A stretch of 64,000 nucleotides of DNA, from positions 372,001 to 436,000 of the forward strand of contig NZ_JACOFT010000003.1 of the NCBI RefSeq assembly GCF_014699135.1, in the 5' to 3' direction. Within the stretch, counting starts at the first letter, position 1; each line of letters begins with the position of its first letter. Made by a program: the position numbers and the translations under genes. The notes below the pieces were generated by a model that worked only from the letters and a program-made list of their open reading frames with translations, searched no databases and was not told the DNA's origin. The stretch comes from Cognatundibacterium aquatile. GTDB lineage: Bacteria > Pseudomonadota > Gammaproteobacteria > Burkholderiales > Burkholderiaceae_D. Positions 1 to 64,000 of this stretch are shown in pieces.

Positions 1-231
1 TGTGCGAATATCGTTCCGGTGATGTTTTCTCTTGCAGGCAAACAGAGCGTCATGCCTGAGAGCGTTGCTGTACCGGCTGTCTCGAGTATGGGCTATGCCG
101 GCATATTAATGGGGCCAGCCTTTATCGGTTTCGTCGCACAAGGGATCAGCCTGTCGGTTGCTTTGCTGGCATTGTCTGTTTTGCTCATCGGTGTTGCTGC
201 TGGCATTCGCATGTTGCGTATGTTGCCGTAA
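1..231 (+). CDS. MFS transporter, C-terminal fragment (5' end outside window)
   Basis: The reading frame is open at the window edge and ends at TAA 229-231. About 76 residues are visible: two hydrophobic segments separated by a short loop, with a GYAGILMGPAFIGF stretch typical of the eleventh helix of 12-helix major facilitator transporters, and a short basic C-terminal tail. It is an inner-membrane secondary transporter. The substrate cannot be read from this piece. It resembles the YbjJ-like sugar/drug MFS group, but that is only an impression. No T-rich terminator on the plus strand follows it directly. The hairpin at 296-344 has its T-run on the other strand. Confidence 0.7.
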   Translation, partial: CANIVPVMFSLAGKQSVMPESVAVPAVSSMGYAGILMGPAFIGFVAQGISLSVALLALSVLLIGVAAGIRMLRMLP

Positions 232-295
232 CGGCTTTATAACGGCAGAGAAAAAAGGCAGGGCATCTGAATTCAGCGCAGCGCAGATGTTCATC

Positions 296-344
296 AAAAA
301 AAAAAAGCATCAGATACCAATTTTCCGGGGCGGTATCTGATGCT
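296..344 (-). terminator. Rho-independent terminator of the GH1 gene
   Basis: A 13-bp perfect stem (AGCATCAGATACC / GGTATCTGATGCT) is followed, read on the minus strand, by a run of 11 T. It lies 60 bp past the stop of the leftward beta-glycosidase gene, so it most likely ends that transcript. The plus-strand side has no T-run. Confidence 0.85.
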
Positions 345-404
345 AAAAGTCAGCATCGTTGCAGTGAGTAATTTGCTGCGACTGGAGTGCTCGCTCAGGT
401 AAGC

Positions 405-1745
405 TTACTCAGTTTTCCGCAACTGTTGACTCACAAAATTCCGATACCAGTGGGCGCTGGCTTTGAGGGTGCGTTGCTGTGTCGCGTAATCGACATAGAC
501 CAACCCGAAGCGTTTCGCGTAACCGGAATTCCACTCGAAATTATCCAGCAGACTCCAATAAAAATAGCCTTTGACGTTGACGCCTTGTTCTATTGCTGCA
601 TGGATTGCATCCAGATGCGCATGAACATAGGCAATGCGAGGCTGATCATCGATCTCGCCATCGATGAGTTTGTCCGCGACTGCCATACCATTTTCAGTGA
701 TATAGATCGGTGGCAAATTCGTATAATCATTCTTATGGCGCAGCAGTATGTCCGTCAGCCCCAATGGGTAAATCTCCCAGCCCATATCCGTGACACCCAT
801 CGCCGCTTGTGGCTTTTTTGGTGGAGAATCGGTGCTGATAAATTCCCGTGTGTAGTAATTCACTCCCAGAAAATCGATAGGCTGGTGAATGATATTCATA
901 TCCTCTGCTTCGGTATGAAATTGCGACATGTCCATGCGATCCAGCGCTTTTTGCGGATAGCGACCTTTAAATATCGGATCCATGAACCATTGCACTGAGC
1001 GTGCGTATTCCCATTCTGCCTCCGCTACATCGCGTGCAGAATCGGTCGCCGGCATGGCTGGCCATTGATTCAGCACGATGCCTAGTTTTGCAGAGCTAGC
1101 CACGCGACGCATGGCTTTTATCGCCAAACCATGTGACAGTAATAAGTGGTGGGACACCTGTATAGAGAGGGCTTTATCCGCAACGCCCGGCGCAAATTGC
1201 GCATTGCCAAAACCCAGATTTGCGGTACACCACGGTTCATTATGCGTGGCAATCGAAGCGACTCTGTTACCAAAACGACGGGCGATTTCTGCTGCATAGT
1301 TAGCAAAATGAGCGGTCGTATCGCGATTCAGCCAGCCACCCTGATCTTGCAACGCTTGTGGTAAATCCCAGTGATACAAAGTCAGATGGGGCGTGATGTT
1401 TTTTTCGGCCAGCTTATCTAATAAATTGGAATAGAACTCAAAGCCCTTTTCATTCCATGCGCCATAACCCAAGGGCTGCACACGAGGCCATGAGACCGAG
1501 AATCGATAGGCTTTCACCCCGAGTGAGGCGATGATGTCCACATCTTCGGGATAGCGATGGTAGTGATCACAGGCGATGTCGCCATTGCTGCCGTCAATAA
1601 TTTTTCCGGGAGTATGCGAAAACGTATCCCAGATCGATGGGCCGCGACCATCTGCTGATGCTGCGCCTTCAATCTGGTAAGCACTGGTCGCCACGCCCCA
1701 TTCAAAGTCATGGGGAAAGTGATTCATTGGATGGGCGTTTGTCAT
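405..1745 (-). CDS. Glycoside hydrolase family 1 beta-glycosidase
   Basis: A 446-residue protein with the full length and order of GH1 beta-glucosidases/6-phospho-beta-glucosidases, a cytoplasmic (beta/alpha)8 barrel without a signal peptide. The N-terminal FPHDFEWGVATSAYQIEG segment is the GH1 signature. The acid/base Glu is E170 in THNEP and the nucleophile Glu is E351 in YITENG. WSLLDNFEWNSGY near residue 400 is the aglycone/glucose-binding stretch. EWNSGY resembles beta-glucosidases more than phospho-beta-glucosidases, so a free beta-glucoside is the likely substrate (inference). It diverges from an MFS permease at 2398, and both have LacI-type palindromes upstream, which suggests a sugar-induced uptake-and-hydrolysis pair. 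A second Met at residue 7 could be the start. Confidence 0.93.
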   Translation of the reverse strand: MTNAHPMNHFPHDFEWGVATSAYQIEGAASADGRGPSIWDTFSHTPGKIIDGSNGDIACDHYHRYPEDVDIIASLGVKAYRFSVSWPRVQPLGYGAWNEKGFEFYSNLLDKLAEKNITPHLTLYHWDLPQALQDQGGWLNRDTTAHFANYAAEIARRFGNRVASIATHNEPWCTANLGFGNAQFAPGVADKALSIQVSHHLLLSHGLAIKAMRRVASSAKLGIVLNQWPAMPATDSARDVAEAEWEYARSVQWFMDPIFKGRYPQKALDRMDMSQFHTEAEDMNIIHQPIDFLGVNYYTREFISTDSPPKKPQAAMGVTDMGWEIYPLGLTDILLRHKNDYTNLPPIYITENGMAVADKLIDGEIDDQPRIAYVHAHLDAIHAAIEQGVNVKGYFYWSLLDNFEWNSGYAKRFGLVYVDYATQQRTLKASAHWYRNFVSQQLRKTE

Positions 1746-1772
1746 ATAAGTGTGTAGATAGATCGGTTATTT

Positions 1773-1784
1773 GAAAACGTTTTC
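1773..1784. promoter_or_regulatory. LacI-family operator-like palindrome upstream of GH1 gene
   Basis: GAAAACGTTTTC is a perfect 12-bp palindrome with a central CG, the classic shape of LacI/GalR-family operators. It sits 28 bp upstream of the GH1 start, where a repressor would block transcription or early elongation. The regulator gene is not in the window. Confidence 0.6.
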
Positions 1785-1889
1785 TTTTGCTTGTCTGCAT
1801 GGGTGAAACGTAGAACCTACATGCGTTTTTCATCGTAAAACCGGAGAAATGTATCGATATGCGGTGTATTTACCGTCGGGTGATTGTAA

Positions 1890-1905
1890 TTGAAAACGAT
1901 TTCAA
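1890..1905. promoter_or_regulatory. LacI-family operator-like palindrome, middle site
   Basis: TTGAAAACGATTTCAA has 6-bp inverted arms (TTGAAA / TTTCAA) around a core close to the 1773 site. It lies roughly midway in the spacer between the divergent GH1 and MFS genes. Spacing to the first site is about 119 bp centre to centre, compatible with looping between sites. That is inference. Confidence 0.5.
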
Positions 1906-2253
1906 GTCAAATAAATTTTTCGCAAAACGATATTGAACGCGGTGCGCGCTCTGGTGACAGGTCTCTGAACGAAGAAAGTAAGGTATTTGAGTTGAAACAG
2001 GGATCTGTACGACCCATTGTTGAAAAGATGTTCAATTTAGCATCTGCTCAGAAACGGGCTTCAAACATGCGGATATGCAAGATTTGCGGTCAGAATATCG
2101 ATGAAATGGCCGTGATGCGGGACGTTAGAACGGTTTTTCATCTGCATGAGGAGATCCGTGATTATTTCGTGCTGTTGTCAGCTCTTAAAAAAACTTGAAT
2201 GATGCCGCGTGCTAAAAATGGTTTTAAAAATAAAAAATTATGTTATTCTGTTT

Positions 2254-2269
2254 ATGAAAAGGTTTTCAT
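2254..2269. promoter_or_regulatory. LacI-family operator-like palindrome upstream of the MFS gene
   Basis: ATGAAAAGGTTTTCAT has 7-bp inverted arms (ATGAAAA / TTTTCAT) around GG. It is the third GAAAA..TTTTC palindrome in this spacer and lies about 130 bp upstream of the MFS start at 2398, in an AT-rich stretch suited to a promoter. Confidence 0.5.
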
Positions 2270-2397
2270 AGAATTGAATTTCCTTTTTAAAATATAAGAA
2301 AACTGCAGCAATTTCTCGTTCCAAACGGTTGTCCGACAGAGCTACTGCACGGTATCAGATGAAATTGGTGACAAGTGAATAAAATGAGAAAGCAGAC

Positions 2398-3705
2398 ATG
2401 CTAGAGACAAAGTCAAAAAAATCCCCTTTGCTGTGGGTGCCAACGACGTATTTCACGATGGCACTGACCTACATGACGCTGACCAGCGTTACTGCCATCA
2501 TGTTCAAAAACATGGGCATGGACAATGGCAGAGCGGCTGAATATGCGAGTTACCTGATTCTCGCTTACACCATCAAGCCGCTGTTTGCCTCATTCGTCGA
2601 GATGTACCGCACCAAAAAGGCTTTTGTGATACTGACTGAAATCGCGATATTTTTTGGCTTTCTGGCGGTTGCACTGGCGATGGCATTACCGAACTATATG
2701 GTGTTGCTGATGGGTTTATTCTGGGTCATCTCGTTTCTTGGCGCGACCCAGGATATTGCCGCTGACGGCGTATACGTCACTTCTCTCGATAGCAAAGCCC
2801 AGTCTTTATATTGCGGCGTGCAGAGCCTCAGTTGGAATCTTGGTCCTATTATTGCATCCGGTGGCCTGGTGTATCTCAGTGGCAAATTGCATGCAGAATA
2901 TTTCCATCATGATTCTGCGGTTTTTGGTGCCGATTGGGTGGATGCCTGGCGTGTGATTTTCTTCATCGTTGCTGCGATCACTGTTTTGATGGCGCTGTGG
3001 CACTGGCGGGTGATGCCGGATGGCGCACGGGCTGAAAATACTCTCACCAATTTTTCTTCCGCAATGAATATCCTGAAGGATTCTTTCGTCAGTTTCTTTC
3101 AGAAAAAAGATGTCTGGCTGATGATTGCCTTCGCTTTTTTATTTCGCCTCAGCATAGGTTTTCTGGAAAAAATCGGGCCTTTTTTCATGGTTGATCCTGT
3201 CGCCAAAGGCGGGCTAGGGCTCAGTAACGAGCTGCTTGGCATCATCTACGGAACGTATGGCTTACTCGCTGTATTGCTTGGATCGTTGTTAGGTGGCTGG
3301 TTTGTAGCGCGTCGCGGTTTGCAGCCGACCTTGTTCCTGTTGTGTTGTGCCGTGAATATCCCGAACGTGACTTTCCTGCTCATGAGTATTTATCAACCAG
3401 AGAGCTTACTGGTCGTTACTGCAGGTGTCGCGATAGAGAAATTCTTTTTTGGCTTTGGCTCTGTCGGCTTCATGATTTATCTGATGCAGCAATTAGCACC
3501 AGGAAAATACACCACAACGCACTACGCATTCGGCACTGGCCTGATGGGACTTTGCATGATGTTTACCGGTGTGATCAGCGGTCATTTACAGCAAATGCTT
3601 GGATACAAGAGTTACTTTGTTTTTGTAATGCTGGCGACGATTCCTTCGTTTATTGTCTGCTGGCTGGCACCTTTTCATCAGAAAGAGAGCGGTGCTACCG
3701 ATTGA
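2398..3705 (+). CDS. MFS transporter of the AmpG/PAT-like type, probable glycoside permease
   Basis: A 435-residue integral membrane protein with about 12 hydrophobic segments. The opening LLWVPTTYFTMALTYMTLTSVTAIMFKNMGMDN, the LAYTIKPLFASFVEMYRTKK loop and GATQDIAADGVYV resemble the AmpG-like branch of the major facilitator superfamily, whose members are often encoded beside glycosidases. AmpG itself imports muropeptides. Here the divergent GH1 gene and shared LacI-type sites argue for a glucoside or oligosaccharide substrate (inference). The start has a purine-rich GAGAAAGCAG upstream. It is followed by a terminator at 3821-3848, so it appears monocistronic. Confidence 0.85.
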   Translation: MLETKSKKSPLLWVPTTYFTMALTYMTLTSVTAIMFKNMGMDNGRAAEYASYLILAYTIKPLFASFVEMYRTKKAFVILTEIAIFFGFLAVALAMALPNYMVLLMGLFWVISFLGATQDIAADGVYVTSLDSKAQSLYCGVQSLSWNLGPIIASGGLVYLSGKLHAEYFHHDSAVFGADWVDAWRVIFFIVAAITVLMALWHWRVMPDGARAENTLTNFSSAMNILKDSFVSFFQKKDVWLMIAFAFLFRLSIGFLEKIGPFFMVDPVAKGGLGLSNELLGIIYGTYGLLAVLLGSLLGGWFVARRGLQPTLFLLCCAVNIPNVTFLLMSIYQPESLLVVTAGVAIEKFFFGFGSVGFMIYLMQQLAPGKYTTTHYAFGTGLMGLCMMFTGVISGHLQQMLGYKSYFVFVMLATIPSFIVCWLAPFHQKESGATD

Positions 3706-3820
3706 ATAAAGCGTCGTATGCAGGTTGTTCGGCGCTGTTAATGAAGTTTCAGAGATTATAAAAAATGAAAAACGTCTCGTCCCAACCGGGTCGTTTTAAC
3801 GCTTCAATATCCCCTCTTTA

Positions 3821-3848
3821 AGCCGCCTCTGAGCGGCTATTTTTTTTG
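3821..3848 (+). terminator. Rho-independent terminator after the MFS gene
   Basis: AGCCGC-CTCTGA-GCGGCT followed by A and eight T. It ends rightward transcription from the MFS gene about 115 bp after its stop, and lies just before the 3' end of the leftward antiporter gene. Confidence 0.8.
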
Positions 3849-3875
3849 ACCGATGCCTGCCAGGCAACGATCACT

Positions 3876-5084
3876 TTACTCTTTAAAGATCACTGATTTA
3901 AATTGCTTCAGCTTTGGGTGAACCATGGGCACAGTCAGCATCGTACTGCCTATGGCCATCAGTAACAGTGCGGTAAATGTTTCATTGGTGATGATGTTTT
4001 TATCCAGCAGGATGTTGGCGAAGATAATCATGATCAGCGCTTTGGTTTGCAGCAGCCACCCAATAATGGAAGCCTCTCCTTTTTCCCAGCGGAGTATTTT
4101 TCCCGCAAGGTGAATACCAGCTAGTTTACCGCCAACCGATGCCAGCAATAACAATGCTGCCGCAATGAAGACCGCTGTTCCGCCAAGATCCCAATTGGTG
4201 CGTAGACCCGTACTCAGGAAAAATACTGGCATGATGGTCAGTAACACATGCTCACGCAACAGATCCATCTTCCTTTGATCAAACCAGTGTGCATCCATGA
4301 CCGCACCGGAAAGAAATGCGCCGACCATGAAATGCAAACCTGCCCAATCCGCGGCAAAACTACAAGCGGCGAGCCAGATCAGGCTGACATACCAGCGATC
4401 ACGTTCAGATAGCTTCACCATCAATTTGCGGAAGCCGATCGTGGCCAAGGCAAACAGCAATAGAAACCCAAGTTGGCGGCCGACGCGCGTCCAGTCCATA
4501 AGAATAATCGCGAGGACAGCCCAGATCGCAATATCGTCCAGACTGGCGTAACGCAAGATGCGCTGACCGATCGCTTGCCGCAAAATCGTTAACTTTTCCA
4601 TGAGCAGAATCAGTATCGGTAGCGCTGTTACCGCGCAAGCCATTCCGATACCCAGAACAAATTGCCATGAATGTGCATTTGCGCCTTGCCAACCATCAAA
4701 CTTGAGTAAGCAGATGGCTGCAATGCTGCCAAATAAGAGTGGCATACCGAGTGCCAGACTGCCGGTAACGAAGCTTTCCCGTCTGTGTTCCCAGACTTTC
4801 TTCAGATCGAGTTCGATACCGGCGATCATGACAAAAATCATCACCGCCCACCACGCAATGCCGTTCAGCGACTGAATGATTTGTGCGTTAAAAACGAATT
4901 GATAATAGTCGGGAAAAATCCGACCAAGAACACCCGGCCCCATCAGTATGCCGGCGATGATTTGTATGACGACCAGCGGTGCAAAGTAATCTGTTTTGCC
5001 AAGACGCCAGATTAAATATGGAAGGCTGAAAATGAGCAATATCGCGATTAAAAAAATCTCTGTCATGCTCATAGGTGTATTCAT
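3876..5084 (-). CDS. Cation:proton antiporter, CPA2 family (Na+/H+ exchanger domain)
   Basis: A 402-residue inner-membrane protein with about 11-13 hydrophobic segments covering one Na_H_Exchanger (KefB/GerN-like) domain. The IIAGILMGPGVLGRIFPDYY segment after the first helix is the characteristic ILxGPxxLG motif of CPA2 antiporters. No C-terminal TrkA/RCK or UspA domain is present, so this is the short form, moving K+ or Na+ against H+ without nucleotide control (family knowledge). LPILILLMEKL and the following YASLDDIAIWAVL carry acidic residues in the membrane, as expected for ion binding. It stands alone: convergent with the MFS gene, with an island remnant upstream. Confidence 0.9.
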   Translation of the reverse strand: MNTPMSMTEIFLIAILLIFSLPYLIWRLGKTDYFAPLVVIQIIAGILMGPGVLGRIFPDYYQFVFNAQIIQSLNGIAWWAVMIFVMIAGIELDLKKVWEHRRESFVTGSLALGMPLLFGSIAAICLLKFDGWQGANAHSWQFVLGIGMACAVTALPILILLMEKLTILRQAIGQRILRYASLDDIAIWAVLAIILMDWTRVGRQLGFLLLFALATIGFRKLMVKLSERDRWYVSLIWLAACSFAADWAGLHFMVGAFLSGAVMDAHWFDQRKMDLLREHVLLTIMPVFFLSTGLRTNWDLGGTAVFIAAALLLLASVGGKLAGIHLAGKILRWEKGEASIIGWLLQTKALIMIIFANILLDKNIITNETFTALLLMAIGSTMLTVPMVHPKLKQFKSVIFKE

Positions 5085-5174
5085 TTTTATCCTGAAATTG
5101 AACGGTGTCGGAGATTTGACGTAGCGTATTTTAATCGTGAAAAAATATTAATAAATTGTACTGGAAAAAAACAA

Positions 5175-5210
5175 GAAAGCCGCAGTCTCATAAAGAGAAC
5201 TGCGACTTTC
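5175..5210 (-). terminator. Imperfect hairpin, probable terminator (minus strand)
   Basis: Arms GAAAGCCGCAGT and ACTGCGACTTTC pair with one mismatch around a 12-base loop. On the minus strand they are followed by TTG and a run of seven T. No leftward gene ends directly at it, so it may have ended a transcript of the decayed island to its right, or be a leftover of that island. Confidence 0.5.
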
Positions 5211-5300
5211 TATATTCCTTTGGCCTACTTAAAACAATTTGTTGGAGGACTTGGCAGAGTTGACCATCCTGCTTGGCGTATGTGCTAACAGGTTCGCCGC

Positions 5301-5718
5301 ATGCGGCTGGAAACTCCCGTTCTCTCCGCACCGAGCGAACTAACCTACACAAAAAGGGTAGTTAAGACGACGTATCGAGACATTGGCGGCATCCTGACTA
5401 TTGCACTGGTGCGACTGAAAATGCGATCTGGAGTAAGACATACGCAAAAGACGAATGCAAAGCCGAGCTCGATAAAGATCTTGCACGACATGCTGAGAGC
5501 GTGATGCCGCGCATTCACGTTCCGCTGATAGACGGACGTAAAATTGTATTTGTCGATGCTGCTACAACATCGGTATTAGTGCGTTTTGGGGTTCCAGCAT
5601 GGCAGCACGGTAGAGTCTTAAGTACGTCCGGCAAATTCAGGATTTTTGCATGATGGCCAGTCGCCATAATCGCTTTGGTGAACGACGACCAGTGAACGTT
5701 TTTCGTCTCCGGGCTTAA
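5301..5718 (+). pseudogene. Decayed phage lysozyme/endolysin (GH24), frameshifted
   Basis: The pieces of a T4/RrrD-type phage lysozyme appear in order but in changing frames. First frame from 5301: APSELTYTKR...VVKTTYRDIGGILTI. Shifted near 5402: CTGATENAIWSKTYAKDECK, then AELDKDLARHAESVM...VPLIDGRKIVFVDAA. Shifted again near 5563: YNIGISAFWGSSMAAR, then an in-frame stop and a degraded tail to 5718. The intact family reads roughly LKTYRDIGG.PTICTGAT, YT..EC...L..DLARHA, FVDAAYNIG..AFCGSS. With at least two frameshifts and one stop it cannot make enzyme. It marks this spot as the remains of a prophage or phage-derived island beside ssrA. Confidence 0.8.
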
Positions 5719-5738
5719 GAAAGCGTGTAAATATGCTG

Positions 5739-6182
5739 TTATCCGCAGTTTAATGTTTGACGGGATCTCATGATGTCTTGAGTTTGCCGCTTCGTCGTAT
5801 CTTGAGCATAGGCTGTGCAAGATAATAGTGGGCACATGACTTCGGGACTGAATGTGTGCACTAACGTTAAAACTCCAAGAAGCACCAATTTTTCAAAATC
5901 GAGAGAATCGAAATCTTCGCTAAGTTCACGTAGATCAAGCCAAGTCTCTGAATTGAGAAGGCCGCTAGGCATAGGTATTCCAAGGTAGTAACCAGGATAT
6001 GGGGTTCCGTGATAGCAGACGGGATCTGTAGGTCTGCTATTCTGTCGGCTGGTCAGTAAACGATACACAATATCTCCATCAGTACGAACTGAAAGAACTA
6101 ATAAATATTTGGGTAGCGGCTTTCCAGTGTCCTTGTCTTTATAGTAGTCTGAATGACGCCACACATCACCGATATTTAGCAT
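5739..6182 (-). CDS. Putative toxin partner of Panacea antitoxin (uncharacterised)
   Basis: A 147-residue soluble protein beginning MLNIGDVWRHSDYYKD, then LPKYLLVLSVRTDGDIVYRLLTSRQNSRP and a PYPGYYLGIP / TWLDLREL core. I do not know a named domain for it. The GDVW...P.YLLVLS opening recalls the barrel of MazF/PemK-type proteins, but this is only resemblance. It starts 4 bp after the stop of the SocA-like/Panacea gene, so the two are clearly cotranscribed. In the Panacea toxin-antitoxin systems that domain is the antitoxin and the adjacent gene the toxin. That makes this the toxin candidate by position (inference). The C-terminal 40 residues are polar and may be a tail. It lies in the ssrA-linked island. 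Confidence 0.7.
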   Translation of the reverse strand: MLNIGDVWRHSDYYKDKDTGKPLPKYLLVLSVRTDGDIVYRLLTSRQNSRPTDPVCYHGTPYPGYYLGIPMPSGLLNSETWLDLRELSEDFDSLDFEKLVLLGVLTLVHTFSPEVMCPLLSCTAYAQDTTKRQTQDIMRSRQTLNCG

Positions 6183-6186
6183 TGAG

Positions 6187-6762
6187 TTAGTATGCCTGGG
6201 GTTCTAGAGCTTTTGAAAGACCTTTTGATTCTGACGCAGATTCTAATATATATTCTTTATCATTTGCATCATCAGGTATAGCCAAATCATAAGGAATACG
6301 TTGTTGAGCGCCCAGCCCATTCGCCCAAATTTTGTCCCAAGCTCCATTTTGCACATGTGTAACGTCGATCATTTTTGGCGACAACGTTTCCCGATACTTT
6401 TCAGCTAGTTCTTGCATGATGCAGGTTTGTCTCAGTGTGAAATCATCATCACAAAACTCGACATTGGGTTTAACCTTAACTGTTTCGCGGGTGTAGTCAA
6501 TGACTCGCTCAGGGACAATTTCAATCGTGTCAGCTAAATCTTCCTCTAGATCTTCCCATTCCTGCATAAGCGATACTGGAACCGGTCCAAATTTCCACGC
6601 TTCATAGTCGAAGCCAGTCACACTCTTGCCTGTTTGGCGAAAGTGTTCAAAGTCAAGCAAATACAGTAATTTAAAAAGTTTGATCTTTCCACAAGCTTTT
6701 GTATTTTGTGCAAAAAACACAACAGCATTGCGGATTCTAGATCTGGCGATTGATGTTTTCAT
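6187..6762 (-). CDS. Panacea-domain (SocA/GepA-like, DUF4065) protein, probable antitoxin
   Basis: A 191-residue protein from the Met at 6762. A longer frame begins at 6801, but MKTSIARSRIRNAVVFFAQ fits the family start. The KIKLFKLLYLLDFEHFRQTGKSVTGFDYEAWKFGPVPVSLMQEWEDLEE core is the DUF4065/Panacea signature (K..L.KLLY..D......G......YEA..FGPV). SocA, the Caulobacter founding member, is a proteolytic adaptor antitoxin, and Panacea domains neutralise very different toxins elsewhere (established). Here it is the first gene of a two-gene unit, 4 bp before the putative toxin. It begins 165 bp from the 3' end of ssrA, a common integration point for mobile elements. Confidence 0.85.
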   Translation of the reverse strand: MKTSIARSRIRNAVVFFAQNTKACGKIKLFKLLYLLDFEHFRQTGKSVTGFDYEAWKFGPVPVSLMQEWEDLEEDLADTIEIVPERVIDYTRETVKVKPNVEFCDDDFTLRQTCIMQELAEKYRETLSPKMIDVTHVQNGAWDKIWANGLGAQQRIPYDLAIPDDANDKEYILESASESKGLSKALEPQAY

Positions 6763-6927
6763 ATGACCACTATATTCGCCTAATATGCTTGGCGATAGCA
6801 AACAATTGCGAAACTATTGTGCAGTTAATACTGTCATTTTGTTGTCATTCTGGAGCCTAAATCACCCCAAAACACCCCATTTAATGACAGCTATAAAATC
6901 GTAAGTCTTTGATTTTATTAAATATTC

Positions 6928-7288
6928 TGGTGGAGTCGGCGGGAATCGAACCCGCGTCCAGAAGCACTCTACAGACAGTTCTACATACTTAGTGCTGCCA
7001 TTTAATTTAATCCAGACGACGCGGACGCACACGCTGCGGCTGGACGAGTTACCTTTGATTTAATCCCGAGCCAAGTAACCCGATTCAGGACGATTCCCTA
7101 TGAATGACTCTACTGCTGTTGCCAGCCCGCCCTAGGGAAGAGGCGGTGTAGAGTTAGCAAGCAATTAAGCTGCTAATGCGTACGAGTTATCGTTTGCAGT
7201 TATATAGTTCAGATTGTATTTACGAGGTAGTCTGGCCTCGGTATGCCCTGCGCTGCTTTGCAACCCCTGTCGAAACCAGGTCGACCCC
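6928..7288 (-). ncRNA. ssrA: Transfer-messenger RNA (tmRNA), one-piece
   Basis: Read on the minus strand, the RNA begins GGGGTCGACCTGGTTTCGAC and ends with a tRNA-like T arm (GCGGGTTCGATTCCCGC) and CGACTCCACCA. GGGGTCG and CGACTCC form the seven-pair acceptor stem. The length of about 361 nt is normal for a one-piece tmRNA, and 5' and 3' halves are in ordinary order, so it is not circularly permuted. tmRNA with SmpB rescues stalled ribosomes and tags their peptides for proteolysis. The 3' end is a frequent integrase target, and accessory genes with a phage lysozyme remnant lie immediately beyond it. Confidence 0.95.
7165..7197 (-). CDS. tmRNA proteolysis tag reading frame
   Basis: Within ssrA, the resume codon region translates as GCA AAC GAT AAC TCG TAC GCA TTA GCA GCT TAA, giving ANDNSYALAA. 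The final ALAA is the degradation signal read by ClpXP/ClpAP, as in the E. coli tag ANDENYALAA, and AND at the start is also conserved. Confidence 0.9.
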   Translation of the reverse strand, partial: ANDNSYALAA

Positions 7289-7332
7289 AAAGCTTTGCTA
7301 GTATAACCTATATGCGGTGTCGCACGAAAAAT

Positions 7333-8010
7333 TCAAGAGGGGATGACTTGTAAATGTTTAGCTCTGATTAATTCCAGTAATTCGAGCGGACTGTCGATGA
7401 TGGCATCTGCTTTCCATTGCTTCGGCTCGGTGGCACCACAATATCCCCAGGCAGCGGCGATACTGGTCATACCAGCGGCTTCAGCAGCCTGAATATCCCG
7501 CAAATCATCACCGATGTACCAGCAATGTTCTGAGCGTATGCCTAGTCGTCTTGCACCTTCCAGTAAGGGAGCCGGATGTGGTTTCGCATGAGGCGTCGTA
7601 TCCCCGGAAATCACGCAGCGGGCTTCCTGAAGGTCAAGCAAAGAGATCAACGGTTTGGTAAAACGCGTCGCTTTATTTGTCACTATGCCCCATGTCAGGC
7701 TCAGGGCGTTCAACCCATGCAGCAGCGTCGTGACATGTTCAAATAAGCGGCTGTGTACCGCCATTGCACATTCATATTGATTCAAAAATTCAATGCGCAT
7801 CGATTCATAATTCGCATCTTCAGGCGTGATATTAAAACCCGCTGCCAGTAAGCCACGGGCGCCGGCAGAAGCAAATGGTCTTAGGCTGAGATAATGTACG
7901 GGAGCTAAGCTGCGGCGTACGCGCATAGCATTAATGGCAGCAGCCAGATCTGGCGCGGTATCGGCTAAGGTACCATCGAGATCGAATAAAATTGCTTGAG
8001 GATTGTGCAT
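7333..8010 (-). CDS. gph: Phosphoglycolate phosphatase
   Basis: HAD-superfamily hydrolase of about 225 residues from the Met at 8010. DxDGT motif I is FDLDGTLADTAPDL, with a helical cap domain in between. The T/S motif II is in GIVTNKATRF, the motif III Lys is in AKPHPAPL and acidic motif IV is in YIGDDLRDIQAAEAAGM. It removes phosphate from 2-phosphoglycolate, which arises from oxidised DNA ends or oxygenase reactions, and needs Mg2+. An upstream Met at 8058 would add 16 unconserved residues. I prefer 8010 because the family starts right before the DLDGT strand. It lies just downstream of ubiG, a pairing seen across beta- and gammaproteobacteria. Confidence 0.92.
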   Translation of the reverse strand: MHNPQAILFDLDGTLADTAPDLAAAINAMRVRRSLAPVHYLSLRPFASAGARGLLAAGFNITPEDANYESMRIEFLNQYECAMAVHSRLFEHVTTLLHGLNALSLTWGIVTNKATRFTKPLISLLDLQEARCVISGDTTPHAKPHPAPLLEGARRLGIRSEHCWYIGDDLRDIQAAEAAGMTSIAAAWGYCGATEPKQWKADAIIDSPLELLELIRAKHLQVIPS

Positions 8011-8066
8011 AGGCGAATTGGTAAACGTACAAACGGAACTCGGTGTCCGTTTGTACATGATCAGAT

Positions 8067-8771
8067 TTAGGCTGGCTTGGTGCAGGCAATCATGTAGTTG
8101 ACGCTGGTATCGTTATTCAATGAATAGATTTTTGTCAGCGGATTGTAGCTCAAACCTTTCATGGCATTTAATTCAAGACCCGCATTGCGAACATCTTGCG
8201 AAAGTTCTGCCGGAGTGATGAATTTTGCATAGTCGTGCGTACCTTTTGGCAATAATTGCAAAACGTACTCAGCACCAAGAATTGCGAACAGATACGATTT
8301 GACATTACGGTTCAAGGTGGAGAAAAAGACATGCCCACCTGGTTTCAATAGTTTTGTGCAGGCCCGAATGATGGATGATGGATCAGGGACGTGTTCCAGC
8401 ATTTCCATGCAAGTGACAACGTCGTACTGACCAGCTTCCGCTTCGGCCATCTCTTCGGCGGGGATATTTTTATAACGTACGCTGACGCCTGATTCTAAAC
8501 CGTGCAAGTCGGCCACTTTCAGTGCTTTTTCTGAAAGATCGATGCCAGTAACAATGGCTCCCTTTTTTGCCATCGATTCGGCGAGTATGCCGCCACCACA
8601 GCCGACATCAATGACATTTTTACCTGATAGCGGAACCCGTTGATTAATCCATTCCAGACGCAGCGGGTTGATTTCATGTAAAGGGCGGAACTCTGAACTT
8701 GGATCCCACCAGCGATGAGCTAGGTCACTGAATTTCTGAATTTCTGCTGGATCTGCATTTAGTGTCGGCAT
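8067..8771 (-). CDS. ubiG: Ubiquinone biosynthesis O-methyltransferase UbiG
   Basis: A 234-residue class I SAM methyltransferase of normal UbiG length. The N-terminal [37 protein letters not shown] is the family signature. SAM-binding motif I is [13 protein letters not shown] (near residue 57) and the following post-motif acidic residue is in [25 protein letters not shown] is motif II/III. It carries out both O-methylation steps of ubiquinone synthesis on the inner face of the membrane. It is the first gene of a ubiG-gph unit; gph begins about 56 bp after its stop. Confidence 0.95.
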
Positions 8772-8986
8772 GATGTGTGCGGATATTTCTGTGTTGATAG
8801 GGGATAGATTAATGTCGTATTGTAGGCGATCCGGGTATTTATCGCACTTAGTCAGATCAAGACAAGTCCAGTTTCAGAATCTTCTTCGGTAGCTGTGTTT
8901 GTTGCAGGGGTATTGAGTTTCTATTTAATCTATTCTTATGGCGTATTTTTGCGGGGTAAGTGCAGATTTGGTACGAGAAACAAAAA

Positions 8987-9016
8987 GTAAAAACCCCGCC
9001 GAAGCGGGGTTTTTAC
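8987..9016. terminator. Rho-independent terminator downstream of ompA
   Basis: A perfect palindrome GTAAAAACCCCGCC-GAAG-CGGGG-TTTTTAC in essence: G/C stem with A/T arms on both sides, so it works in both directions. It lies 20 bp past the ompA stop on the minus strand. Confidence 0.9.
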
Positions 9017-9036
9017 ATAATTAAAACGGAGCTTAA

Positions 9037-9690
9037 TTATTTGTTGCGTGTACCAACAACTTCGATTTCTACGCGACGGTTTTTAGCGCGGCCTTCTGCT
9101 GTTTTGTTATCAGCAACTGGTTGTTTTTCGCCTTTGCCTTCAGTGTAAACACGGTTAGCTTCAATACCTTTGCTTACCAGGTAAGCTTTAACTGCTTCTG
9201 CGCGGCGGATAGACAGTTTTTGGTTGTATGCATCTGTACCAACGGAGTCAGTATGACCAACAGCGATAACAACTTCCAGATTGATCGATTTCAATTTAGA
9301 AACCATATCGTCGAGCTGAGTTTTACCTTCAGCTTTCAATACTGATTTGTCGAAGTCAAACAATGCGCTGGCAGCGAAAGTAACTTTTTCAGATGTTGGA
9401 GCAACAGGAGCAACAACAGGAGCTGGTGCAGGAGCAGCAACAGGAGCTGGAGCAGCAACAGGAGCTGGAGCTGCTTCTTTTACCAATGGAGCGTCGCAAC
9501 CTGGCACTGCATCAGCAGGTGTCCAGTAGCCAGTACGCCAGCACAGACCAAATGCGTCACGAACAATGACGCCACGACCATCTTGTACATAAGCACTGTG
9601 TGGTGTGTTCGCTTTGATGTCTTGTTGTGCGGATGCAGAAAAGGAAGCAACTGCGGACGCTGCGATAACGAGCTTAACTAGAATTTTCAT
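9037..9690 (-). CDS. ompA: OmpA-family outer membrane protein
   Basis: A 217-residue envelope protein. Residues 1-21 are a signal peptide (cleavage near ASAQQ). A short conserved segment DAFGLCWRTGYWTPADAVPGCDAPLV is typical of Burkholderiales OmpA-like proteins. An Ala-Pro linker with repeated APAPVA follows (about residues 72-98), and the last 110 residues are an OmpA C-terminal peptidoglycan-binding domain (FDFDKSVLK, GHTDSVGTDAYN, LSIRRAEAV, GRAKNRRVEI). There is no eight-stranded barrel, so it is a periplasmic tether rather than a porin. The start has a GAGAGG ribosome binding site. It sits upstream of and divergent from gyrA, as in related genomes. Confidence 0.93.
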   Translation of the reverse strand: MKILVKLVIAASAVASFSASAQQDIKANTPHSAYVQDGRGVIVRDAFGLCWRTGYWTPADAVPGCDAPLVKEAAPAPVAAPAPVAAPAPAPVVAPVAPTSEKVTFAASALFDFDKSVLKAEGKTQLDDMVSKLKSINLEVVIAVGHTDSVGTDAYNQKLSIRRAEAVKAYLVSKGIEANRVYTEGKGEKQPVADNKTAEGRAKNRRVEIEVVGTRNK

Positions 9691-10389
9691 ATTTATCCTC
9701 TCGACTGAGATTTAATTATCGCAGATAAACTGCGCAAATTACTGCTTAAAACCTGATGATACCACGCGCTTGATGACATTACTATTTCGTCAAACGAACA
9801 ACGCTGTTATTAATCAATATTTTGCCATAGATAACGTCAATCCGGCATGACTTGTTAAATCGCTAAAGTAACACTTCGTTAAATATGTCGTGCATGGGCA
9901 ACAATTGCACAGCGGTTTTCAGGTGAAATTCACTTAAGAAATTGCAAAAAAATAACTTGCTTTGATGAGTTCACTTATTGAATTTATCGATTTTTGGGTG
10001 TTTTTGATTGTCAGAGTCAGTTTGTTGACTTCTTGTTGATAGTCGAGATGGCGAAAATTATTCAAGTAATTTGCCTTGTGTTGCTGTCAGGTTGTTTATT
10101 GGTAATGAATCCTTAATCTCATGCGAATATTTTCTCGGACACGATCTGACGCCAGAGCTTAGGCTCCGCAATTGCTTGGGGGTATTTGTGTTTTGCTATT
10201 TTGTGACGTTTGGCCTGTTGAGCATGGTAAAATCAAGAGCTAAACATTCGAAAAAACGTGCCGCTGCCTTTCGTATTGCTTCTGTGAAAGCGATGTTTTG
10301 CTGACATGGTGCATTACGGCACTAAGATTAGCAGCGACTGTTTTTCGCGATGTTATCATTTAACCAAGCTCTAATTTGCCGGCATGCCA
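9691..10389. other. About 700 bp intergenic between divergent ompA and gyrA
   Basis: AT-rich, with no coding signal I trust on either strand. It must carry the ompA and gyrA promoters, but I cannot point to a -35/-10 pair with confidence. Short frames inside it lack ribosome binding sites and recognisable sequence. Confidence 0.5.
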
Positions 10390-13056
10390 ATGGATCAATT
10401 CGCAAAAGAAACACTCCCGATTTCCCTTGAAGAAGAAATGCGCAAGAGCTACCTCGATTACGCGATGAGCGTGATTGTTGGTCGAGCCTTGCCGGATGTG
10501 CGTGATGGCTTGAAGCCTGTGCATCGACGCGTTTTATTCGCGATGCATGAGATGAACAATGTCTATAACCGCCCATTCGTCAAATGCGCGCGCGTTGTCG
10601 GTGAGGTCATGGGTAAATACCATCCGCACGGTGATGCTTCTATTTATGACACATTGGTACGTATGGCGCAGGATTTTTCCTTGCGCTACACGTTGGTCGA
10701 TGGTCAGGGTAACTTCGGTTCCATTGATGGCGACAGTGCCGCTGCGATGCGTTACACCGAATGTCGCTTAGATAAAATTGCTAACGAAATCCTGGCGGAT
10801 ATCGAAAAAGAAACGGTCGATTTCGTACCGAACTATGACGGTAAAGAAAAAGAACCGTCGGTTTTGCCTACCCGTATTCCTAACTTACTGATCAACGGTG
10901 CCTCTGGTATCGCGGTCGGTATGGCGACCAATATTCCGCCGCACAACATCACTGAAATTATCAATGGTGCCCTGCACTTGTTGCGGAATGATGATTGCAC
11001 GATAGATGAGTTGATAGAGATTATCCCCGCACCGGATTTCCCGACCGGCGGCATTATCTATGGTGTTTCCGGTGTGCGTGACGGTTATCGCACTGGTCGC
11101 GGTCGTGTCGTGATGCGTGCGAAAACGCATTTTGAAGAATTTGGCAAAGAGAATCGTACCGCGCTGATCATTGATGAGCTGCCGTACCAGGTCAATAAGA
11201 AATCTTTGCTTGAGCGTATTGCGGAATTAGTGCGCGATAAAAAACTCGACGGCATTTCAGATATCCGCGACGAATCCGATAAATCCGGCATGCGCGTGGT
11301 GATTGAGCTCAAACGTGGTGAAGTGCCGGATGTTGTGCTGAATAATCTGTATAAGCAGACACAATTGCAGGACACTTTCGGTATGAATATGGTGGCGCTG
11401 GTCAATGGCCAGCCTAAGCTGCTGAACCTGAAAGAAATGTTGTCGTGCTTCCTGTCACATCGCCGCGAAGTTGTTACGCGTCGTACCGTGTTTGAACTGC
11501 GCAAAGCGCGCGAACGCGGTCATGTGCTCGAAGGCCTGGCAGTAGCATTGGCGAATATCGACGACTTCATCGCTATCATCAAAGCGGCGCCAACACCGCC
11601 ACTGGCGAAACAGGAATTGATGACGCGTGCCTGGGATAGTTCCATGGTACGTGAGATGCTGACACGCACTGCTGCTGATAATCCGGGTGGTATTGACGCT
11701 TTCCGTCCTGAGAGTTTGCCTAAACATTACGGTATTCAGCCGGATGGCCTGTACAAATTGTCCGATGATCAGGCGCAGGAAATTCTGCAAATGCGTTTGC
11801 AACGTCTGACTGGTCTGGAGCAGGATAAGATCGTCAACGAATACAAAGACGTGATGGCTGAAATCGCCGATTTGCTTGATATTCTGTCTAAGCCTGAACG
11901 TGTCACAACGATTATTACGGATGAACTGACACTCGCCAGAAATGAGTATGGCGAAGGAAATAAAGACGTTCGCCGTTCTGAAATTACACACAACGCGACC
12001 GACCTTGAAACCGAAGATCTGATCACGCCGGTCGATATGGTGGTGACCTTGTCGCACACCGGCTATATGAAGTCGCAACCCTTGTCTGAATACCGCGCGC
12101 AGAAACGTGGCGGCCGTGGCAAACAAGCGACTGCAACGAAGGATGATGACTGGATTGAGCAATTATTTGTCGCCAATACCCACGATTACATCCTGTGCTT
12201 CAGTAACCGTGGCCGTCTCTACTGGCTCAAAGTATGGGAAGTACCGCAAGGTTCGCGCAGTTCGCGCGGCAAGCCTATCGTGAATATGTTCCCGTTGCAG
12301 GATGGTGAAAAAATTACTGTCATTCTGCCTTTGTCGGGTGACAACCGCAGCTTCCCTGAAGACCGTTATATTTTCATGGCAACCAGCCTTGGCACTGTGA
12401 AGAAAACACCGCTGGCCGATTTCAGTAATCCACGTAAAGCCGGCATTATCGCGGTGGATCTGGACGACGGCGACTTCCTGATCGGTGCTGCGCTGACCGA
12501 TGGCAAGCATGATGTGATGTTGTTCTCCGATGCAGGTAAGGCGGTTCGTTTCGACGAAAATGATGTGCGTCCTATGGGGCGTACGGCACGCGGTGTGCGC
12601 GGCATGAATCTCGATGAAACGCAACAAGTCATCGCCTTGCTGGTGGCGGAAAACGAGCAGCAATCGGTATTAACTGCTACCGAAAATGGCTTTGGCAAAC
12701 GTACACCGATTACTGAATATACCCGTCATGGTCGCGGTACCAAAGGTATGATCGCAATTCAGACTTCTGAGCGTAACGGCAAAGTCGTTGCTGCGACTCT
12801 GGTTGAAACGACCGATGAAATCATGCTGATCACGACTGGTGGTGTCTTGATCAGGACCCGTGTTTCTGAGATTCGTGAAATGGGACGCGCAACACAAGGC
12901 GTCACACTGATCGCGGTTGAAGACGGAACTACCTTGTCCGGCTTGCAGCGTATCGTTGAAACGGATGCTGATCAGGATGAAACTGAATCAGGCGCAATGT
13001 CTGTCGATGGCGACACGAATGCCGCTGATGGCGCGACTGGCGATGTAGCGGAGTAA
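10390..13056 (+). CDS. gyrA: DNA gyrase subunit A
   Basis: An 888-residue subunit of the A2B2 gyrase that introduces negative supercoils. Starting at ATG 10390 ([16 protein letters not shown]) the numbering coincides with E. coli: catalytic Tyr122 in MRYTE and the helix-4 region [17 protein letters not shown] at 78-94. An in-frame ATG two codons earlier (10384) is possible. The C-terminal half carries the six-bladed beta-pinwheel, with the GyrA-box (QKRGGRGKQ) near residue 560 and repeats such as [18 protein letters not shown] and GRATQGV. The quinolone-determining position 83 is Ala instead of Ser/Thr, while Asp87 is kept. The tail is acidic. serC follows after 4 bp. Confidence 0.97.
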
Positions 13057-13060
13057 AACC

Positions 13061-14161
13061 ATGACCACCATCTACAATTTTTCGGCGGGCCCGGCAGTTT
13101 TGCCTAAAGAGGTTTTGCAGCAGGCCGCTGCAGAAATGCTGGATTGGCATGGCAGCGGTATGTCGGTCATGGAGATGAGTCATCGCGGCGCGGAATTCAT
13201 GTCCATCATGGATGCCGCCCAGCGTGATTTACGTGATTTGCTGGCGATTCCGGAAAATTACAAAATCTTGTTTTTACAAGGTGGTGGTCTCGGTGAAAAT
13301 GCCATCGTTCCCATGAACCTGATGGGGCGTCGTCCCGATGCGCCGGTGGATTTCATTCATACCGGTTCATGGAGCGGTAAGTCAATTAAAGAAGCGCAAA
13401 AATACGCCACAGTGAATGTGGCGGCATCCGCTGCCAGCAATGGTTTTACGGCAGTTCCGGCAAGAGAAAGCTGGCAGTTGTCGAAAGACGCGGCCTATGT
13501 ACATCTCTGCACCAATGAAACGATAGACGGTGTTGAATATCATTTCGTGCCAGATGTAGCGGAACAGACCGGTGGCGCACCGATAGTGGCGGATATGTCT
13601 TCGCATATTTTGTCGCGCGTTATTGATGTGTCTGCCTATGGTGTGATTTTTGGCGGCGCGCAAAAGAATATTGGCCCGGCTGGCTTGACGCTGGTGATCG
13701 TGCGCGAAGATTTGCTTGGACATGCTTTGCCTGTATGCCCGTCCGCCTTTGACTGGAAAATTGTTGCCGACAACGGCTCCATGTACAACACGCCACCAAC
13801 CTATGCGATCTATATCGCTGGTCTGGTATTTCAATGGTTGAAACGCCAGGGCGGCGTGGCAGCGATGGAAGCGCAAAACATTGCGAAGGCAACGTTGTTG
13901 TACGATTACCTTGATTCCACTGATTTTTATGAAAATCGTGTGGCGAAAGAATGCCGTTCGCGTATGAACGTACCATTTTTTCTGAAAGACGAATCTCTGA
14001 ATGCAGAATTTTTGACTGCTGCAAAAGCGCAGGGTTTGTTGCAATTGAAGGGGCATAAATCGGTTGGTGGTATGCGTGCTTCGATTTACAACGCGATGCC
14101 TCTCGCCGGTGTGCAGGCACTGGTTGGTTTCATGCACGAGTTTGCCAGCGCGCATTCCTGA
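13061..14161 (+). CDS. serC: Phosphoserine aminotransferase
   Basis: A 366-residue class V (PLP) aminotransferase. It starts [23 protein letters not shown], the family opening, with HRG and LFLQGGG (phosphate/PLP contacts) and the PLP-binding lysine in [13 protein letters not shown]. It converts 3-phosphohydroxypyruvate and glutamate to phosphoserine, and also serves pyridoxine synthesis. It begins 4 bp after gyrA and precedes pheA by 200 bp in the conserved gyrA-serC-pheA-tyrA-aroA order. Confidence 0.96.
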
Positions 14162-14285
14162 GTGTAAAAGTAATAGCGTGTAGTCTTCTCCTCAAGCGGC
14201 AGCCCTTTCTGAACATGGCATAACCCATCACCTGGAAACCGTGGCGCTGTCGAACCAGATCAAAAGCCTGGTGAGGAATCAAATA

Positions 14286-14354
14286 ATGCAAAGCGGCAGG
14301 CGCGACTATTCACTGTCGTGCACCGCTGTCACAGTGTACAAAAACGGTTTTTAG
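14286..14354 (+). CDS. Possible 22-codon upstream ORF before pheA
   Basis: ATG at 14286 has a good Shine-Dalgarno (GAGGA at 14273-14277, 8-base spacing). The frame encodes 22 residues including two Tyr and a terminal Phe (ending YKNGF) and stops at TAG 14352-14354. That stop overlaps the AGG that serves as the pheA ribosome binding site. The arrangement would couple translation of the short frame to pheA. There is no run of Phe codons as in classical attenuator leaders, so a leader function is only a possibility. Confidence 0.3.
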   Translation: MQSGRRDYSLSCTAVTVYKNGF

Positions 14355-14361
14355 GTTAGTT

Positions 14362-15435
14362 ATGAGCGACAACAAATTACTTCCCCTGCGCATTAAGATT
14401 GATACGATCGATGCCCAGATTCTCGATTTACTGAATCAACGTGCCCGTGTGGCTGAAGAAGTCGGTCACGTCAAAGCAGAAACCAATGCACCGGTGTTTC
14501 GCCCTGAGCGCGAGGCGCAGGTATTGCGCGGAGTCGCTGAACGCAATCCTGGTCCTTTGCTGAACGAAGATATCCAGTTGATTTTCCGCGAAATCATGTC
14601 CGCCTGCCGCGCATTGGAACGACGCGTGGTGGTGGCATTTCTCGGGCCGGTCGGCACCTTCAGCGAACAAGCCGTGTACAAGCAGTTTGGTCATGCGATT
14701 CAGGCTTTGCCTTGCGTTTCAATTGACGAGGTTTTCCGCGCGACGGAAGCGGGCACGGCTGATTTTGGCGTCGTGCCGATTGAAAATTCTTCCGAAGGTG
14801 CGATCAATCGCACACTCGATTTATTGCTGCAAACCAGTCTGGCGATCAGTGGCGAACTGGCGATTCCGGTGCAACACAGCCTGATGAGCAAGTCCGGCAA
14901 CATGGAAGGCGTGAGCCGCATCTGCGCTCACTCGCAGGCATTGGCGCAATGCCAAGCCTGGCTGAATCAACATTATCCGCACATCGAACGGCAGGCTGTC
15001 GCATCCAATGCTGAAGCGGCGCGCATGGCCAGTGGTGATTACACCGTTGCTGCGATTGCCAGTGAAATCGCTGGCACCCAATATAACCTCGGCATCGTCA
15101 GCGCACATATTCAGGATGATCCGCATAACCGTACGCGCTTTGCTGTGATTGGCCGTCTGCATACCACACCGAGCGGTAAAGACCAGACCTCGATTGTGCT
15201 GGCGACGCCGAATAAAGCCGGTGCTGTTTACGATTTGCTCGCGCCCTTATCCAAACACGGCGTTTCGATGACCCGTTTTGAATCGCGCCCCGCCCGTACC
15301 GGTAACTGGGAATATTACTTCTATGTCGATGTCGAAGGACACGTCATGGATGAAAGAGTCGCAGCCGCGATGGCAGAGCTCGATGCAAAAGCGGCTTTCT
15401 TCAAAGTCCTGGGTTCTTATCCTTGTACGCTGTGA
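14362..15435 (+). CDS. pheA: Bifunctional chorismate mutase / prephenate dehydratase (P-protein)
   Basis: A 357-residue cytoplasmic enzyme in the standard three-part order. Residues 1-90 are an AroQ chorismate mutase helix bundle (RIKIDTIDAQILDLLNQRARVAEEVG). Residues 93-270 are the prephenate dehydratase domain (VAFLGPVGTFSEQAV; VPIENSSEGAINRTLDLL; NRTRFAVIG with the TRF motif). Residues 280-355 are an ACT domain (DQTSIVLATPNKAGAVYDLLAPL; ESRPARTGNWEYYFYVDVEGH, the ESRP motif for phenylalanine binding). It converts chorismate to phenylpyruvate with Phe feedback. tyrA begins 7 bp later. Confidence 0.96.
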   Translation: MSDNKLLPLRIKIDTIDAQILDLLNQRARVAEEVGHVKAETNAPVFRPEREAQVLRGVAERNPGPLLNEDIQLIFREIMSACRALERRVVVAFLGPVGTFSEQAVYKQFGHAIQALPCVSIDEVFRATEAGTADFGVVPIENSSEGAINRTLDLLLQTSLAISGELAIPVQHSLMSKSGNMEGVSRICAHSQALAQCQAWLNQHYPHIERQAVASNAEAARMASGDYTVAAIASEIAGTQYNLGIVSAHIQDDPHNRTRFAVIGRLHTTPSGKDQTSIVLATPNKAGAVYDLLAPLSKHGVSMTRFESRPARTGNWEYYFYVDVEGHVMDERVAAAMAELDAKAAFFKVLGSYPCTL

Positions 15436-15442
15436 GATCGTG

Positions 15443-16360
15443 ATGCCGAACGTGTCAAATGTTTTTAAACGTGTTGCGATTTTTGGCGTTGGTCTGATCG
15501 GTGGCTCATTTGCGCTGGCATTGAAAAAAGCTGGCGCTGTGCAGCACATCGTTGGTGTCGGGCGTAGTCAGGCGTCGTTAGAACGAGCATTGCAACTCGG
15601 TATTATCGACAGCATCGCGACCTCACCTGAAGCCGCGGTCAAGGATGCCGATCTGGTGTTGATTGCCGCGCCGGTCGCGCAAACCAAAGCGATTCTGGAT
15701 TCGATACAGCCACATTTATCACCAACCACCATCGTCACCGATGCTGGCAGTACCAAATCTGATGTCGTTGATGCCGCAAAAGAAGCGCTGGGTGCAAAGT
15801 TGCGCCAGTTTGTCCCTGCGCATCCGATTGCCGGACGTGAGTTGAATGGGCCAGAAGCGGCACTCGTTGATTTATATGTCGGTAAAAAAGCGGTCATCAC
15901 ACGCCTGCCGGAAAACAACGATGCGGATGTGGCGCGCGTTGCCTGGGCATGGCAACAATGCGGCGCGATAATTCATTATCTTGATCCGGCTGGGCATGAC
16001 GCGGTGTTTGCGGCAGTCAGTCATTTACCGCATCTGCTTGCTTATGCACTGGTGGATGATATCGCCCGCAAAGAACATGCTGACACGCTGTTTCAATACG
16101 CAGCGAGCGGCTTTCGCGATTTCACCCGGATTGCCGGTTCGTCGCCGGAGATGTGGCGCGATATCACGCTGGCAAACCGGCATGCGATGTTGCAGGAACT
16201 GGATTCCTATACCGCGCGTCTGGCTGTGTTGCGCCAGCATTTAGTCAATGCTGATACAGCGGGCATCGAAGGCATTTATGCGAACGCACAACGCGCCCGC
16301 CACAACTGGATTTCCGCGATTGAAGCCGCAGAAAAACAGCAACGTGAAGGTGGCGATTAA
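15443..16360 (+). CDS. tyrA: Prephenate dehydrogenase family protein
   Basis: A 305-residue NAD(P)-dependent enzyme from ATG 15443, preferred over an upstream in-frame Met inside pheA. The N-terminal Rossmann fold has VAIFGVGLIGGSFALAL (GxGxxG), then DLVLIAAPVAQT, DAGSTK and HPIAGRE, the substrate-binding signature of TyrA. The C-terminal half is the helical dimerisation domain (HDAVFAAVSHLPHLLAYAL). It makes 4-hydroxyphenylpyruvate (or tyrosine from arogenate; specificity not readable) for tyrosine. In several Burkholderia genomes a hisC-type aminotransferase gene lies between pheA and tyrA; here the genes are only 7 bp apart. Confidence 0.94.
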   Translation: MPNVSNVFKRVAIFGVGLIGGSFALALKKAGAVQHIVGVGRSQASLERALQLGIIDSIATSPEAAVKDADLVLIAAPVAQTKAILDSIQPHLSPTTIVTDAGSTKSDVVDAAKEALGAKLRQFVPAHPIAGRELNGPEAALVDLYVGKKAVITRLPENNDADVARVAWAWQQCGAIIHYLDPAGHDAVFAAVSHLPHLLAYALVDDIARKEHADTLFQYAASGFRDFTRIAGSSPEMWRDITLANRHAMLQELDSYTARLAVLRQHLVNADTAGIEGIYANAQRARHNWISAIEAAEKQQREGGD

Positions 16361-16391
16361 CATCGGCTCTGTTCTCTGTTTCATCCCGGAT

Positions 16392-16448
16392 GACGACGGA
16401 CGAATTCTGATCTGTTTAGATTGCCACTGATCTAATCTGTCAGTCGTC
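16392..16448 (+). terminator. Long imperfect hairpin after tyrA, possible terminator
   Basis: Inner arms TTTAGAT / ATCTAA with flanking CTGATCTG / TCTGTCAG, and outer GACGAC / GTCGTC, form an extended stem. It is followed by TGTTATTCTTTT, a weak T-rich tract, 30-90 bp after tyrA. This could end or attenuate the serC-pheA-tyrA transcript before aroA. Confidence 0.4.
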
Positions 16449-16463
16449 TGTTATTCTTTTAGG

Positions 16464-16563
16464 ATGAATGCAAAGTTGTCCCGGCAAGGCATGGCGACGA
16501 AGACAGTACGAATAGTACGGCGAGGAGCCATAACGCCACTGGGGCGGTTTTGCATCAATCCTG
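16464..16563. repeat. REP-like imperfect inverted repeat between tyrA and aroA
   Basis: The element starts GGATGAATGCAAAGTTGTCCC and ends with the near inverse (GGGGCGGTTTTGCAT CAATCC), enclosing AGTACGAATAGTACGGCGAGG and a GGCATGGCG / CGCCA-like pair. The terminal arms match at most positions over about 20 bp. It looks like an extragenic palindromic element. Only one copy was seen in this window. Confidence 0.45.
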
Positions 16564-16632
16564 TCTTTGTCGAAAATAAATTATCTGCATTCCGGATCAG
16601 GTTCCGGATGTTTTCCGAATAAGTTCATCACT

Positions 16633-17970
16633 ATGACCCAACAAAGCAAACACTATCCGCCATACATTGATTTGCAGCCAATAATGCAGGTGCAGGGCAC
16701 GGTGCGCTTGCCCGGCTCCAAGAGTATTTCCAATCGCACCTTGCTGCTCGCAGCACTGGCGCAGGGGACGACGGAAATCAAAGATTTACTGGCATCCGAC
16801 GACACGCTGGTAATGCTGAATGCTTTGCAACAACTGGGCGTGCACTGGGAACAGGAAGGTGATAGCCAGAACTACACGGTCCGCGGTGTTAACGGTCAGC
16901 TTCCCCGCCATCAGGCCGATTTGTTCATGGGAAATGCAGGCACTGCGATTCGCCCATTGGTCGCAACGCTGGCAGTGCTGGGCGGTGATTATACTGTGCA
17001 TGGCGTGGCGCGTATGCATGAGCGGCCGATTGGCGATCTGGTCGATGCCCTGAATGCCGCTGGTGCGCAGGTCGAGTACACCGGCAATCCTGGCTATCCG
17101 CCTTTACACATTCGTCGTGGCCATATTCATGCGCAGCGTTTACAAGTCAAAGGCAATGTCTCCAGCCAGTTTCTGACGGCCTTGCTGATGGCGGCGCCAT
17201 TAATGGCGAAAGAGCATGACATCGTGATTGATGTCGTTGGTGAATTAATTTCCAAGCCGTATATTGAAATCACGCTGAATCTGATGCAGCGTTTTGGCGT
17301 TGCCGTCGAACGCGATGGCTGGCAGGCGTTCACCGTCAAACGTGGGCAGCATTATGTGTCGCCGGGCGTGGTGCATGTTGAAGGGGACGCTTCGTCTGCT
17401 TCCTACTTTCTGGCCGCTGGCGCTATTGCAGGCGGGCAGGTGCGGGTGGAAGGCGTCGGGCGCGACAGCATACAGGGCGATGTTCGCTTTGCCGAAGCGC
17501 TGGAAAAAATGGGGGCAACCATCACCCGTGGCGATAACTGGATAGAAGCCACGTCGAATGGCGCATTGCAGGCGATAGACATGGATTTCAACCACATCCC
17601 TGACGCCGCGATGACGATCGCAATGGCGGCCTTGTATGCAAATGGCACCACGACGCTGCGCAATATTGCGAGTTGGCGCGTCAAAGAGACTGATCGTCTG
17701 TCGGCGATGGCGACAGAATTAAGGAAACTCGGCGCAACCGTGGAAGAGGGCGCGGATTACATGCGTGTCACGCCACCGGCGCAGATCTTGCCCGCGACCA
17801 TCGATACCTATGATGATCACCGTATGGCGATGTGCTTTTCGCTTGCCAGTCTGGATGGCAAGGCGCGGCGCGGCGCAGCGATGCGGATTAACGAACCGCA
17901 TTGCGTCGCCAAGACTTTCCCTGATTATTTTGAGGTTTTTGCCAAAATCAACCATCAGGAGCTGTTTTAA
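16633..17970 (+). CDS. aroA: 3-phosphoshikimate 1-carboxyvinyltransferase (EPSP synthase)
   Basis: A 445-residue enzyme from ATG 16633 ([14 protein letters not shown]). A longer in-frame start at 16567 would run through intergenic sequence. Motifs: [18 protein letters not shown] (S3P/PEP-binding Lys-Ser), [18 protein letters not shown] (the conserved GNAGTAxRP), [52 protein letters not shown] and [11 protein letters not shown]. It joins PEP to shikimate-3-phosphate in the chorismate pathway. The NAGTA and SKS context looks like class I enzyme. The last base of its TAA stop is the first base of the repeat element filling the aroA-cmk junction. Confidence 0.96.
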
Positions 17971-18041
17971 TACTCCCCCCAGTATATAAAAACGGCCTTT
18001 GTTTATGCCGACAATAGAGCAAAATTGAAGGATACTCCCCC
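17970..18041 (+). repeat. Dispersed G/C-tract repeat, copy A (aroA-cmk junction)
   Basis: Left module ATACT-CCCCCC-AGTAT at 17970-17985. Interior GGCCTTTGTTT..GACAATAGAGCAAAA. Right module ATACTCCCCC at 18032-18041. Interior and right end run in the same sense as copies B and C, but the left core is C6, not G6. Here the left and right ends are therefore direct repeats rather than inverted. The element fits exactly between the aroA stop and the cmk start, and contributes the cmk ribosome binding site (GAAGGA, 18027-18032). Confidence 0.8.
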
Positions 18042-18044
18042 AAA

Positions 18045-18725
18045 ATGACAAATAAGTATGCCGTAATTACGATTGATGGACCGACTGCTTCCGGTAAAGG
18101 AACCGTCGCCCATCGCGTTGCCAAACATCTGGGTTTTCATTATCTCGATTCTGGCGCGTTGTACCGCTTAACTGCTCTGATGGTGCAACGCAAAAATGTC
18201 TCGTTTGACGATGAAACCAGCATTGCTGCATTGGCACGCGCCTTGCCCTGTCGTTTCGTCCACGGCCACGTCATGCTGGAAGACGACGATGTGACTGACG
18301 ATGTGCGCGCCGAAGCGATAGGCGTTGCCGCATCACGCATAGCGGTGCTGCCGGAAGTGCGCAAAGCTTTGGTGGACTTGCAATTGTCGTTCCGCAATGC
18401 TCCCGGCCTGGTGGCGGACGGGCGTGATATGGGTAGTGTGATTTTCCCCGATGCCAGTCTCAAAATTTTCCTGACAGCAAGTGCAGAGGCGCGCGCGAGT
18501 CGTCGATATAAGCAATTGATTGAAAAGGGAATTTCTGCTAATATGGAAGACTTGGTAAAAGATTTGATGGAACGTGATGCGAGAGACAGTACCCGCGCAG
18601 CCGCTCCACTCAAACCTGCATCAGGTGCAATTATTCTGGATACCTCAGAAATTACTGCTGAACAAGCGGTGAATCAGGTGCTGGAATGGTATGCAGAAGC
18701 ACAGGAAAGCAAGTCGTCTCAATAG
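18045..18725 (+). CDS. cmk: Cytidylate kinase
   Basis: A 226-residue P-loop kinase that phosphorylates CMP and dCMP. Walker A is [17 protein letters not shown] at the N-terminus; LDSGALYRL is the CMP-binding DSGALYR motif; [24 protein letters not shown] is the DGRDxGTVxFPxAxxKxFLxAS signature, and [13 protein letters not shown] the lid. The length is normal. The only ribosome binding site (GAAGGA) is 12 bases from the ATG with the C-tract of repeat copy A in the spacer, which is unusually long and could make initiation sensitive to folding of the repeat (inference). Confidence 0.95.
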
Positions 18726-18759
18726 TAAGACTGTTTGATTGCTGAATGTGCGAGTAAGT

Positions 18760-18788
18760 CCCTTTGATAAAGCAAGTTTATTAAAGGG
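18760..18788 (+). promoter_or_regulatory. Hairpin in the rpsA leader
   Basis: CCCTTTGATAAA-GCAAG-TTTATTAAAGGG forms a 12-position stem with one mismatch, about 60 bp before the rpsA start. No T-run follows, so it is not a terminator. It could be a leader structure in the rpsA message, whose product S1 represses its own translation in E. coli. The link is inference. Confidence 0.4.
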
Positions 18789-18848
18789 TTGTTCAACCTA
18801 ACCCGGTAAACAGCGCCTTTGTTCTGTTCCGGCTAACTCAAAAATATT

Positions 18849-20570
18849 ATGTCTACTGTATTCATGTCCCAAGATTTCGCAACCGGTGCAGACAGCTTCG
18901 CAGCTTTGTTCGAAGAGTCCCTGTCACGTCAGGATATGCGTTCCGGTGAAGTGATTTCTGCTGAAGTCGTTCGTATCGACCACAACTTCGTGATCGTGAA
19001 CGCAGGCTTGAAGTCTGAAGCCTTCATCCCTGTTGAAGAATTCAAAAACGACCAGGGCGACCTGGAAGTTAATATCGGCGATTTCGTTTCCGTAGCGATT
19101 GATTCGCTGGAAAACGGTTTCGGCGACACTATCCTGTCCCGTGATAAAGCAAAACGTCTGGCATCCTGGCTCGCGCTCGAAAAAGCGCTGGAGTCTGGCG
19201 AGATCGTTACTGGTACAGTTAACGGCAAAGTTAAAGGTGGTCTGACTGTTCTGACTAACGGCATCCGCGCTTTCTTGCCAGGTTCTTTGGTTGATACACG
19301 CCCAGTGAAGGATACAACTCCTTACGAAGGCAAAACCATGGAATTCAAAGTGATCAAGCTCGACCGCAAGCGTAACAACGTTGTGCTGTCCCGCCGCGCT
19401 GTTGTTGAAGCGTCTATGGGCGAAGAGCGTCAAAAACTGATGGAAACCCTGAAAGAAGGCACAGTAGTTACTGGTATCGTTAAAAATATCACTGACTACG
19501 GCGCGTTCGTTGATCTGGGCGGCATCGATGGCTTGTTGCACATCACGGATCTGGCATGGCGTCGTGTACGTCACCCTTCCGAGGTGTTGACAGTTGGTCA
19601 GGAAATCACTGCAAAAGTATTGAAATTCGACCAAGAGAAAAACCGTGTGTCTCTGGGCGTAAAACAATTGGGCGACGACCCATGGACAGGCTTGTCCCGT
19701 CGTTACCCAGCGAACACACGTCTGTTCGGTAAAGTAACTAACCTGACCGACTACGGTGCGTTCGTTGAAGTCGAACAAGGTATCGAAGGTCTGGTTCACG
19801 TTTCCGAAATGGACTGGACAAACAAAAACGTTGCACCAAACAAAGTTGTTCAATTGGGCGACGAAGTTGAAGTTATGGTTCTGGAAATCGACGAAGAACG
19901 TCGTCGTATCAGCCTGGGCATGAAACAGTGCAAAGCTAATCCTTGGGATGATTTCGCGATCAACCACAAGAAAGGTGACAAAGTTCGCGGCGCGATCAAG
20001 TCCATCACTGATTTTGGCGTATTTATCGGTTTGTCTGGCAACATCGACGGTCTGGTACATTTGTCTGATCTGTCCTGGAACGAAACAGGCGAAGAAGCAG
20101 TACGTCGCTTCAAAAAAGGTGACGAACTGGAAGCCATCGTTCTGGCGATCGACGTTGAACGTGAGCGCGTTTCCCTGGGTGTTAAACAACTCGAAGGCGA
20201 CCCATTCAATAACTACTGCGCAATGAACGACAAAGGCGCAATCGTTACTGGTACAGTGAAATCTGTTGAGCCAAAAGGCGCAGTGATCCAACTGGCTGAC
20301 GATGTTGAAGGCTATCTGCGTGCATCCGAAATCTCCCGCGACCGCGTGGAAGATGCTGGTACACATCTGAAAGTCGGCGACAGTGTTGAAGCGTTGGTGT
20401 TGAACATCGACCGTAAAGCACGTGGTATCCAGTTGTCTATCAAAGCAAAAGACAGCGCTGAAACACAAGAAGCAATGCAAAAAATGTCTACTGCTGTAGA
20501 TTCCAATGCAGCTTCTGGTACTACCAGCCTGGGCGCGTTGTTGAAAGCTAAACTCGACAACAAAAACTAA
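18849..20570 (+). CDS. rpsA: 30S ribosomal protein S1
   Basis: A 573-residue protein with six S1 (OB-fold) RNA-binding repeats in tandem. Landmarks are [30 protein letters not shown] (repeat 1), [36 protein letters not shown] (repeat 3), [33 protein letters not shown] (repeat 4) and [33 protein letters not shown] (repeat 5). S1 brings mRNA to the 30S subunit. ATG 18849 gives [25 protein letters not shown]; a second Met at codon 6 is possible. Codon use is strongly biased, as expected for high expression. ihfB follows after 30 bp. Confidence 0.96.
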
Positions 20571-20600
20571 GCTCAATCTCAGTCATAAGGTTTTATAAAT

Positions 20601-20906
20601 ATGACGAAGTCGGAGCTGATAGCTCGTCTGGCGGAGCGATATCCACAACTGGTTGCAAAAGATGTGGATGTCGCTGTCAAAACCATCTTAGATGCAATGA
20701 CCGATGCTCTGGCAACAGGGCAGCGGATAGAGATCAGAGGTTTTGGCAGTTTTTCTCTGAACAGTCGTCCACCACGGATAGGTCGTAATCCTAAATCTGG
20801 TGACAAAGTGATGGTGCCTGAAAAACGGGTGCCGCATTTCAAACCGGGTAAAGAATTGCGCGAACGTGTCGATGCCATGGTAGGGCAGCCGATACACGAT
20901 GACTAG
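20601..20906 (+). CDS. ihfB: Integration host factor subunit beta
   Basis: A 101-residue member of the HU/IHF family that, with IhfA, bends DNA at specific sites. It starts [17 protein letters not shown], and [31 protein letters not shown] carries the beta-arm with the conserved RxGRNPxTG and intercalating Pro. The length and the rpsA-ihfB order match other beta- and gammaproteobacteria. An AAGG-type ribosome binding site is present and a strong terminator follows. Confidence 0.95.
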
Positions 20907-20938
20907 ACGGGTCATCGGGCCTCGCGATTGATGCAAAT

Positions 20939-20980
20939 TAAAAAACGGTATATCGGTTTTTCCGGTATGCCGTTTTTTTT
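20939..20980 (+). terminator. Rho-independent terminator after ihfB
   Basis: AAAAACGG-TATATCGG pairs with CCGGTATG-CCGTTTTT, with two G-U pairs, followed by eight T. It closes the rpsA-ihfB unit. Confidence 0.85.
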
Positions 20981-21057
20981 CAGTACAATGGTCGCTTTGC
21001 AGACACAGTAAAGCAACAGCGTTCGTTAATGCCGCTTTTACTCATTAGGATGTAACC

Positions 21058-21372
21058 ATGAAATATATTTCCAGATTGCTTGCTGCGATACTTTTCATCA
21101 TCTTTTTTGGCTTTGCCTTAAAGAATGATCAGATCGTCACGCTTCAGTATTTCTTCGGTTATCAACAATCAGCACCTCTGGTGATTATGCTGTTGGTTTT
21201 TTTCGTAGCGGGTGCCGTGTTGGGCGCTCTGGCGATGGTTCCTATGGTGTTCAGACACCGTCGTGATCTCTCTCGTCACAAGAAAACGCTGGCGGAAATT
21301 GAGAAAGAGCGTCTACTTGCCGAGCAGGCAAGTATGCAGGCACCACAACCAGATAGTGTCCGGAACGATTAG
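21058..21372 (+). CDS. lapA: LPS assembly protein A (DUF1049)
   Basis: A 104-residue inner-membrane protein with two hydrophobic helices (about 5-22 and 40-62), the family's NDQIVTLQYFFGYQQSAPLVIMLLVFFVAGAVLGALAM core and a basic, charged cytoplasmic tail. In E. coli LapA works with LapB to tune LpxC degradation and LPS assembly. It lies directly before lapB, as in most proteobacteria. Confidence 0.9.
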   Translation: MKYISRLLAAILFIIFFGFALKNDQIVTLQYFFGYQQSAPLVIMLLVFFVAGAVLGALAMVPMVFRHRRDLSRHKKTLAEIEKERLLAEQASMQAPQPDSVRND

Positions 21373-21491
21373 TCTTCACGTGCCGGCTTTACCCTGAAAT
21401 GTGAATGCAGAGATGAACGAAACTTGTCTCTCGCTGACATCATTCAGGCAGATACTTACTATCTTGAAAAACATTACAGAAAATAAGAAAA

Positions 21492-22667
21492 ATGGAATTT
21501 GAAATTTGGTGGTTGCTTGGCATCCCCTTGTTTTTTACTCTTGGCTGGCTGGCTGCCCGGGTTGATATCCGCCAGTTGCTTTCCGAGTCGCGCAGCCTGC
21601 CGCGTGGCTATTTTAAGGGGCTTAATTTTTTACTCAACGAACAGCCCGATAAAGCAATTGATGCGTTTATCGATATTGTTCGTCTTGATCCTGAAGCTGT
21701 TGAATTGCATTTTGCGTTGGGAAATTTATTTCGCCGCCGTGGTGAAACCGAGCGAGCTATCCGGGTGCATCAAAACCTTGTCCAGCGCCCTGATTTGCCT
21801 TCCGATCAAAAGACGCAGGCAATGTTCGAGCTGGGGCAGGATTACTTAAAAGCAGGCTTATTAGATCGTGCTGAGGAAACATTTAATCAGCTTGTTTCCG
21901 GACCTTTTGAAGTTCAGGCTCGCCGTGCTTTGCTCGAAATATATCAGCGTGAAAAAGAATGGGCGCGTGCGATCGATGCCGCATACGCGTTGCAAGAAGC
22001 AGGTGCCGGTGGCAGACAAAAAGAGATCGCGCAGTTTTATTGTGAAATTGCGCAGGATGAGCTGGCGCGCTGCAATACTGAGGCAGCGCTTGCCGTATTA
22101 GAAAAAGCGCTGGCGATAGATCGTTTAAGTGTCCGAGCCGTGATATTGATGGGCGACGTCTATCAGTCAATAGGTGAAACAGAAAAAGCCGTTACTGCCT
22201 GGTTGCGTGTGGAGCAGCAAAGTGTGCCGCACGTGGCGCTGGTTGCGCAACGCCTGATGGATGCATATCGTAAGCTGGAGCGCCCGCAGGAAGGCCTGAA
22301 TCTGTTGAAAAATTACCTCGAAGAAGCACCGTCAGTGGATCTGCTCGAGGTGGTCTTTAAAGCGACGATAGATCTTGATACGGTAGCGGCAGCAAATCAA
22401 CTGGTTAGTGACGAATTACGCAGAACACCAACTTTGCTCGGGCTGGAAAAATTACTGGACGCCCGTTTGATTGAGGTTTCTCCGGAGTTCCGGCCTGAAC
22501 TGTCGCTGGTCAAAAATCTGGTACATGGTTATGCGCAGAAATTATCACGCTATCAGTGTTCTCATTGTGGCTTTAAGACGAGGCAGTTTTACTGGCATTG
22601 TCCAGGTTGCAGTCGCTGGGAGACTTATCCGCCGCGACGTACAGAAGAGTTAAATGTAATGAATTAA
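21492..22667 (+). CDS. lapB: LPS assembly protein B (TPR, rubredoxin-type zinc ribbon)
   Basis: A 391-residue protein: one N-terminal membrane anchor (WWLLGIPLFFTLGWLAARVDI), about nine TPR motifs from residue 36 to 330 (GLNFLLNEQPDKAIDAFIDIV; LGNLFRRRGETERAIRVHQNLV), and a C-terminal zinc ribbon with two CxxC pairs (YQCSHCGF, WHCPGCSRW). LapB (YciM) recruits the protease FtsH to LpxC and so balances LPS and phospholipid synthesis. The anchor and ribbon are both required in E. coli, and both are intact here. Confidence 0.94.
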   Translation: MEFEIWWLLGIPLFFTLGWLAARVDIRQLLSESRSLPRGYFKGLNFLLNEQPDKAIDAFIDIVRLDPEAVELHFALGNLFRRRGETERAIRVHQNLVQRPDLPSDQKTQAMFELGQDYLKAGLLDRAEETFNQLVSGPFEVQARRALLEIYQREKEWARAIDAAYALQEAGAGGRQKEIAQFYCEIAQDELARCNTEAALAVLEKALAIDRLSVRAVILMGDVYQSIGETEKAVTAWLRVEQQSVPHVALVAQRLMDAYRKLERPQEGLNLLKNYLEEAPSVDLLEVVFKATIDLDTVAAANQLVSDELRRTPTLLGLEKLLDARLIEVSPEFRPELSLVKNLVHGYAQKLSRYQCSHCGFKTRQFYWHCPGCSRWETYPPRRTEELNVMN

Positions 22668-22760
22668 TTGTATTCCTCTGCATGCGGCATCTTGTTCGTA
22701 TCAAGGAACGATGGCTCTCGCAGGAATACGGCACTATTTATTTGGGACTGAGATCGCAAA

Positions 22761-24134
22761 ATGAAAATTACTATTATTGGTACTGGTTATGTTGGCCTCG
22801 TGACGGGTGCCTGTCTCGCGGAATTGGGAAACGATGTATTTTGTCTTGATGTTGATCAGCGCAAAATCGACATCCTGAACAATGGGGAAATTCCTATCCA
22901 TGAACCGGGACTGGAAGAAGTGGTAGCGCGTAACCGCGCGGCTGGACGCATCCGTTTTTCGACTGATGTCGAGGCAAGCGTAGCGCATGGCGATATTCAG
23001 TTCATTGCGGTCGGCACACCTCCCGATGAAGACGGCTCCGCTGATTTGCAATATGTGCTGGCAGCGGCACGTAATATCGGTAAATACATGACCGGCTTTA
23101 AAGTCATTGTCGATAAATCGACCGTTCCTGTTGGTACCGCTGATCGCGTCAGCGTTGCTGTGCAAGAGGAGTTGGCTGCGCGCGCAGCAACTGCAACTTT
23201 TTCGGTTGTGTCCAATCCTGAGTTCCTGAAAGAAGGAGCCGCAGTTGAGGATTTTATGCGTCCAGATCGTATTGTGATTGGTTGCGACGCGACACCTCAG
23301 GGTGAAAAAGCGCGCGATATGATGAAAAAGTTGTACACACCATTTAATCGCAATCGCGAACGCACTTACTGGATGGATGTCCGTTCTGCTGAATTCACGA
23401 AATATGCAGCAAATGCGATGCTGGCGACGCGTATTTCGTTTATGAATGAACTCGCCAATCTGGCTGATCATGTCGGTGCTGATATCGAAGCCGTACGTCA
23501 CGGGATAGGCTCTGACCCCCGTATCGGCCATAGTTTTTTATATGCGGGCTGTGGTTATGGCGGATCTTGCTTTCCAAAAGACGTACAGGCACTGGAACGT
23601 ACCGCGCAGGACTATGGTCTGAACCTGTTGATTTTGCAGGCGGTTGAAGAAGTGAATGCGCGCCAGAAGCAAATTCTTGGTGCCAAGATTATGCAGCGCT
23701 TTGACAATCAGATTGTTGGTAAACATTTTGCAATCTGGGGTCTCGCATTTAAGCCAAACACGGATGATATGCGTGCTGCCTCATCGCGCGTGTTAATCGG
23801 CGAATTGCTGCGCAATGGCGCGACGGTGGCTGTTTATGATCCGGTTTCTATGGAAGAAGCTAAACGCGTGTTTGAACTTGATTTTTATGACGCACCGGAA
23901 TTACTCGCGTCGATCCGTTACGCTGAAAACCCTATGGATGCGCTGAATGGTGCAGATGCCCTGGCGATCGTTACGGAATGGAAGGCTTTCCGTAGCCCTG
24001 ATTTTGATCAGGTTAAGCAGCGTTTGAAACAGGCAGTGATTTTTGATGGCAGAAATCTGTTTGAACCCGCGGTGATGACTGAACTGGGTATTGAATATCA
24101 CGGCATTGGCCGCTCTGTACTCACGCGTAAGTGA
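22761..24134 (+). CDS. ugd: UDP-glucose 6-dehydrogenase
   Basis: A 457-residue NAD-dependent dehydrogenase that oxidises UDP-glucose to UDP-glucuronate in two steps. The Rossmann start is [39 protein letters not shown] and [11 protein letters not shown] are conserved; the [24 protein letters not shown] block and the catalytic cysteine in [12 protein letters not shown] (near residue 261) are present. UDP-glucuronate feeds capsule sugars and Ara4N modification of lipid A. It overlaps the region just before hldA, so both belong to the envelope-sugar group here. Confidence 0.95.
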
Positions 24135-24145
24135 GGTCGTTTTTG

Positions 24146-25069
24146 ATGAGTGAGCAAGTGAAAAAGCAAATTCTGATCGCTGGCGATGTCATGCTCGATC
24201 GTTACTGGTTTGGTGAGGTGAACCGGATATCTCCCGAAGCTCCGGTTCCCATCGTTCGCGTCGAGCGTCGTGAAGAACGTCTTGGTGGTGCTGCAAATGT
24301 GGCTTTAAATGCAGTTGCTCTTGGCGTGAACGCAGGACTGATGGGCATCATCGGTGATGATGAGGCGGGCAACAGTATTGAAAATCTGTTGAAAAAAGCC
24401 GGTATTTCCAGTTACCTCAGCCGCGACAAACAAATATCAACGATCATCAAATTACGTGTGATCGGTCGCCAGCAACAACTGATACGTATTGATTTTGAGG
24501 AAAAGCCGACAGAAATTGTTCTCAGAGACAAACTGAATCGTTTCAATGCCTTGCTGAGTGCGTATGACGTCGTCATTTTTTCCGATTATGCCAAAGGCGG
24601 TCTGATGAATGTGAAGGCGATGATACAAGCCGCAAAGGACGCTGGTAAGCCTGTTCTTGTAGATCCTAAAGGCAGTGATTTCGCCCGCTATGCAGGAGCA
24701 ACATTATTAACGCCGAATAAATCAGAACTGAAACTGATTATCGGCGAATGGGCGAACGAGGCTGAACTGACTGAAAAAGCACAAAATTTACGGCGTAAAT
24801 TAGATTTGCAAGGTTTGTTATTGACGCGTTCTGAAGAGGGAATGACCCTATTTACCGAAGAAGATGTCACGCACGTGCCTGCAATGGCTCGCGAAGTCTT
24901 TGATGTTTCCGGCGCCGGAGATACCGTCATCGCGACGATGGCAGTGATGATGGCGAATGGTATGCGTATGCAGGATGCCGTAGTGATCGCTAACAGGGCT
25001 GGTGGAATTGTGGTTGGCAAACTGGGTACTGCGACCGTGACAAAAGAAGAATTATTCTCAAAGGTGTAG
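24146..25069 (+). CDS. hldA: D-glycero-beta-D-manno-heptose-7-phosphate kinase (HldA / RfaE domain I)
   Basis: A 307-residue PfkB/ribokinase-family kinase. ATG 24146 is preferred because a GAGG ribosome binding site lies 9 bases upstream; a GTG at 24131 overlaps the ugd stop. ILIAGDVMLDRYWFGEVNRISPEAPVPIVRV and RLGGAANVALNAVALG open the fold, and DVSGAGDTVIATMAVMMANG holds the catalytic Asp. Only the kinase part is present, so the adenylyltransferase (HldC) must be separate, as in Burkholderia. In several Burkholderia the next gene is hldD; it is absent here. Confidence 0.92.
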   Translation: MSEQVKKQILIAGDVMLDRYWFGEVNRISPEAPVPIVRVERREERLGGAANVALNAVALGVNAGLMGIIGDDEAGNSIENLLKKAGISSYLSRDKQISTIIKLRVIGRQQQLIRIDFEEKPTEIVLRDKLNRFNALLSAYDVVIFSDYAKGGLMNVKAMIQAAKDAGKPVLVDPKGSDFARYAGATLLTPNKSELKLIIGEWANEAELTEKAQNLRRKLDLQGLLLTRSEEGMTLFTEEDVTHVPAMAREVFDVSGAGDTVIATMAVMMANGMRMQDAVVIANRAGGIVVGKLGTATVTKEELFSKV

Positions 25070-25124
25070 TTTTCTCTCAATCTGGTGAAAATAAGTCAAC
25101 CCTTATGTGCTTTTACCGTTAATA

Positions 25125-25166
25125 ATCATGTTTCGTTTTCTGGCATTTTAGAAAATGAAACATGAT
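25125..25166. repeat. 17-bp inverted repeat between hldA and comEA-like gene
   Basis: ATCATGTTTCGTTTTCT and AGAAAATGAAACATGAT pair over 17 positions (one G-U) around the loop GGCATTTT. There is no T-run directly after the stem. It could be an operator, a transcript 3'-end stabilising hairpin for ugd-hldA, or part of the leader of the following gene. Confidence 0.55.
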
Positions 25167-25200
25167 CATTAAAGTTCATCACTTTTTGGGGAGTCTTCAT

Positions 25201-25725
25201 ATGTTCAAGAAATTATTATTGGCAGTGGCTGCAATGGTTGCCACCATGGGTTTTGCGTTTGCCGACGTTGATGTCAATAAAGGCGATCAGGCTGCTCTGG
25301 ATGGAATTAAAGGCATAGGTCCTGCCAAATCCAAGGCGATAATCGAAGAGCGCACAAAAAATGGCAGTTTCAAAGACTGGGCTGATTTCGAAGCACGTGT
25401 GAAGGGAATTGGCGATAAAAATTCTACCAAGCTGTCCGAAGCTGGGCTGACCGTGAATGGGCAGGCAAAGCCAGGCGCACCAGCTAAACCAGCTGCTGCA
25501 GACAAGTCAGCAAGCAAACCTGCAAAAGCAGCAAAAGACCCTAAAGCGGATGCTAAGCCTGCGGATGTACCTGCTAAAGCAACAAAAGCCGATGATAAGG
25601 CGACAGAAAAAACACCGGAAAAACCAGTAAAAGCATCAAAAGCAGAGAAAAAAGCAGCGAAAGCAGAAAAAGCGGATGCTGCTGAGAAAGCGGCCGCCAG
25701 TGCTAAAGAAGGCAAAGCAAAATAA
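25201..25725 (+). CDS. Secreted ComEA-like helix-hairpin-helix protein with Lys/Ala-rich tail
   Basis: A 174-residue protein from ATG 25201, with TTGGGGAG upstream. Residues 1-20 are a signal peptide (LLLAVAAMVATMGFAFA). Residues 24-82 carry two helix-hairpin-helix motifs as in ComEA (LDGIKGIGPAKSKAIIEERTKNGSFKDWADFEARVKGIGDKNSTKL). The last 90 residues are a low-complexity Ala/Lys/Pro tail with repeats such as KPAKAAK and KAEKKAAKAEKA, like histone H1 or bacterial AlgP-type tails. HhH domains bind DNA without sequence specificity. ComEA binds incoming DNA in the periplasm during transformation. The basic tail would add DNA or polyanion affinity (inference). Confidence 0.85.
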   Translation: MFKKLLLAVAAMVATMGFAFADVDVNKGDQAALDGIKGIGPAKSKAIIEERTKNGSFKDWADFEARVKGIGDKNSTKLSEAGLTVNGQAKPGAPAKPAAADKSASKPAKAAKDPKADAKPADVPAKATKADDKATEKTPEKPVKASKAEKKAAKAEKADAAEKAAASAKEGKAK

Positions 25726-25786
25726 TCTGATTAAATAGTCTTATTTTCAGGTCTCGATCTTCACCGTCATCGCCTGTGTTTTACGT

Positions 25787-25822
25787 AAAAGCCTCCGATT
25801 TTGAATCATCGGAGGCTTTTTT
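25787..25822 (+). terminator. Rho-independent terminator after the comEA-like gene
   Basis: AAAAGCCTCCGATT-TTGA-ATCATCGGAGGC followed by a run of six T; the stem GCCTCCGAT/ATCGGAGGC is perfect. Confidence 0.9.
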
Positions 25823-26003
25823 ATTAGCTTATGCGAATTATGTATAAGGAATATATCTGTTTCTGAATGCTGTCAGCTGCGATATTTACCTGTGAAAACA
25901 GTGAGATAGCGCTGTTTTCTGATCTGACACGCCGCAATAAGCGCCATGCGGCAGAATTCAAGTGCGTTTAGAATAAGCTTGTGTTTCACGACTATTGATA
26001 ACT

Positions 26004-26906
26004 ATGTCTTACCTGACTATTGAAGACACGATTGGTAACACCCCTTTAGTACGTTTACAAAGAATACCGGGTGAGGAAAATCGGCGTCGCAACAACATTA
26101 TATTAGGCAAACTGGAGGGTAATAATCCAGCTGGCTCAGTCAAAGACAGACCCGCATTAATGATGATCAGGCGCGCTGAAGAGCGGGGCCAACTGAAACC
26201 TGGTGACACCCTGATTGAGGCGACCAGTGGCAATACTGGTATTGCACTGGCGATGGTAGCCGCCATGCGTGGTTACAAAATGATTTTACTGATGCCGGAA
26301 AATCTGAGTATCGAGCGTCGTCAGAGTATGGCTGCATACGGTGCCGAGATCATACTGACACCAAAAACCGGCGGCATGGAGTATGCGCGGGATCTGGCCG
26401 AACAAATGCAAAAAGAAGGCAAGGGTTTGATTCTGGATCAGTTCGCGAATCCGGATAATCCTCTTGCGCATGTTGAAGGTACCGGACCGGAAATCTGGCG
26501 GGATACAAAGGGAAAAGTCACTCATTTTGTCAGCGCAATGGGGACGACCGGAACGATCATGGGAGTTTCTGCTTATCTGAAGCAGCAAAATCCGCAGATT
26601 CAGATTATTGGCGCACAACCAGAAGAGGGTTCGCAAATCCCCGGCATTCGCAAATGGCCGGAAGCGTACATGCCTAAAATTTTCGATAAAGCCAAAGTTG
26701 ACCAGGTGGAATCAGTAAGCCAGGGGGATGCCGAGCACATGGCACGCAGACTCGCTGCGGAAGAGGGAATTTTTTGCGGTATTTCAGCGGCGGGTGCCTG
26801 TGAAATTGCACTGAGAATTGCGGAGACAGTAGAAAACGCAACAATCGTGTTTATCGTATGTGACCGCGGCGATCGCTATTTATCGACTGGTGTCTTCCCG
26901 GCCTGA
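26004..26906 (+). CDS. cysM: Cysteine synthase B (O-acetylserine sulfhydrylase)
   Basis: A 300-residue fold-type II PLP enzyme from ATG 26004 (MSYLTIEDTIGNTPLVRL). The PLP lysine is in NNPAGSVKDRPALMMI; the substrate loop is EATSGNTGIALAM; the glycine-rich phosphate site is in MGTTGTIMGVSAYL; the C-terminal CDRGDRYLSTGVF is typical of CysM rather than CysK. It makes cysteine from O-acetylserine with sulfide or thiosulfate. It is a single-gene unit with a terminator on the far side. Confidence 0.94.
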   Translation: MSYLTIEDTIGNTPLVRLQRIPGEENRRRNNIILGKLEGNNPAGSVKDRPALMMIRRAEERGQLKPGDTLIEATSGNTGIALAMVAAMRGYKMILLMPENLSIERRQSMAAYGAEIILTPKTGGMEYARDLAEQMQKEGKGLILDQFANPDNPLAHVEGTGPEIWRDTKGKVTHFVSAMGTTGTIMGVSAYLKQQNPQIQIIGAQPEEGSQIPGIRKWPEAYMPKIFDKAKVDQVESVSQGDAEHMARRLAAEEGIFCGISAAGACEIALRIAETVENATIVFIVCDRGDRYLSTGVFPA

Positions 26907-26957
26907 GTCTCCGGCAAGTCTGGGTGCAGATACGCTCGGTTAATTTTGTCACACCCC

Positions 26958-27002
26958 AAAAAAAATACCGAAATTACTCTCACAAGTAGTTTCGGTATTT
27001 TG
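26958..27002. terminator. Bidirectional terminator between cysM and the small HTH gene
   Basis: AATACCGAAATTACT and AGTAGTTTCGGTATT pair with one G-U, flanked by eight A on the left and TTTT on the right. It serves the convergent cysM and the leftward gene at 27037. Confidence 0.85.
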
Positions 27003-27036
27003 CTTTATCTGTCGCCGGGGATTGGCCGGAAAGCAT

Positions 27037-27336
27037 TTAAGCTGCGTCTTTTGGCTTGAATTGCTTGTCGCTGATGCGGAATTTCGCACGACGGTCACCC
27101 ATCAGTTCGCGTAATTCTTTGATGCTGATATCGCTGATTTCATGCATGCGGATCAACAACGAAGCGCCTACAGGCAGACGACGATGTCTGATTTTGCTGA
27201 TGACCGGTGGTGCAACTTCTAACGCTCTTGAGAGTGCTGCGTCATTTTTCAAATGCAATTGCTTGATCAGAGTATCTAAAAGATTGTTGGGATCGTAGTC
27301 GATCTCATCCGATTCAAGCTGGGTTAAATTTGCCAT
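27037..27336 (-). CDS. Small helix-turn-helix-like protein, uncharacterised
   Basis: A 99-residue soluble protein. LDTLIKQLHLKNDAALSRALEVAPPVISKIRHRRLPVGASLLIRMHEISDISIKELRELMG has the spacing of a Cro/CI-type HTH (helix 2 DAALSRAL, turn, helix 3 PPVISKIRH). The last 20 residues are basic and proline-free until KPKDAA. I know of similar short proteins in Burkholderiales genomes but no function. It has its own AT-rich upstream region and terminator, so it is a monocistronic gene. A regulator is likely by fold only. Confidence 0.7.
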   Translation of the reverse strand: MANLTQLESDEIDYDPNNLLDTLIKQLHLKNDAALSRALEVAPPVISKIRHRRLPVGASLLIRMHEISDISIKELRELMGDRRAKFRISDKQFKPKDAA

Positions 27337-27695
27337 AATTACCTCGCTGTCTAGTCTATTGATGCTGGATTTAATTGCTTCAATGAGAATTAATCAAACG
27401 GTAACATTGTAACTTTAAAATAGAATTTGCTTTTAGCAAGAATAGCAAACCATTGTTAAATCCCTATTCACACTTAGCATCAAACATGCATTAGTATTAA
27501 TAAGACAATATCACTGTAGATTAATTTACAATTAATCGCAACGCTTGTTTTTAAAAAAGCACGCAATGGATGGTTATTTCCGTCTTTTGCATGCTAGCAA
27601 TTACTTACGAATATAGTATTGGGTAAAAAGTACCTTAAATCAATTGGTGAAAACGAAACATATTGTTAAAAAGTTTTGTTCAAGCTGACATATAC
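27337..27695. other. 359-bp AT-rich gene-free stretch
   Basis: It contains the promoter region of the leftward HTH gene and the end of the mltB unit. It is very AT-rich with poly-A and poly-T patches. I see no coding frame, and no clear terminator for mltB. Confidence 0.45.
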
Positions 27696-28826
27696 CTATT
27701 TTTCTTTTGCCGCACTGATGATTCGCCCCAGATCAAACACCGACATGGCATAAAAATAACTCCGGTTATATTGCGTAATCGCGAAGAAATTATCAGTTGC
27801 CAGCCAGTATTCGGTGGCTTCGTCACCATTCTGCAGGTCGATAACGCCATACTGTATGTTGCTCGGTGCATCACTGCTTGCCGTGCTGATAAAGGTTTTT
27901 AATTCCGCCAGAGAATAGCTGGCACGCAATCCCTGGCTCAGCGCTGTCTGTAATAACGCCGGGTTTGCTTCGCTTGAAATCAGGGTAGCCGGGAAGGTGA
28001 CCGGGAGATTTCTTTTCCAGCCATGCATCGCCAGGTAGTGAGCGACGCTGCCGATGGCATCGACGGGGGAATCGGTCAGATTGATGCTGCCATCGCCGTC
28101 AAAATCGACCGCAAATTTACGTATGCTGCCTGGCATGAATTGCGGCCAGCCTATCGCACCTGCGTAAGAGCCTTTAAATGCAAAGGGGTCGACGCCAGAT
28201 TCTCTTGCCATCAGCAGCATGTTTTCCAGCTCATTGCGGAAGAACTGCATGCGGGCATCTCTGGTCGGCGTGTCCGGATAGTCAAAGGCCAGTGTTGTCA
28301 GCGCATCCATGACCCGGAATTTTCCGGTATTTTTTCCAAAAATGGTTTCCACACCGATCAGACCGACGATGATCTCTGGTGGTACACCGTATTGCTGGCG
28401 TGCGCGCTCCAGCGCATCTGCATATTTATTCCAGAATGCGACGCCTGCCTCTATCCTGTAGGGTTCCACAAAACGGGCGCGATAGGCTTTCCAGTTTTTC
28501 GGTTTCCCTGCAGGAGCAGGTCTCATCAGTTGCCTTGCGCTTTCAACGTAGCGCACTTGTTCAAATACGGTTTGTAACTGCGCTTTGTCAAACTGATGTT
28601 TATCCACCATTTCCGTAATGAATGCGGAGACTTCTTTCCATTCATTGAAGCGAACATTTTCTTGCATCACGGGTGTCGCAGAGGCCGCCTTAGCACCGTG
28701 CTTGGCAGACGTTTTGTTTGCTGAAGGTGTCGCGCTTAATGCGGGCAGAGCGATGCTGCTGACGATCGCAGCACAGAAGCAACTGCGGACGAGGTATTGA
28801 ATAGATTTCACAATGGTCGATGTCAA
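27696..28826 (-). CDS. mltB: Lytic murein transglycosylase B
   Basis: A 376-residue periplasmic enzyme with an N-terminal signal sequence (about residues 1-31, ending ALSA). Residues 60-360 are the SLT_2 domain: FIGLIG-type core VGLIGVETIFGKNTGKFRVMDALTTLAFDYP with the catalytic Glu of GVETIFG, then GSYAGAIGWPQFMPGSIRKFAVDFDGDGSINL and YWLATDNFFAITQYNRSYFYAMSV. It cleaves the MurNAc-GlcNAc bond to leave 1,6-anhydromuramyl ends. No lipobox cysteine is evident, so it may be a soluble form. It begins 16 bp after the transglutaminase gene and is probably cotranscribed with it. Confidence 0.92.
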   Translation of the reverse strand: MTSTIVKSIQYLVRSCFCAAIVSSIALPALSATPSANKTSAKHGAKAASATPVMQENVRFNEWKEVSAFITEMVDKHQFDKAQLQTVFEQVRYVESARQLMRPAPAGKPKNWKAYRARFVEPYRIEAGVAFWNKYADALERARQQYGVPPEIIVGLIGVETIFGKNTGKFRVMDALTTLAFDYPDTPTRDARMQFFRNELENMLLMARESGVDPFAFKGSYAGAIGWPQFMPGSIRKFAVDFDGDGSINLTDSPVDAIGSVAHYLAMHGWKRNLPVTFPATLISSEANPALLQTALSQGLRASYSLAELKTFISTASSDAPSNIQYGVIDLQNGDEATEYWLATDNFFAITQYNRSYFYAMSVFDLGRIISAAKEK

Positions 28827-28842
28827 GTGCTTGTTCAGTAAA

Positions 28843-30843
28843 TTAGCGACAGGCTGCTAACAGGATTTTCAGTTGGCGTATACGCTGGCTTTCCGGAACG
28901 GTGGTTTGTCCATATTTCGCATTGATATAGGTGCGCAGGAATTTTTCCACCGGGGGAATATCTTTTGCTGGCAATGTTTTTTTCAATCTGTGCAGATACG
29001 CATATGGCCCTTCATCCACTGCGCGGGGCGGTGTTTTCTTTGCCATTTTTTTGCAGAACGCCAAGTATACTCTATCCATTGCCGGGATCGAAGGTCTGTT
29101 CAGCATCAACGGCAGGGCAATTGCGCCGATAATGAGGCTGCCCGTGATAAAAAACAGCAAACTGATGCGCGACCAGTCTATGTCTTTAAAGCCTAAGGAA
29201 CTGAGAAAGTTTTTCTGCGTTTGCTGGTTGTAATTGAGTACCCACTGATTCCAGGAGTTATTGATGGCGTCGAGGCGCATGCGCATAGCTTGGCTCCATG
29301 AATTGCCGGACAAGGCAAAATTCATCAGCCCCGCAAAGCCGCGTTTGGGAATTGCCTGATTCAGATTTTGCATAACCCGTTCTGGCGCGACGGCGGCCGT
29401 CGGGTCGACGCGCACCCAGCCCTGGCCTTCGAGCCATACTTCTGTCCATGCATGGGCATCAGATTGGCGGACTTCAAAATAGCCGTCGACTTCATTCAGT
29501 GTTCCACCCTGATAACCCGTCACGATTCTTGCCGGAATACCGGCCAGCCGCATCAGATTCACAAACGCACTCGCATAAGGTTCGCAAAACCCGGCTCTGC
29601 TCTTGAACAAGAAATCGTCAATACTATTGATGCCGAGCAGCGGTGGTTCCAGCGTGTAAGTAAATGCTTCCTTGCGAAAATACTGCAATACGGCGTTGAT
29701 TAGCGCGCTGTCATCGCCGTATTGACGCCGTAATGTGTCCGCAAAGGCCGCGCTGCGCGGATTGTAACCGGCAGGTATTTCCAATGCCCGGTGTAAATCT
29801 CTCAGATTGTTTTCGACGAGGTAACGATATTGCGGATAAGACGTCACCTGATAACGCAGACGCTGGCTGATGATATCGTTGCTGCGCAATTCCATTTGCC
29901 GGTTGATCGTGGCGATAGTGTTGCCATCTGTCTGCGGTGCTGCCGCTGGTAAATCCAGAGCAAACAACCAGCGCTGGCTCTGTGGTTCCAGGATAATTTC
30001 CTGCGTGATCGGTGTTCCAGCGTACTGCGCAATATCGCCGCTATTTTTTTGCAAAAAGCGGGATGGCGACCAGGTTTTGCCATCGAATTCCGTCATTACA
30101 ATCCCGCGCCAGTACAGCAGTGATTTATTCGGTAGCGGCTGCGAAAATTTCACCCTGAACGCAATCTCTTCTGACAACACCAGATCACTGATGCCGCCCG
30201 GTGACATCGTTTCCGATAAGCCTGAGCGTCCGCTATGTGCATCACCCGGCAAACCCCAGAGCGGGCCTTGTATTCTGGGGAAAAGAAAGAACGCACACAA
30301 GGTCAGCGGAATTGCCAGTGCCATCATGCCGAAGCCTAATTTCAGGCGTTGTTTCAGGGATGGGAAAAGACCGGTGTAGTGGAATGACAATTGTGCTGTG
30401 AGCAGCAGACTCACTGAGACTAGTGTCATGACTGCTGCTGCGATGGTTTGCTGATAAAAAAAGCTGGTCAGCAGTAAAAAGAAACCCAGAAAAAGTACGA
30501 CAAACAGATCCCGCTTTGCGTGCATCTCTAATAATTTACAGGTCAGCAGCAGCACCAGCATGGTGACGCCAGCCTCACGTCCAAAGAAGGTTTTATGATT
30601 CAGATAGACGCCCAGCATCATCAGCGCCGACACCGGAATCAGTATCCATCCTGGAGGCAGGCGGCGACCTGTCAGCGTCAGCCAGCCACGCCACATTAGC
30701 AGCCCAACGCAACTGACACTGACCCATGTTCCCAGATGCGAAAAATGCGGCAGCAATACACTCAGGCAGGCGATGATTAACAGCAGTGTATCTGCTTTAT
30801 CGCGACTGAAAACGGGCATGGAAAAAGGCCGGCGCATAGTCAC
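28843..30843 (-). CDS. DUF3488 / transglutaminase-like membrane protein (TgpA family)
   Basis: A 666-residue protein. Residues 1-195 hold about six membrane helices (DUF3488). A periplasmic part follows with the transglutaminase core: catalytic Cys in FKSRAGFCEPYASAFVNLMRLAGIPARIVTGYQGG, His in QSDAHAWTEVWLEGQGWVRVDPTAA and its Asp. A further helix lies near 545-565 (LLFFITGSLIIGAIALPLML) and a DUF4129-like cytoplasmic tail ends it. TgpA is essential in Pseudomonas aeruginosa, and its natural substrate is unknown. It is the third gene of moxR-DUF58-tgpA; the DUF58 stop is 4 bp upstream. Confidence 0.9.
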   Translation of the reverse strand: MTMRRPFSMPVFSRDKADTLLLIIACLSVLLPHFSHLGTWVSVSCVGLLMWRGWLTLTGRRLPPGWILIPVSALMMLGVYLNHKTFFGREAGVTMLVLLLTCKLLEMHAKRDLFVVLFLGFFLLLTSFFYQQTIAAAVMTLVSVSLLLTAQLSFHYTGLFPSLKQRLKLGFGMMALAIPLTLCAFFLFPRIQGPLWGLPGDAHSGRSGLSETMSPGGISDLVLSEEIAFRVKFSQPLPNKSLLYWRGIVMTEFDGKTWSPSRFLQKNSGDIAQYAGTPITQEIILEPQSQRWLFALDLPAAAPQTDGNTIATINRQMELRSNDIISQRLRYQVTSYPQYRYLVENNLRDLHRALEIPAGYNPRSAAFADTLRRQYGDDSALINAVLQYFRKEAFTYTLEPPLLGINSIDDFLFKSRAGFCEPYASAFVNLMRLAGIPARIVTGYQGGTLNEVDGYFEVRQSDAHAWTEVWLEGQGWVRVDPTAAVAPERVMQNLNQAIPKRGFAGLMNFALSGNSWSQAMRMRLDAINNSWNQWVLNYNQQTQKNFLSSLGFKDIDWSRISLLFFITGSLIIGAIALPLMLNRPSIPAMDRVYLAFCKKMAKKTPPRAVDEGPYAYLHRLKKTLPAKDIPPVEKFLRTYINAKYGQTTVPESQRIRQLKILLAACR

Positions 30844-30847
30844 CTGA

Positions 30848-31831
30848 TCACAATTCGTAAAGCGCTAAGGCGCGCAGGCACGCATCGCGATGTGCCGGTC
30901 CCTGCGCCGGGGCGTAATCTTCCTGCCCGAGCTTAAAACCGTACTGCAACCCGGCCTGATCTGCTTCCAGCACCCATCGGGTCATGCGCGAGAGTTTGAG
31001 TTCCAGATTCATCGTTCTTGGCAGGGCAGAAAAATCCAGCAAAATATCGTTGCCAGCACCACCGGTGAATTGTTTGGTCACCAGTTGCCCGCCGAGCGCA
31101 GGATCGACGCGGGCGATTTGTTTCCACGCCAGATGTTTGAGTGCGTCGCCCGGCTGATACGCCCGCACGCCTGAGAAATCCTCGTTGCCACCCTGGCCTT
31201 CTAGTTCATTCGATGGTGCGCCAGAAGTCGGTAGCGGCGGCGCATGTTCTTCCGGCTCCGGATACACCAGCGCCCGTGCGTCTGGCAGCCAGGTGCTCCA
31301 GGCGCGTAACAAGCCAAGTGGGAACCAGGTTTGCAGGCGCACCCGTGGAATCGCCTGCCAGCCGCGGCTGCGCGTCGGATAGTTCAGGTGTATGCTGGTT
31401 CGGCTGTCCGGGGCAATATCCACCGCTTTTTCCGGTGCATTTTTTTCGTTGAAGCCGATCCAGATCGCGTAGCGCTGATATTTGCGCCGATTGATCAGAA
31501 AAATGGTGAAGTGCGTTTCTTCGCCAGCAAACACGGCTTGCGCCGGGCCGGTATCGAGATGCAGGTAGGCGAGATTTCTGAAGCAAAAGAAAACATTCAC
31601 CAGCGCGACGCTGCCGAGCACAAACGTCAATGCAAAACCGAGGCTGAGACTGTAATTAGTCGCAGAAATAAACAAGATCAGCAGCATCAGCAAAAACATC
31701 CAGCCTGCCTTGCTTGGCAACGTGAAGACGCGGCGTTGTTTCAGAAAAACTTCACCACTCTCAGGTTGATGCTCAAGAAAAATGATCTTGTGCAGGCGGG
31801 CTTTCCAGCGTTCAGATAAAGCGGTCAGCAT
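30848..31831 (-). CDS. DUF58 domain protein
   Basis: A 327-residue protein with two N-terminal membrane helices (about 40-58 and 62-80: GWMFLLMLLILFISATNYSLSLGFALTFVLGSVALVNVFF) and a cytoplasmic or periplasmic part ending in the DUF58 motif YQPGDALKHLAWKQIAR. Family members carry a von Willebrand factor A-like fold and accompany MoxR AAA ATPases. It lies between moxR (27 bp upstream) and the transglutaminase gene, the standard three-gene order. Its function is not established. Confidence 0.88.
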   Translation of the reverse strand: MLTALSERWKARLHKIIFLEHQPESGEVFLKQRRVFTLPSKAGWMFLLMLLILFISATNYSLSLGFALTFVLGSVALVNVFFCFRNLAYLHLDTGPAQAVFAGEETHFTIFLINRRKYQRYAIWIGFNEKNAPEKAVDIAPDSRTSIHLNYPTRSRGWQAIPRVRLQTWFPLGLLRAWSTWLPDARALVYPEPEEHAPPLPTSGAPSNELEGQGGNEDFSGVRAYQPGDALKHLAWKQIARVDPALGGQLVTKQFTGGAGNDILLDFSALPRTMNLELKLSRMTRWVLEADQAGLQYGFKLGQEDYAPAQGPAHRDACLRALALYEL

Positions 31832-31858
31832 TGCATCCGGTTCCCGGTTCAGTACACA

Positions 31859-32779
31859 TCAGACGGCAACGCGCTTGATCACTTGCGCCAGTAAATCTGC
31901 GCTGGCGCTGGCTTTACCATTGACTGATTTAAGCGGGCGCAGGCGATGAGCAATCACCGGAATCATGATGGCCTGCACGTCTTCCGGCAGTACATGATCA
32001 CGCCCCTCAAGTGCCGCCCAGGCACGCGCCGCCTGCAACAAGGCGAGCGATGCGCGCGGGCTCATGCCTTCGGCAAAGACATCGCCCTGGCGGGTAGCCT
32101 GTGCCAGCGCCTGCACAAAATCAACCAACGACGGCGAGGTGTGTATTTGTTTGAGCTGCTGCTGCGCCTGCAATAACTCGCTGGCCTGCATCAATGCTGG
32201 CAGCTTTGACAGCAAAGCGCGACGGTCTTCACCTAATAACAGCGCACGTTCTGCCGCCGCATCCGGATAACCGAGTGACAGACACATCAGAAAACGGTCC
32301 AGCTGTGATTCCGGTAACGGAAAGGTGCCGACCTGATGCGCAGGATTTTGCGTTGCGATCACGAAAAATGGGGCAGGCAGTTTGCGCGTCTGGCCTTCGG
32401 CTGAGACCTGATGCTCTTCCATCGCTTCGAGCAGGGAAGACTGTGTTTTTGGTGTGGCGCGGTTAATTTCATCGGCCAGCAAGACCTGAGTGAATACCGG
32501 GCCGGGGTGAAAAATAAACTGATTTTTTTCGCGGTCAAAAATCGACACACCAATGACATCGGCGGGTAGTAAATCGCTGGTGAATTGCAGACGGTTAAAT
32601 TTCAGACCCAGCGAAATCGCGAGAGCGTGCGCGAGTGTAGTTTTACCAACGCCGGGCAAATCTTCGATTAACAAATGACCGCCAGCGAGCAAACAGGCCA
32701 GCGCCTGACGGATTTGCAGCTCTTTACCGATAATGACGTTATTGACTTGTTTTGCAACTTTATGCAATTGGGAAAACAT
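31859..32779 (-). CDS. MoxR-family AAA+ ATPase
   Basis: A 306-residue cytoplasmic ATPase from Met 32779 (MFSQLHKVAKQVNNVIIGKE). A longer frame to 32923 would overlap the divergent gene and lacks family similarity. Walker A is LPGVGKTTLAHALA, Walker B is QVLLADEINRATPKTQSSLLEAMEE, sensor 1 is FVIATQNPAHQVGTFPLPESQLDRFLM and sensor 2 lies in GMSPRASLALLQAARAWAAL. MoxR proteins act as chaperones for maturation of partners encoded nearby, here the DUF58 and transglutaminase proteins. It is the first gene of this leftward operon and diverges from the HDAC-like gene. Confidence 0.93.
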   Translation of the reverse strand: MFSQLHKVAKQVNNVIIGKELQIRQALACLLAGGHLLIEDLPGVGKTTLAHALAISLGLKFNRLQFTSDLLPADVIGVSIFDREKNQFIFHPGPVFTQVLLADEINRATPKTQSSLLEAMEEHQVSAEGQTRKLPAPFFVIATQNPAHQVGTFPLPESQLDRFLMCLSLGYPDAAAERALLLGEDRRALLSKLPALMQASELLQAQQQLKQIHTSPSLVDFVQALAQATRQGDVFAEGMSPRASLALLQAARAWAALEGRDHVLPEDVQAIMIPVIAHRLRPLKSVNGKASASADLLAQVIKRVAV

Positions 32780-32921
32780 GTATTTCCTCGCGTAAAAATC
32801 AGCGCACAGTGTAGCCGAATTAAACCGGCTTGTTGTAATCCCTGCACTGGCCGGACAGGCGCATTTGCAAAAGCCGCTAAATAAGGTGAAACTGATAGCT
32901 AAATCTACAAAAATCCGAGAC

Positions 32922-33860
32922 ATGACAACCGCGTATTACACCCATGCAGATTGCAAACGCCATGAAATGGGATCATGGCATCCGGAATCACCAGAACGTT
33001 TGCAGGCGATAGAAGACCAACTGATCGCCAGCCGCATCAGCACCTTGCTGGATCACCGCGATGCGCCGTCGGCAGAAGAAAGTGACTTAGCGCGGGTGCA
33101 CACAGCGGACGCGATTTACCGGATACGCGAAAATTGTCCGTCCGAACATTCCGAATACGATCACTTTCCACTCGATGCCGACACTGCTTTAAATAGCTAC
33201 ACCTGGCGTGCCTGTCTGCGCGCGGCAGGGGCGGCGATCGCCGCAACTGATGCGGTGATCGATGCCGAAATCGAAAATGCTTTTTGCGCGGTACGGCCAC
33301 CGGGACATCATGCCAGCCGCAAAGAATCGATGGGATTCTGTATGTTTAACAACGTCGCGATTGCTGCCCGTCATGCGCTCGATGTGCGCGGCTTGCAGCG
33401 TGTTGCCATCGTTGATTTCGACGTGCATCACGGCAATGGCACCGAAGATATTTTCCGTGATGACCCGCAAGTGCTGATGGTGAGTTTTTTTCAGCATCCT
33501 TTTTATCCGTATTCCGGCGATAGCGAACCGGCCAGTAATATGGTCAACGTGCCCGTCCCGGCGCACAGCTATGGCGATGTGATCCGCACGCTGGTCACTG
33601 AAAAATGGTTGCCAGCCTTGCGCGCATTTCAGCCGGAAATGATTTTTATCTCGGCCGGGTTTGATGCGCACCGCGAAGACGATATGGGGCAACTGGGGCT
33701 GACGGAAGCCGATTTCGCCTGGCTGACCAGGCAGGTGATGGCGGTCGCGAAAGACTATTCCAAAGGCCGCATCGTCAGTTGTCTGGAAGGCGGCTACAAC
33801 CTCTCGGCGCTCGCCCGCAGCGTGACTGCGCATTTGAAAGTTCTTGCTGATCTTGAATAA
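32922..33860 (+). CDS. Histone deacetylase family protein (acetylpolyamine amidohydrolase / class II HDAC-like)
   Basis: A 312-residue zinc amidohydrolase from ATG 32922 (MTTAYYTHADCKRHEMGSWHPESPERL). The tandem catalytic His pair is in RPPGHHASRKESMGFCMFNNVAIAARHAL. Zinc ligands are in IVDFDVHHGNGTEDIF (Asp, His) and SAGFDAHREDDMGQL (Asp), and the C-terminal CLEGGYN carries the glycine-rich loop. Bacterial members remove acetyl groups from small amides or proteins; the substrate is not known here. It is divergent from moxR with a short 142-bp spacer. Repeat copy B lies 42 bp past the stop. Confidence 0.92.
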   Translation: MTTAYYTHADCKRHEMGSWHPESPERLQAIEDQLIASRISTLLDHRDAPSAEESDLARVHTADAIYRIRENCPSEHSEYDHFPLDADTALNSYTWRACLRAAGAAIAATDAVIDAEIENAFCAVRPPGHHASRKESMGFCMFNNVAIAARHALDVRGLQRVAIVDFDVHHGNGTEDIFRDDPQVLMVSFFQHPFYPYSGDSEPASNMVNVPVPAHSYGDVIRTLVTEKWLPALRAFQPEMIFISAGFDAHREDDMGQLGLTEADFAWLTRQVMAVAKDYSKGRIVSCLEGGYNLSALARSVTAHLKVLADLE

Positions 33861-33902
33861 ATGACGGCAAGCCATCGTTTTTCTGCTGTTTTGCCTCTTT
33901 AA

Positions 33903-33973
33903 ATACTGGGGGGAGTATTCTGCAAAGCCCTTTGTTTGTAAGGACAATTGAGCAAAAACGGCAGATACTCCCC
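33903..33973 (+). repeat. Dispersed G/C-tract repeat, copy B
   Basis: Left module ATACT-GGGGGG-AGTAT at 33903-33918; interior AAAGCCCTTTGTTT..GGACAATTGAGCAAAA; right module ATACTCCCC at 33965-33973 followed by a T-run. Here the left GGGGAGTAT and right ATACTCCCC are inverted, so the whole 71-bp element can fold into a long hairpin with a loop of about 46 bases and, with the T-run, could act as a terminator for the HDAC-like gene. Confidence 0.8.
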
Positions 33974-34224
33974 TTTTTTCTTTAAAAAGATAGTTTTTCC
34001 GGCAGTTTTTCAGTAACTGATAAAAAACGCCGGTGGCTTTCTGAATGGCGTTGTGCCCGTGCTGTTATCTGCAAATTGGTTTCGTTGCAGGTTGGCGACA
34101 AAATGATGTCAATGACGATATCGTTTCAAACTTCTTTAACATTTGTACGCTGTTATTCCGCCGGCATACTCCTTACACTCAGCATCGTTTACTTTATTCG
34201 TATGTATTCGTATCGCATTTGCGG
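33974..34224. other. Leader/promoter stretch before the riboswitch
   Basis: About 250 bp between repeat copy B and the riboswitch. It contains AT-rich sequence suited to the promoter of the riboswitch-protease transcript. No gene or further repeat is recognised. Confidence 0.4.
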
Positions 34225-34325
34225 TGCGACGATTCTGAGGGCAAATCTGTCGAAAGGCAGAGACGCAAAGCCTCCGGCCTACAGCGCTGACGCGCCACGG
34301 TAGCGGGGTTGCTGACTATCCTGTG
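34225..34325 (+). promoter_or_regulatory. Cyclic-di-GMP-I (GEMM) riboswitch
   Basis: The GEMM-I hallmarks appear in order: AGGGCAAATCTG, a GAAA tetraloop, GACGCAAAGCCTCCGGCCTA (tetraloop receptor and P3 start), and CACGGTAGCGGGGTTGCTGAC closing P3. P2 pairs TCTG with CAGA around TCGAAAGG. It ends about 50 bp before the S53 protease start, so c-di-GMP should control that gene. Whether it turns expression on or off cannot be read, because I see no clear terminator hairpin in the remaining leader. Confidence 0.92.
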
Positions 34326-34376
34326 ATGTCATCAGGTATTTCGCGTGGCCCTCGCTAACAACAGAGAGCTGAGCCC

Positions 34377-36749
34377 ATGCCTGTCACCAAACCTGTCCCC
34401 CGGATTCTTACTGCCAGTCTGCTTGCCTTGCTGAGTGCCTGTGGCAGTAATTCTGATAATGCGTCGCTGAATCAGGCACCTGCCGCGATTGCGACTGCGA
34501 CCACGACACTCAGTGCGGATGTTGTCCAATTGCCGGAAACGGCAGCGTCGCAGATAGCACAACCGACATTTCACGTTGCCCCTGTGTTGCTCGATACGCC
34601 AACCGATATCGATGCGTTGAACAGCAGCGCGTCGGCACTGATGGGGCCGCGTCAACAGGCGATACCGGAAGAATTTCAGCAATTATCCGATCGTGGCCTG
34701 ACCGTGACTGCGATGCAGGAAGTGCAGGCGCAACAGGGCGCGCAGGGGGCACGTGTGCGCTCTTTACCGGGTAACAGCGTGATACAACCGCAAGCCACGT
34801 CCAGCGTGGTATCGACTTATACGCCGGCGCAAATCCGTGCGGCATACGGTCTTGCAGCTCTGCCTGCAAGCATGACCGGGCTGACAGCCGCACAGGCCGC
34901 GCAACTTGGCGCAGGACAAACGATTTATATCGTCGATGCGTATCACGATCCGAATGTTGCCGCCGAACTGGCGGCGTTTAATCAAAAATTCGGTTTGCCT
35001 GGTTGTACTGCGAAAACTCTGGCGGCCACCAGCGCCTTGCCGTTGGCAGCACCGGCGACCAACGCTTGTGAATTAGTGCTTGCCTACAACACCGCAAGCG
35101 GTACACTGACTGGCACTGCTCCAGCATACAACTCTGGCTGGGCGACTGAGATCACACTCGATGTGCAGTGGGCGCATGCAACTGCACCGCTGGCACGCAT
35201 CGTTCTGATCGAGGCCGCCGATGCTTCGCTGAATAGCTTACTCGGTGCGGTCAAACTGGCGAACGCGATGGGGCCGGGCGTGGTGTCGATGAGTTTCGGC
35301 GCGGCAGAAGGTAACTGGACAGCGTCGGTCGATGCTGCTTTCAGTGCCGCCAAAATGACGTATCTGGCAGCGACCGGTGATTCCGGTGCTGCCGTCAGCT
35401 GGCCTTCGGTTTCGCCTTATGTGGTGGCGGTTGGCGGCACTTCACTGACGTATTCCGGCAGCGGCGCGCGGGTTGAAAGCGGCTGGTCAGGTACTGGTGG
35501 CGGCACTAGCGCCTACACGGCTTTGCCGGCTTATCAGAACAGCAGCGTTCCCGGCATGGGCACGCTTGCCCGTCGCACTGTCGCCGACGTAGCGTTCAAT
35601 GCGGACCCATCGACTGGTCAGTATGTGGCTGTCATCAACCCAGGTAGCGCAACGGTCAACTGGATCAGCGCCGGTGGCACCAGCTTATCGACGCCACAAT
35701 GGGCGGGTATCGTCGCGGTGGCAAATGCGACCCGCGCGCAACTGGCAAAAGCCCCGCTGGGCCAGCCACACAGCCTGTTGTATGGTCAGATTTCTACCGT
35801 GCCGGGAACGTATGCCAGCACGTTTGCTGACATTACCAAAGGCTCAGACGGAACCTGTGCCAGCTGCTACGCGAAGACGGGTTACGATCAACTGACGGGT
35901 CTGGGGACGCCGAACATCGGTAATCTGATCAGCACGCTGACAGGAACTGCAATCGCGCCGACTGCACCGGTGGTGACTGGCGCTGCGATCAGCGGGCAGG
36001 TTGGTACAGCATTGACTTTCACTGTTTCGGCAACGGCAACAAATCCGCTGACGTATGCGCTGAGCGGTGCACCGTCGGGTATGACGATTGCCAGCACAGG
36101 CGTCGTGACATGGACGACACCTGTCGCGGGAACCTATGCGGTGACGGTCACTGCAACCGATAGCAAAACAGCGCTGAGTGGCAAAGCGGTTTACAACATC
36201 ACGATTGCTGCGGCGAAGGCACCGGTGGTGACGGGCGGCACGATCAGTGCGAAAGCAGGCACACCGTTGTCATTCTCTGTCGTGCTGACTGCTGCTAACC
36301 CTGTGACGTATAGCCTCAGTGGCGCACCGGCCGGTATGGCGGTCAGCACCAGCGGTGTCGTCAGCTGGGCAGCGCCAGTAGTCGGTACATATAACGTGAC
36401 TGCGATCGCCAAGGACAGCAAAACAGGACTCAGCGGTCAGGCGGTATACACCATTGTTGTGTCGGCAGCGGTAGTCAGTGGTCCTGTGATTACGGCTCCA
36501 GCGATGACCGGTGTGGCAGGTAAAGCGCTGACAGGGCAGATCAGTATTTCTGATCCGGGCGTCAGCTGGGTATCGATATCGATTTCCGGCGTGCCTCTGG
36601 GGATGAGTTTTTCCATGAGCAGTAGTCTGGCGATCACCGCCAGCTGGCCAGCGCCAGTTACCGGCAGCTATACCCTGAAAGTCGTGGTGACCGATTCCGC
36701 CGGACGCACGGCACAGGCATCGGTGCCAGTCACGATTACAGCGAAGTAA
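34377..36749 (+). CDS. Secreted S53 (sedolisin/kumamolisin-like) peptidase lipoprotein with Ig-like repeats
   Basis: A 790-residue exported protein. The N-terminus has a lipobox (LLALLSACGS, Cys22). The catalytic part (about 145-520) shows the sedolisin triad: Glu258 and Asp262 in WATEITLDVQWA, the oxyanion Asp335 in ATGDSG and the nucleophile Ser436 in SAGGTSLSTPQWAG. A calcium site of the type ADITKGSDG...GYDQLTGLGTP lies at its end. The pro-domain is short. Three Ig-like/He_PIG repeats follow (from about 525, 608 and 695; PVVTG..ISGQVGTALTFTVSATATNPLTYALSGAPSGM is the first). Expected at the cell surface as an acid-type serine peptidase. Riboswitch control suggests a role in surface attachment or dispersal (inference). 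Confidence 0.9.
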   Translation: MPVTKPVPRILTASLLALLSACGSNSDNASLNQAPAAIATATTTLSADVVQLPETAASQIAQPTFHVAPVLLDTPTDIDALNSSASALMGPRQQAIPEEFQQLSDRGLTVTAMQEVQAQQGAQGARVRSLPGNSVIQPQATSSVVSTYTPAQIRAAYGLAALPASMTGLTAAQAAQLGAGQTIYIVDAYHDPNVAAELAAFNQKFGLPGCTAKTLAATSALPLAAPATNACELVLAYNTASGTLTGTAPAYNSGWATEITLDVQWAHATAPLARIVLIEAADASLNSLLGAVKLANAMGPGVVSMSFGAAEGNWTASVDAAFSAAKMTYLAATGDSGAAVSWPSVSPYVVAVGGTSLTYSGSGARVESGWSGTGGGTSAYTALPAYQNSSVPGMGTLARRTVADVAFNADPSTGQYVAVINPGSATVNWISAGGTSLSTPQWAGIVAVANATRAQLAKAPLGQPHSLLYGQISTVPGTYASTFADITKGSDGTCASCYAKTGYDQLTGLGTPNIGNLISTLTGTAIAPTAPVVTGAAISGQVGTALTFTVSATATNPLTYALSGAPSGMTIASTGVVTWTTPVAGTYAVTVTATDSKTALSGKAVYNITIAAAKAPVVTGGTISAKAGTPLSFSVVLTAANPVTYSLSGAPAGMAVSTSGVVSWAAPVVGTYNVTAIAKDSKTGLSGQAVYTIVVSAAVVSGPVITAPAMTGVAGKALTGQISISDPGVSWVSISISGVPLGMSFSMSSSLAITASWPAPVTGSYTLKVVVTDSAGRTAQASVPVTITAK

Positions 36750-36797
36750 AACAACACGGCTGCGCATCGTCACGATGCCAGCCGATGAGATTGATAC

Positions 36798-36836
36798 AAA
36801 AAACGCCCATGTGATTCAGACATGGGCGTTTTTTTA
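36798..36836. terminator. Rho-independent terminator after the S53 peptidase
   Basis: ACGCCCATGT-GATTC-AGACATGGGCGT with AAAAAA on the left and seven T on the right. The stem is ACGCCCATGT/ACATGGGCGT with a small internal offset, and it can work in both directions. Confidence 0.9.
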
Positions 36837-36915
36837 TTTCACTCTTTGATGAGTTGAACTATGCATTGAGTTCAACGATATTTCCCGGCAAATTTATAGC
36901 CAGCGCGCCTCTGCA

Positions 36916-37185
36916 TCAAGGATGTGGCGCGACCACCATCGCCGTCATTTTTCTGACCACGGGCAGAATCAGCAGCAAGACGGGAAAGGCAACGAGCCAT
37001 GAAATTCCCCATGAACCCATCCACATCGCGACGAAATTATTCGCCAGACCGACGCTGCGCAAAGTGCTGATGGCAGAGACGATGCAGGTCATGATGACAG
37101 ACAAAAAGAAGGGCATGACGATGCCGGCATAACGTGCCGGTAGTCTGGGTAAACCGGATGGCTTGCTTGGTGATGTTGAGGGCAT
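36916..37185 (-). CDS. DUF2798 small membrane protein
   Basis: An 89-residue protein from the Met at 37185; a longer frame to 37287 has no support. After a Pro/Ser-rich head, PARYAGIVMPFFLSVIMTCIVSAISTLRSVGLANNFVAMWMGSWGISWLVAFPVLLLILPVVRKM gives two membrane helices with the conserved W..SW.VAFP motif of DUF2798. The function of this family is unknown. Confidence 0.8.
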   Translation of the reverse strand: MPSTSPSKPSGLPRLPARYAGIVMPFFLSVIMTCIVSAISTLRSVGLANNFVAMWMGSWGISWLVAFPVLLLILPVVRKMTAMVVAPHP

Positions 37186-37338
37186 AAAAAATCCAAAATT
37201 CGGGCGATGCTCTGGCAACAAAGTCAGATCATCACAGCGTTTGTTTTCAGGGTATTGCGGCGGACGTACTGCTGACAGTTTTTCCACCTGATGCAGAGTG
37301 CGCTTATGTTACAAGAGCACAGAAAAAGACGCAGACAT

Positions 37339-37776
37339 TTACTTTTCGCCGCTGCCTTCCTGTTGGCACAGACGATCAACCGGTATCGGGCCGAATACTT
37401 TTTGCAGGCCGCCGATACCGCCGACCTGTTTGATGAATACTTGCTGGCGTGACTGGTGCACGGCCAGTGTGTAATGGTAGCTGTCTGAAATTCTCGGGCC
37501 GGTCGTTGGCATCGCAGTCACCACGATGAGTTCACTGTCCGGCGGCAAGGCGGCGCTTTGCGGAAATGCATGGGCCGCTGCCTGCGTCACACCGACAGTC
37601 TGAAAGCAAGGCGATAAATTGCGGATGATTTTTTCTGTCAGCTGGCGATCGCTGGAATTCGCAGGCTCTTTCATCATGGTCTCGGCATAGATATTGGTGG
37701 ATAGCAGCGCGGCGCACAGCAACGCCGCAAGGTGTTTAAGCATGCGTGTCAGCAGAGAGGTGGTGGACGGCATCAT
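37339..37776 (-). CDS. Hypothetical exported protein
   Basis: A 145-residue protein from the ATG at 37776, where AGGAAAA lies just upstream; longer frames to 37854 are possible. MLKHLAALLCAALLSTNIYA is a signal peptide. The mature part contains two cysteines (LSPCFQT, DRLCQQ), a GPRISDSYHYTLAVHQSRQQVFIKQVGGIGGLQKVFGP segment, and no family I recognise. It is probably periplasmic. A spacer of 174 bp separates it from the YlqF start on the other strand. Confidence 0.7.
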   Translation of the reverse strand: MMPSTTSLLTRMLKHLAALLCAALLSTNIYAETMMKEPANSSDRQLTEKIIRNLSPCFQTVGVTQAAAHAFPQSAALPPDSELIVVTAMPTTGPRISDSYHYTLAVHQSRQQVFIKQVGGIGGLQKVFGPIPVDRLCQQEGSGEK

Positions 37777-37949
37777 TTTTCCTGGCGATGTGATGAAGAC
37801 AGGTTCAGCCGGATGTTGACCAGCAATATCACAATATAAACGAAAAACCGCCAACGCATTGCCGCATCATTGCCACATAACAGCGATCAGCGTACCGGTT
37901 GCGCTCAGCGGCTCAGAATAGCGTTATTCCAGCCGTATAAGGCCAAAAA

Positions 37950-38023
37950 ATACTGGGGGGAGTATATTTTAAAGCCCTTTATTTACTTAGAGATTAAGGC
38001 AAAAATCGCATATACCCCCCTAT
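37950..38023 (+). repeat. Dispersed G/C-tract repeat, copy C
   Basis: Left module ATACT-GGGGGG-AGTAT at 37950-37965; interior AAAGCCCTTTATTT..GAGATTAAGGCAAAAA; right module ATA-CCCCCC-TAT at 38012-38023. It lies between the exported hypothetical gene and ylqF, about 110 bp before the ylqF start. The right module has lost the CT of ATACT compared with copies A and B. Confidence 0.8.
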
Positions 38024-38130
38024 TTATGCAGATTATTGGGGCAAAACACAAACTTCTGCGCAGATTCTGCGTGGAGCAGGGCAGAGTTCCGTACAATATC
38101 GCTTTGTTTTTGCTGATAAGAAGAATACGC

Positions 38131-39063
38131 ATGTCGATACAATGGTTCCCCGGCCACATGAACGCTGCCCGCAAGAAGGCGGCGGAAACCATGGAAAACA
38201 CCGATCTGGTGATAGAAGTGCTGGATGCCCGCATTCCGCAGGCGAGTTGCAATCCTATGGTGGAGCAACTGCGCGTTTTCCGCCAACGCCCTTGCCTGAA
38301 AATTTTAAACAAAGCCGATCTGGCTGATCCGAATGCCACTAAATTCTGGCTGGATTACTACAACGCCCAGAAAGACGTGTTTGCGGTCGCCATGAGCTGC
38401 AAAAAACCGGCAGACGTTGCCAAGGTGCCCGGTTTTGCACTGAAGCTCGCGCCGCATCGTGGCGTGCCGACCAAGCCTTTGCGCATGATGATCATGGGCA
38501 TTCCTAACGTCGGTAAATCGACGCTGATGAATGCCTTGCTGAAAAAACGCGTCGCCAACGTCGGTGATGAACCTGCGGTGACCAAGACGCAGCAACGCCT
38601 GTATCTCGGTAAAAACATGATATTGACCGATACGCCGGGTATGTTGTGGCCGAAGATCGAACATCCTACCGACGGCCTGATGCTGGCAGCCAGCCATGCG
38701 ATCGGTATCAATGCGCTGATCGAAGAAGAGATCGCCACTTTCCTCGCCGAGCAATTGCTGATTCATTATCCGAAGTCATTAGTGACACGCTACGGCTTTA
38801 ATCTGGAAGGCATGGATGCGGTAGCCGTGATCGAAGGCATCGCACAAAAACGCGGTTATAAACTCAAGGGCGGCGACTGGGATTTTGAAAAAGCCTCGCA
38901 TACCTTGCTGCTCGATTACCGCAGCGGTGCTTTGGGCCGTATCAGTCTGGAAACGCCCGCCAGCCGCGAACATTTGCTGGCGACCTATGTGCCGCCAGTC
39001 TTGCTGGGACAGGGCAAGAGCGTACAAACCGGCATGGAGCCGGAAGCCGACGAGCAAGAGTAA
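38131..39063 (+). CDS. ylqF: Circularly permuted ribosome-assembly GTPase YlqF/RbgA-like
   Basis: A 310-residue protein from ATG 38131 (MSIQWFPGHMNAARKKAAETMENTDLVIEVLDARIPQASCNP). The longer in-frame extension runs through repeat copy C and is not coding. The GTPase motifs are in the permuted G4-G1-G3 order: ILNKADLAD first, then GIPNVGKSTLMNALL (P-loop) and DTPGMLWPK. The C-terminal helical domain binds the 50S subunit. RbgA is needed late in 50S assembly in Bacillus; the proteobacterial role is assumed similar. Confidence 0.93.
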   Translation: MSIQWFPGHMNAARKKAAETMENTDLVIEVLDARIPQASCNPMVEQLRVFRQRPCLKILNKADLADPNATKFWLDYYNAQKDVFAVAMSCKKPADVAKVPGFALKLAPHRGVPTKPLRMMIMGIPNVGKSTLMNALLKKRVANVGDEPAVTKTQQRLYLGKNMILTDTPGMLWPKIEHPTDGLMLAASHAIGINALIEEEIATFLAEQLLIHYPKSLVTRYGFNLEGMDAVAVIEGIAQKRGYKLKGGDWDFEKASHTLLLDYRSGALGRISLETPASREHLLATYVPPVLLGQGKSVQTGMEPEADEQE

Positions 39064-39124
39064 GCCAGGCCATCGTTAGCAGTAACGATGGCAGACCATT
39101 CAGACTACGCCGCGTCCGCAAGTG

Positions 39125-40702
39125 TCAGCGGCGTATTTTTTTATCCAGCTTAAACACCGCCAGGGCCTGTACGACTTTGATGGTTTGCTCCTGCAAACTG
39201 TTGGCGGCAGCAGCAGCTTCTTCGACCAGTGCGGCATTTTGTATGGTCACATCATCCATGTGACGGACGGCGGCATTCACCTTGGCGATACCGGCACTCT
39301 GTTCGCGTGATGCCGAAGCAATTTCACCCATGACATTGCGGACATTTTGTACTGAGCTGATGATGTCGCGCATGGTATCGCCGGCGGCTCCGGCCAATGA
39401 CGTTCCTGCATCAATTTTTTCGGCGGAAAGCTGAATCAGATCTTTGATTTCTTTTGCAGCGTTCGCACTGCGTTGTGCCAGATGCCGCACTTCGGTGGCA
39501 ACCACGGCAAAGCCACGCCCTTGTTCGCCTGCGCGCGCCGCTTCAACGGCCGCATTGAGCGCCAGAATATTTGTCTGGAATGCGATACCCTCAATCAGGC
39601 TGATGATATCGACCACTTTTTTGGAAGACGTATTAATGTCATTCATGGTCGAGACAACCTGTGACACGATGGCGCCGCCTTTGTCAGCGACCTGAGAGGC
39701 ATCGCCTGCCATCTGGTTCGCCTGTACCGCGTGCGCCGTATTGTGATCGACGGTCGTGGCCAGTTGATTCATGCTGGAAGCCGTCTCTTCCAGTGCCGCG
39801 GCCTGCGATTCGGTACGTTCCGATAAATCCATATTGCCAGCGGCGATTTCGCTGGTGGCGATACGGGTTTGGTCTGAGCTGCGGCGCACATCACCGACAA
39901 TCGAATACAGATTGATATTTAACTGGCGCAAGGCGCGCAGCAATTGACCCATATCGTCTTTACCGTGGCTGTCTATCTCCTGCGTCAGATCACCGCCCGC
40001 CATGATCTGACTGGCTTTCAGCGCCTGATGCAAAGGCACGATCACGGCGCGATGCAAGGCGTGCCAGAAATTGAACGCGGTGACAATGCCAATCGCTGAC
40101 AAGGCTGTCAGCCAGCCCGAGGGCTCAGAATTAAAAAACAGATTCTGTACCAGCATGGCACTCATCAGCAGAATCAGAAAGCCAAGATTCCAGTTGGCGC
40201 GCTGTTGCAGTGACAGATAGCGCAATGTATTCCACACACCAGCGATGCCAGTCAGTTTGACGCTGCCGCGACTGATTTTAACTTTACGTGGATTGCCCGC
40301 TTTGATTTCTTTATACAAGGCCGCGGTTTGCTGCACCAGTTCACGTCCCGGTTTCGTTCGCACCGACATGTAGCCGACCGGACGGCCATTTTCGACGACG
40401 GGCGTAACATTCGCCAGCACCCAGTAAAAATCACCGTTTTTGCAGCGGTTTTTGACCATGCCGGTCCACGGCTGCCCGCTTTTGATGGTGGCCCATAAAT
40501 CGGCAAATGCTTCGGCTGGCATATCCGGATGGCGCAGAATATTTTGCGGCTGACCGATTAATTCATCTTCGGTATAACCGCTGACCTGAACGAAATAAGG
40601 GTTGGCGTAGGTGATGTTGCCTTGCAGATCGGTAGTGGAGACAATGGTTTCAGTATCGCTGAGTATGTACTCGTGATTGGTGACAGGCGTGTTAAGACGC
40701 AT
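39125..40702 (-). CDS. PAS-containing methyl-accepting chemotaxis protein (Aer-like)
   Basis: A 525-residue receptor. Residues 10-125 are a PAS domain like Aer (TETIVSTTDLQGNITYANPYFVQVSGYTEDELIGQPQNILRHPDMP), which binds FAD in Aer. Two membrane helices follow near 175-215 (WNLGFLILLMSAMLVQNLFF...LTALSAIGIVTAFNFWHAL), then HAMP and the conserved cytoplasmic tip, [45 protein letters not shown]. It has no periplasmic ligand domain, so it probably senses redox or energy state. It is the last gene of a leftward signalling run, after the GGDEF-EAL gene. I see no CheR-binding pentapeptide at the C-terminus. Confidence 0.92.
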   Translation of the reverse strand: MRLNTPVTNHEYILSDTETIVSTTDLQGNITYANPYFVQVSGYTEDELIGQPQNILRHPDMPAEAFADLWATIKSGQPWTGMVKNRCKNGDFYWVLANVTPVVENGRPVGYMSVRTKPGRELVQQTAALYKEIKAGNPRKVKISRGSVKLTGIAGVWNTLRYLSLQQRANWNLGFLILLMSAMLVQNLFFNSEPSGWLTALSAIGIVTAFNFWHALHRAVIVPLHQALKASQIMAGGDLTQEIDSHGKDDMGQLLRALRQLNINLYSIVGDVRRSSDQTRIATSEIAAGNMDLSERTESQAAALEETASSMNQLATTVDHNTAHAVQANQMAGDASQVADKGGAIVSQVVSTMNDINTSSKKVVDIISLIEGIAFQTNILALNAAVEAARAGEQGRGFAVVATEVRHLAQRSANAAKEIKDLIQLSAEKIDAGTSLAGAAGDTMRDIISSVQNVRNVMGEIASASREQSAGIAKVNAAVRHMDDVTIQNAALVEEAAAAANSLQEQTIKVVQALAVFKLDKKIRR

Positions 40703-40768
40703 AGTATTTTATTCTGAATGTAAAGGGGAGACGGATAGCCGGATACTAAGCCCGACCGTTTTTTTAGT

Positions 40769-42916
40769 TCACGCGATGTCCGTTGAACATCGCAGCCAAC
40801 GTGAGGCAAATATTGGCGCAGGTTCAGGGCGACCAAAGTAATATCCCTGCGCGTGATCGCAATCGAGCTCGAGCAAGCTTGTTGCCTGCTCCGGAGTTTC
40901 TACTCCTTCGGCGATCGCTTTGAGGCCGAGGTTGCGCGCCATACCAATGATGGTGGTAACAATGGTATGGTCATGATGCTCATTGAGCATGTCACGAATA
41001 AAAGAGATATCAATTTTTAATGTGTCCACAGGGAAACATTTTAAATAGGAAAGAGAAGAATAGCCAGTGCCAAAATCATCGATCGATAAAGCAAATCCCA
41101 TTATCTTCAGCGATTTCATGATATCGATAGACTGCGCTACGTTATGCATCAGGCTGCTTTCTGTCAGTTCCAGCTCTATGCATGCCGGACTGAGACCTGC
41201 GTTCCGCACGGTTTGCAGGATTTTGTCGGCCAGTTCCGGGTCGCTGAGTTGCTGGGCTGACAGATTGATCGCCAATCGGCCATGAAAATGGTAGCCCGCC
41301 GTTCGCCACGCACAAATCTGACGACAGGCTCGTTCGAGTACCCATAAGCCTAACTGCGCCATCATGCCGCGCGCTTCTGCAATCGGAATAAATTGCGCCG
41401 GGCTGATCCAGCCGCGCTCTGCATCGTTCCAGCGCAACAAGGCTTCCGCGCCGTCAATCTCGCCAGTCTTCAGATTGATTTTGGGTTGGTAATACAACTC
41501 TAATTTATCCGCATTCATTGCCTGATTCAGATTTCTGGCAATGTGCATCTGCTCATTCAGGTCGGCACTCATTTTCGCCTGATAAGCGATATAACCTGCG
41601 CCTGTCGTTTTCGCTTTATACATGGCAATGTCGGCGCACTTCATCAGGTCATCGGCATTGTCGCTGTCTTCAGGATAAAACGATAAACCTATGCTGACCC
41701 CGACTGAAAAATGATCATTGCCGAGGCGCAGCGGCGCCAGCAGCGTCTGTTGCAGACGCTCGGCTATCATCGCTGCGGCAACCTGATCTTCAACTTCGGT
41801 GACGATGATGAATTCATCACCACCCAGCCGCGCCAGTGTTTTTTCGCCGCGTAGCGTTGCTTCAAAACGCTGTGCGACTTGTATCAATACCTGATCACCA
41901 ACATCGTGGCCTTGCGTATCATTAATTTCTTTAAAGCGGTTCAGGTCCAGGAACAGGATCGCCAATCGTCGTTGATAACGGCTGGCATTACTGATCGCTT
42001 GCCTCAGCCTGTCCATGAACAGCATGCGGTTTGGCAGTCTGGTCAGGCTGTCGTATAAAGCCAGATGACGGATTTTTTCTTCAGTCGCTTTGCGCTCGGT
42101 GATATCGGTATTAATAATAAGAATCGATTTTGGCCGCTTGTTTTCATCCCTGACCAGCGTGCGCTGGCTTTCCACAACGAATGGTGTGCCATCTTTGTGT
42201 CGCTGTGAAATTTCACCGCGCCATTCACCGTCTTCTATCGTTAGACGTGTTACTTCATTAAACGCTGCTTCATCATCCCACAATAAATTTTCCGGGGAAT
42301 TACCAAGCGCTTCGTTGCACGTCCAGCCATATAGCTTTTCTGCCGCCTTATTCCAATACGAAATATGATGATTGATACCAATGACAATAATCGCGTCGCT
42401 GGCTTTATCGAGCAGCGATGCCTGATTGCGGTGGTGGGCGGCATTAGCCAGAGTCTCTTCACGTAAGCGGTGCTCTTCGGTGATGTCTTCGATTGTGATC
42501 AGTGAGTGTTGTTGCGCATGGTCGCCGACGATATCTGTAAGGGTGATGCGCAACTGGCTTTTTTCGTGAGGAATACTCAGATAGCGTTTTCCTGTTTTAC
42601 CCGACAGAAACGGATGTAACACCTGTGGAGATTCAAGAGCCGGTAACAGTGTGCGCAAATGCTGGCCTGCCATCTGATTGGCATGATCAAGTCCGAGGAT
42701 TTTGCAGACGCCATCATTCACGCTCAACACCAGCAGAGCTTCATCGATAATGATGAGCCCCACATTCAGGCTGGCGACGATACTGTCTGCATACGGTTGC
42801 AGCAAACTGCCTGGCCTTGTATTTTCCGGTTTGTTGATGGCGTGCGAGGGCAGTGATGCTGGCGCTGATGATGTCGTATCAGCGACAGGTATTTTCTTGA
42901 GCAGTCTGGCTATCAT
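40769..42916 (-). CDS. PAS-PAS-GGDEF-EAL cyclic-di-GMP protein
   Basis: A 715-residue cytoplasmic protein without membrane segments. Two PAS regions (about 45-150 and 160-280; ITYWNKAAEKLYGWTCNEALG, with the RRTL-type PAC segment) are followed by GGDEF (about 285-450, LARLGGDEFIIV, fully canonical) and EAL (about 460-705, EALLRWN; ELTESSLMHN; DDFGTGYSSLSYLKCFPVDTLKIDISFI). Both catalytic domains keep their signature residues, so it could make or degrade c-di-GMP. It lies between two chemoreceptor genes. Its signal is unknown. Confidence 0.93.
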   Translation of the reverse strand: MIARLLKKIPVADTTSSAPASLPSHAINKPENTRPGSLLQPYADSIVASLNVGLIIIDEALLVLSVNDGVCKILGLDHANQMAGQHLRTLLPALESPQVLHPFLSGKTGKRYLSIPHEKSQLRITLTDIVGDHAQQHSLITIEDITEEHRLREETLANAAHHRNQASLLDKASDAIIVIGINHHISYWNKAAEKLYGWTCNEALGNSPENLLWDDEAAFNEVTRLTIEDGEWRGEISQRHKDGTPFVVESQRTLVRDENKRPKSILIINTDITERKATEEKIRHLALYDSLTRLPNRMLFMDRLRQAISNASRYQRRLAILFLDLNRFKEINDTQGHDVGDQVLIQVAQRFEATLRGEKTLARLGGDEFIIVTEVEDQVAAAMIAERLQQTLLAPLRLGNDHFSVGVSIGLSFYPEDSDNADDLMKCADIAMYKAKTTGAGYIAYQAKMSADLNEQMHIARNLNQAMNADKLELYYQPKINLKTGEIDGAEALLRWNDAERGWISPAQFIPIAEARGMMAQLGLWVLERACRQICAWRTAGYHFHGRLAINLSAQQLSDPELADKILQTVRNAGLSPACIELELTESSLMHNVAQSIDIMKSLKIMGFALSIDDFGTGYSSLSYLKCFPVDTLKIDISFIRDMLNEHHDHTIVTTIIGMARNLGLKAIAEGVETPEQATSLLELDCDHAQGYYFGRPEPAPIFASRWLRCSTDIA

Positions 42917-43082
42917 GATCAGCTTCTGTTCTGTCCGGCCATCACATTCACCTCGTATAGTTTATTTCTTCATGCGATACGATTGAACCGGAGGGGGGCG
43001 CTGTCATGCTGCGTTTCTCCGGAGTTCCGTTATGATCAGTTGCGGAGCATCGCGTGTGAAGGGCGAGCCCCGGCCAGGATAG

Positions 43083-44747
43083 TTAAGTGTTAGTCAGACG
43101 TTTTGCCGGATTCTGCATCATAGTACGCCGGACTGCTGTAGCGGCTTTTTGCGTGTGCGATGCCACCGTGCTGGCTGAGCTGGCTGTGTTTGCCACGATC
43201 TGTGTGCTGTCTATCCGGAATACATCGACTAATTCTGACAGATTGCTTGCCTGATCTTCGAGGCTGGCCGCTGCTGCCGCCGCTTCTTCAACCAGCGCCG
43301 CATTTTGTTGCGTCACTTCATCCATCTGTGCGATGGCCTGATTGACCTGTTCTATGCCTGTGCTTTGTTCATGGCTCGCTGCGGTAATTTCCGCCATGAT
43401 GTCGGTGACGCGGCGAACGCTGCTGACGACCTCGCTCATCGTGGTGCCGGCTTTATTGACCAGCAGCGTACCTGCCGACACCTGATCGACAGAATCACCG
43501 ATCAGCACCGTAATTTCTTTCGCGGCAGCAGCACTGCGCTGAGCCAGATTGCGGACTTCGCTGGCAACGACGGCGAAGCCACGGCCTTGTTCGCCAGCAC
43601 GCGCTGCTTCGACAGCGGCATTGAGCGCCAGAATGTTGGTCTGGAATGCGATGCCATCAATGACGCTGATGATATCAACGATTTTTTTCGACGAATTATT
43701 GATGGATGACATGGTGCTGACGACTTCAGAGACCACATCGCCGCCTTTGATCGCCACATCAGACGCTTCTGCTGCGAGTTGATTTGCCTGACGCGCATTA
43801 TCTGCATTCTGCTTGACGGTACTGGTCAGCTCTTCCATCGATGCGGCGGTTTCTTCTAATGAACTGGCCTGTTCCTCGGTGCGCGATGACAGATCCAGAT
43901 TACCGGCAGCAATCTGTGTTGAAGCGGAAGCGATAGTGTCGGTTCCTGTTCTGACCTGCGCCACGATTCTGACCAGGCTGCTATTCATGTCTTTCAGCGC
44001 CTGCAACAACTGCCCAGTTTCATCGCTGGATTCGACTTGAATCTTGCTGGTGAGATCCCCATCGGCAATCGTGCGGGCAATCTGCACCGCCTGATTCAAG
44101 GGCAGGGTAATGCTGCGTGTTGTCCAGTAAGCGAAGCCGCACGCCAGCAGGATCGCGATGATCGCGATGCCCGACAGCATATTTCTGCTGTTCTGATAAT
44201 TTTTCTCGGCATCTTCACCACTTTTGACCATGATGGTGCCAATCAGCGCGATCAGGTTTTGTACCTGAGAAAAATATGCAGTCTGAGCCTGTACGACAGA
44301 CGACAACAGATATTCACCCGCTTCCTGTTTTTTTCCTTCGCTGATTAATTTCAGATATTCGTTTTGAGTCACTACATATTTACTGCGAGCTTCTTTCACC
44401 TCATTGAAAACCTGCTTACCCTTTTCAGTTGAAATCGTTTTGTCGAGCTGGGCAATTTTTTCGCCGACACGGGTAACGTTAGATTTAATTTCGCTGAGCG
44501 CTGCTTTAATTTTTTCAGGATCTTCAGTGATCAGTAAATTTCGCATTGCAAGTGCATTGAAATTAATTCCATCAAGTATTTCATTGGCGAGCACCACTTT
44601 AGGGTAACGGTCGTTGACCAGTAGACTGGTGCCGTCGTTGAGTGAACTCATGCGATTAACGCCAAACAAGGTCATACCGATCAACAGCATCACGACGATA
44701 CCAAAACCTATGCCTAATCTTGTGCCGACTTTCATATTCATGTTCAT
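43083..44747 (-). CDS. Methyl-accepting chemotaxis protein with four-helix-bundle sensor
   Basis: A 554-residue receptor. Helix 1 (about 10-32, [20 protein letters not shown]) and helix 2 (about 190-210, [17 protein letters not shown]) bracket a periplasmic 4HB_MCP domain. HAMP follows, then the coiled-coil signalling domain with [41 protein letters not shown]. The last segment is Ala/Thr/Arg-rich. It is the second gene after cheW in a leftward run, so it probably acts through that CheW. No ligand can be inferred. Confidence 0.93.
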
Positions 44748-44809
44748 TTGTATTCTCTTCTGGTGAGTGAGGTGATACGGGCTCGTCTGTCTTCATCCGG
44801 TGGCGAAGA

Positions 44810-45325
44810 TTATTCAGAGAGCTGTTCTATTAAACCCATGTCACCGCTGGAAATGAGTTTGTCTATGTCGATCAGAATCAGCATGCGGTCATCTAATGTG
44901 CCGACGCCAATTAAATGGCCGGTATTGAGCGAGCCGATATCGGGTGCTGGCTTGACTTGTTCTTGCACCAGATTGATGACGTCGGAAACACTGTCGACGA
45001 CCATGCCTATCACACGCTGGCAGACGTGAAGAATAATGACAACGGTGAATTCATCGTAGGCCGGATTGTCCAGATTGAATTTGATGCGCATATCGACGAT
45101 GGGCACTATCACCCCGCGCAGATTTATCACGCCTTTGATAAAGTCCGGCGCATTGGCAATCCGTGTCACCGCCTCGTAGCCGCGAATTTCCTGCACCCGC
45201 TGAATGTTAATACCGTATTCTTCTTTGCCCAGTGTGAATGCCAGAAACTCCAGTGAACTCAGCCCGGCGACGGGATTCGGGGTGGCATTGTTATTGTCTG
45301 TCAGTTGCATCACTATCCTTCGCAT
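44810..45325 (-). CDS. cheW: Chemotaxis coupling protein CheW
   Basis: A 171-residue protein formed almost entirely by one CheW domain: [59 protein letters not shown] and the C-terminal beta-strand [14 protein letters not shown]. It links chemoreceptors to the kinase CheA. It opens the cheW-MCP-GGDEF/EAL-MCP run; no cheA, cheR or cheB is in the window, so the core kinase is elsewhere. Confidence 0.93.
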
Positions 45326-45582
45326 TCATTGAAAGGGATTTCTTTTTTATCTGATCAGCGTTCTCGCGGCAAAAGCAGGTTACTCACCTGAGACAAAGAG
45401 GCGTTTCGCTGGCAGACCTGTTGAGAAAATATCGGATCAGAATCGCACCATCAATGTGATGAGAGCGCGGAAATTATTTCCAGGTGGAAATGTTAATCTG
45501 ATTAATTATATCGAGTCAATCGAATTTATCGATTTGTTGTTTGCAAGTGGACAGAGGATTGCAAAGTGTGCATTGTTTTACA

Positions 45583-48348
45583 TCAATGTTTCTTGTGATT
45601 GTGCGCGAAAATATCGGCAATTGTTTTCAGTAAGTCCGCCGCGGCAACCGGCTTGGTGAAGTAATGCTTTATTCCTTTGCGAAGGGCTTCATTGCGGTCT
45701 AAGCCATCACTGTATCCAGTGCACAGTATCACTGGTAAATCGGGTTGCATGCTGTGCAGGTAGCGGGCCAGGGTCACGCCAGTGATGCCTGGCATAGTCT
45801 GATCGGTGATCAGTAAGTCGATGGCAATCTCTTCGTTGGCAAGTGCATTCATCACCTTGTACGGATCGGTAAATAGTTCCACCTGATAACCGGCACCTTC
45901 GAGCAATTCCCGCAGAAATCCGCCGACGGCGGGTTCGTCATCCACGACCCAGATGCGTTGTCCGGTTCCGGTGACACCGACTGCACTGGAATTTTTTGCG
46001 GCTGGCGATTTGCATTCTGACGCCGGAACGATGGAAAACAGAAGCCGGAAGCGGCTTCCGAGGTTAGCACCGGACTCCACCAAAATATGGGCATCCGAGC
46101 GCCGCAGTATGCCCTGTACCATAGACAAACCCAGCCCGGTTCCTTTGCCCACTTCCTTGGTCGTAAAAAAAGGATCGAACAAGCGTGACATGTGTTCCGG
46201 TGAGATACCTGCACCATTATCAGAGACATCAATTGCCAGATAAGTCCCGGACAGCCGTTGCTGGCTGATGGCACAGATTTCTCCGTGTAACTCTGTCTGA
46301 TGCAGATGAATGTCAATCACGCCATGGGTATCAATCGCATCGCGCGCATTGATGACGAGATTCAACAGGATCTGGCTTAATTCTCCTGCGTCCATACGGA
46401 TGCACAGATCATCTTCGATATGACTCTGTAACTGTATGCTGGAAGGCAGCGACGGTAACATCATCGCCACAACTTCCTGTATGACCGCGGCGGGAGACAT
46501 CAGATTCACGCTGCTGCTGGCCTGCGTACGGGTGAAGGTCAGCATTTTTGCGATCAGATCGCGTGCACGTTCGCTGGCCGTGATGATTTCTTTCAGATAG
46601 ATCGCCAGTTTGCTTTGTTTATCCGGCACGAAGCGTTCCAGCGCCAGATTGGAATAGCCAAGAATAGCGGCCAGAATATTATTGAAATCATGCGCAATGC
46701 CGCCCGTCAATTGCCCCAGCGCCTGCATCTTTTGCGACTGCTGCAATTGCCGTTCCAGTTCCTGCTTGACGCATTCCGCCTTCTCTCTTTCAGAGATGTC
46801 GCGCGTGAAAATAAAGAAATGCCTGGATTCCGGATCGTAAGTTACGGAAACTTCAACACGGAAAATATGACCGTCTTTATGGCGATGATGTGTTTCAAAC
46901 TGATCGCGATATTGTGTCCTGATTTTTTGCAGATGATTTTGGGCGTTTTCAGCACTCTGCATAACATGTAACTGACTGATGCTCATCGTCAGCAATTCCT
47001 CCATGGAATAGCCGGACATTTTTACGTAGGCTTCATTGACTTCCAGCAGATCTCCTTTGGTATCAACGATGACGAAGCCATCAATCGCGGTATCGAGCAC
47101 GCGCTTGTGCCGCAATAAAGCTTTCGTGCTTTCTGTCACATTTTCACCAACCGAAACATAACCCTCAATGATCCCATTGTCGTTCAGCAGCGGCGTGACG
47201 GTGCGATTGATGATGAAGCTTTCGCCGTTACTTCGGGTAATGGTGATCGCGCCGCGCCAGATACGCCCCGCTTCTACGGTTTTTCTTAATTCTGCTGCGA
47301 TCCTGGGGTCTGGTGTGATCGGTGCTGAAAATAAACAGGCCTGCCCAGCGACTTCCGATGCATCCGGGGGAAGAATGGCGCGTGACGCCGGATTTCTCCA
47401 GCGCAGTAAGCCATTTTCGTCGGTAAGAAAAATCGGCGTTGCGGAGGATTCCAGTGCCATTGCCTGTGAACGCAAGGTTTCATTGATTTTTTGTACTGTT
47501 TCCGCATGCATCGCCAGCGTCTGATATGGCTTGCGCACAATCACTACAAACATCGCGCGGTAAATCAGCGCATAACTGACGACCTTGTAAAAATGTCCGA
47601 TGACATTCGATGTGTCACTGATGACGACGTAGTCTGCAAAAAAAAATTCACTCATCGCCGCGATGGCAATCGCCGCGAACATCAGTGTTGAAAATTCCTG
47701 ACCAGATGCGCGCGCGAGACGATAGTAACGGAAGGCTGCGACGGACAGTGCTGCGGTGATCAGCCATTCAGTGACGATCTTGAACTGACTTAATCCGGTG
47801 TTTTCATTGTATGTAATGACCAGGCTGCTTTCCTGAAAAAAGACCAGCCACAAAATCCCCAGGTTAATGACGCTGAATGCGACCAGTACGGTATATCTGA
47901 AGCGCCGTCCGGGCGGATGCAGATTGGGGAAAAAGCTGATGAACAAAATAATGCCAGCAAACAGTATCCGCGCAAAAAGCCAGAAAGCAATCGACTTTTG
48001 TGGCGAGGATGGCGTGATCAGATCAGGCATTCCTTTGTAGGACATGACATGCGCAAAATCGAGCCAGCCAGCGGCGAGTAAAGTGACGGCGATCAGCAGA
48101 AGGGAAGTGGAGACTTCTTTTTCCGGTGTGTGCCAGACTGCCGCAAAAATCAGAAATGCAAACAGAATGGCCGCAAATTCCAGCAAGGTATGCAGAGGAA
48201 GATAATACTGGTGCGGAATATGAATATCCGTCAGAGGCAAAAACATCGCCAGCAAAAATAAGGCGGCAAAGACCGCGACCAGATATAGCTGCCGCCTTAA
48301 CAGCTGGCGCTTTGCGTCGACTCCAGAGATGAGCATGATGTCATTCAT
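45583..48348 (-). CDS. MASE3-PAS-PAS hybrid histidine kinase with receiver domain
   Basis: A 921-residue membrane kinase. Residues 12-270 are a MASE3 sensor with about seven hydrophobic helices (LRRQLYLVAVFAALFLLAMFLPLTDIHIPHQYYLPLHTLLEF). Two PAS domains lie at about 295-530. HisKA is near 550 (LGQLTGGIAHDFNNILAAILGYSNLALE, the phospho-His in AHDFNN) and HATPase_c at 640-785 (NLVINARDAIDTHG; GTGLGLSMVQGI). A C-terminal receiver (RIWVVDDEPAVGGFLRELLEGAGYQV; LLITDQTMPGITGV) ends it. It is a hybrid kinase of the FixL-like NtrB group, so its phosphate may pass to itself or to a partner such as the HTH-REC protein upstream. Confidence 0.92.
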   Translation of the reverse strand: MNDIMLISGVDAKRQLLRRQLYLVAVFAALFLLAMFLPLTDIHIPHQYYLPLHTLLEFAAILFAFLIFAAVWHTPEKEVSTSLLLIAVTLLAAGWLDFAHVMSYKGMPDLITPSSPQKSIAFWLFARILFAGIILFISFFPNLHPPGRRFRYTVLVAFSVINLGILWLVFFQESSLVITYNENTGLSQFKIVTEWLITAALSVAAFRYYRLARASGQEFSTLMFAAIAIAAMSEFFFADYVVISDTSNVIGHFYKVVSYALIYRAMFVVIVRKPYQTLAMHAETVQKINETLRSQAMALESSATPIFLTDENGLLRWRNPASRAILPPDASEVAGQACLFSAPITPDPRIAAELRKTVEAGRIWRGAITITRSNGESFIINRTVTPLLNDNGIIEGYVSVGENVTESTKALLRHKRVLDTAIDGFVIVDTKGDLLEVNEAYVKMSGYSMEELLTMSISQLHVMQSAENAQNHLQKIRTQYRDQFETHHRHKDGHIFRVEVSVTYDPESRHFFIFTRDISEREKAECVKQELERQLQQSQKMQALGQLTGGIAHDFNNILAAILGYSNLALERFVPDKQSKLAIYLKEIITASERARDLIAKMLTFTRTQASSSVNLMSPAAVIQEVVAMMLPSLPSSIQLQSHIEDDLCIRMDAGELSQILLNLVINARDAIDTHGVIDIHLHQTELHGEICAISQQRLSGTYLAIDVSDNGAGISPEHMSRLFDPFFTTKEVGKGTGLGLSMVQGILRRSDAHILVESGANLGSRFRLLFSIVPASECKSPAAKNSSAVGVTGTGQRIWVVDDEPAVGGFLRELLEGAGYQVELFTDPYKVMNALANEEIAIDLLITDQTMPGITGVTLARYLHSMQPDLPVILCTGYSDGLDRNEALRKGIKHYFTKPVAAADLLKTIADIFAHNHKKH

Positions 48349-48482
48349 TCAGCGTCCATTCAACGTTCATCGTGGCATCAGTTTTATTCATCGTCGGTAT
48401 GACCGTAAGAATAATTCAAGCGAAGCAGAAAGAAGATCATCGATGGCGAGTGTATCGATGTATGAAGCCTATTCTGACATGG

Positions 48483-49049
48483 TCAGATGTTGAAGCCTAT
48501 GACCTGAAACAAACGTGCAGTATCGATAGGTTTTGAAAAGCAGCATTCGACACCGACGGAGAGAAGCTCCGCTTCGTTTTCCGGGCTCAGATATCCGCTC
48601 ATGGCGATAATTCTGACATTGGCTTGCCCCGGTATTTCTTTGATCTGGCGGCAGACCTCGGTACCTTTGATGCCCGGCATCATCAGGTCGAGCAAGACAA
48701 TATCCGGGGAAAAAGTATGCACTTTACGGCCTGCATCAAAGCCATCGTAGGCGGCTTCGACCACCATAGGCTGTTCGCCTTCACCAAGTAATTCCATCAG
48801 GAAGCCAGCGAAAGCCTTATTGTCATCGACGATCAGAATTCGCTGTGGCCCCTTGTTTCCGGCGGGATTCCATTGACGGGCAAAGCGTTCGACTTCTTCC
48901 AGACGAAAACGACGATGTCCACCCGGCGTGACTTCGGCCTGCAATAAACCTCTTTGTGCCCAGCTACGTACAGTAATTGGCGACACCATCATCCATTGCG
49001 CGACTTCATTCGGCGTCAGGTAAGGTTTCTTTTTGTAGTCTTCAGTCAT
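48483..49049 (-). CDS. MerR/excisionase-type HTH fused to a response-regulator receiver
   Basis: A 188-residue protein with reversed domain order compared with most regulators. The N-terminus (7-65) is a MerR/excisionase-type HTH (YLTPNEVAQWMMVSPITVRSWAQRGLLQAEVTPGGHRRFRLEEVERF, with the GGHRRF wing). A receiver domain follows (70-185; RILIVDDNKAFAGFLMEL; phospho-Asp in DIVLLDLMMPGIKG; Lys in CFSKPID). It is encoded 134 bp upstream of the MASE3 hybrid kinase, on the same strand, so it is the likely output partner (inference). Such HTH-REC proteins occur in Burkholderiales. Confidence 0.9.
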   Translation of the reverse strand: MTEDYKKKPYLTPNEVAQWMMVSPITVRSWAQRGLLQAEVTPGGHRRFRLEEVERFARQWNPAGNKGPQRILIVDDNKAFAGFLMELLGEGEQPMVVEAAYDGFDAGRKVHTFSPDIVLLDLMMPGIKGTEVCRQIKEIPGQANVRIIAMSGYLSPENEAELLSVGVECCFSKPIDTARLFQVIGFNI

Positions 49050-49172
49050 AAAAACGATTAATTCGATAATTTACAGATGTGCCCAATTATGTCACTTTAT
49101 TGATTTTGGAAAATAAAAATAATGTTTAAGTAGGCCTCTGTCAGCGTGCTTTGAATGCAATGATCAAACGTA

Positions 49173-50132
49173 TCAGCGTATGCCCCAGACAAACGGATCT
49201 TCCTCATTCAGCAGTATGTCTGCCTCCATGTTGACAAAGGCCATTCCACGTAAGCTCGGCAATATCTGTCCGCTTGCCTGACGCTCAGGCGAGGCTGGCA
49301 ACTGGTACGACGCTTCGAAGACGCTGCCGATAATACTCTCCTGACGCCACACTTCGCCCGGAGCCAGTTTATTGTCTGCCGCGAGGCAAGCCAGCTTGGC
49401 ACTGGTGCCGGTGCCGCAAGGCGAACGGTCATAGGCTTTGCCGGGGCAGAGCACAAAGTTTTGGCTATGATTATTCTCTTTGGTCGCGGCGCCAAACAAT
49501 TCAATATGATCGATGAGCGCATTGTTCTCGCCCGTAATCTGGCTGGCTTCCAATGCTTGTCTCACGCGCCATGCATAGTCGGTCAGGCGCTCGACGTTCG
49601 ACAGATGCAATTCTTGCCCATGCTGATTGATCAGGAAGAACCAGTTGCCACCCCACGCGATATCGCCGCAGACTTTGCCTATCCCCGGCACATCTACGCT
49701 GACAGCGTTTTTGTAGCGATAAGCAGGAACATTGTGGACGGTAACGCTGTGATCGTCATGTAACTCAACATTCACGATACCGACCGGTGTTTCTATGCGA
49801 TGCTGTCCGGCCTGGATTTTTCCCTGGTGGGCCAGAGTTGCGACAAAACCGATCATGCCATGACCGCACATGCCGAGATAGCCGACATTATTAAAGAAAA
49901 TTATCCCTGCCACACAAGACGGATCTGCCGGTGTGCAGGCCAGTCCACCGACGACGACATCTGAGCCACGCGGTTCGCAGGCGGTGGCGCTGCGATAGTG
50001 GTCAAACTTGTCGCGAAAAACTTGCAGACGTTCAGTGAGTGAACCGCTGCCTAAGTCGGGGCCGCCACCGACGATAATGCGGGTGGGTTCGCCACCGGTG
50101 TGAGAATCAATGAGGGAGATTTTTTTCAACAT
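49173..50132 (-). CDS. Proline racemase family, probable 4-hydroxyproline 2-epimerase
   Basis: A 319-residue enzyme from Met 50132 ([23 protein letters not shown]). The two catalytic cysteines are present: Cys89 in [13 protein letters not shown] and Cys239 in [14 protein letters not shown]. Two cysteines point to racemase/epimerase rather than dehydratase. HTGGEPTR with [10 protein letters not shown] and the GGNWFFLI segment fit 4-hydroxyproline 2-epimerase (no cofactor). It converts trans-4-hydroxy-L-proline to cis-4-hydroxy-D-proline in catabolism. No other hydroxyproline gene lies next to it, so the pathway is elsewhere or absent. Confidence 0.85.
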
Positions 50133-50382
50133 GCGTTTCTTTCTGCGTGCGGATATCAGTGATGGTATGGTGCCATAGTATAAATGCCTGACGTTTGTTT
50201 TATCCGGGACGTTAATTTTTTTTCCGGCAAACGCCTGCAATTCTCAGGTCAGAATCTGCAACAATATGGATTGCTGAGCATGCGATAATGAGGCTTGGCG
50301 ACGAGCGCATCATAAGACAGCATCGCCAGTTCCCGGTTTTTGATTAACTTGCAATTTAGCCGAATTTTCCACTATCTGCTGC

Positions 50383-52461
50383 ATGAATCTGTTTCCAGCC
50401 AAAACTGAACATCAATTGCCTGATGAGATTAAAAAACGCCTGACTGGCGGCTTGTTGATTTCTTTGTTGGTGCATGCATTCATCCTGTCGTTGCAGTTTG
50501 GCTTACCGGGTGTCGGCTTACCGGGTCTCGAAGTACCCTGGGATAAACGCCGGGCAGAAACACCTGAACTCAGTGTGCAAATCGCGGATGTTGTTCCTGC
50601 GGCAGCCACGACAGCCTCACCTGCTGGGGTGACCAGTTCTGACCCTGTAGCAAGTGCAAACCTAAAAGCTGAAACGAACACCGTTTCGCCATCAAAGGAG
50701 CCCGCGGTCTCTGCGGCTCCGCTTGCTTCTCCGCCGGCCCCGGCAATGACTGACGCGCCGAAATCAACGGCGCCGCGGGGCATACAGTTGCTGGCACCGT
50801 CGATTGCTGTTGCCAGCGTCGCTGCACCGGAGAAAAAAACGCGCACCAAAGCCGCGAAAGCGAAAAAATCGGTGACCCGGACACCTGTTGCTATGTCACG
50901 TCCGCCACGGGTTGTCGCGGTTGATGTGCCTGACATTATTACTCAGAATAATTTCAGAAACGACACTTTCAGCGTCGCGGTTCGTGATCCGGAAGAAAGT
51001 AAAAAAGAACTTACGCAGAATGAAGAGCAGAAAATGTTTCCTGACCCAGTAAGCCAGTCAGTTGAAGAGCTGACTGATCTGCCGCCGGTCGCGGTCAGTC
51101 GCTTTGAGCCGGACGCGCAGCAGCGTGAACGGCGCGAACAAAAAATACTGCAGGCGACGAAAGAATTGTTGCAAGAAAAAATTGCAGCACCTGCATCCAC
51201 GCAGCAAAGTGTGAAGCAGATGGAAGAGGCCAGCCGCAAACAAATAGCTGAAGCAGTGCGCACGGAGGCTGATGCTGCGTTGGCGCTGAAACAGCAAGAA
51301 GCACAGCAACAGCATGAAGCCGAGCAGCAACAGCAACGTATTTTGCAAGAAGCCAGCAAAGCCAATGCCAGTGCCCTGGCGGCAACCGCGTTGCAACGTA
51401 TCGATAATATGAAACTTGTCGATGACAGCCTGAAGCAGCAAATGCAGGCTGAGCTTGTTCAGCGCGAACAACAACGCAAAGAGCGCCAGACCGCCATGCT
51501 CACTGCGCGTCAGCAGGCAGAGGAGCGCGAGGAAGAATTGAAGCGGCAACGCGAAGAGGCGTTGCGCAAACAACAGCAGATGGAAAGGCAAATTGCTCAG
51601 GCAAAAAATGAGGAATTGCTGGAACGCCAGAAAATGGAAAAACTGGCAGAACAACGGGCGCAGCAACAAGTGCAGCAACAAGCGCAAGAGGCTCAACAAA
51701 AAGCGCAACAAGAGCGCCTTGAAAAACAGCGCGCCGAGTCCGCTCGCCAACAGGCTGAACAGGCGCTGGCGCAGCAACGTGAGCGCGAACAGGCTGCCAT
51801 CACCGCGGCAAAAGCTGATGGTACGAATAAGCTGGCGAATGCAAATGATCATCCGCTCACCGCTGGCAAGGCGGATGGCAATAGTGCCGTTGGCAAGTCC
51901 AGCGTGTCCGGTAGCCACAGTAATTCTGCAGGATCAACTGCCAGCAATGCTGCGGGAAGTGGCGACAAGACTGCTGCTTTTGTTTTGCCGCAAAGCTTAC
52001 TCAGCAGCGATCTGGCGAACCGTTCGCGCGAACAGGCGCGTGGCTTAGATTTGTTGCGTGGCACGCCGCCATTGCCGCGTGCCGACACTGAAGAACGGCC
52101 ACGCCGTCGCAGTGTGTTAGGCAGTGCGGAAAAAGATATCCAACTGCGTATGTACATCGATAGCTGGAAGCAAAAAATCGAGAGAAACGGGAATCTGAAT
52201 TTTTCTCAGACATCACGCGATAAAGCGCGCGGCGATCCTGTCGTCACCGTGGCGATCCGCAGCGACGGCAGTGTTGAGGAAATTACGATACACCGATCAA
52301 GCGGGCGAGCTGATCTGGATCAGGCTGTGCGCAATATTGTTCGCATCAACGCCAAGTACGCTGCATTTCCACCGAATATCGCTGCACAATATGACGTGAT
52401 AGAAGTGCGTCGTGTATGGAATTTTGATGATGGTTTGCGCATACTCGAAGAGTTGCGCTGA
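50383..52461 (+). CDS. TonB/TolA-like envelope protein with long coiled coil
   Basis: A 692-residue protein. One N-terminal membrane anchor (GLLISLLVHAFILSLQFGLPG, about 22-42) is followed by a Pro/Ala/Ser-rich region to about residue 200. A very long Gln/Glu/Ala-rich coiled coil comes next (about 240-480; many QQ and REEE/RQ repeats), then a Gly/Ser/Asn linker and a C-terminal TonB domain (about 590-692; RMYIDSWKQKIERNGNLNF, GDPVVTVAIRSDGSVEEITIHRSSGRADLDQAV). The build, anchor-coil-TonB domain, resembles TolA. No exbB/exbD or tolQ/tolR lies beside it. The coil would span the periplasm. Confidence 0.87.
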   Translation: MNLFPAKTEHQLPDEIKKRLTGGLLISLLVHAFILSLQFGLPGVGLPGLEVPWDKRRAETPELSVQIADVVPAAATTASPAGVTSSDPVASANLKAETNTVSPSKEPAVSAAPLASPPAPAMTDAPKSTAPRGIQLLAPSIAVASVAAPEKKTRTKAAKAKKSVTRTPVAMSRPPRVVAVDVPDIITQNNFRNDTFSVAVRDPEESKKELTQNEEQKMFPDPVSQSVEELTDLPPVAVSRFEPDAQQRERREQKILQATKELLQEKIAAPASTQQSVKQMEEASRKQIAEAVRTEADAALALKQQEAQQQHEAEQQQQRILQEASKANASALAATALQRIDNMKLVDDSLKQQMQAELVQREQQRKERQTAMLTARQQAEEREEELKRQREEALRKQQQMERQIAQAKNEELLERQKMEKLAEQRAQQQVQQQAQEAQQKAQQERLEKQRAESARQQAEQALAQQREREQAAITAAKADGTNKLANANDHPLTAGKADGNSAVGKSSVSGSHSNSAGSTASNAAGSGDKTAAFVLPQSLLSSDLANRSREQARGLDLLRGTPPLPRADTEERPRRRSVLGSAEKDIQLRMYIDSWKQKIERNGNLNFSQTSRDKARGDPVVTVAIRSDGSVEEITIHRSSGRADLDQAVRNIVRINAKYAAFPPNIAAQYDVIEVRRVWNFDDGLRILEELR

Positions 52462-52621
52462 TCGCCGACGAAGCTGATTCTTTGACGCACTTTTGTTTCA
52501 TCACTGCCATTGCTGTTTGCAGTTATTCCGTTCGGCGCTGATTGTTCAGCGCTGTGAACTGAGAACGGTGATGGAAAAGTGATGCAAGGTCTTCTGATGA
52601 AAAATATTTAACGAGGCTGAT

Positions 52622-53515
52622 ATGCGTATTCTGATCACAGGTGGTACCGGGTTAATCGGCCGCCGTTTATGCTCGTCCTTACTTGATCACGGACATGTGC
52701 TGACTGTGTTCAGCCGCCATCCCGAAACGGTCAGATCTTTGTGTGGTAATGCCGTCCATGCGATGCAATCGCTGGATGAATATCATGTCGATACCGAGTT
52801 TGATGCCATCATTAATCTTGCTGGCGAACCTATCGTCGATAAACGCTGGACCTCCGCCCGGCAAAAAGTTTTACGTGACAGCCGGATCGCCCTGACTGAA
52901 AAGCTGCTGCAAAAAATTTCTGCCGCCAATTTCAAGCCTGAAGTTTTTCTGAGTGGTTCTGCGGTGGGCATTTATGGAAATGGCGGTGATCAGTTGTTCA
53001 GTGAGCAGGCCGCTGTGGCTAAAGATTTCGGCGCTCATCTGTGTGCCGACTGGGAAGCGGCTGCAAACAGGGCGGCAGACATGGGAATCCGCGTTTGCAT
53101 CTTACGTACAGGACTGGTGCTGGACGCTGCCGGTGGCATACTGAAGAAAATGCATCTGCCATTCAGTCTCGCTCTGGGCGCGCGCATTGCTGATGGCAAA
53201 CAATGGATGAGCTGGATTCATGTGCAGGATTACGTGGCCATCGTGCGCTATTTACTGGACGATAAAAATGCAGCTGGACCCTACAATATGGTGGCACCGC
53301 ATCCGGTAACGAACCGCGAATTCACCCAGACCCTGGCCGCTGCTTTACACCGCCCCGCGCTGTTTGTTGCGCCGGCATTTCTGCTCAAACTGGCGATGGG
53401 CGACATGGCAGAGTTACTGACCGGCGGGCAACGCGTGCAGCCCATGCACGTTGCTGAGTTGGGTTACGAATTTCAGTATCCGTATCTGGCGGAAGCGCTG
53501 CATGATTTACTTTGA
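52622..53515 (+). CDS. TIGR01777 epimerase-family protein (YfcH/SulA-like)
   Basis: A 297-residue NAD-dependent epimerase-type protein. RILITGGTGLIGRRLCSSLLDHGHVLTVFSRH is the Rossmann GxxGxxG. FDAIINLAGEPIVDKRWTSARQKVLRDSRI is the TIGR01777 signature, and FLSGSAVGIYGNGGDQLFSEQ and DVLRTGLVL-type RVCILRTGLVLDAAGGIL follow. The C-terminal segment is DUF1731-like (RPALFVAPAFLLKLAMGDMAELLTGGQRVQP). The biochemical role is unsettled. The next gene begins 60 bp later on the same strand. Confidence 0.9.
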   Translation: MRILITGGTGLIGRRLCSSLLDHGHVLTVFSRHPETVRSLCGNAVHAMQSLDEYHVDTEFDAIINLAGEPIVDKRWTSARQKVLRDSRIALTEKLLQKISAANFKPEVFLSGSAVGIYGNGGDQLFSEQAAVAKDFGAHLCADWEAAANRAADMGIRVCILRTGLVLDAAGGILKKMHLPFSLALGARIADGKQWMSWIHVQDYVAIVRYLLDDKNAAGPYNMVAPHPVTNREFTQTLAAALHRPALFVAPAFLLKLAMGDMAELLTGGQRVQPMHVAELGYEFQYPYLAEALHDLL

Positions 53516-53574
53516 GCGATATCTCGCATCGATCAGTTCAGTCTGTAGCGCATTGACATGAACAGTCTTATTGC

Positions 53575-54288
53575 ATGAATTTTTCTGCGATTTCCACAGC
53601 ATCAAGTAAACGTGCGATTTGTCTGCGCTGCCTCCGTCCGCAATCAGCTTGTATCTGCAACTGGATAGTACCTGTGAATAACGGGGTAGAAGTATTGATA
53701 CTGCAGCATCCTCTGGAAGTGAATAACGCGAAAGGCAGCATACGTCTGCTGGATTTATGTTTGCAGCATTCACGTGTTCTGACGGGCGAGATTTTCGCCG
53801 GAGATGTCTTGATGCGGGCATTGTATGCGCCCGCCGATGCACCAGCCAATACGACGACAGATGCGATGGCGGATGTCTCAATCGATACGTGGCCTGTAGC
53901 GGCAATTCGGCCTGTGTTGCTCTATCCTGATACGTCTCTCATCGAAGCCGCAGATCTGGCCTTGCCTGTGGCAGAAAAATATCAGGAGAGTGAGCAAATA
54001 CAAGGACTACGCCTGGTCATTATCGATGCGACCTGGCGTAAAAGCCGCAAAATGCTGTACCTGAATCCTTTACTGCAAGCGCTGCCACGTCTGAGTCTGG
54101 AGCAGATGCCTGCATCGCATTACCGGATACGTAAAGCGCACAAAGCAGATCAATTATCGAGTCTGGAAGCCTGTGCTTATGCGCTGATGCGTCTGGAAAA
54201 CGACGAAGACAAATATCAATGTTTGCTGCAGGCATTTGATGGTTTCGTTGATCAGCAGCTCGGCAGTATTCCGGCAAACCTCAGATAA
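53575..54288 (+). CDS. tapT: DTW-domain tRNA-uridine aminocarboxypropyltransferase
   Basis: A 237-residue SPOUT-class protein. RAICLRCLRPQSACICNWIVPVNNGVEVLILQHPLEVNNAKGS opens the fold with a Cys-rich zinc segment. LLYPD in the middle and VIIDATWRKSRKMLYLNPLLQALPRLSL near 150 carry the DTW motif (here DATW); SHYRIRKAHKADQLSSLEACAYALMRLE completes it. The E. coli homologue (TapT/YfiP) forms acp3U in tRNA with SAM. It ends at a bidirectional terminator shared with the OPT gene. Confidence 0.9.
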   Translation: MNFSAISTASSKRAICLRCLRPQSACICNWIVPVNNGVEVLILQHPLEVNNAKGSIRLLDLCLQHSRVLTGEIFAGDVLMRALYAPADAPANTTTDAMADVSIDTWPVAAIRPVLLYPDTSLIEAADLALPVAEKYQESEQIQGLRLVIIDATWRKSRKMLYLNPLLQALPRLSLEQMPASHYRIRKAHKADQLSSLEACAYALMRLENDEDKYQCLLQAFDGFVDQQLGSIPANLR

Positions 54289-54319
54289 AAAAAGCCCCGC
54301 ATCGTGCGGGGCTTTTTTA
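54287..54319. terminator. Bidirectional terminator between tapT and the OPT transporter
   Basis: AAAAAAA-GCCCCGCA-TCG-TGCGGGGC-TTTTTT: an 8-bp G/C stem with A-run and T-run on either side. It serves the convergent tapT and OPT genes. Confidence 0.92.
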
Positions 54320-54339
54320 ATATATCAATACTTCAGTTA

Positions 54340-56322
54340 TTACATCAGCACATTGATGATCGCATTACCGATCCCCATCAATGCCGCACCTGAAATCAGG
54401 CCGGCACAGATAGGCTCGCAGCCTTCGACCCAGAATTGATGACCAGTCGTACCTTTCTCGGTATGCTTGCGCCCCATCCACCAGAATACGGCTGCACCTA
54501 TCCACATCGCCAGACAGGCATCCGGTGGTAAGACAACGCCAAGACCAATCGCTACTGCTGACAATGGAACTTTACCCTTGGTGATGATTTTAGCGCCTTC
54601 GATGACCACCGCAGCGATAGCGGCGATCACCATCGCAATGACGGCTGACGTCGGCAAACTGCTGATGCCTTTGGCAATCAGTTCGGCCATGCCTTTCCAC
54701 TGCATTGCGGATGGATGCGAAAACTGGTCGCTGACGATGCTTGCCGTGTCGCGCACACCCTGAGCATCCGCAGGTAAGAACAGCAGGTAGTAAATCGGCA
54801 CACAAGCGAGTGCGCCAGAGATAATGCCGATGATGTGACCAATCGCCTGTTGGCGAGGTTTTGCACCCAGCATGTAACCCGGTGTAATGTCGGATAACAG
54901 GTTAGAAGCATTCGATGCTACTTCGGCGGTCATCCCGGCAGGGATCATGTTGCTTGCTGGGTTGACTCTGTCGATCGCGCCCATGGTGATTTGGGTGATT
55001 TTTGAGAGCGCGCCGGTTGGTGTCCAGGATGTCAGTGCCATCGAGTTTGCACAAATCACAGACAGCAGAAGAACTAAGGGTAAAGCAGCAAACGTCAATA
55101 CCATAGGCACGCCGAAAAAGCTGAAATTCAGCCATGCGCCGAGCATACTGAAAGCAGGAATGCCGACATAGGAAATCATCAGCGGCAATTCGATATTTTT
55201 CAGCAAATCGTTGTTGCTGCTGATCCCTTTCTTTTTACCGAAAGATTTAAATAAGCTGGTAAAAATTTCAGGCTTCGCTGCCAGCGTGACGATAGAACCG
55301 ACGACCATGATCGATACCGCCCACCACAGACCCCATTGATTCAGAATTTCGACGCGGGAAATCGGTACGACTTTACCACTGGGAGCGATACGCGCGACGA
55401 TATCGCCTTTTTGTATCATCAAGGGGCCAAGTAAAGCAAAATTCAGCAAGCTGCCGAACAACAAACTGCTGGCAACCCGGATACCCATCAAACCACCGAC
55501 ACCAAACATCGCGGCATCGACGGTAAAGCGCAAACCCAGTGTGCGGAAATCGATTCCCAGGATTTTTGGTATCCATAAATCAAATTTCACCGCTGCCATG
55601 TAATAGTATTCATCAAATCTTTCCTGCAGATGCCAGGCTTCTTTCATACCAGCCCATTTATCCATTTGCAGCAGTTTGAATTGCAGCAGTTTCATCCAGC
55701 CGTCGCTGATGAGGAACTGATAGGCGCCAGCAAACAGCGTCGTCAGACCCAGCAGTTTGGCCTGACGCATGCCTTCTTTGCCATCGCCGGAATATAAAGT
55801 GTCGAGCACCACGCCGCAGGCGCGGCCTTCTGGAAACGGCAACTGATCTTCGTTAATGAAGCGGCGTTTCAATGGAAAAGCGACAAGCACACCCAGTACC
55901 GAACAGACCACCATCCAGATCATCATGTGCCACCAGGGAATAATTTTCCCTGTCACTAGCATGTACGCGGTAATCGGGGCCACCATCGGCATGGTCATAT
56001 AGCCTGCGGCAGTAGCGATTGATTGCGCACAGTTATTTTCGAGAACGGTAAAGTCTTTGGCGATACCGGTTTTGGACAAAATCCGGAACAGGGCAAAGGC
56101 CAGGATCACAGAAGTCAGGCCAACGCCGATATTCACACCGGATTTAGCGGCGATATACAGCGCTGTCGCGGCCAGAATGCCGCCTAATAAAAAGCCAGTC
56201 AGTGCTGAACGAAATGTCAGCTGTGGCATGTCGCCACGATAAATATTGTTGAACCACCACTCGTCTTTCTGAGCTCGGGTCCAGGTGCGTACCTGCTCTT
56301 CAGATAATTGTTGCAGCGCCAT
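54340..56322 (-). CDS. OPT family oligopeptide/metal-peptide transporter
   Basis: A 660-residue membrane protein from Met 56322, where GGAG lies upstream; a longer frame to 56400 is less likely. About 15 hydrophobic segments cover the whole protein. It shows NNIYRGDMPQLTFRSALTGFLLGGILAATALYIAAKSGVNIGVGLTSVILAFALFRIL, a motif typical of OPT oligopeptide transporters. ENNCAQSIATAAGYMTMPMVAPITAYMLVTG and EGRACGVVLDTLYSGDG are further OPT landmarks. Proton-coupled uptake of small peptides or metal chelates is the family role; the substrate is unknown here. It ends before the shared terminator at 54287-54319. Confidence 0.9.
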   Translation of the reverse strand: MALQQLSEEQVRTWTRAQKDEWWFNNIYRGDMPQLTFRSALTGFLLGGILAATALYIAAKSGVNIGVGLTSVILAFALFRILSKTGIAKDFTVLENNCAQSIATAAGYMTMPMVAPITAYMLVTGKIIPWWHMMIWMVVCSVLGVLVAFPLKRRFINEDQLPFPEGRACGVVLDTLYSGDGKEGMRQAKLLGLTTLFAGAYQFLISDGWMKLLQFKLLQMDKWAGMKEAWHLQERFDEYYYMAAVKFDLWIPKILGIDFRTLGLRFTVDAAMFGVGGLMGIRVASSLLFGSLLNFALLGPLMIQKGDIVARIAPSGKVVPISRVEILNQWGLWWAVSIMVVGSIVTLAAKPEIFTSLFKSFGKKKGISSNNDLLKNIELPLMISYVGIPAFSMLGAWLNFSFFGVPMVLTFAALPLVLLLSVICANSMALTSWTPTGALSKITQITMGAIDRVNPASNMIPAGMTAEVASNASNLLSDITPGYMLGAKPRQQAIGHIIGIISGALACVPIYYLLFLPADAQGVRDTASIVSDQFSHPSAMQWKGMAELIAKGISSLPTSAVIAMVIAAIAAVVIEGAKIITKGKVPLSAVAIGLGVVLPPDACLAMWIGAAVFWWMGRKHTEKGTTGHQFWVEGCEPICAGLISGAALMGIGNAIINVLM

Positions 56323-56693
56323 TATGTCTCCGGGATGAAATAGGATACCAACCGCATCAGCGTGCAGATGACGGGCATAGGTATTTGCCAGTTTTATCAA
56401 CGCTGATGTCGAAATAATGAAAATAATTTTTCAGATGCCGCAGTATCTGAGTCATCAATCTTGCTGTCAAGATGTGTGACGACAAATATCGTTGAACGTA
56501 GATTGCCTTCACGGTGATTCTTGACGTAACGCAGCAGAGCGGATGCCAGAGGTATCAGCAGCAGGATGTTGGCGGGGGAGACGAGTGAAAGGAAGAGGGA
56601 ATGAAAGCAGTACTGAAAGCAGAATTGACATTCGCAACGAAGAAGGAAATTCTGGTTATTTATTTTCCCCAAAAATATGCTGCACGCTGAAAT
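56323..56693. other. 370-bp gene-free stretch between the OPT gene and groEL terminator
   Basis: This holds the OPT promoter region. One leftward frame (56397-56672, 91 codons, Cys- and Phe-rich) has no ribosome binding site, no relatives I know and a composition unlike its neighbours, so I do not call it a gene. No repeat or RNA is seen. Confidence 0.45.
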
Positions 56694-56728
56694 GAAAAAA
56701 GCTCTGCAAAATGATTGCAGAGCTTTTT
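56694..56728 (-). terminator. Rho-independent terminator of groES-groEL
   Basis: GCTCTGCAA-AATGA-TTGCAGAGC with A-run on the left and T-run on the right. On the minus strand it follows groEL by about 30 bp. Confidence 0.9.
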
Positions 56729-56760
56729 AGTATGCAGCTCAAACTGAGCAGCAAGCGGTA

Positions 56761-58446
<1,686 letters not shown>

Positions 58447-58460
58447 CTACAGGGAAAGAA

Positions 58461-58751
58461 TTACTTCTGTACGATCGCGAAGATATCTTCTTCACGCATG
58501 ACCAGCACTTCGTTGCCGTCAACTTTGACAGCCTGGCCAGAGTATTTGCCGAACAAAACGCGGTCGCCGACTTTCACTTCCAGTGCGCGGATCGAACCGT
58601 TATCCAACTGCTTGCCAGCGCCAACGGCCAATACTTCACCTTGATCTGGTTTTTCAGCTGCTGCGTCAGGCAGAACGATACCGGATGCAGTTTTTGTTTC
58701 TTGATCCAGACGTTTGACGATAATGCGATCGTGCAGGGGACGAAGATTCAT
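58461..58751 (-). CDS. groES: 10 kDa chaperonin GroES
   Basis: A 96-residue co-chaperonin. [46 protein letters not shown] is the signature. It contains the mobile loop (residues 17-32) and the [35 protein letters not shown] core. It forms the seven-membered lid of GroEL. Its message begins from a promoter overlapping a CIRCE operator about 260 bp upstream, so it has a long leader. Confidence 0.97.
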
Positions 58752-59011
58752 ATTAACTCCTAAAATAATTACAAAAGTAAAACTACCGAAGTAAAACGGG
58801 GCTCATCACAAATTCAGACAGAATGACATTGAAGCATCACCTGATTTGCATAAGTCCCATCAGCAAACAAACAAAAATGTGCGCCGTAGATGGTGTCAGT
58901 GTTCGCCACTTTCAAGCCCCTTACGTCACACATACATGTGCTGCACAAGAGCCGCGACGCTAACAGCGGCTAAGTTGCCTGCAATGCTGAAACCAGTCGA
59001 TTTTAACATTG

Positions 59012-59038
59012 TTAGCACTCTCTTGTGTGGAGTGCTAA
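59012..59038 (-). promoter_or_regulatory. CIRCE operator (HrcA binding site) of groES-groEL
   Basis: A perfect TTAGCACTC-N9-GAGTGCTAA inverted repeat, the consensus CIRCE element bound by the heat-shock repressor HrcA. It sits directly downstream of the -10 hexamer. The transcript would therefore carry it at its 5' end. hrcA is not in this window. Confidence 0.95.
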
Positions 59039-59066
59039 TTGTATGGACGAGGTTAAGTTTTTTCAA
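59038..59066 (-). promoter_or_regulatory. sigma-70-type promoter of groES-groEL
   Basis: On the minus strand, TTGAAA (59061-59066) and TACAAT (59038-59043) are separated by exactly 17 bp. This is close to the consensus and abuts the CIRCE element, as in other HrcA-regulated groE operons. A CTTGAAA...CCAT arrangement on the same bases also resembles sigma-32 sites, less clearly. Confidence 0.8.
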
Positions 59067-59347
59067 GGAAGAATGTTGAAAAAGCAGTTTTATTTTAAAA
59101 ATCATAGGCTTAGCAACGCTTTTGGCTGGTTATCATTTTCAACGTCCACATAACAAGCCCGGCAAGCTCTTGCCAACAGTCTGATAGGCGATTAGGGCAG
59201 GTGCATCCGCGCGGCAAACCTATTCCATGTTTTGATTTCCCCTTCTTCACGCACTGACCGCTTTAAGCAGATGGGCGCGATGTATTTTTGTGCCCGGCGG
59301 TGTCAGGCAGCCTTAGGCGTGTTCCATGCCCTCAAAACCCGGAAAAT

Positions 59348-59425
59348 ATACTCCCCGGAGTATGTATACAAGCCCAATGTTTCTGCTGAGATTTGGGGTG
59401 TTTTGCTAAAAACAGGGGGGAGTAT
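59348..59425 (+). repeat. Dispersed G/C-tract repeat, copy D (divergent)
   Basis: Left module ATACT-CCCCGG-AGTAT at 59348-59363; interior ACAAGCCCAATGTTT..GAGATT, with an extra GGGGTG insertion; right module GGGGGGAGTAT at 59415-59425. Compared with copies A to C the right module is inverted. Here left ATACTCCCC and right GGGGAGTAT are inverted, so the element can still fold on itself. It is the most divergent copy. Confidence 0.65.
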
Positions 59426-59718
59426 GCGGATTTTCGCTTTTTCTTTACCATGCTGTTTGCCCATACAGGCTTGCTGTGTTGCGGCTGGTGTGATGGCTTC
59501 GGGCGTTGTTGTGGTCGCGAACGATAAAACCTGCGTTGGAGGGCGCGGCGTCATCTGTCAGTGTATGATGGGCTGGCGCTATCGGTGTATGCCGTAGTTT
59601 TGGCTGCAACCAGTGTCTGGAATGTGGATAGGCATGTGCATGAAAACGCGTCAAAGGCGACATCAGGAAGAGTCATGCGAATCGTGAAATGTTGTCACGT
59701 GGAAATTAATTGTCTAGT

Positions 59719-59750
59719 ATACGCACGCTTTGAAATACGCACGCTTTGAA
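59719..59750 (+). repeat. 16-bp tandem duplication
   Basis: ATACGCACGCTTTGAA occurs twice in direct succession without mismatch. It is non-coding, about 220 bp upstream of the GGDEF-EAL start. Confidence 0.85.
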
Positions 59751-59972
59751 ACTAAGGTACTTTTTAATATCAGGCTTTTCCGCTCGCCAGCTTCATTTTC
59801 CGGTTGACTTCTGACAATATGGGGGCAAGAGCCTTCAATGCACGAACATGCGCCGGGAAAATTCAGAAAGCTCATTTTCTGATCAAACACAGTTCGGATA
59901 TTTCTTGTGGTAACAAGACCGGTTTTACGTTCTGTCAATTGCTGCTTACTACAATGAAATGCACAGAGAGAC

Positions 59973-62231
59973 GTGGATACTCAGACATTTATTATTTTTT
60001 CACTGGTGGTCGATGTCATTCTGATCATCACCATGATTCTGCCGTGGCTACATGAGCGCGATGACTGGCATGCGCTGTTCTGGGCCGCAGGTCAGGCTGG
60101 CATTACCTGTGGCAGTGGGCTGGCATTTCAGCAATTGCCGCAACAGCTGAATCCTTTGCTTTCTGCCGGTTTGCTGACCATCAGTATCAGCGGATTCTGG
60201 GCAGGCACCGAATATTTCATCGGCAATCTGCGCCGTAAGCATGTCATGCCTATCGCGGCTGTATCTGCACTTTTTTGTCTTCTTCTCACACTGTTTTTTT
60301 TCAACGTGCCAGCCATGAGAGAGGCAACAACGAAGATGTTGCTTGGCACCGTGATTTTGTGGTCCGGCATCCGTGTGTTGTACATGCAGCGTCACTTTCG
60401 TCTTTTGGGGATGATTTTAATCATTCGCGGTGGCTACAATTTGCTCACGGTGCTGAACCTGATCCCCGACCGTTTGGACGTCTGGTTCATGTTTGGATTA
60501 ATCGTCAAAACATCGTCAACGCTTTGTCTGATTTATGCGGTACTCGAAAAAATACGTGAACGTTACGCCAGTACCATTGATTGTCTGAGTAATGGCCTGT
60601 TGATACTGAACATGGATGGCATCATTCATGTCATTAACGAACGCGGCGCGCGTTTGCTTGGATATTCCTCAACGAAAGGCATGGCCGGCTCGCCGGTGGT
60701 GAACCACGTGAACGGGCTGGATGCTCATGCGGTCAAGAGCTATTTCAAACGATTCACCGCTGCGGCCGGCAATTATCCTTTGGTCGAGAATATTGTTGTT
60801 TTGTTGCCAGACAAAGGACAAGTACCCTTAGAGCTGATTTCCTCGCCCTATTATGAACGTGGGCGTCCTTACTGCATGGTGCAGATGATGGATATCAGCG
60901 AGCGCAAACAAAAAGAGGCGATACTGCACAAGGCTGCGCACTACGATGATCTGACTGGGCTATTCAATCGTCATGGCTTTTCCCAGGAGCTGGCGCGGGT
61001 GATCGCACAATCGCAGGAAAAGGGGCAAGAGTGCGCTGTGTTGCTGGTGGACATCGACAGGTTTAAACGAATCAATGATTCCTTCGGGCACCTCGCCGGT
61101 GAACAGTTGCTGCGGGAAATCGGGGGGCGATTACAGCGCGCGTTACCAGATAACAGCCTGGCCGCCCGTTTCGGCGGCGACGAGTTTGCAATTGCGATGT
61201 ATGGCCTGGAGCCCGGTTCCGCAGCACAGACAGCAGCCCTCTGCGGCGACGATCTGTTTCAGATACTGACCAGCGGAATACCTTTGTTGCAGCAAAACAT
61301 ACAGTTCTCGGCAAGTATTGGCGTTACATGTATTCCTGAACATGGTACCGATACCGACACCGTTATTCAGCACGCCTATATCGCGATGTATGACGGAAAA
61401 AAAGCGGGGCGGAATCAACTGCGCTTTTTTTCTTCCAGCATGATTTCTCATGCGCGGGAGGCGGTCATTGATACCGCGTTGCGCAGCGCTATTTCTTCCG
61501 ATGAACTCTATCTTTTATATCAACCGGTCGCGAACGCGAAAACGGGCAGAATTGATAAGGTGGAAGCTTTACTCCGTTGGAACAGCCGCACACTTAATAA
61601 TGTTTCGCCGGATCATTTCATTCCGATTGCAGAGGAAAGCGGCATCATAGTCGAAATCGGCACCTGGGTACTCAATCAGGCATGTCGGCAACTGGCGGAA
61701 TGGCAGGGCAGTGGCGGGCATCTGACCATGTGTGTCAATGTATCGGCGAGTCAGTTGCTCGACACACGATTCATTACCTATGTGGAGCGCGCGCTGCAAA
61801 TAAATCAGTTAAATCCGGCGCAGCTTGAACTGGAACTGACCGAGCGTGTGCTGATCGACGATGGCGCTCATGTGAGAACGACCTTAAATCATCTTCGCGC
61901 GATGGGGGTGCGATTGTCGTTGGATGACTTTGGCACCGGATATTCATCGCTCAGTTATCTGACACAGTTTCATTTAAATACGCTGAAAATCGATCGGTCA
62001 TTTGTGATGGCGCTGGAAAGCAGTGCGCGACACCAAAGCCTGGTTTCCATCATTATTGCGATGGGACACAATCTGGATCTGGAACTGGTTGCCGAAGGGG
62101 TCGAGACAGAACAGCAAATCAGTATGCTACAGAAAATGGGATGCCACTATTTGCAGGGGTATTACATTTCCAGACCCGTCGCTGCGGAAAACATACCATT
62201 GATCTGTTCGTCACCAGTGAAAATTCATTGA
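59973..62231 (+). CDS. Membrane-anchored PAS-GGDEF-EAL cyclic-di-GMP protein
   Basis: A 752-residue protein starting at GTG 59973, with GAGAG upstream. The first about 190 residues contain six or seven hydrophobic helices (TFIIFSLVVDVILIITMILPWL; VMPIAAVSALFCLLLTLFFF), an uncharacterised membrane sensor. A PAS region (about 200-310) follows. GGDEF (about 320-480; ARFGGDEFAIAM, canonical) and EAL (about 500-745; KVEALLRWN; ELTERVLIDDG; DDFGTGYSSLSYLTQFHLNTLKIDRSFV) complete it, both with catalytic signatures intact. It may synthesise or degrade c-di-GMP near the membrane. It is monocistronic as far as seen. Confidence 0.93.
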   Translation: MDTQTFIIFSLVVDVILIITMILPWLHERDDWHALFWAAGQAGITCGSGLAFQQLPQQLNPLLSAGLLTISISGFWAGTEYFIGNLRRKHVMPIAAVSALFCLLLTLFFFNVPAMREATTKMLLGTVILWSGIRVLYMQRHFRLLGMILIIRGGYNLLTVLNLIPDRLDVWFMFGLIVKTSSTLCLIYAVLEKIRERYASTIDCLSNGLLILNMDGIIHVINERGARLLGYSSTKGMAGSPVVNHVNGLDAHAVKSYFKRFTAAAGNYPLVENIVVLLPDKGQVPLELISSPYYERGRPYCMVQMMDISERKQKEAILHKAAHYDDLTGLFNRHGFSQELARVIAQSQEKGQECAVLLVDIDRFKRINDSFGHLAGEQLLREIGGRLQRALPDNSLAARFGGDEFAIAMYGLEPGSAAQTAALCGDDLFQILTSGIPLLQQNIQFSASIGVTCIPEHGTDTDTVIQHAYIAMYDGKKAGRNQLRFFSSSMISHAREAVIDTALRSAISSDELYLLYQPVANAKTGRIDKVEALLRWNSRTLNNVSPDHFIPIAEESGIIVEIGTWVLNQACRQLAEWQGSGGHLTMCVNVSASQLLDTRFITYVERALQINQLNPAQLELELTERVLIDDGAHVRTTLNHLRAMGVRLSLDDFGTGYSSLSYLTQFHLNTLKIDRSFVMALESSARHQSLVSIIIAMGHNLDLELVAEGVETEQQISMLQKMGCHYLQGYYISRPVAAENIPLICSSPVKIH

Positions 62232-62635
62232 TGTCAGCGGAAGAAATATCCTACCGTCGATAGTCCGCCATCGATCATTTTCTGGCACGTCGTTGGCATG
62301 CATAACGTCGATGTTGCTCGGACTACTCCGCTTTGAGCCGCGGAAGTGTTTTATAATCTCAGCTTTCAGCAGTCAACTTCAGCATTCCACCGCCATCGTC
62401 AGTTTATCGATCACCGGATCAACAACCCGGCACCGGCCAGATGCTTCCACATAATAATCCAGAGAACTTGCACCGCCGCTTTCACCAGCGGTGAATACGG
62501 TGACGAGGAAAGTTCCGGCAACCGGGCATATCGTCCGGTTTTTGAATCGCTTTGAATAATGCTGAAGCTAAGACTTGCGGCGCGTTCGCGTGCAACTGAC
62601 ATAGCTTCTTCAGAGGAACAGGTCAGGGGAGTGAT
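62232..62635. other. 404-bp gene-free stretch
   Basis: No coding frame with a start signal, repeat or RNA is seen. It probably contains the promoter for the DUF4260 gene. Confidence 0.4.
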
Positions 62636-63025
62636 ATGGCGGGTGAAACAACTGGCGCAGTGCGCTGGATTCTGCGGCTGGAAGGGATATGCGTGCTCGC
62701 TGCCGCCATCTTTTTTTATCCAGCACCTGATTTTAGCTGGGGATGTTTCGCACTGTACTTTCTTGCGCCCGATCTTTCTCTGCTTGGATATGCGTTCGGA
62801 TCACGTGTTGGTGCCGTCGCTTACAACGCGGCGCATTCTTATGCCGGCGCTATTGTTTGCCTCGTCGCCGGGTTCTTGTTCGCGTTACCAGTGTTCTCTT
62901 GTGCGGGTGTGATTTGGTGCGCACACATAGGTTTTGACCGGGCGTTGGGCTATGGTCTTAAATATCCGGGTGATTTCAACATGACGCACTTAGGCAGAAT
63001 TGGTTTTCAATCTGATCCGAGGTGA
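62636..63025 (+). CDS. DUF4260 small membrane protein
   Basis: A 129-residue inner-membrane protein starting MAGETTGAVRWILRLEGICVLAAAIFFY, with about four hydrophobic helices. The conserved core (LYFLAPDLSLLGYAFGSRVGAVAYNAAHSY; WCAHIGFDRALGYGLKYP; MTHLGRIG) matches DUF4260. The function of the family is unknown. A GAGTGATATGG sequence precedes the start. Confidence 0.85.
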   Translation: MAGETTGAVRWILRLEGICVLAAAIFFYPAPDFSWGCFALYFLAPDLSLLGYAFGSRVGAVAYNAAHSYAGAIVCLVAGFLFALPVFSCAGVIWCAHIGFDRALGYGLKYPGDFNMTHLGRIGFQSDPR

Positions 63026-63251
63026 AAGGTCGGCATGTTCGCAAATGATCGCCTATGAAATTTTTTGTGTTGTGTTCAATTATCTGCGACGCACAACGGA
63101 CACAAGAGGCGGCAGACTTTGCTTTTCTATGCAACGGTGTCTGCACAGCAAAGCATTGTGCAATAGAGGTTTGGAAGCATGATGATCGCCCGCTTTTGTG
63201 CCGATATTTTGTGCAGATAGGCATTGACTAGGTTTTATTTCGGGAGAAGAT

Positions 63252-64000
63252 ATGTGTTGGCTTCGCAGCGTGATCATTTTTAGTCTCAGTCTGGGATATT
63301 TCCTTTGCTGTGACGCCGCTGCGATGTCGGTTACATTTCTGAATCCCGGGAAGCCGGATGAAATCTACTGGCTGACGGCAAGCAATAGTATGTTGGCCGC
63401 AGCGAAAGATCTGGATGTCAGGCTGGAAGTGCTGTACGCCAACCGTAATCACCTCAATACTTTGACGCAGGCAAAACAGCTGGCAGCCCGTGAGGTGAAA
63501 GACCGGCCGGACTATGTCATTCTGTCGAATGATCATGCCGTGGGATTTGAAGTCATCCGCATTCTGGATGCAGCCAATATCAAGACTTTCCTGGCATTCA
63601 GCGGTTTGCGCGAACAAAGTGAGCGTCTGCTTGCCACTGTTCCGCGACTACACTTTCCGGGATGGCTGGGTTCACTTGAACCACGCGCAGAAGAGGCTGG
63701 CTATCTGACAGCGCGGGCGCTGATTCAACACGGGCAGCAAAATCAACTGCTGGGATCAGACGGTCGTCTGCACATGCTGGCGATTGCCGGAGATCGTTCT
63801 ACGCCGGCTTCACTTAAACGCAATGAAGGTATGCGCCGTGCGGTCGCCGAAGCAAAAGATGTGGTGGTTGATCAGGAAGTGTATGCAGAGTGGAGTCGCG
63901 CCAAAGCGCAGGAACAGAGTGAGTGGCTTTTTCAGCGCCACCCCCAGGCAAGGCTGATCTGGGCAGGAAGTGATCTGATGGCATTCGGTGCGATGGACAG
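63252..64000 (+). CDS. Periplasmic substrate-binding protein (LacI/sugar-binding type), 3' end outside window
   Basis: About 249 codons are visible before the window edge. ATG 63252 has GGGAGAAG upstream. A signal peptide covers residues 1-23 (SVIIFSLSLGYFLCCDAAA). The rest is a periplasmic binding fold of the sugar ABC type I: MSVTFLNPGKPDEIYWLTASNSMLAAAKDLDVRLEVLYANRN, RPDYVILSNDHAVGFEVIRILDAANIKTFLAFSG and MLAIAGDRSTPASLKRNEGMRRAVAEAKDVVV. Such proteins feed ABC transporters, or in related genomes sit beside sensor kinases and GGDEF proteins as receptors. No permease is visible before the edge. Confidence 0.85.
   Translation, partial: MCWLRSVIIFSLSLGYFLCCDAAAMSVTFLNPGKPDEIYWLTASNSMLAAAKDLDVRLEVLYANRNHLNTLTQAKQLAAREVKDRPDYVILSNDHAVGFEVIRILDAANIKTFLAFSGLREQSERLLATVPRLHFPGWLGSLEPRAEEAGYLTARALIQHGQQNQLLGSDGRLHMLAIAGDRSTPASLKRNEGMRRAVAEAKDVVVDQEVYAEWSRAKAQEQSEWLFQRHPQARLIWAGSDLMAFGAMD

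Follow-up and report, generated by a model that had tools for sequence, protein, structure and literature searches.

The repeat found at four sites in the window (the whole analysed stretch, 64,000 nucleotides) belongs to a large and old family of intergenic elements in Undibacterium and some of its relatives, each composed of a palindrome (P) and a half palindrome (R) held at a fixed distance. These two small parts are kept almost unchanged in the copies compared, and hence probably do a job. Copy number, architecture, position and conservation were observed directly in the genomes. Our tentative reading, which we regard as a serious possibility short of an even chance, is a REP-like element held by selection, with a putative host protein on P and R near gene ends.

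Copies in the window

All four copies of the initial annotation stand where it placed them, and their left module, ATACT-S6-AGTAT, is exact in each (Table 1). At up to two mismatches this pattern has five matches in the window against 0.29 expected, a number equalled in 0 of 100 shuffles. The right module, described at first as a G/C tract, is really one half of the left palindrome about 62 bp further on; it reads ATACTCCCC in copies 1 and 2, ATACCCCCC in copy 3 and GGGGAGTAT in copy 4, and positions 59410-59425 at copy 4 resemble P with two mismatches. The related interior quoted for the family holds for copies 1 and 2, and copies 3 and 4 differ from it. By our own ORF calls copies 2, 3 and 4 lie outside genes as claimed; copy 1 shares its first base with the end of the aroA stop codon, and 3-4 bp separate it from the cmk start codon at 18045.

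Table 1. Modules of the four copies, in window coordinates
Feature	Position	Strand	Remarks
Copy 1 (type D), palindrome P, core CCCCCC	17970..17985	+	read from the sequence; first base is also the final one of the aroA stop codon
Copy 1, half-site R (ATACTCCCCC)	18032..18041	+	62 bp after P
Copy 2 (type D), palindrome P, core GGGGGG	33903..33918	+	junction also occupied in G021 and G028
Copy 2, interior, 46 bp	33919..33964	+	46 or 47 bp in 82/82 type D copies
Copy 2, half-site R (ATACTCCCC)	33965..33973	+	
Copy 3 (type D), palindrome P, core GGGGGG	37950..37965	+	junction also occupied in G028, G021 and G030
Copy 3, half-site R (ATACCCCCC, one change)	38012..38020	+	
Copy 4 (type I), palindrome P, core CCCCGG	59348..59363	+	
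Copy 4, half-site R in opposite orientation (GGGGAGTAT)	59417..59425	+	

Two known RNA features also lie in the window: a c-di-GMP-I riboswitch aptamer at 34230-34316 (+; Rfam E=7.1e-14), between copy 2 and the ORF at 34377-36749, and a tmRNA gene at 6928-7288 (-; Rfam E=1.5e-85).

Size and architecture of the family

The source genome (G000; 3.9 Mb, 17 contigs) contains 91 exact ATACT-S6-AGTAT palindromes, against 0 for the pattern read backwards as a control. Profile R1, built from 19 copies (alignment A1), gives at least 150 matches there at E<=0.01, 150 of 1404 first-look candidates having been scored. The genome-wide family anticipated from four copies therefore exists, and further copies were detected both in the genome (R1) and in relatives (R1, and R2, a profile built from 48 diverse copies, alignment A2). 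Counts of anatomy and position are based on 132 non-redundant copies read from G000; nhmmer matches below 26 bits, mostly the palindrome read backwards, were left out of this set.

All 132 copies consist of P plus R at a fixed distance. In type D (82/132), R is ATAC[TC]CCC and starts 46 bp after P in 73 copies and 47 bp in nine. In type I (50/132), it is GGG[AG]GTAT and ends 62 bp after P in 46 copies and 61 or 63 bp in four. The search windows for R allowed many other positions besides those found. Both geometries set the half palindrome about 62 bp, or about six helical turns, from P. Over the 132 copies, P extends as TAAATATACT-S6-AGTATATTTA, with weaker conservation for about 20 bp past each end, so that the element is about 110 bp long and exceeds the 71-78 bp first assigned to it.

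Within the core of P, C6 and G6 are the commonest forms and mixed C-then-G forms come next; G precedes C in 0/132 copies. The two core halves are related to the orientation of R: the 5' half is CCC in 37/82 D and 40/50 I copies (p=1e-4), and the 3' half is GGG in 45/82 D and 15/50 I copies (p=0.007). In G015 and G035, where three of the 60 parsed copies had no R type and were left out of the tally, 5' CC is present in 1/22 D and 16/35 I copies (p=9e-4), and the 3' G showed no coupling to type (5/22 D, 6/35 I; p=0.73). The P core of these two genomes is not C/G-rich, hence the pair is not simply one site repeated as P and R. Inversion of a hairpin loop was considered as the source of G6 and C6 cores, and no flip was seen among the orthologous pairs inspected by eye.

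A type I subfamily with a CCCAATGTTT..GGGGTGTTTT interior and longer shared flanks occurs in local clusters (L105, G000:C1:64100-71000; L088; L002), and is perhaps a later amplification.

Conservation at orthologous sites

Undibacterium rivi FT147W (G028) is about 91% identical to G000 over the region compared, and carries the element at the same junction for 20 of the 22 copies with both flanks mapped to one stretch. The two exceptions are copy 4 of the window, where 7.7 kb separate the G028 flanks, and locus L112 (3.3 kb, no copy found). At the site of copy 4 (59348-59425, type I here), G028 has a type D element beside one flank (L138, 1218-1304); this locus is a rearrangement with an endpoint near the element.

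Substitutions were counted in the 20 of 132 copies for which one G028 alignment, at about 90% identity, spans the element and 30 bp on both sides. In these orthologous pairs, 2/200 positions are substituted in the P arms, 3/125 in the P core and 2/180 in R, against 83/991 in the interior, 116/795 in the 20-bp flanks and 1449/14680 in the outer flanks. Arms and R together are thus 1% substituted and the interior 8% (p=2e-8), with 15% in the adjacent flanks. Since the copies were identified in G000, substitutions on that lineage are counted too low; P arms (p=6e-5) and R (p=3e-4) remain conserved when the flank rate used for comparison is halved, which is the most unfavourable case for such ascertainment. 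The interior, too, changes more slowly than the flanks (p=4e-5). These rates support the earlier suggestion of selection on the modules, and the view that the copies are not recent duplicates is upheld as well. Gene conversion between copies could add to the conservation.

More diverged genomes also share junctions. In counterparts of window positions 15-40 kb, whose coding matches are about 70-85% identical, copies 1, 2 and 3 are present at the same junctions in G021, copies 1 and 3 in U. griseum FT31W (G030), and copy 1 in G013. In a separate case, one copy with its right flank is nearly identical by eye between G000 and G003 (L093 near 1060, L195 near 1500), against coding matches about 67-80% identical, which reflects either horizontal transfer or a highly conserved gap.

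The junction of aroA and cmk, which holds copy 1, was followed across 40 matched genomes. These gave 30 loci, ten genomes giving none; 11 of the 30 showed another stretch, and the remaining 19 together with G021 (one of the 11, read instead from L164) made 20 readable junctions. The element is present in seven (G000, G028, G023, G013, G030, G021 and G020) and not visible in 13, with aroA and cmk almost adjacent in G011, G014, G016 and G022. All seven filled sites keep P-like and ATACTCCC modules, 46-49 bp apart (spacings by eye), around a diverged interior. The P arms have one change each in G021, G023 and G020, and ATACTCC is missing from P in G020. Comparison of filled and empty alleles by eye revealed no obvious target duplication, and the ends of the element are not sharply defined.

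Position relative to genes and terminators

None of the 132 copies overlaps a called gene, genes being our own ORF calls by codon usage. The gaps that hold them are convergent in 32 cases, divergent in 10, tandem in 80 and unresolved in 10. The median distance to gene 3' ends is 72 bp, and that to 5' ends is 177 bp (p=4e-7). Of the 80 elements in tandem gaps, 54 are closer to the 3' end; 41 are sense and 39 antisense. Among gaps of at least 60 bp in G015, an element is present in 12/44 convergent, 3/45 divergent and 32/133 tandem gaps (overall p=0.026; convergent against divergent, p=0.011). G028 showed no convergent preference (4/30 against 3/40 divergent gaps, p=0.45; overall p=0.59).

Other intrinsic terminators, called with a simple finder of our own, are rarer at gene 3' ends that face an element: 4/26 against 42/138 in G028 (p=0.15) and 5/56 against 32/150 in G015 (p=0.04), with a pooled p=0.0099. 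Together with the bias towards 3' ends, this scarcity of other terminators suggests a role at gene ends.

Polarity with respect to the replication strand was rejected, as neighbours in G000 are alike in 73/140 cases and the 132 copies have no GC-skew bias (p=0.47). G015 had given an initial hint of polarity (28/38 neighbours on the same strand; p=0.005, circular and post hoc); with more copies its strands look mixed by eye.

Folding and covariation

A role at gene ends could also be played by RNA. Transcripts of either strand would then fold, through a P hairpin, an interior hairpin and a long helix between P and R, and the fold would serve to terminate, process or protect the mRNA, a role proposed for REP/BIME. 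Such a 3'-end RNA element agrees with the position near 3' ends in either orientation, with the smaller number of other terminators in gaps with an element, and with the coupling of core side to R orientation, which would let one P arm pair with R. The folding itself agrees too: in a sample of 60 of the 132 elements, both strands folded better on average than their dinucleotide shuffles (mean z -1.84 to -2.92; upstream control -0.37 to -0.94), an outcome for which palindromes alone can suffice.

However, the patterns of variation gave no convincing sign of base pairing. No convincing Watson-Crick excess was found in the helices of the in-register subsets, which are small (66 D and 36 I), or in the interior hairpin of G015/G035 (78 pairs against 72.3 expected, sd 3.6; 31/62 copies parsed). 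In 19 copies RNAalifold recovered nothing beyond the invariant P arms, and no covariation. After average-product correction, mutual information picked out chiefly blocks of adjacent positions (CCC/GGG, AAA/TTT), and on these grounds RNA covariation was rejected. The proposed covariation of the G/C core with the right tract was likewise not seen as base pairing, though core side and R orientation are coupled. The AAA/TTT and CCC/GGG blocks alternate as units and combine almost freely, as they would if the properties of the duplex counted and not those of a single strand.

Moreover, the elements rarely resemble intrinsic terminators (a G/C-rich hairpin with a T run): among the 27 of G028 two do so on the + and two on the - strand (4/54 strand readings), and in G015 none of 48 elements does (0/96). 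Copy 1, of type D with a C core, is unable to form the long helix, yet it is kept in seven species. An RNA element is therefore in our judgement unlikely. The indifference to orientation, the fixed helical phase and the absence of covariation speak more for a DNA-bound protein than for an RNA fold; of the two targets of selection suggested at the outset, folding has mixed evidence and a protein site fits better.

Transposases and mobility

We are similarly doubtful of a non-autonomous transposable element, MITE- or REP-like, with ends recognised by a transposase and no host function. More than 100 dispersed similar copies, the two orientations of R, similar copies in local clusters, and an aroA-cmk junction filled in seven and without the element in 13 of 20 readable genomes all agree with mobility. 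Against it, 20/22 testable sites are common to U. rivi, and fixed copies without a host role should not keep P and R at 1% substitution. Six repeat-rich loci read by eye share no recurrent predicted gene that could be a partner.

The anticipated link to a TnpA(REP)-like transposase did not emerge in G000. Its one Y1_Tnp (PF01797) match adjoins gltB, scores 71 bits against the 80-bit NCBIfam cut-off for REP-associated transposases, and its 3.3-kb locus contains no P/R half-site copy. For this genome, linkage to a transposase of the RAYT kind was rejected. G021 does have one copy between the Y1 gene and gltB, and so, weakly, does G035.

The Y1_Tnp (RAYT-like) gene adjoins gltB in eight of the 12 Y1 loci fetched (from eight genomes, carriers and non-carriers of the element) and not in the other four. 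The gap between gltB and the Y1 gene contains a recurring TCTGACCC/GTCCCCAATTA motif by eye (L049 2080-2320; L048, L051-L055), and the G000 gene has this different motif, TCTGACCC, downstream. It is possibly the Y1 gene's own REP.

Chance or a compositional artefact is so improbable as to be negligible, given 91 palindromes against 0 in the reversed control, the fixed spacing and the conservation at orthologous sites.

Distribution across genomes

A repeat-derived pattern matched both U. rivi FT147W and U. griseum FT31W. Among 43 Undibacterium genomes, R1 has matches in 15 and R2 in 17, of which 16 have at least seven; the 26/43 without a match indicate that the role of the element is not essential to the genus. 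In a sample of 399 genomes of the order, R1 under stricter filters matched G000, G030 and, doubtfully, a third genome (E=4.9e-4), and no other. In a sample of 294 genomes of the family, R2 matched 16: ten Undibacterium, two of genus g192 (at least 17 matches each) and four of genus g169 (4-9 matches).

All 19 g192 copies read by eye are of type D and retain P as well as a stem-like inner segment; R is ATACCC in 19/19, at a similar distance, and P mostly keeps ATACT. In G003, R is ATACCCCC in 4/4 copies read, and ATACCCCC also occurs in P in three of these four.

The family had been described as not recognised, which holds for Rfam 15 and the searchable open-licence literature. Rfam 15 gave no match at the gathering score for any of the four copies, and none up to E=1 for 33800-34100. 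Copy 2 with its flanks had no match among plasmids and phages, and the open-licence literature yielded no account of a repeat of this kind in Undibacterium or relatives.

Discussion

Dispersed short repeats commonly pass for selfish debris, and it is an old debate whether they are kept up by a job in the host. In the family described here, conservation site by site with a drifting interior argues for a host role. A REP-like dispersed element may have spread through the genome in the past and would now be mostly inherited in place. Its working parts would be P (AAATATACT-N6-AGTATATTT, with N6 C/G-rich here) and the half-site R (ATACTCCC). Placed 62 bp, or six helical turns, from P, R would lie on the same face of the DNA and may point either way. 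A putative dimeric host DNA-binding protein would occupy P and contact R, and near the 3' ends of genes, whichever way the element points, the protein-DNA complex could act as, for instance, a roadblock to transcription or a domain boundary. We infer this protein, its bridging of P and R and its role at gene ends from genome comparison.

A further-reaching version, which we rate as improbable but worth stating, is a new gene-end boundary system, in which a putative architectural protein would read P and a half-site six turns away at more than 100 places per genome in either orientation. Its target would shift between species, R being ATACTCCC here, ATACCCCC in G003 and ATACCC in g192. At stake is whether such repeats can serve as a working gene-boundary system. 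With more than 100 copies, filled and empty alleles, and orthologous sites in diverged species, a host role can be tested copy by copy, on two small modules held at a fixed helical phase as the sequence between them drifts.

Comparison with known repeat classes

Correia/NEMIS, ERIC, BOX and RUP are modular intergenic repeats of about 100 bp with foldable modules. In the present elements no clear terminal inverted repeats of constant orientation and no target duplication were recognised. Noc and SlmA sites are many short palindromic single operators spread over the chromosome; compared with these, the elements here are longer, have a second half-site at a fixed phase and lie near gene 3' ends.

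REPs are among the nearest classes. According to Nunvar et al. (2010, PMC2817692), they usually exceed 100 copies per genome and are associated with RAYT genes that lie between two inverted REPs; they bind several proteins, and chromosome organisation or termination have been suggested as their roles. More than 100 short palindromic copies per genome outside genes is a likeness to REP/BIME as described there. The high copy number and extragenic position of RAYT-associated REPs are found here as well (at least 150 copies; 0/132 overlapping called genes). In contrast, the GT(A/G)G head and compact palindrome of the REP definition in that paper are absent from the 132-copy consensus read by eye, and no transposase gene lies between two inverted copies in G000. 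The elements here pair a palindrome with a half palindrome at a constant spacing of 62 bp. The family matches the REP class in scale and place, and departs from it in G000 in transposase and head sequence. It is best read as a REP-like dispersed element with a palindrome and half-site architecture.
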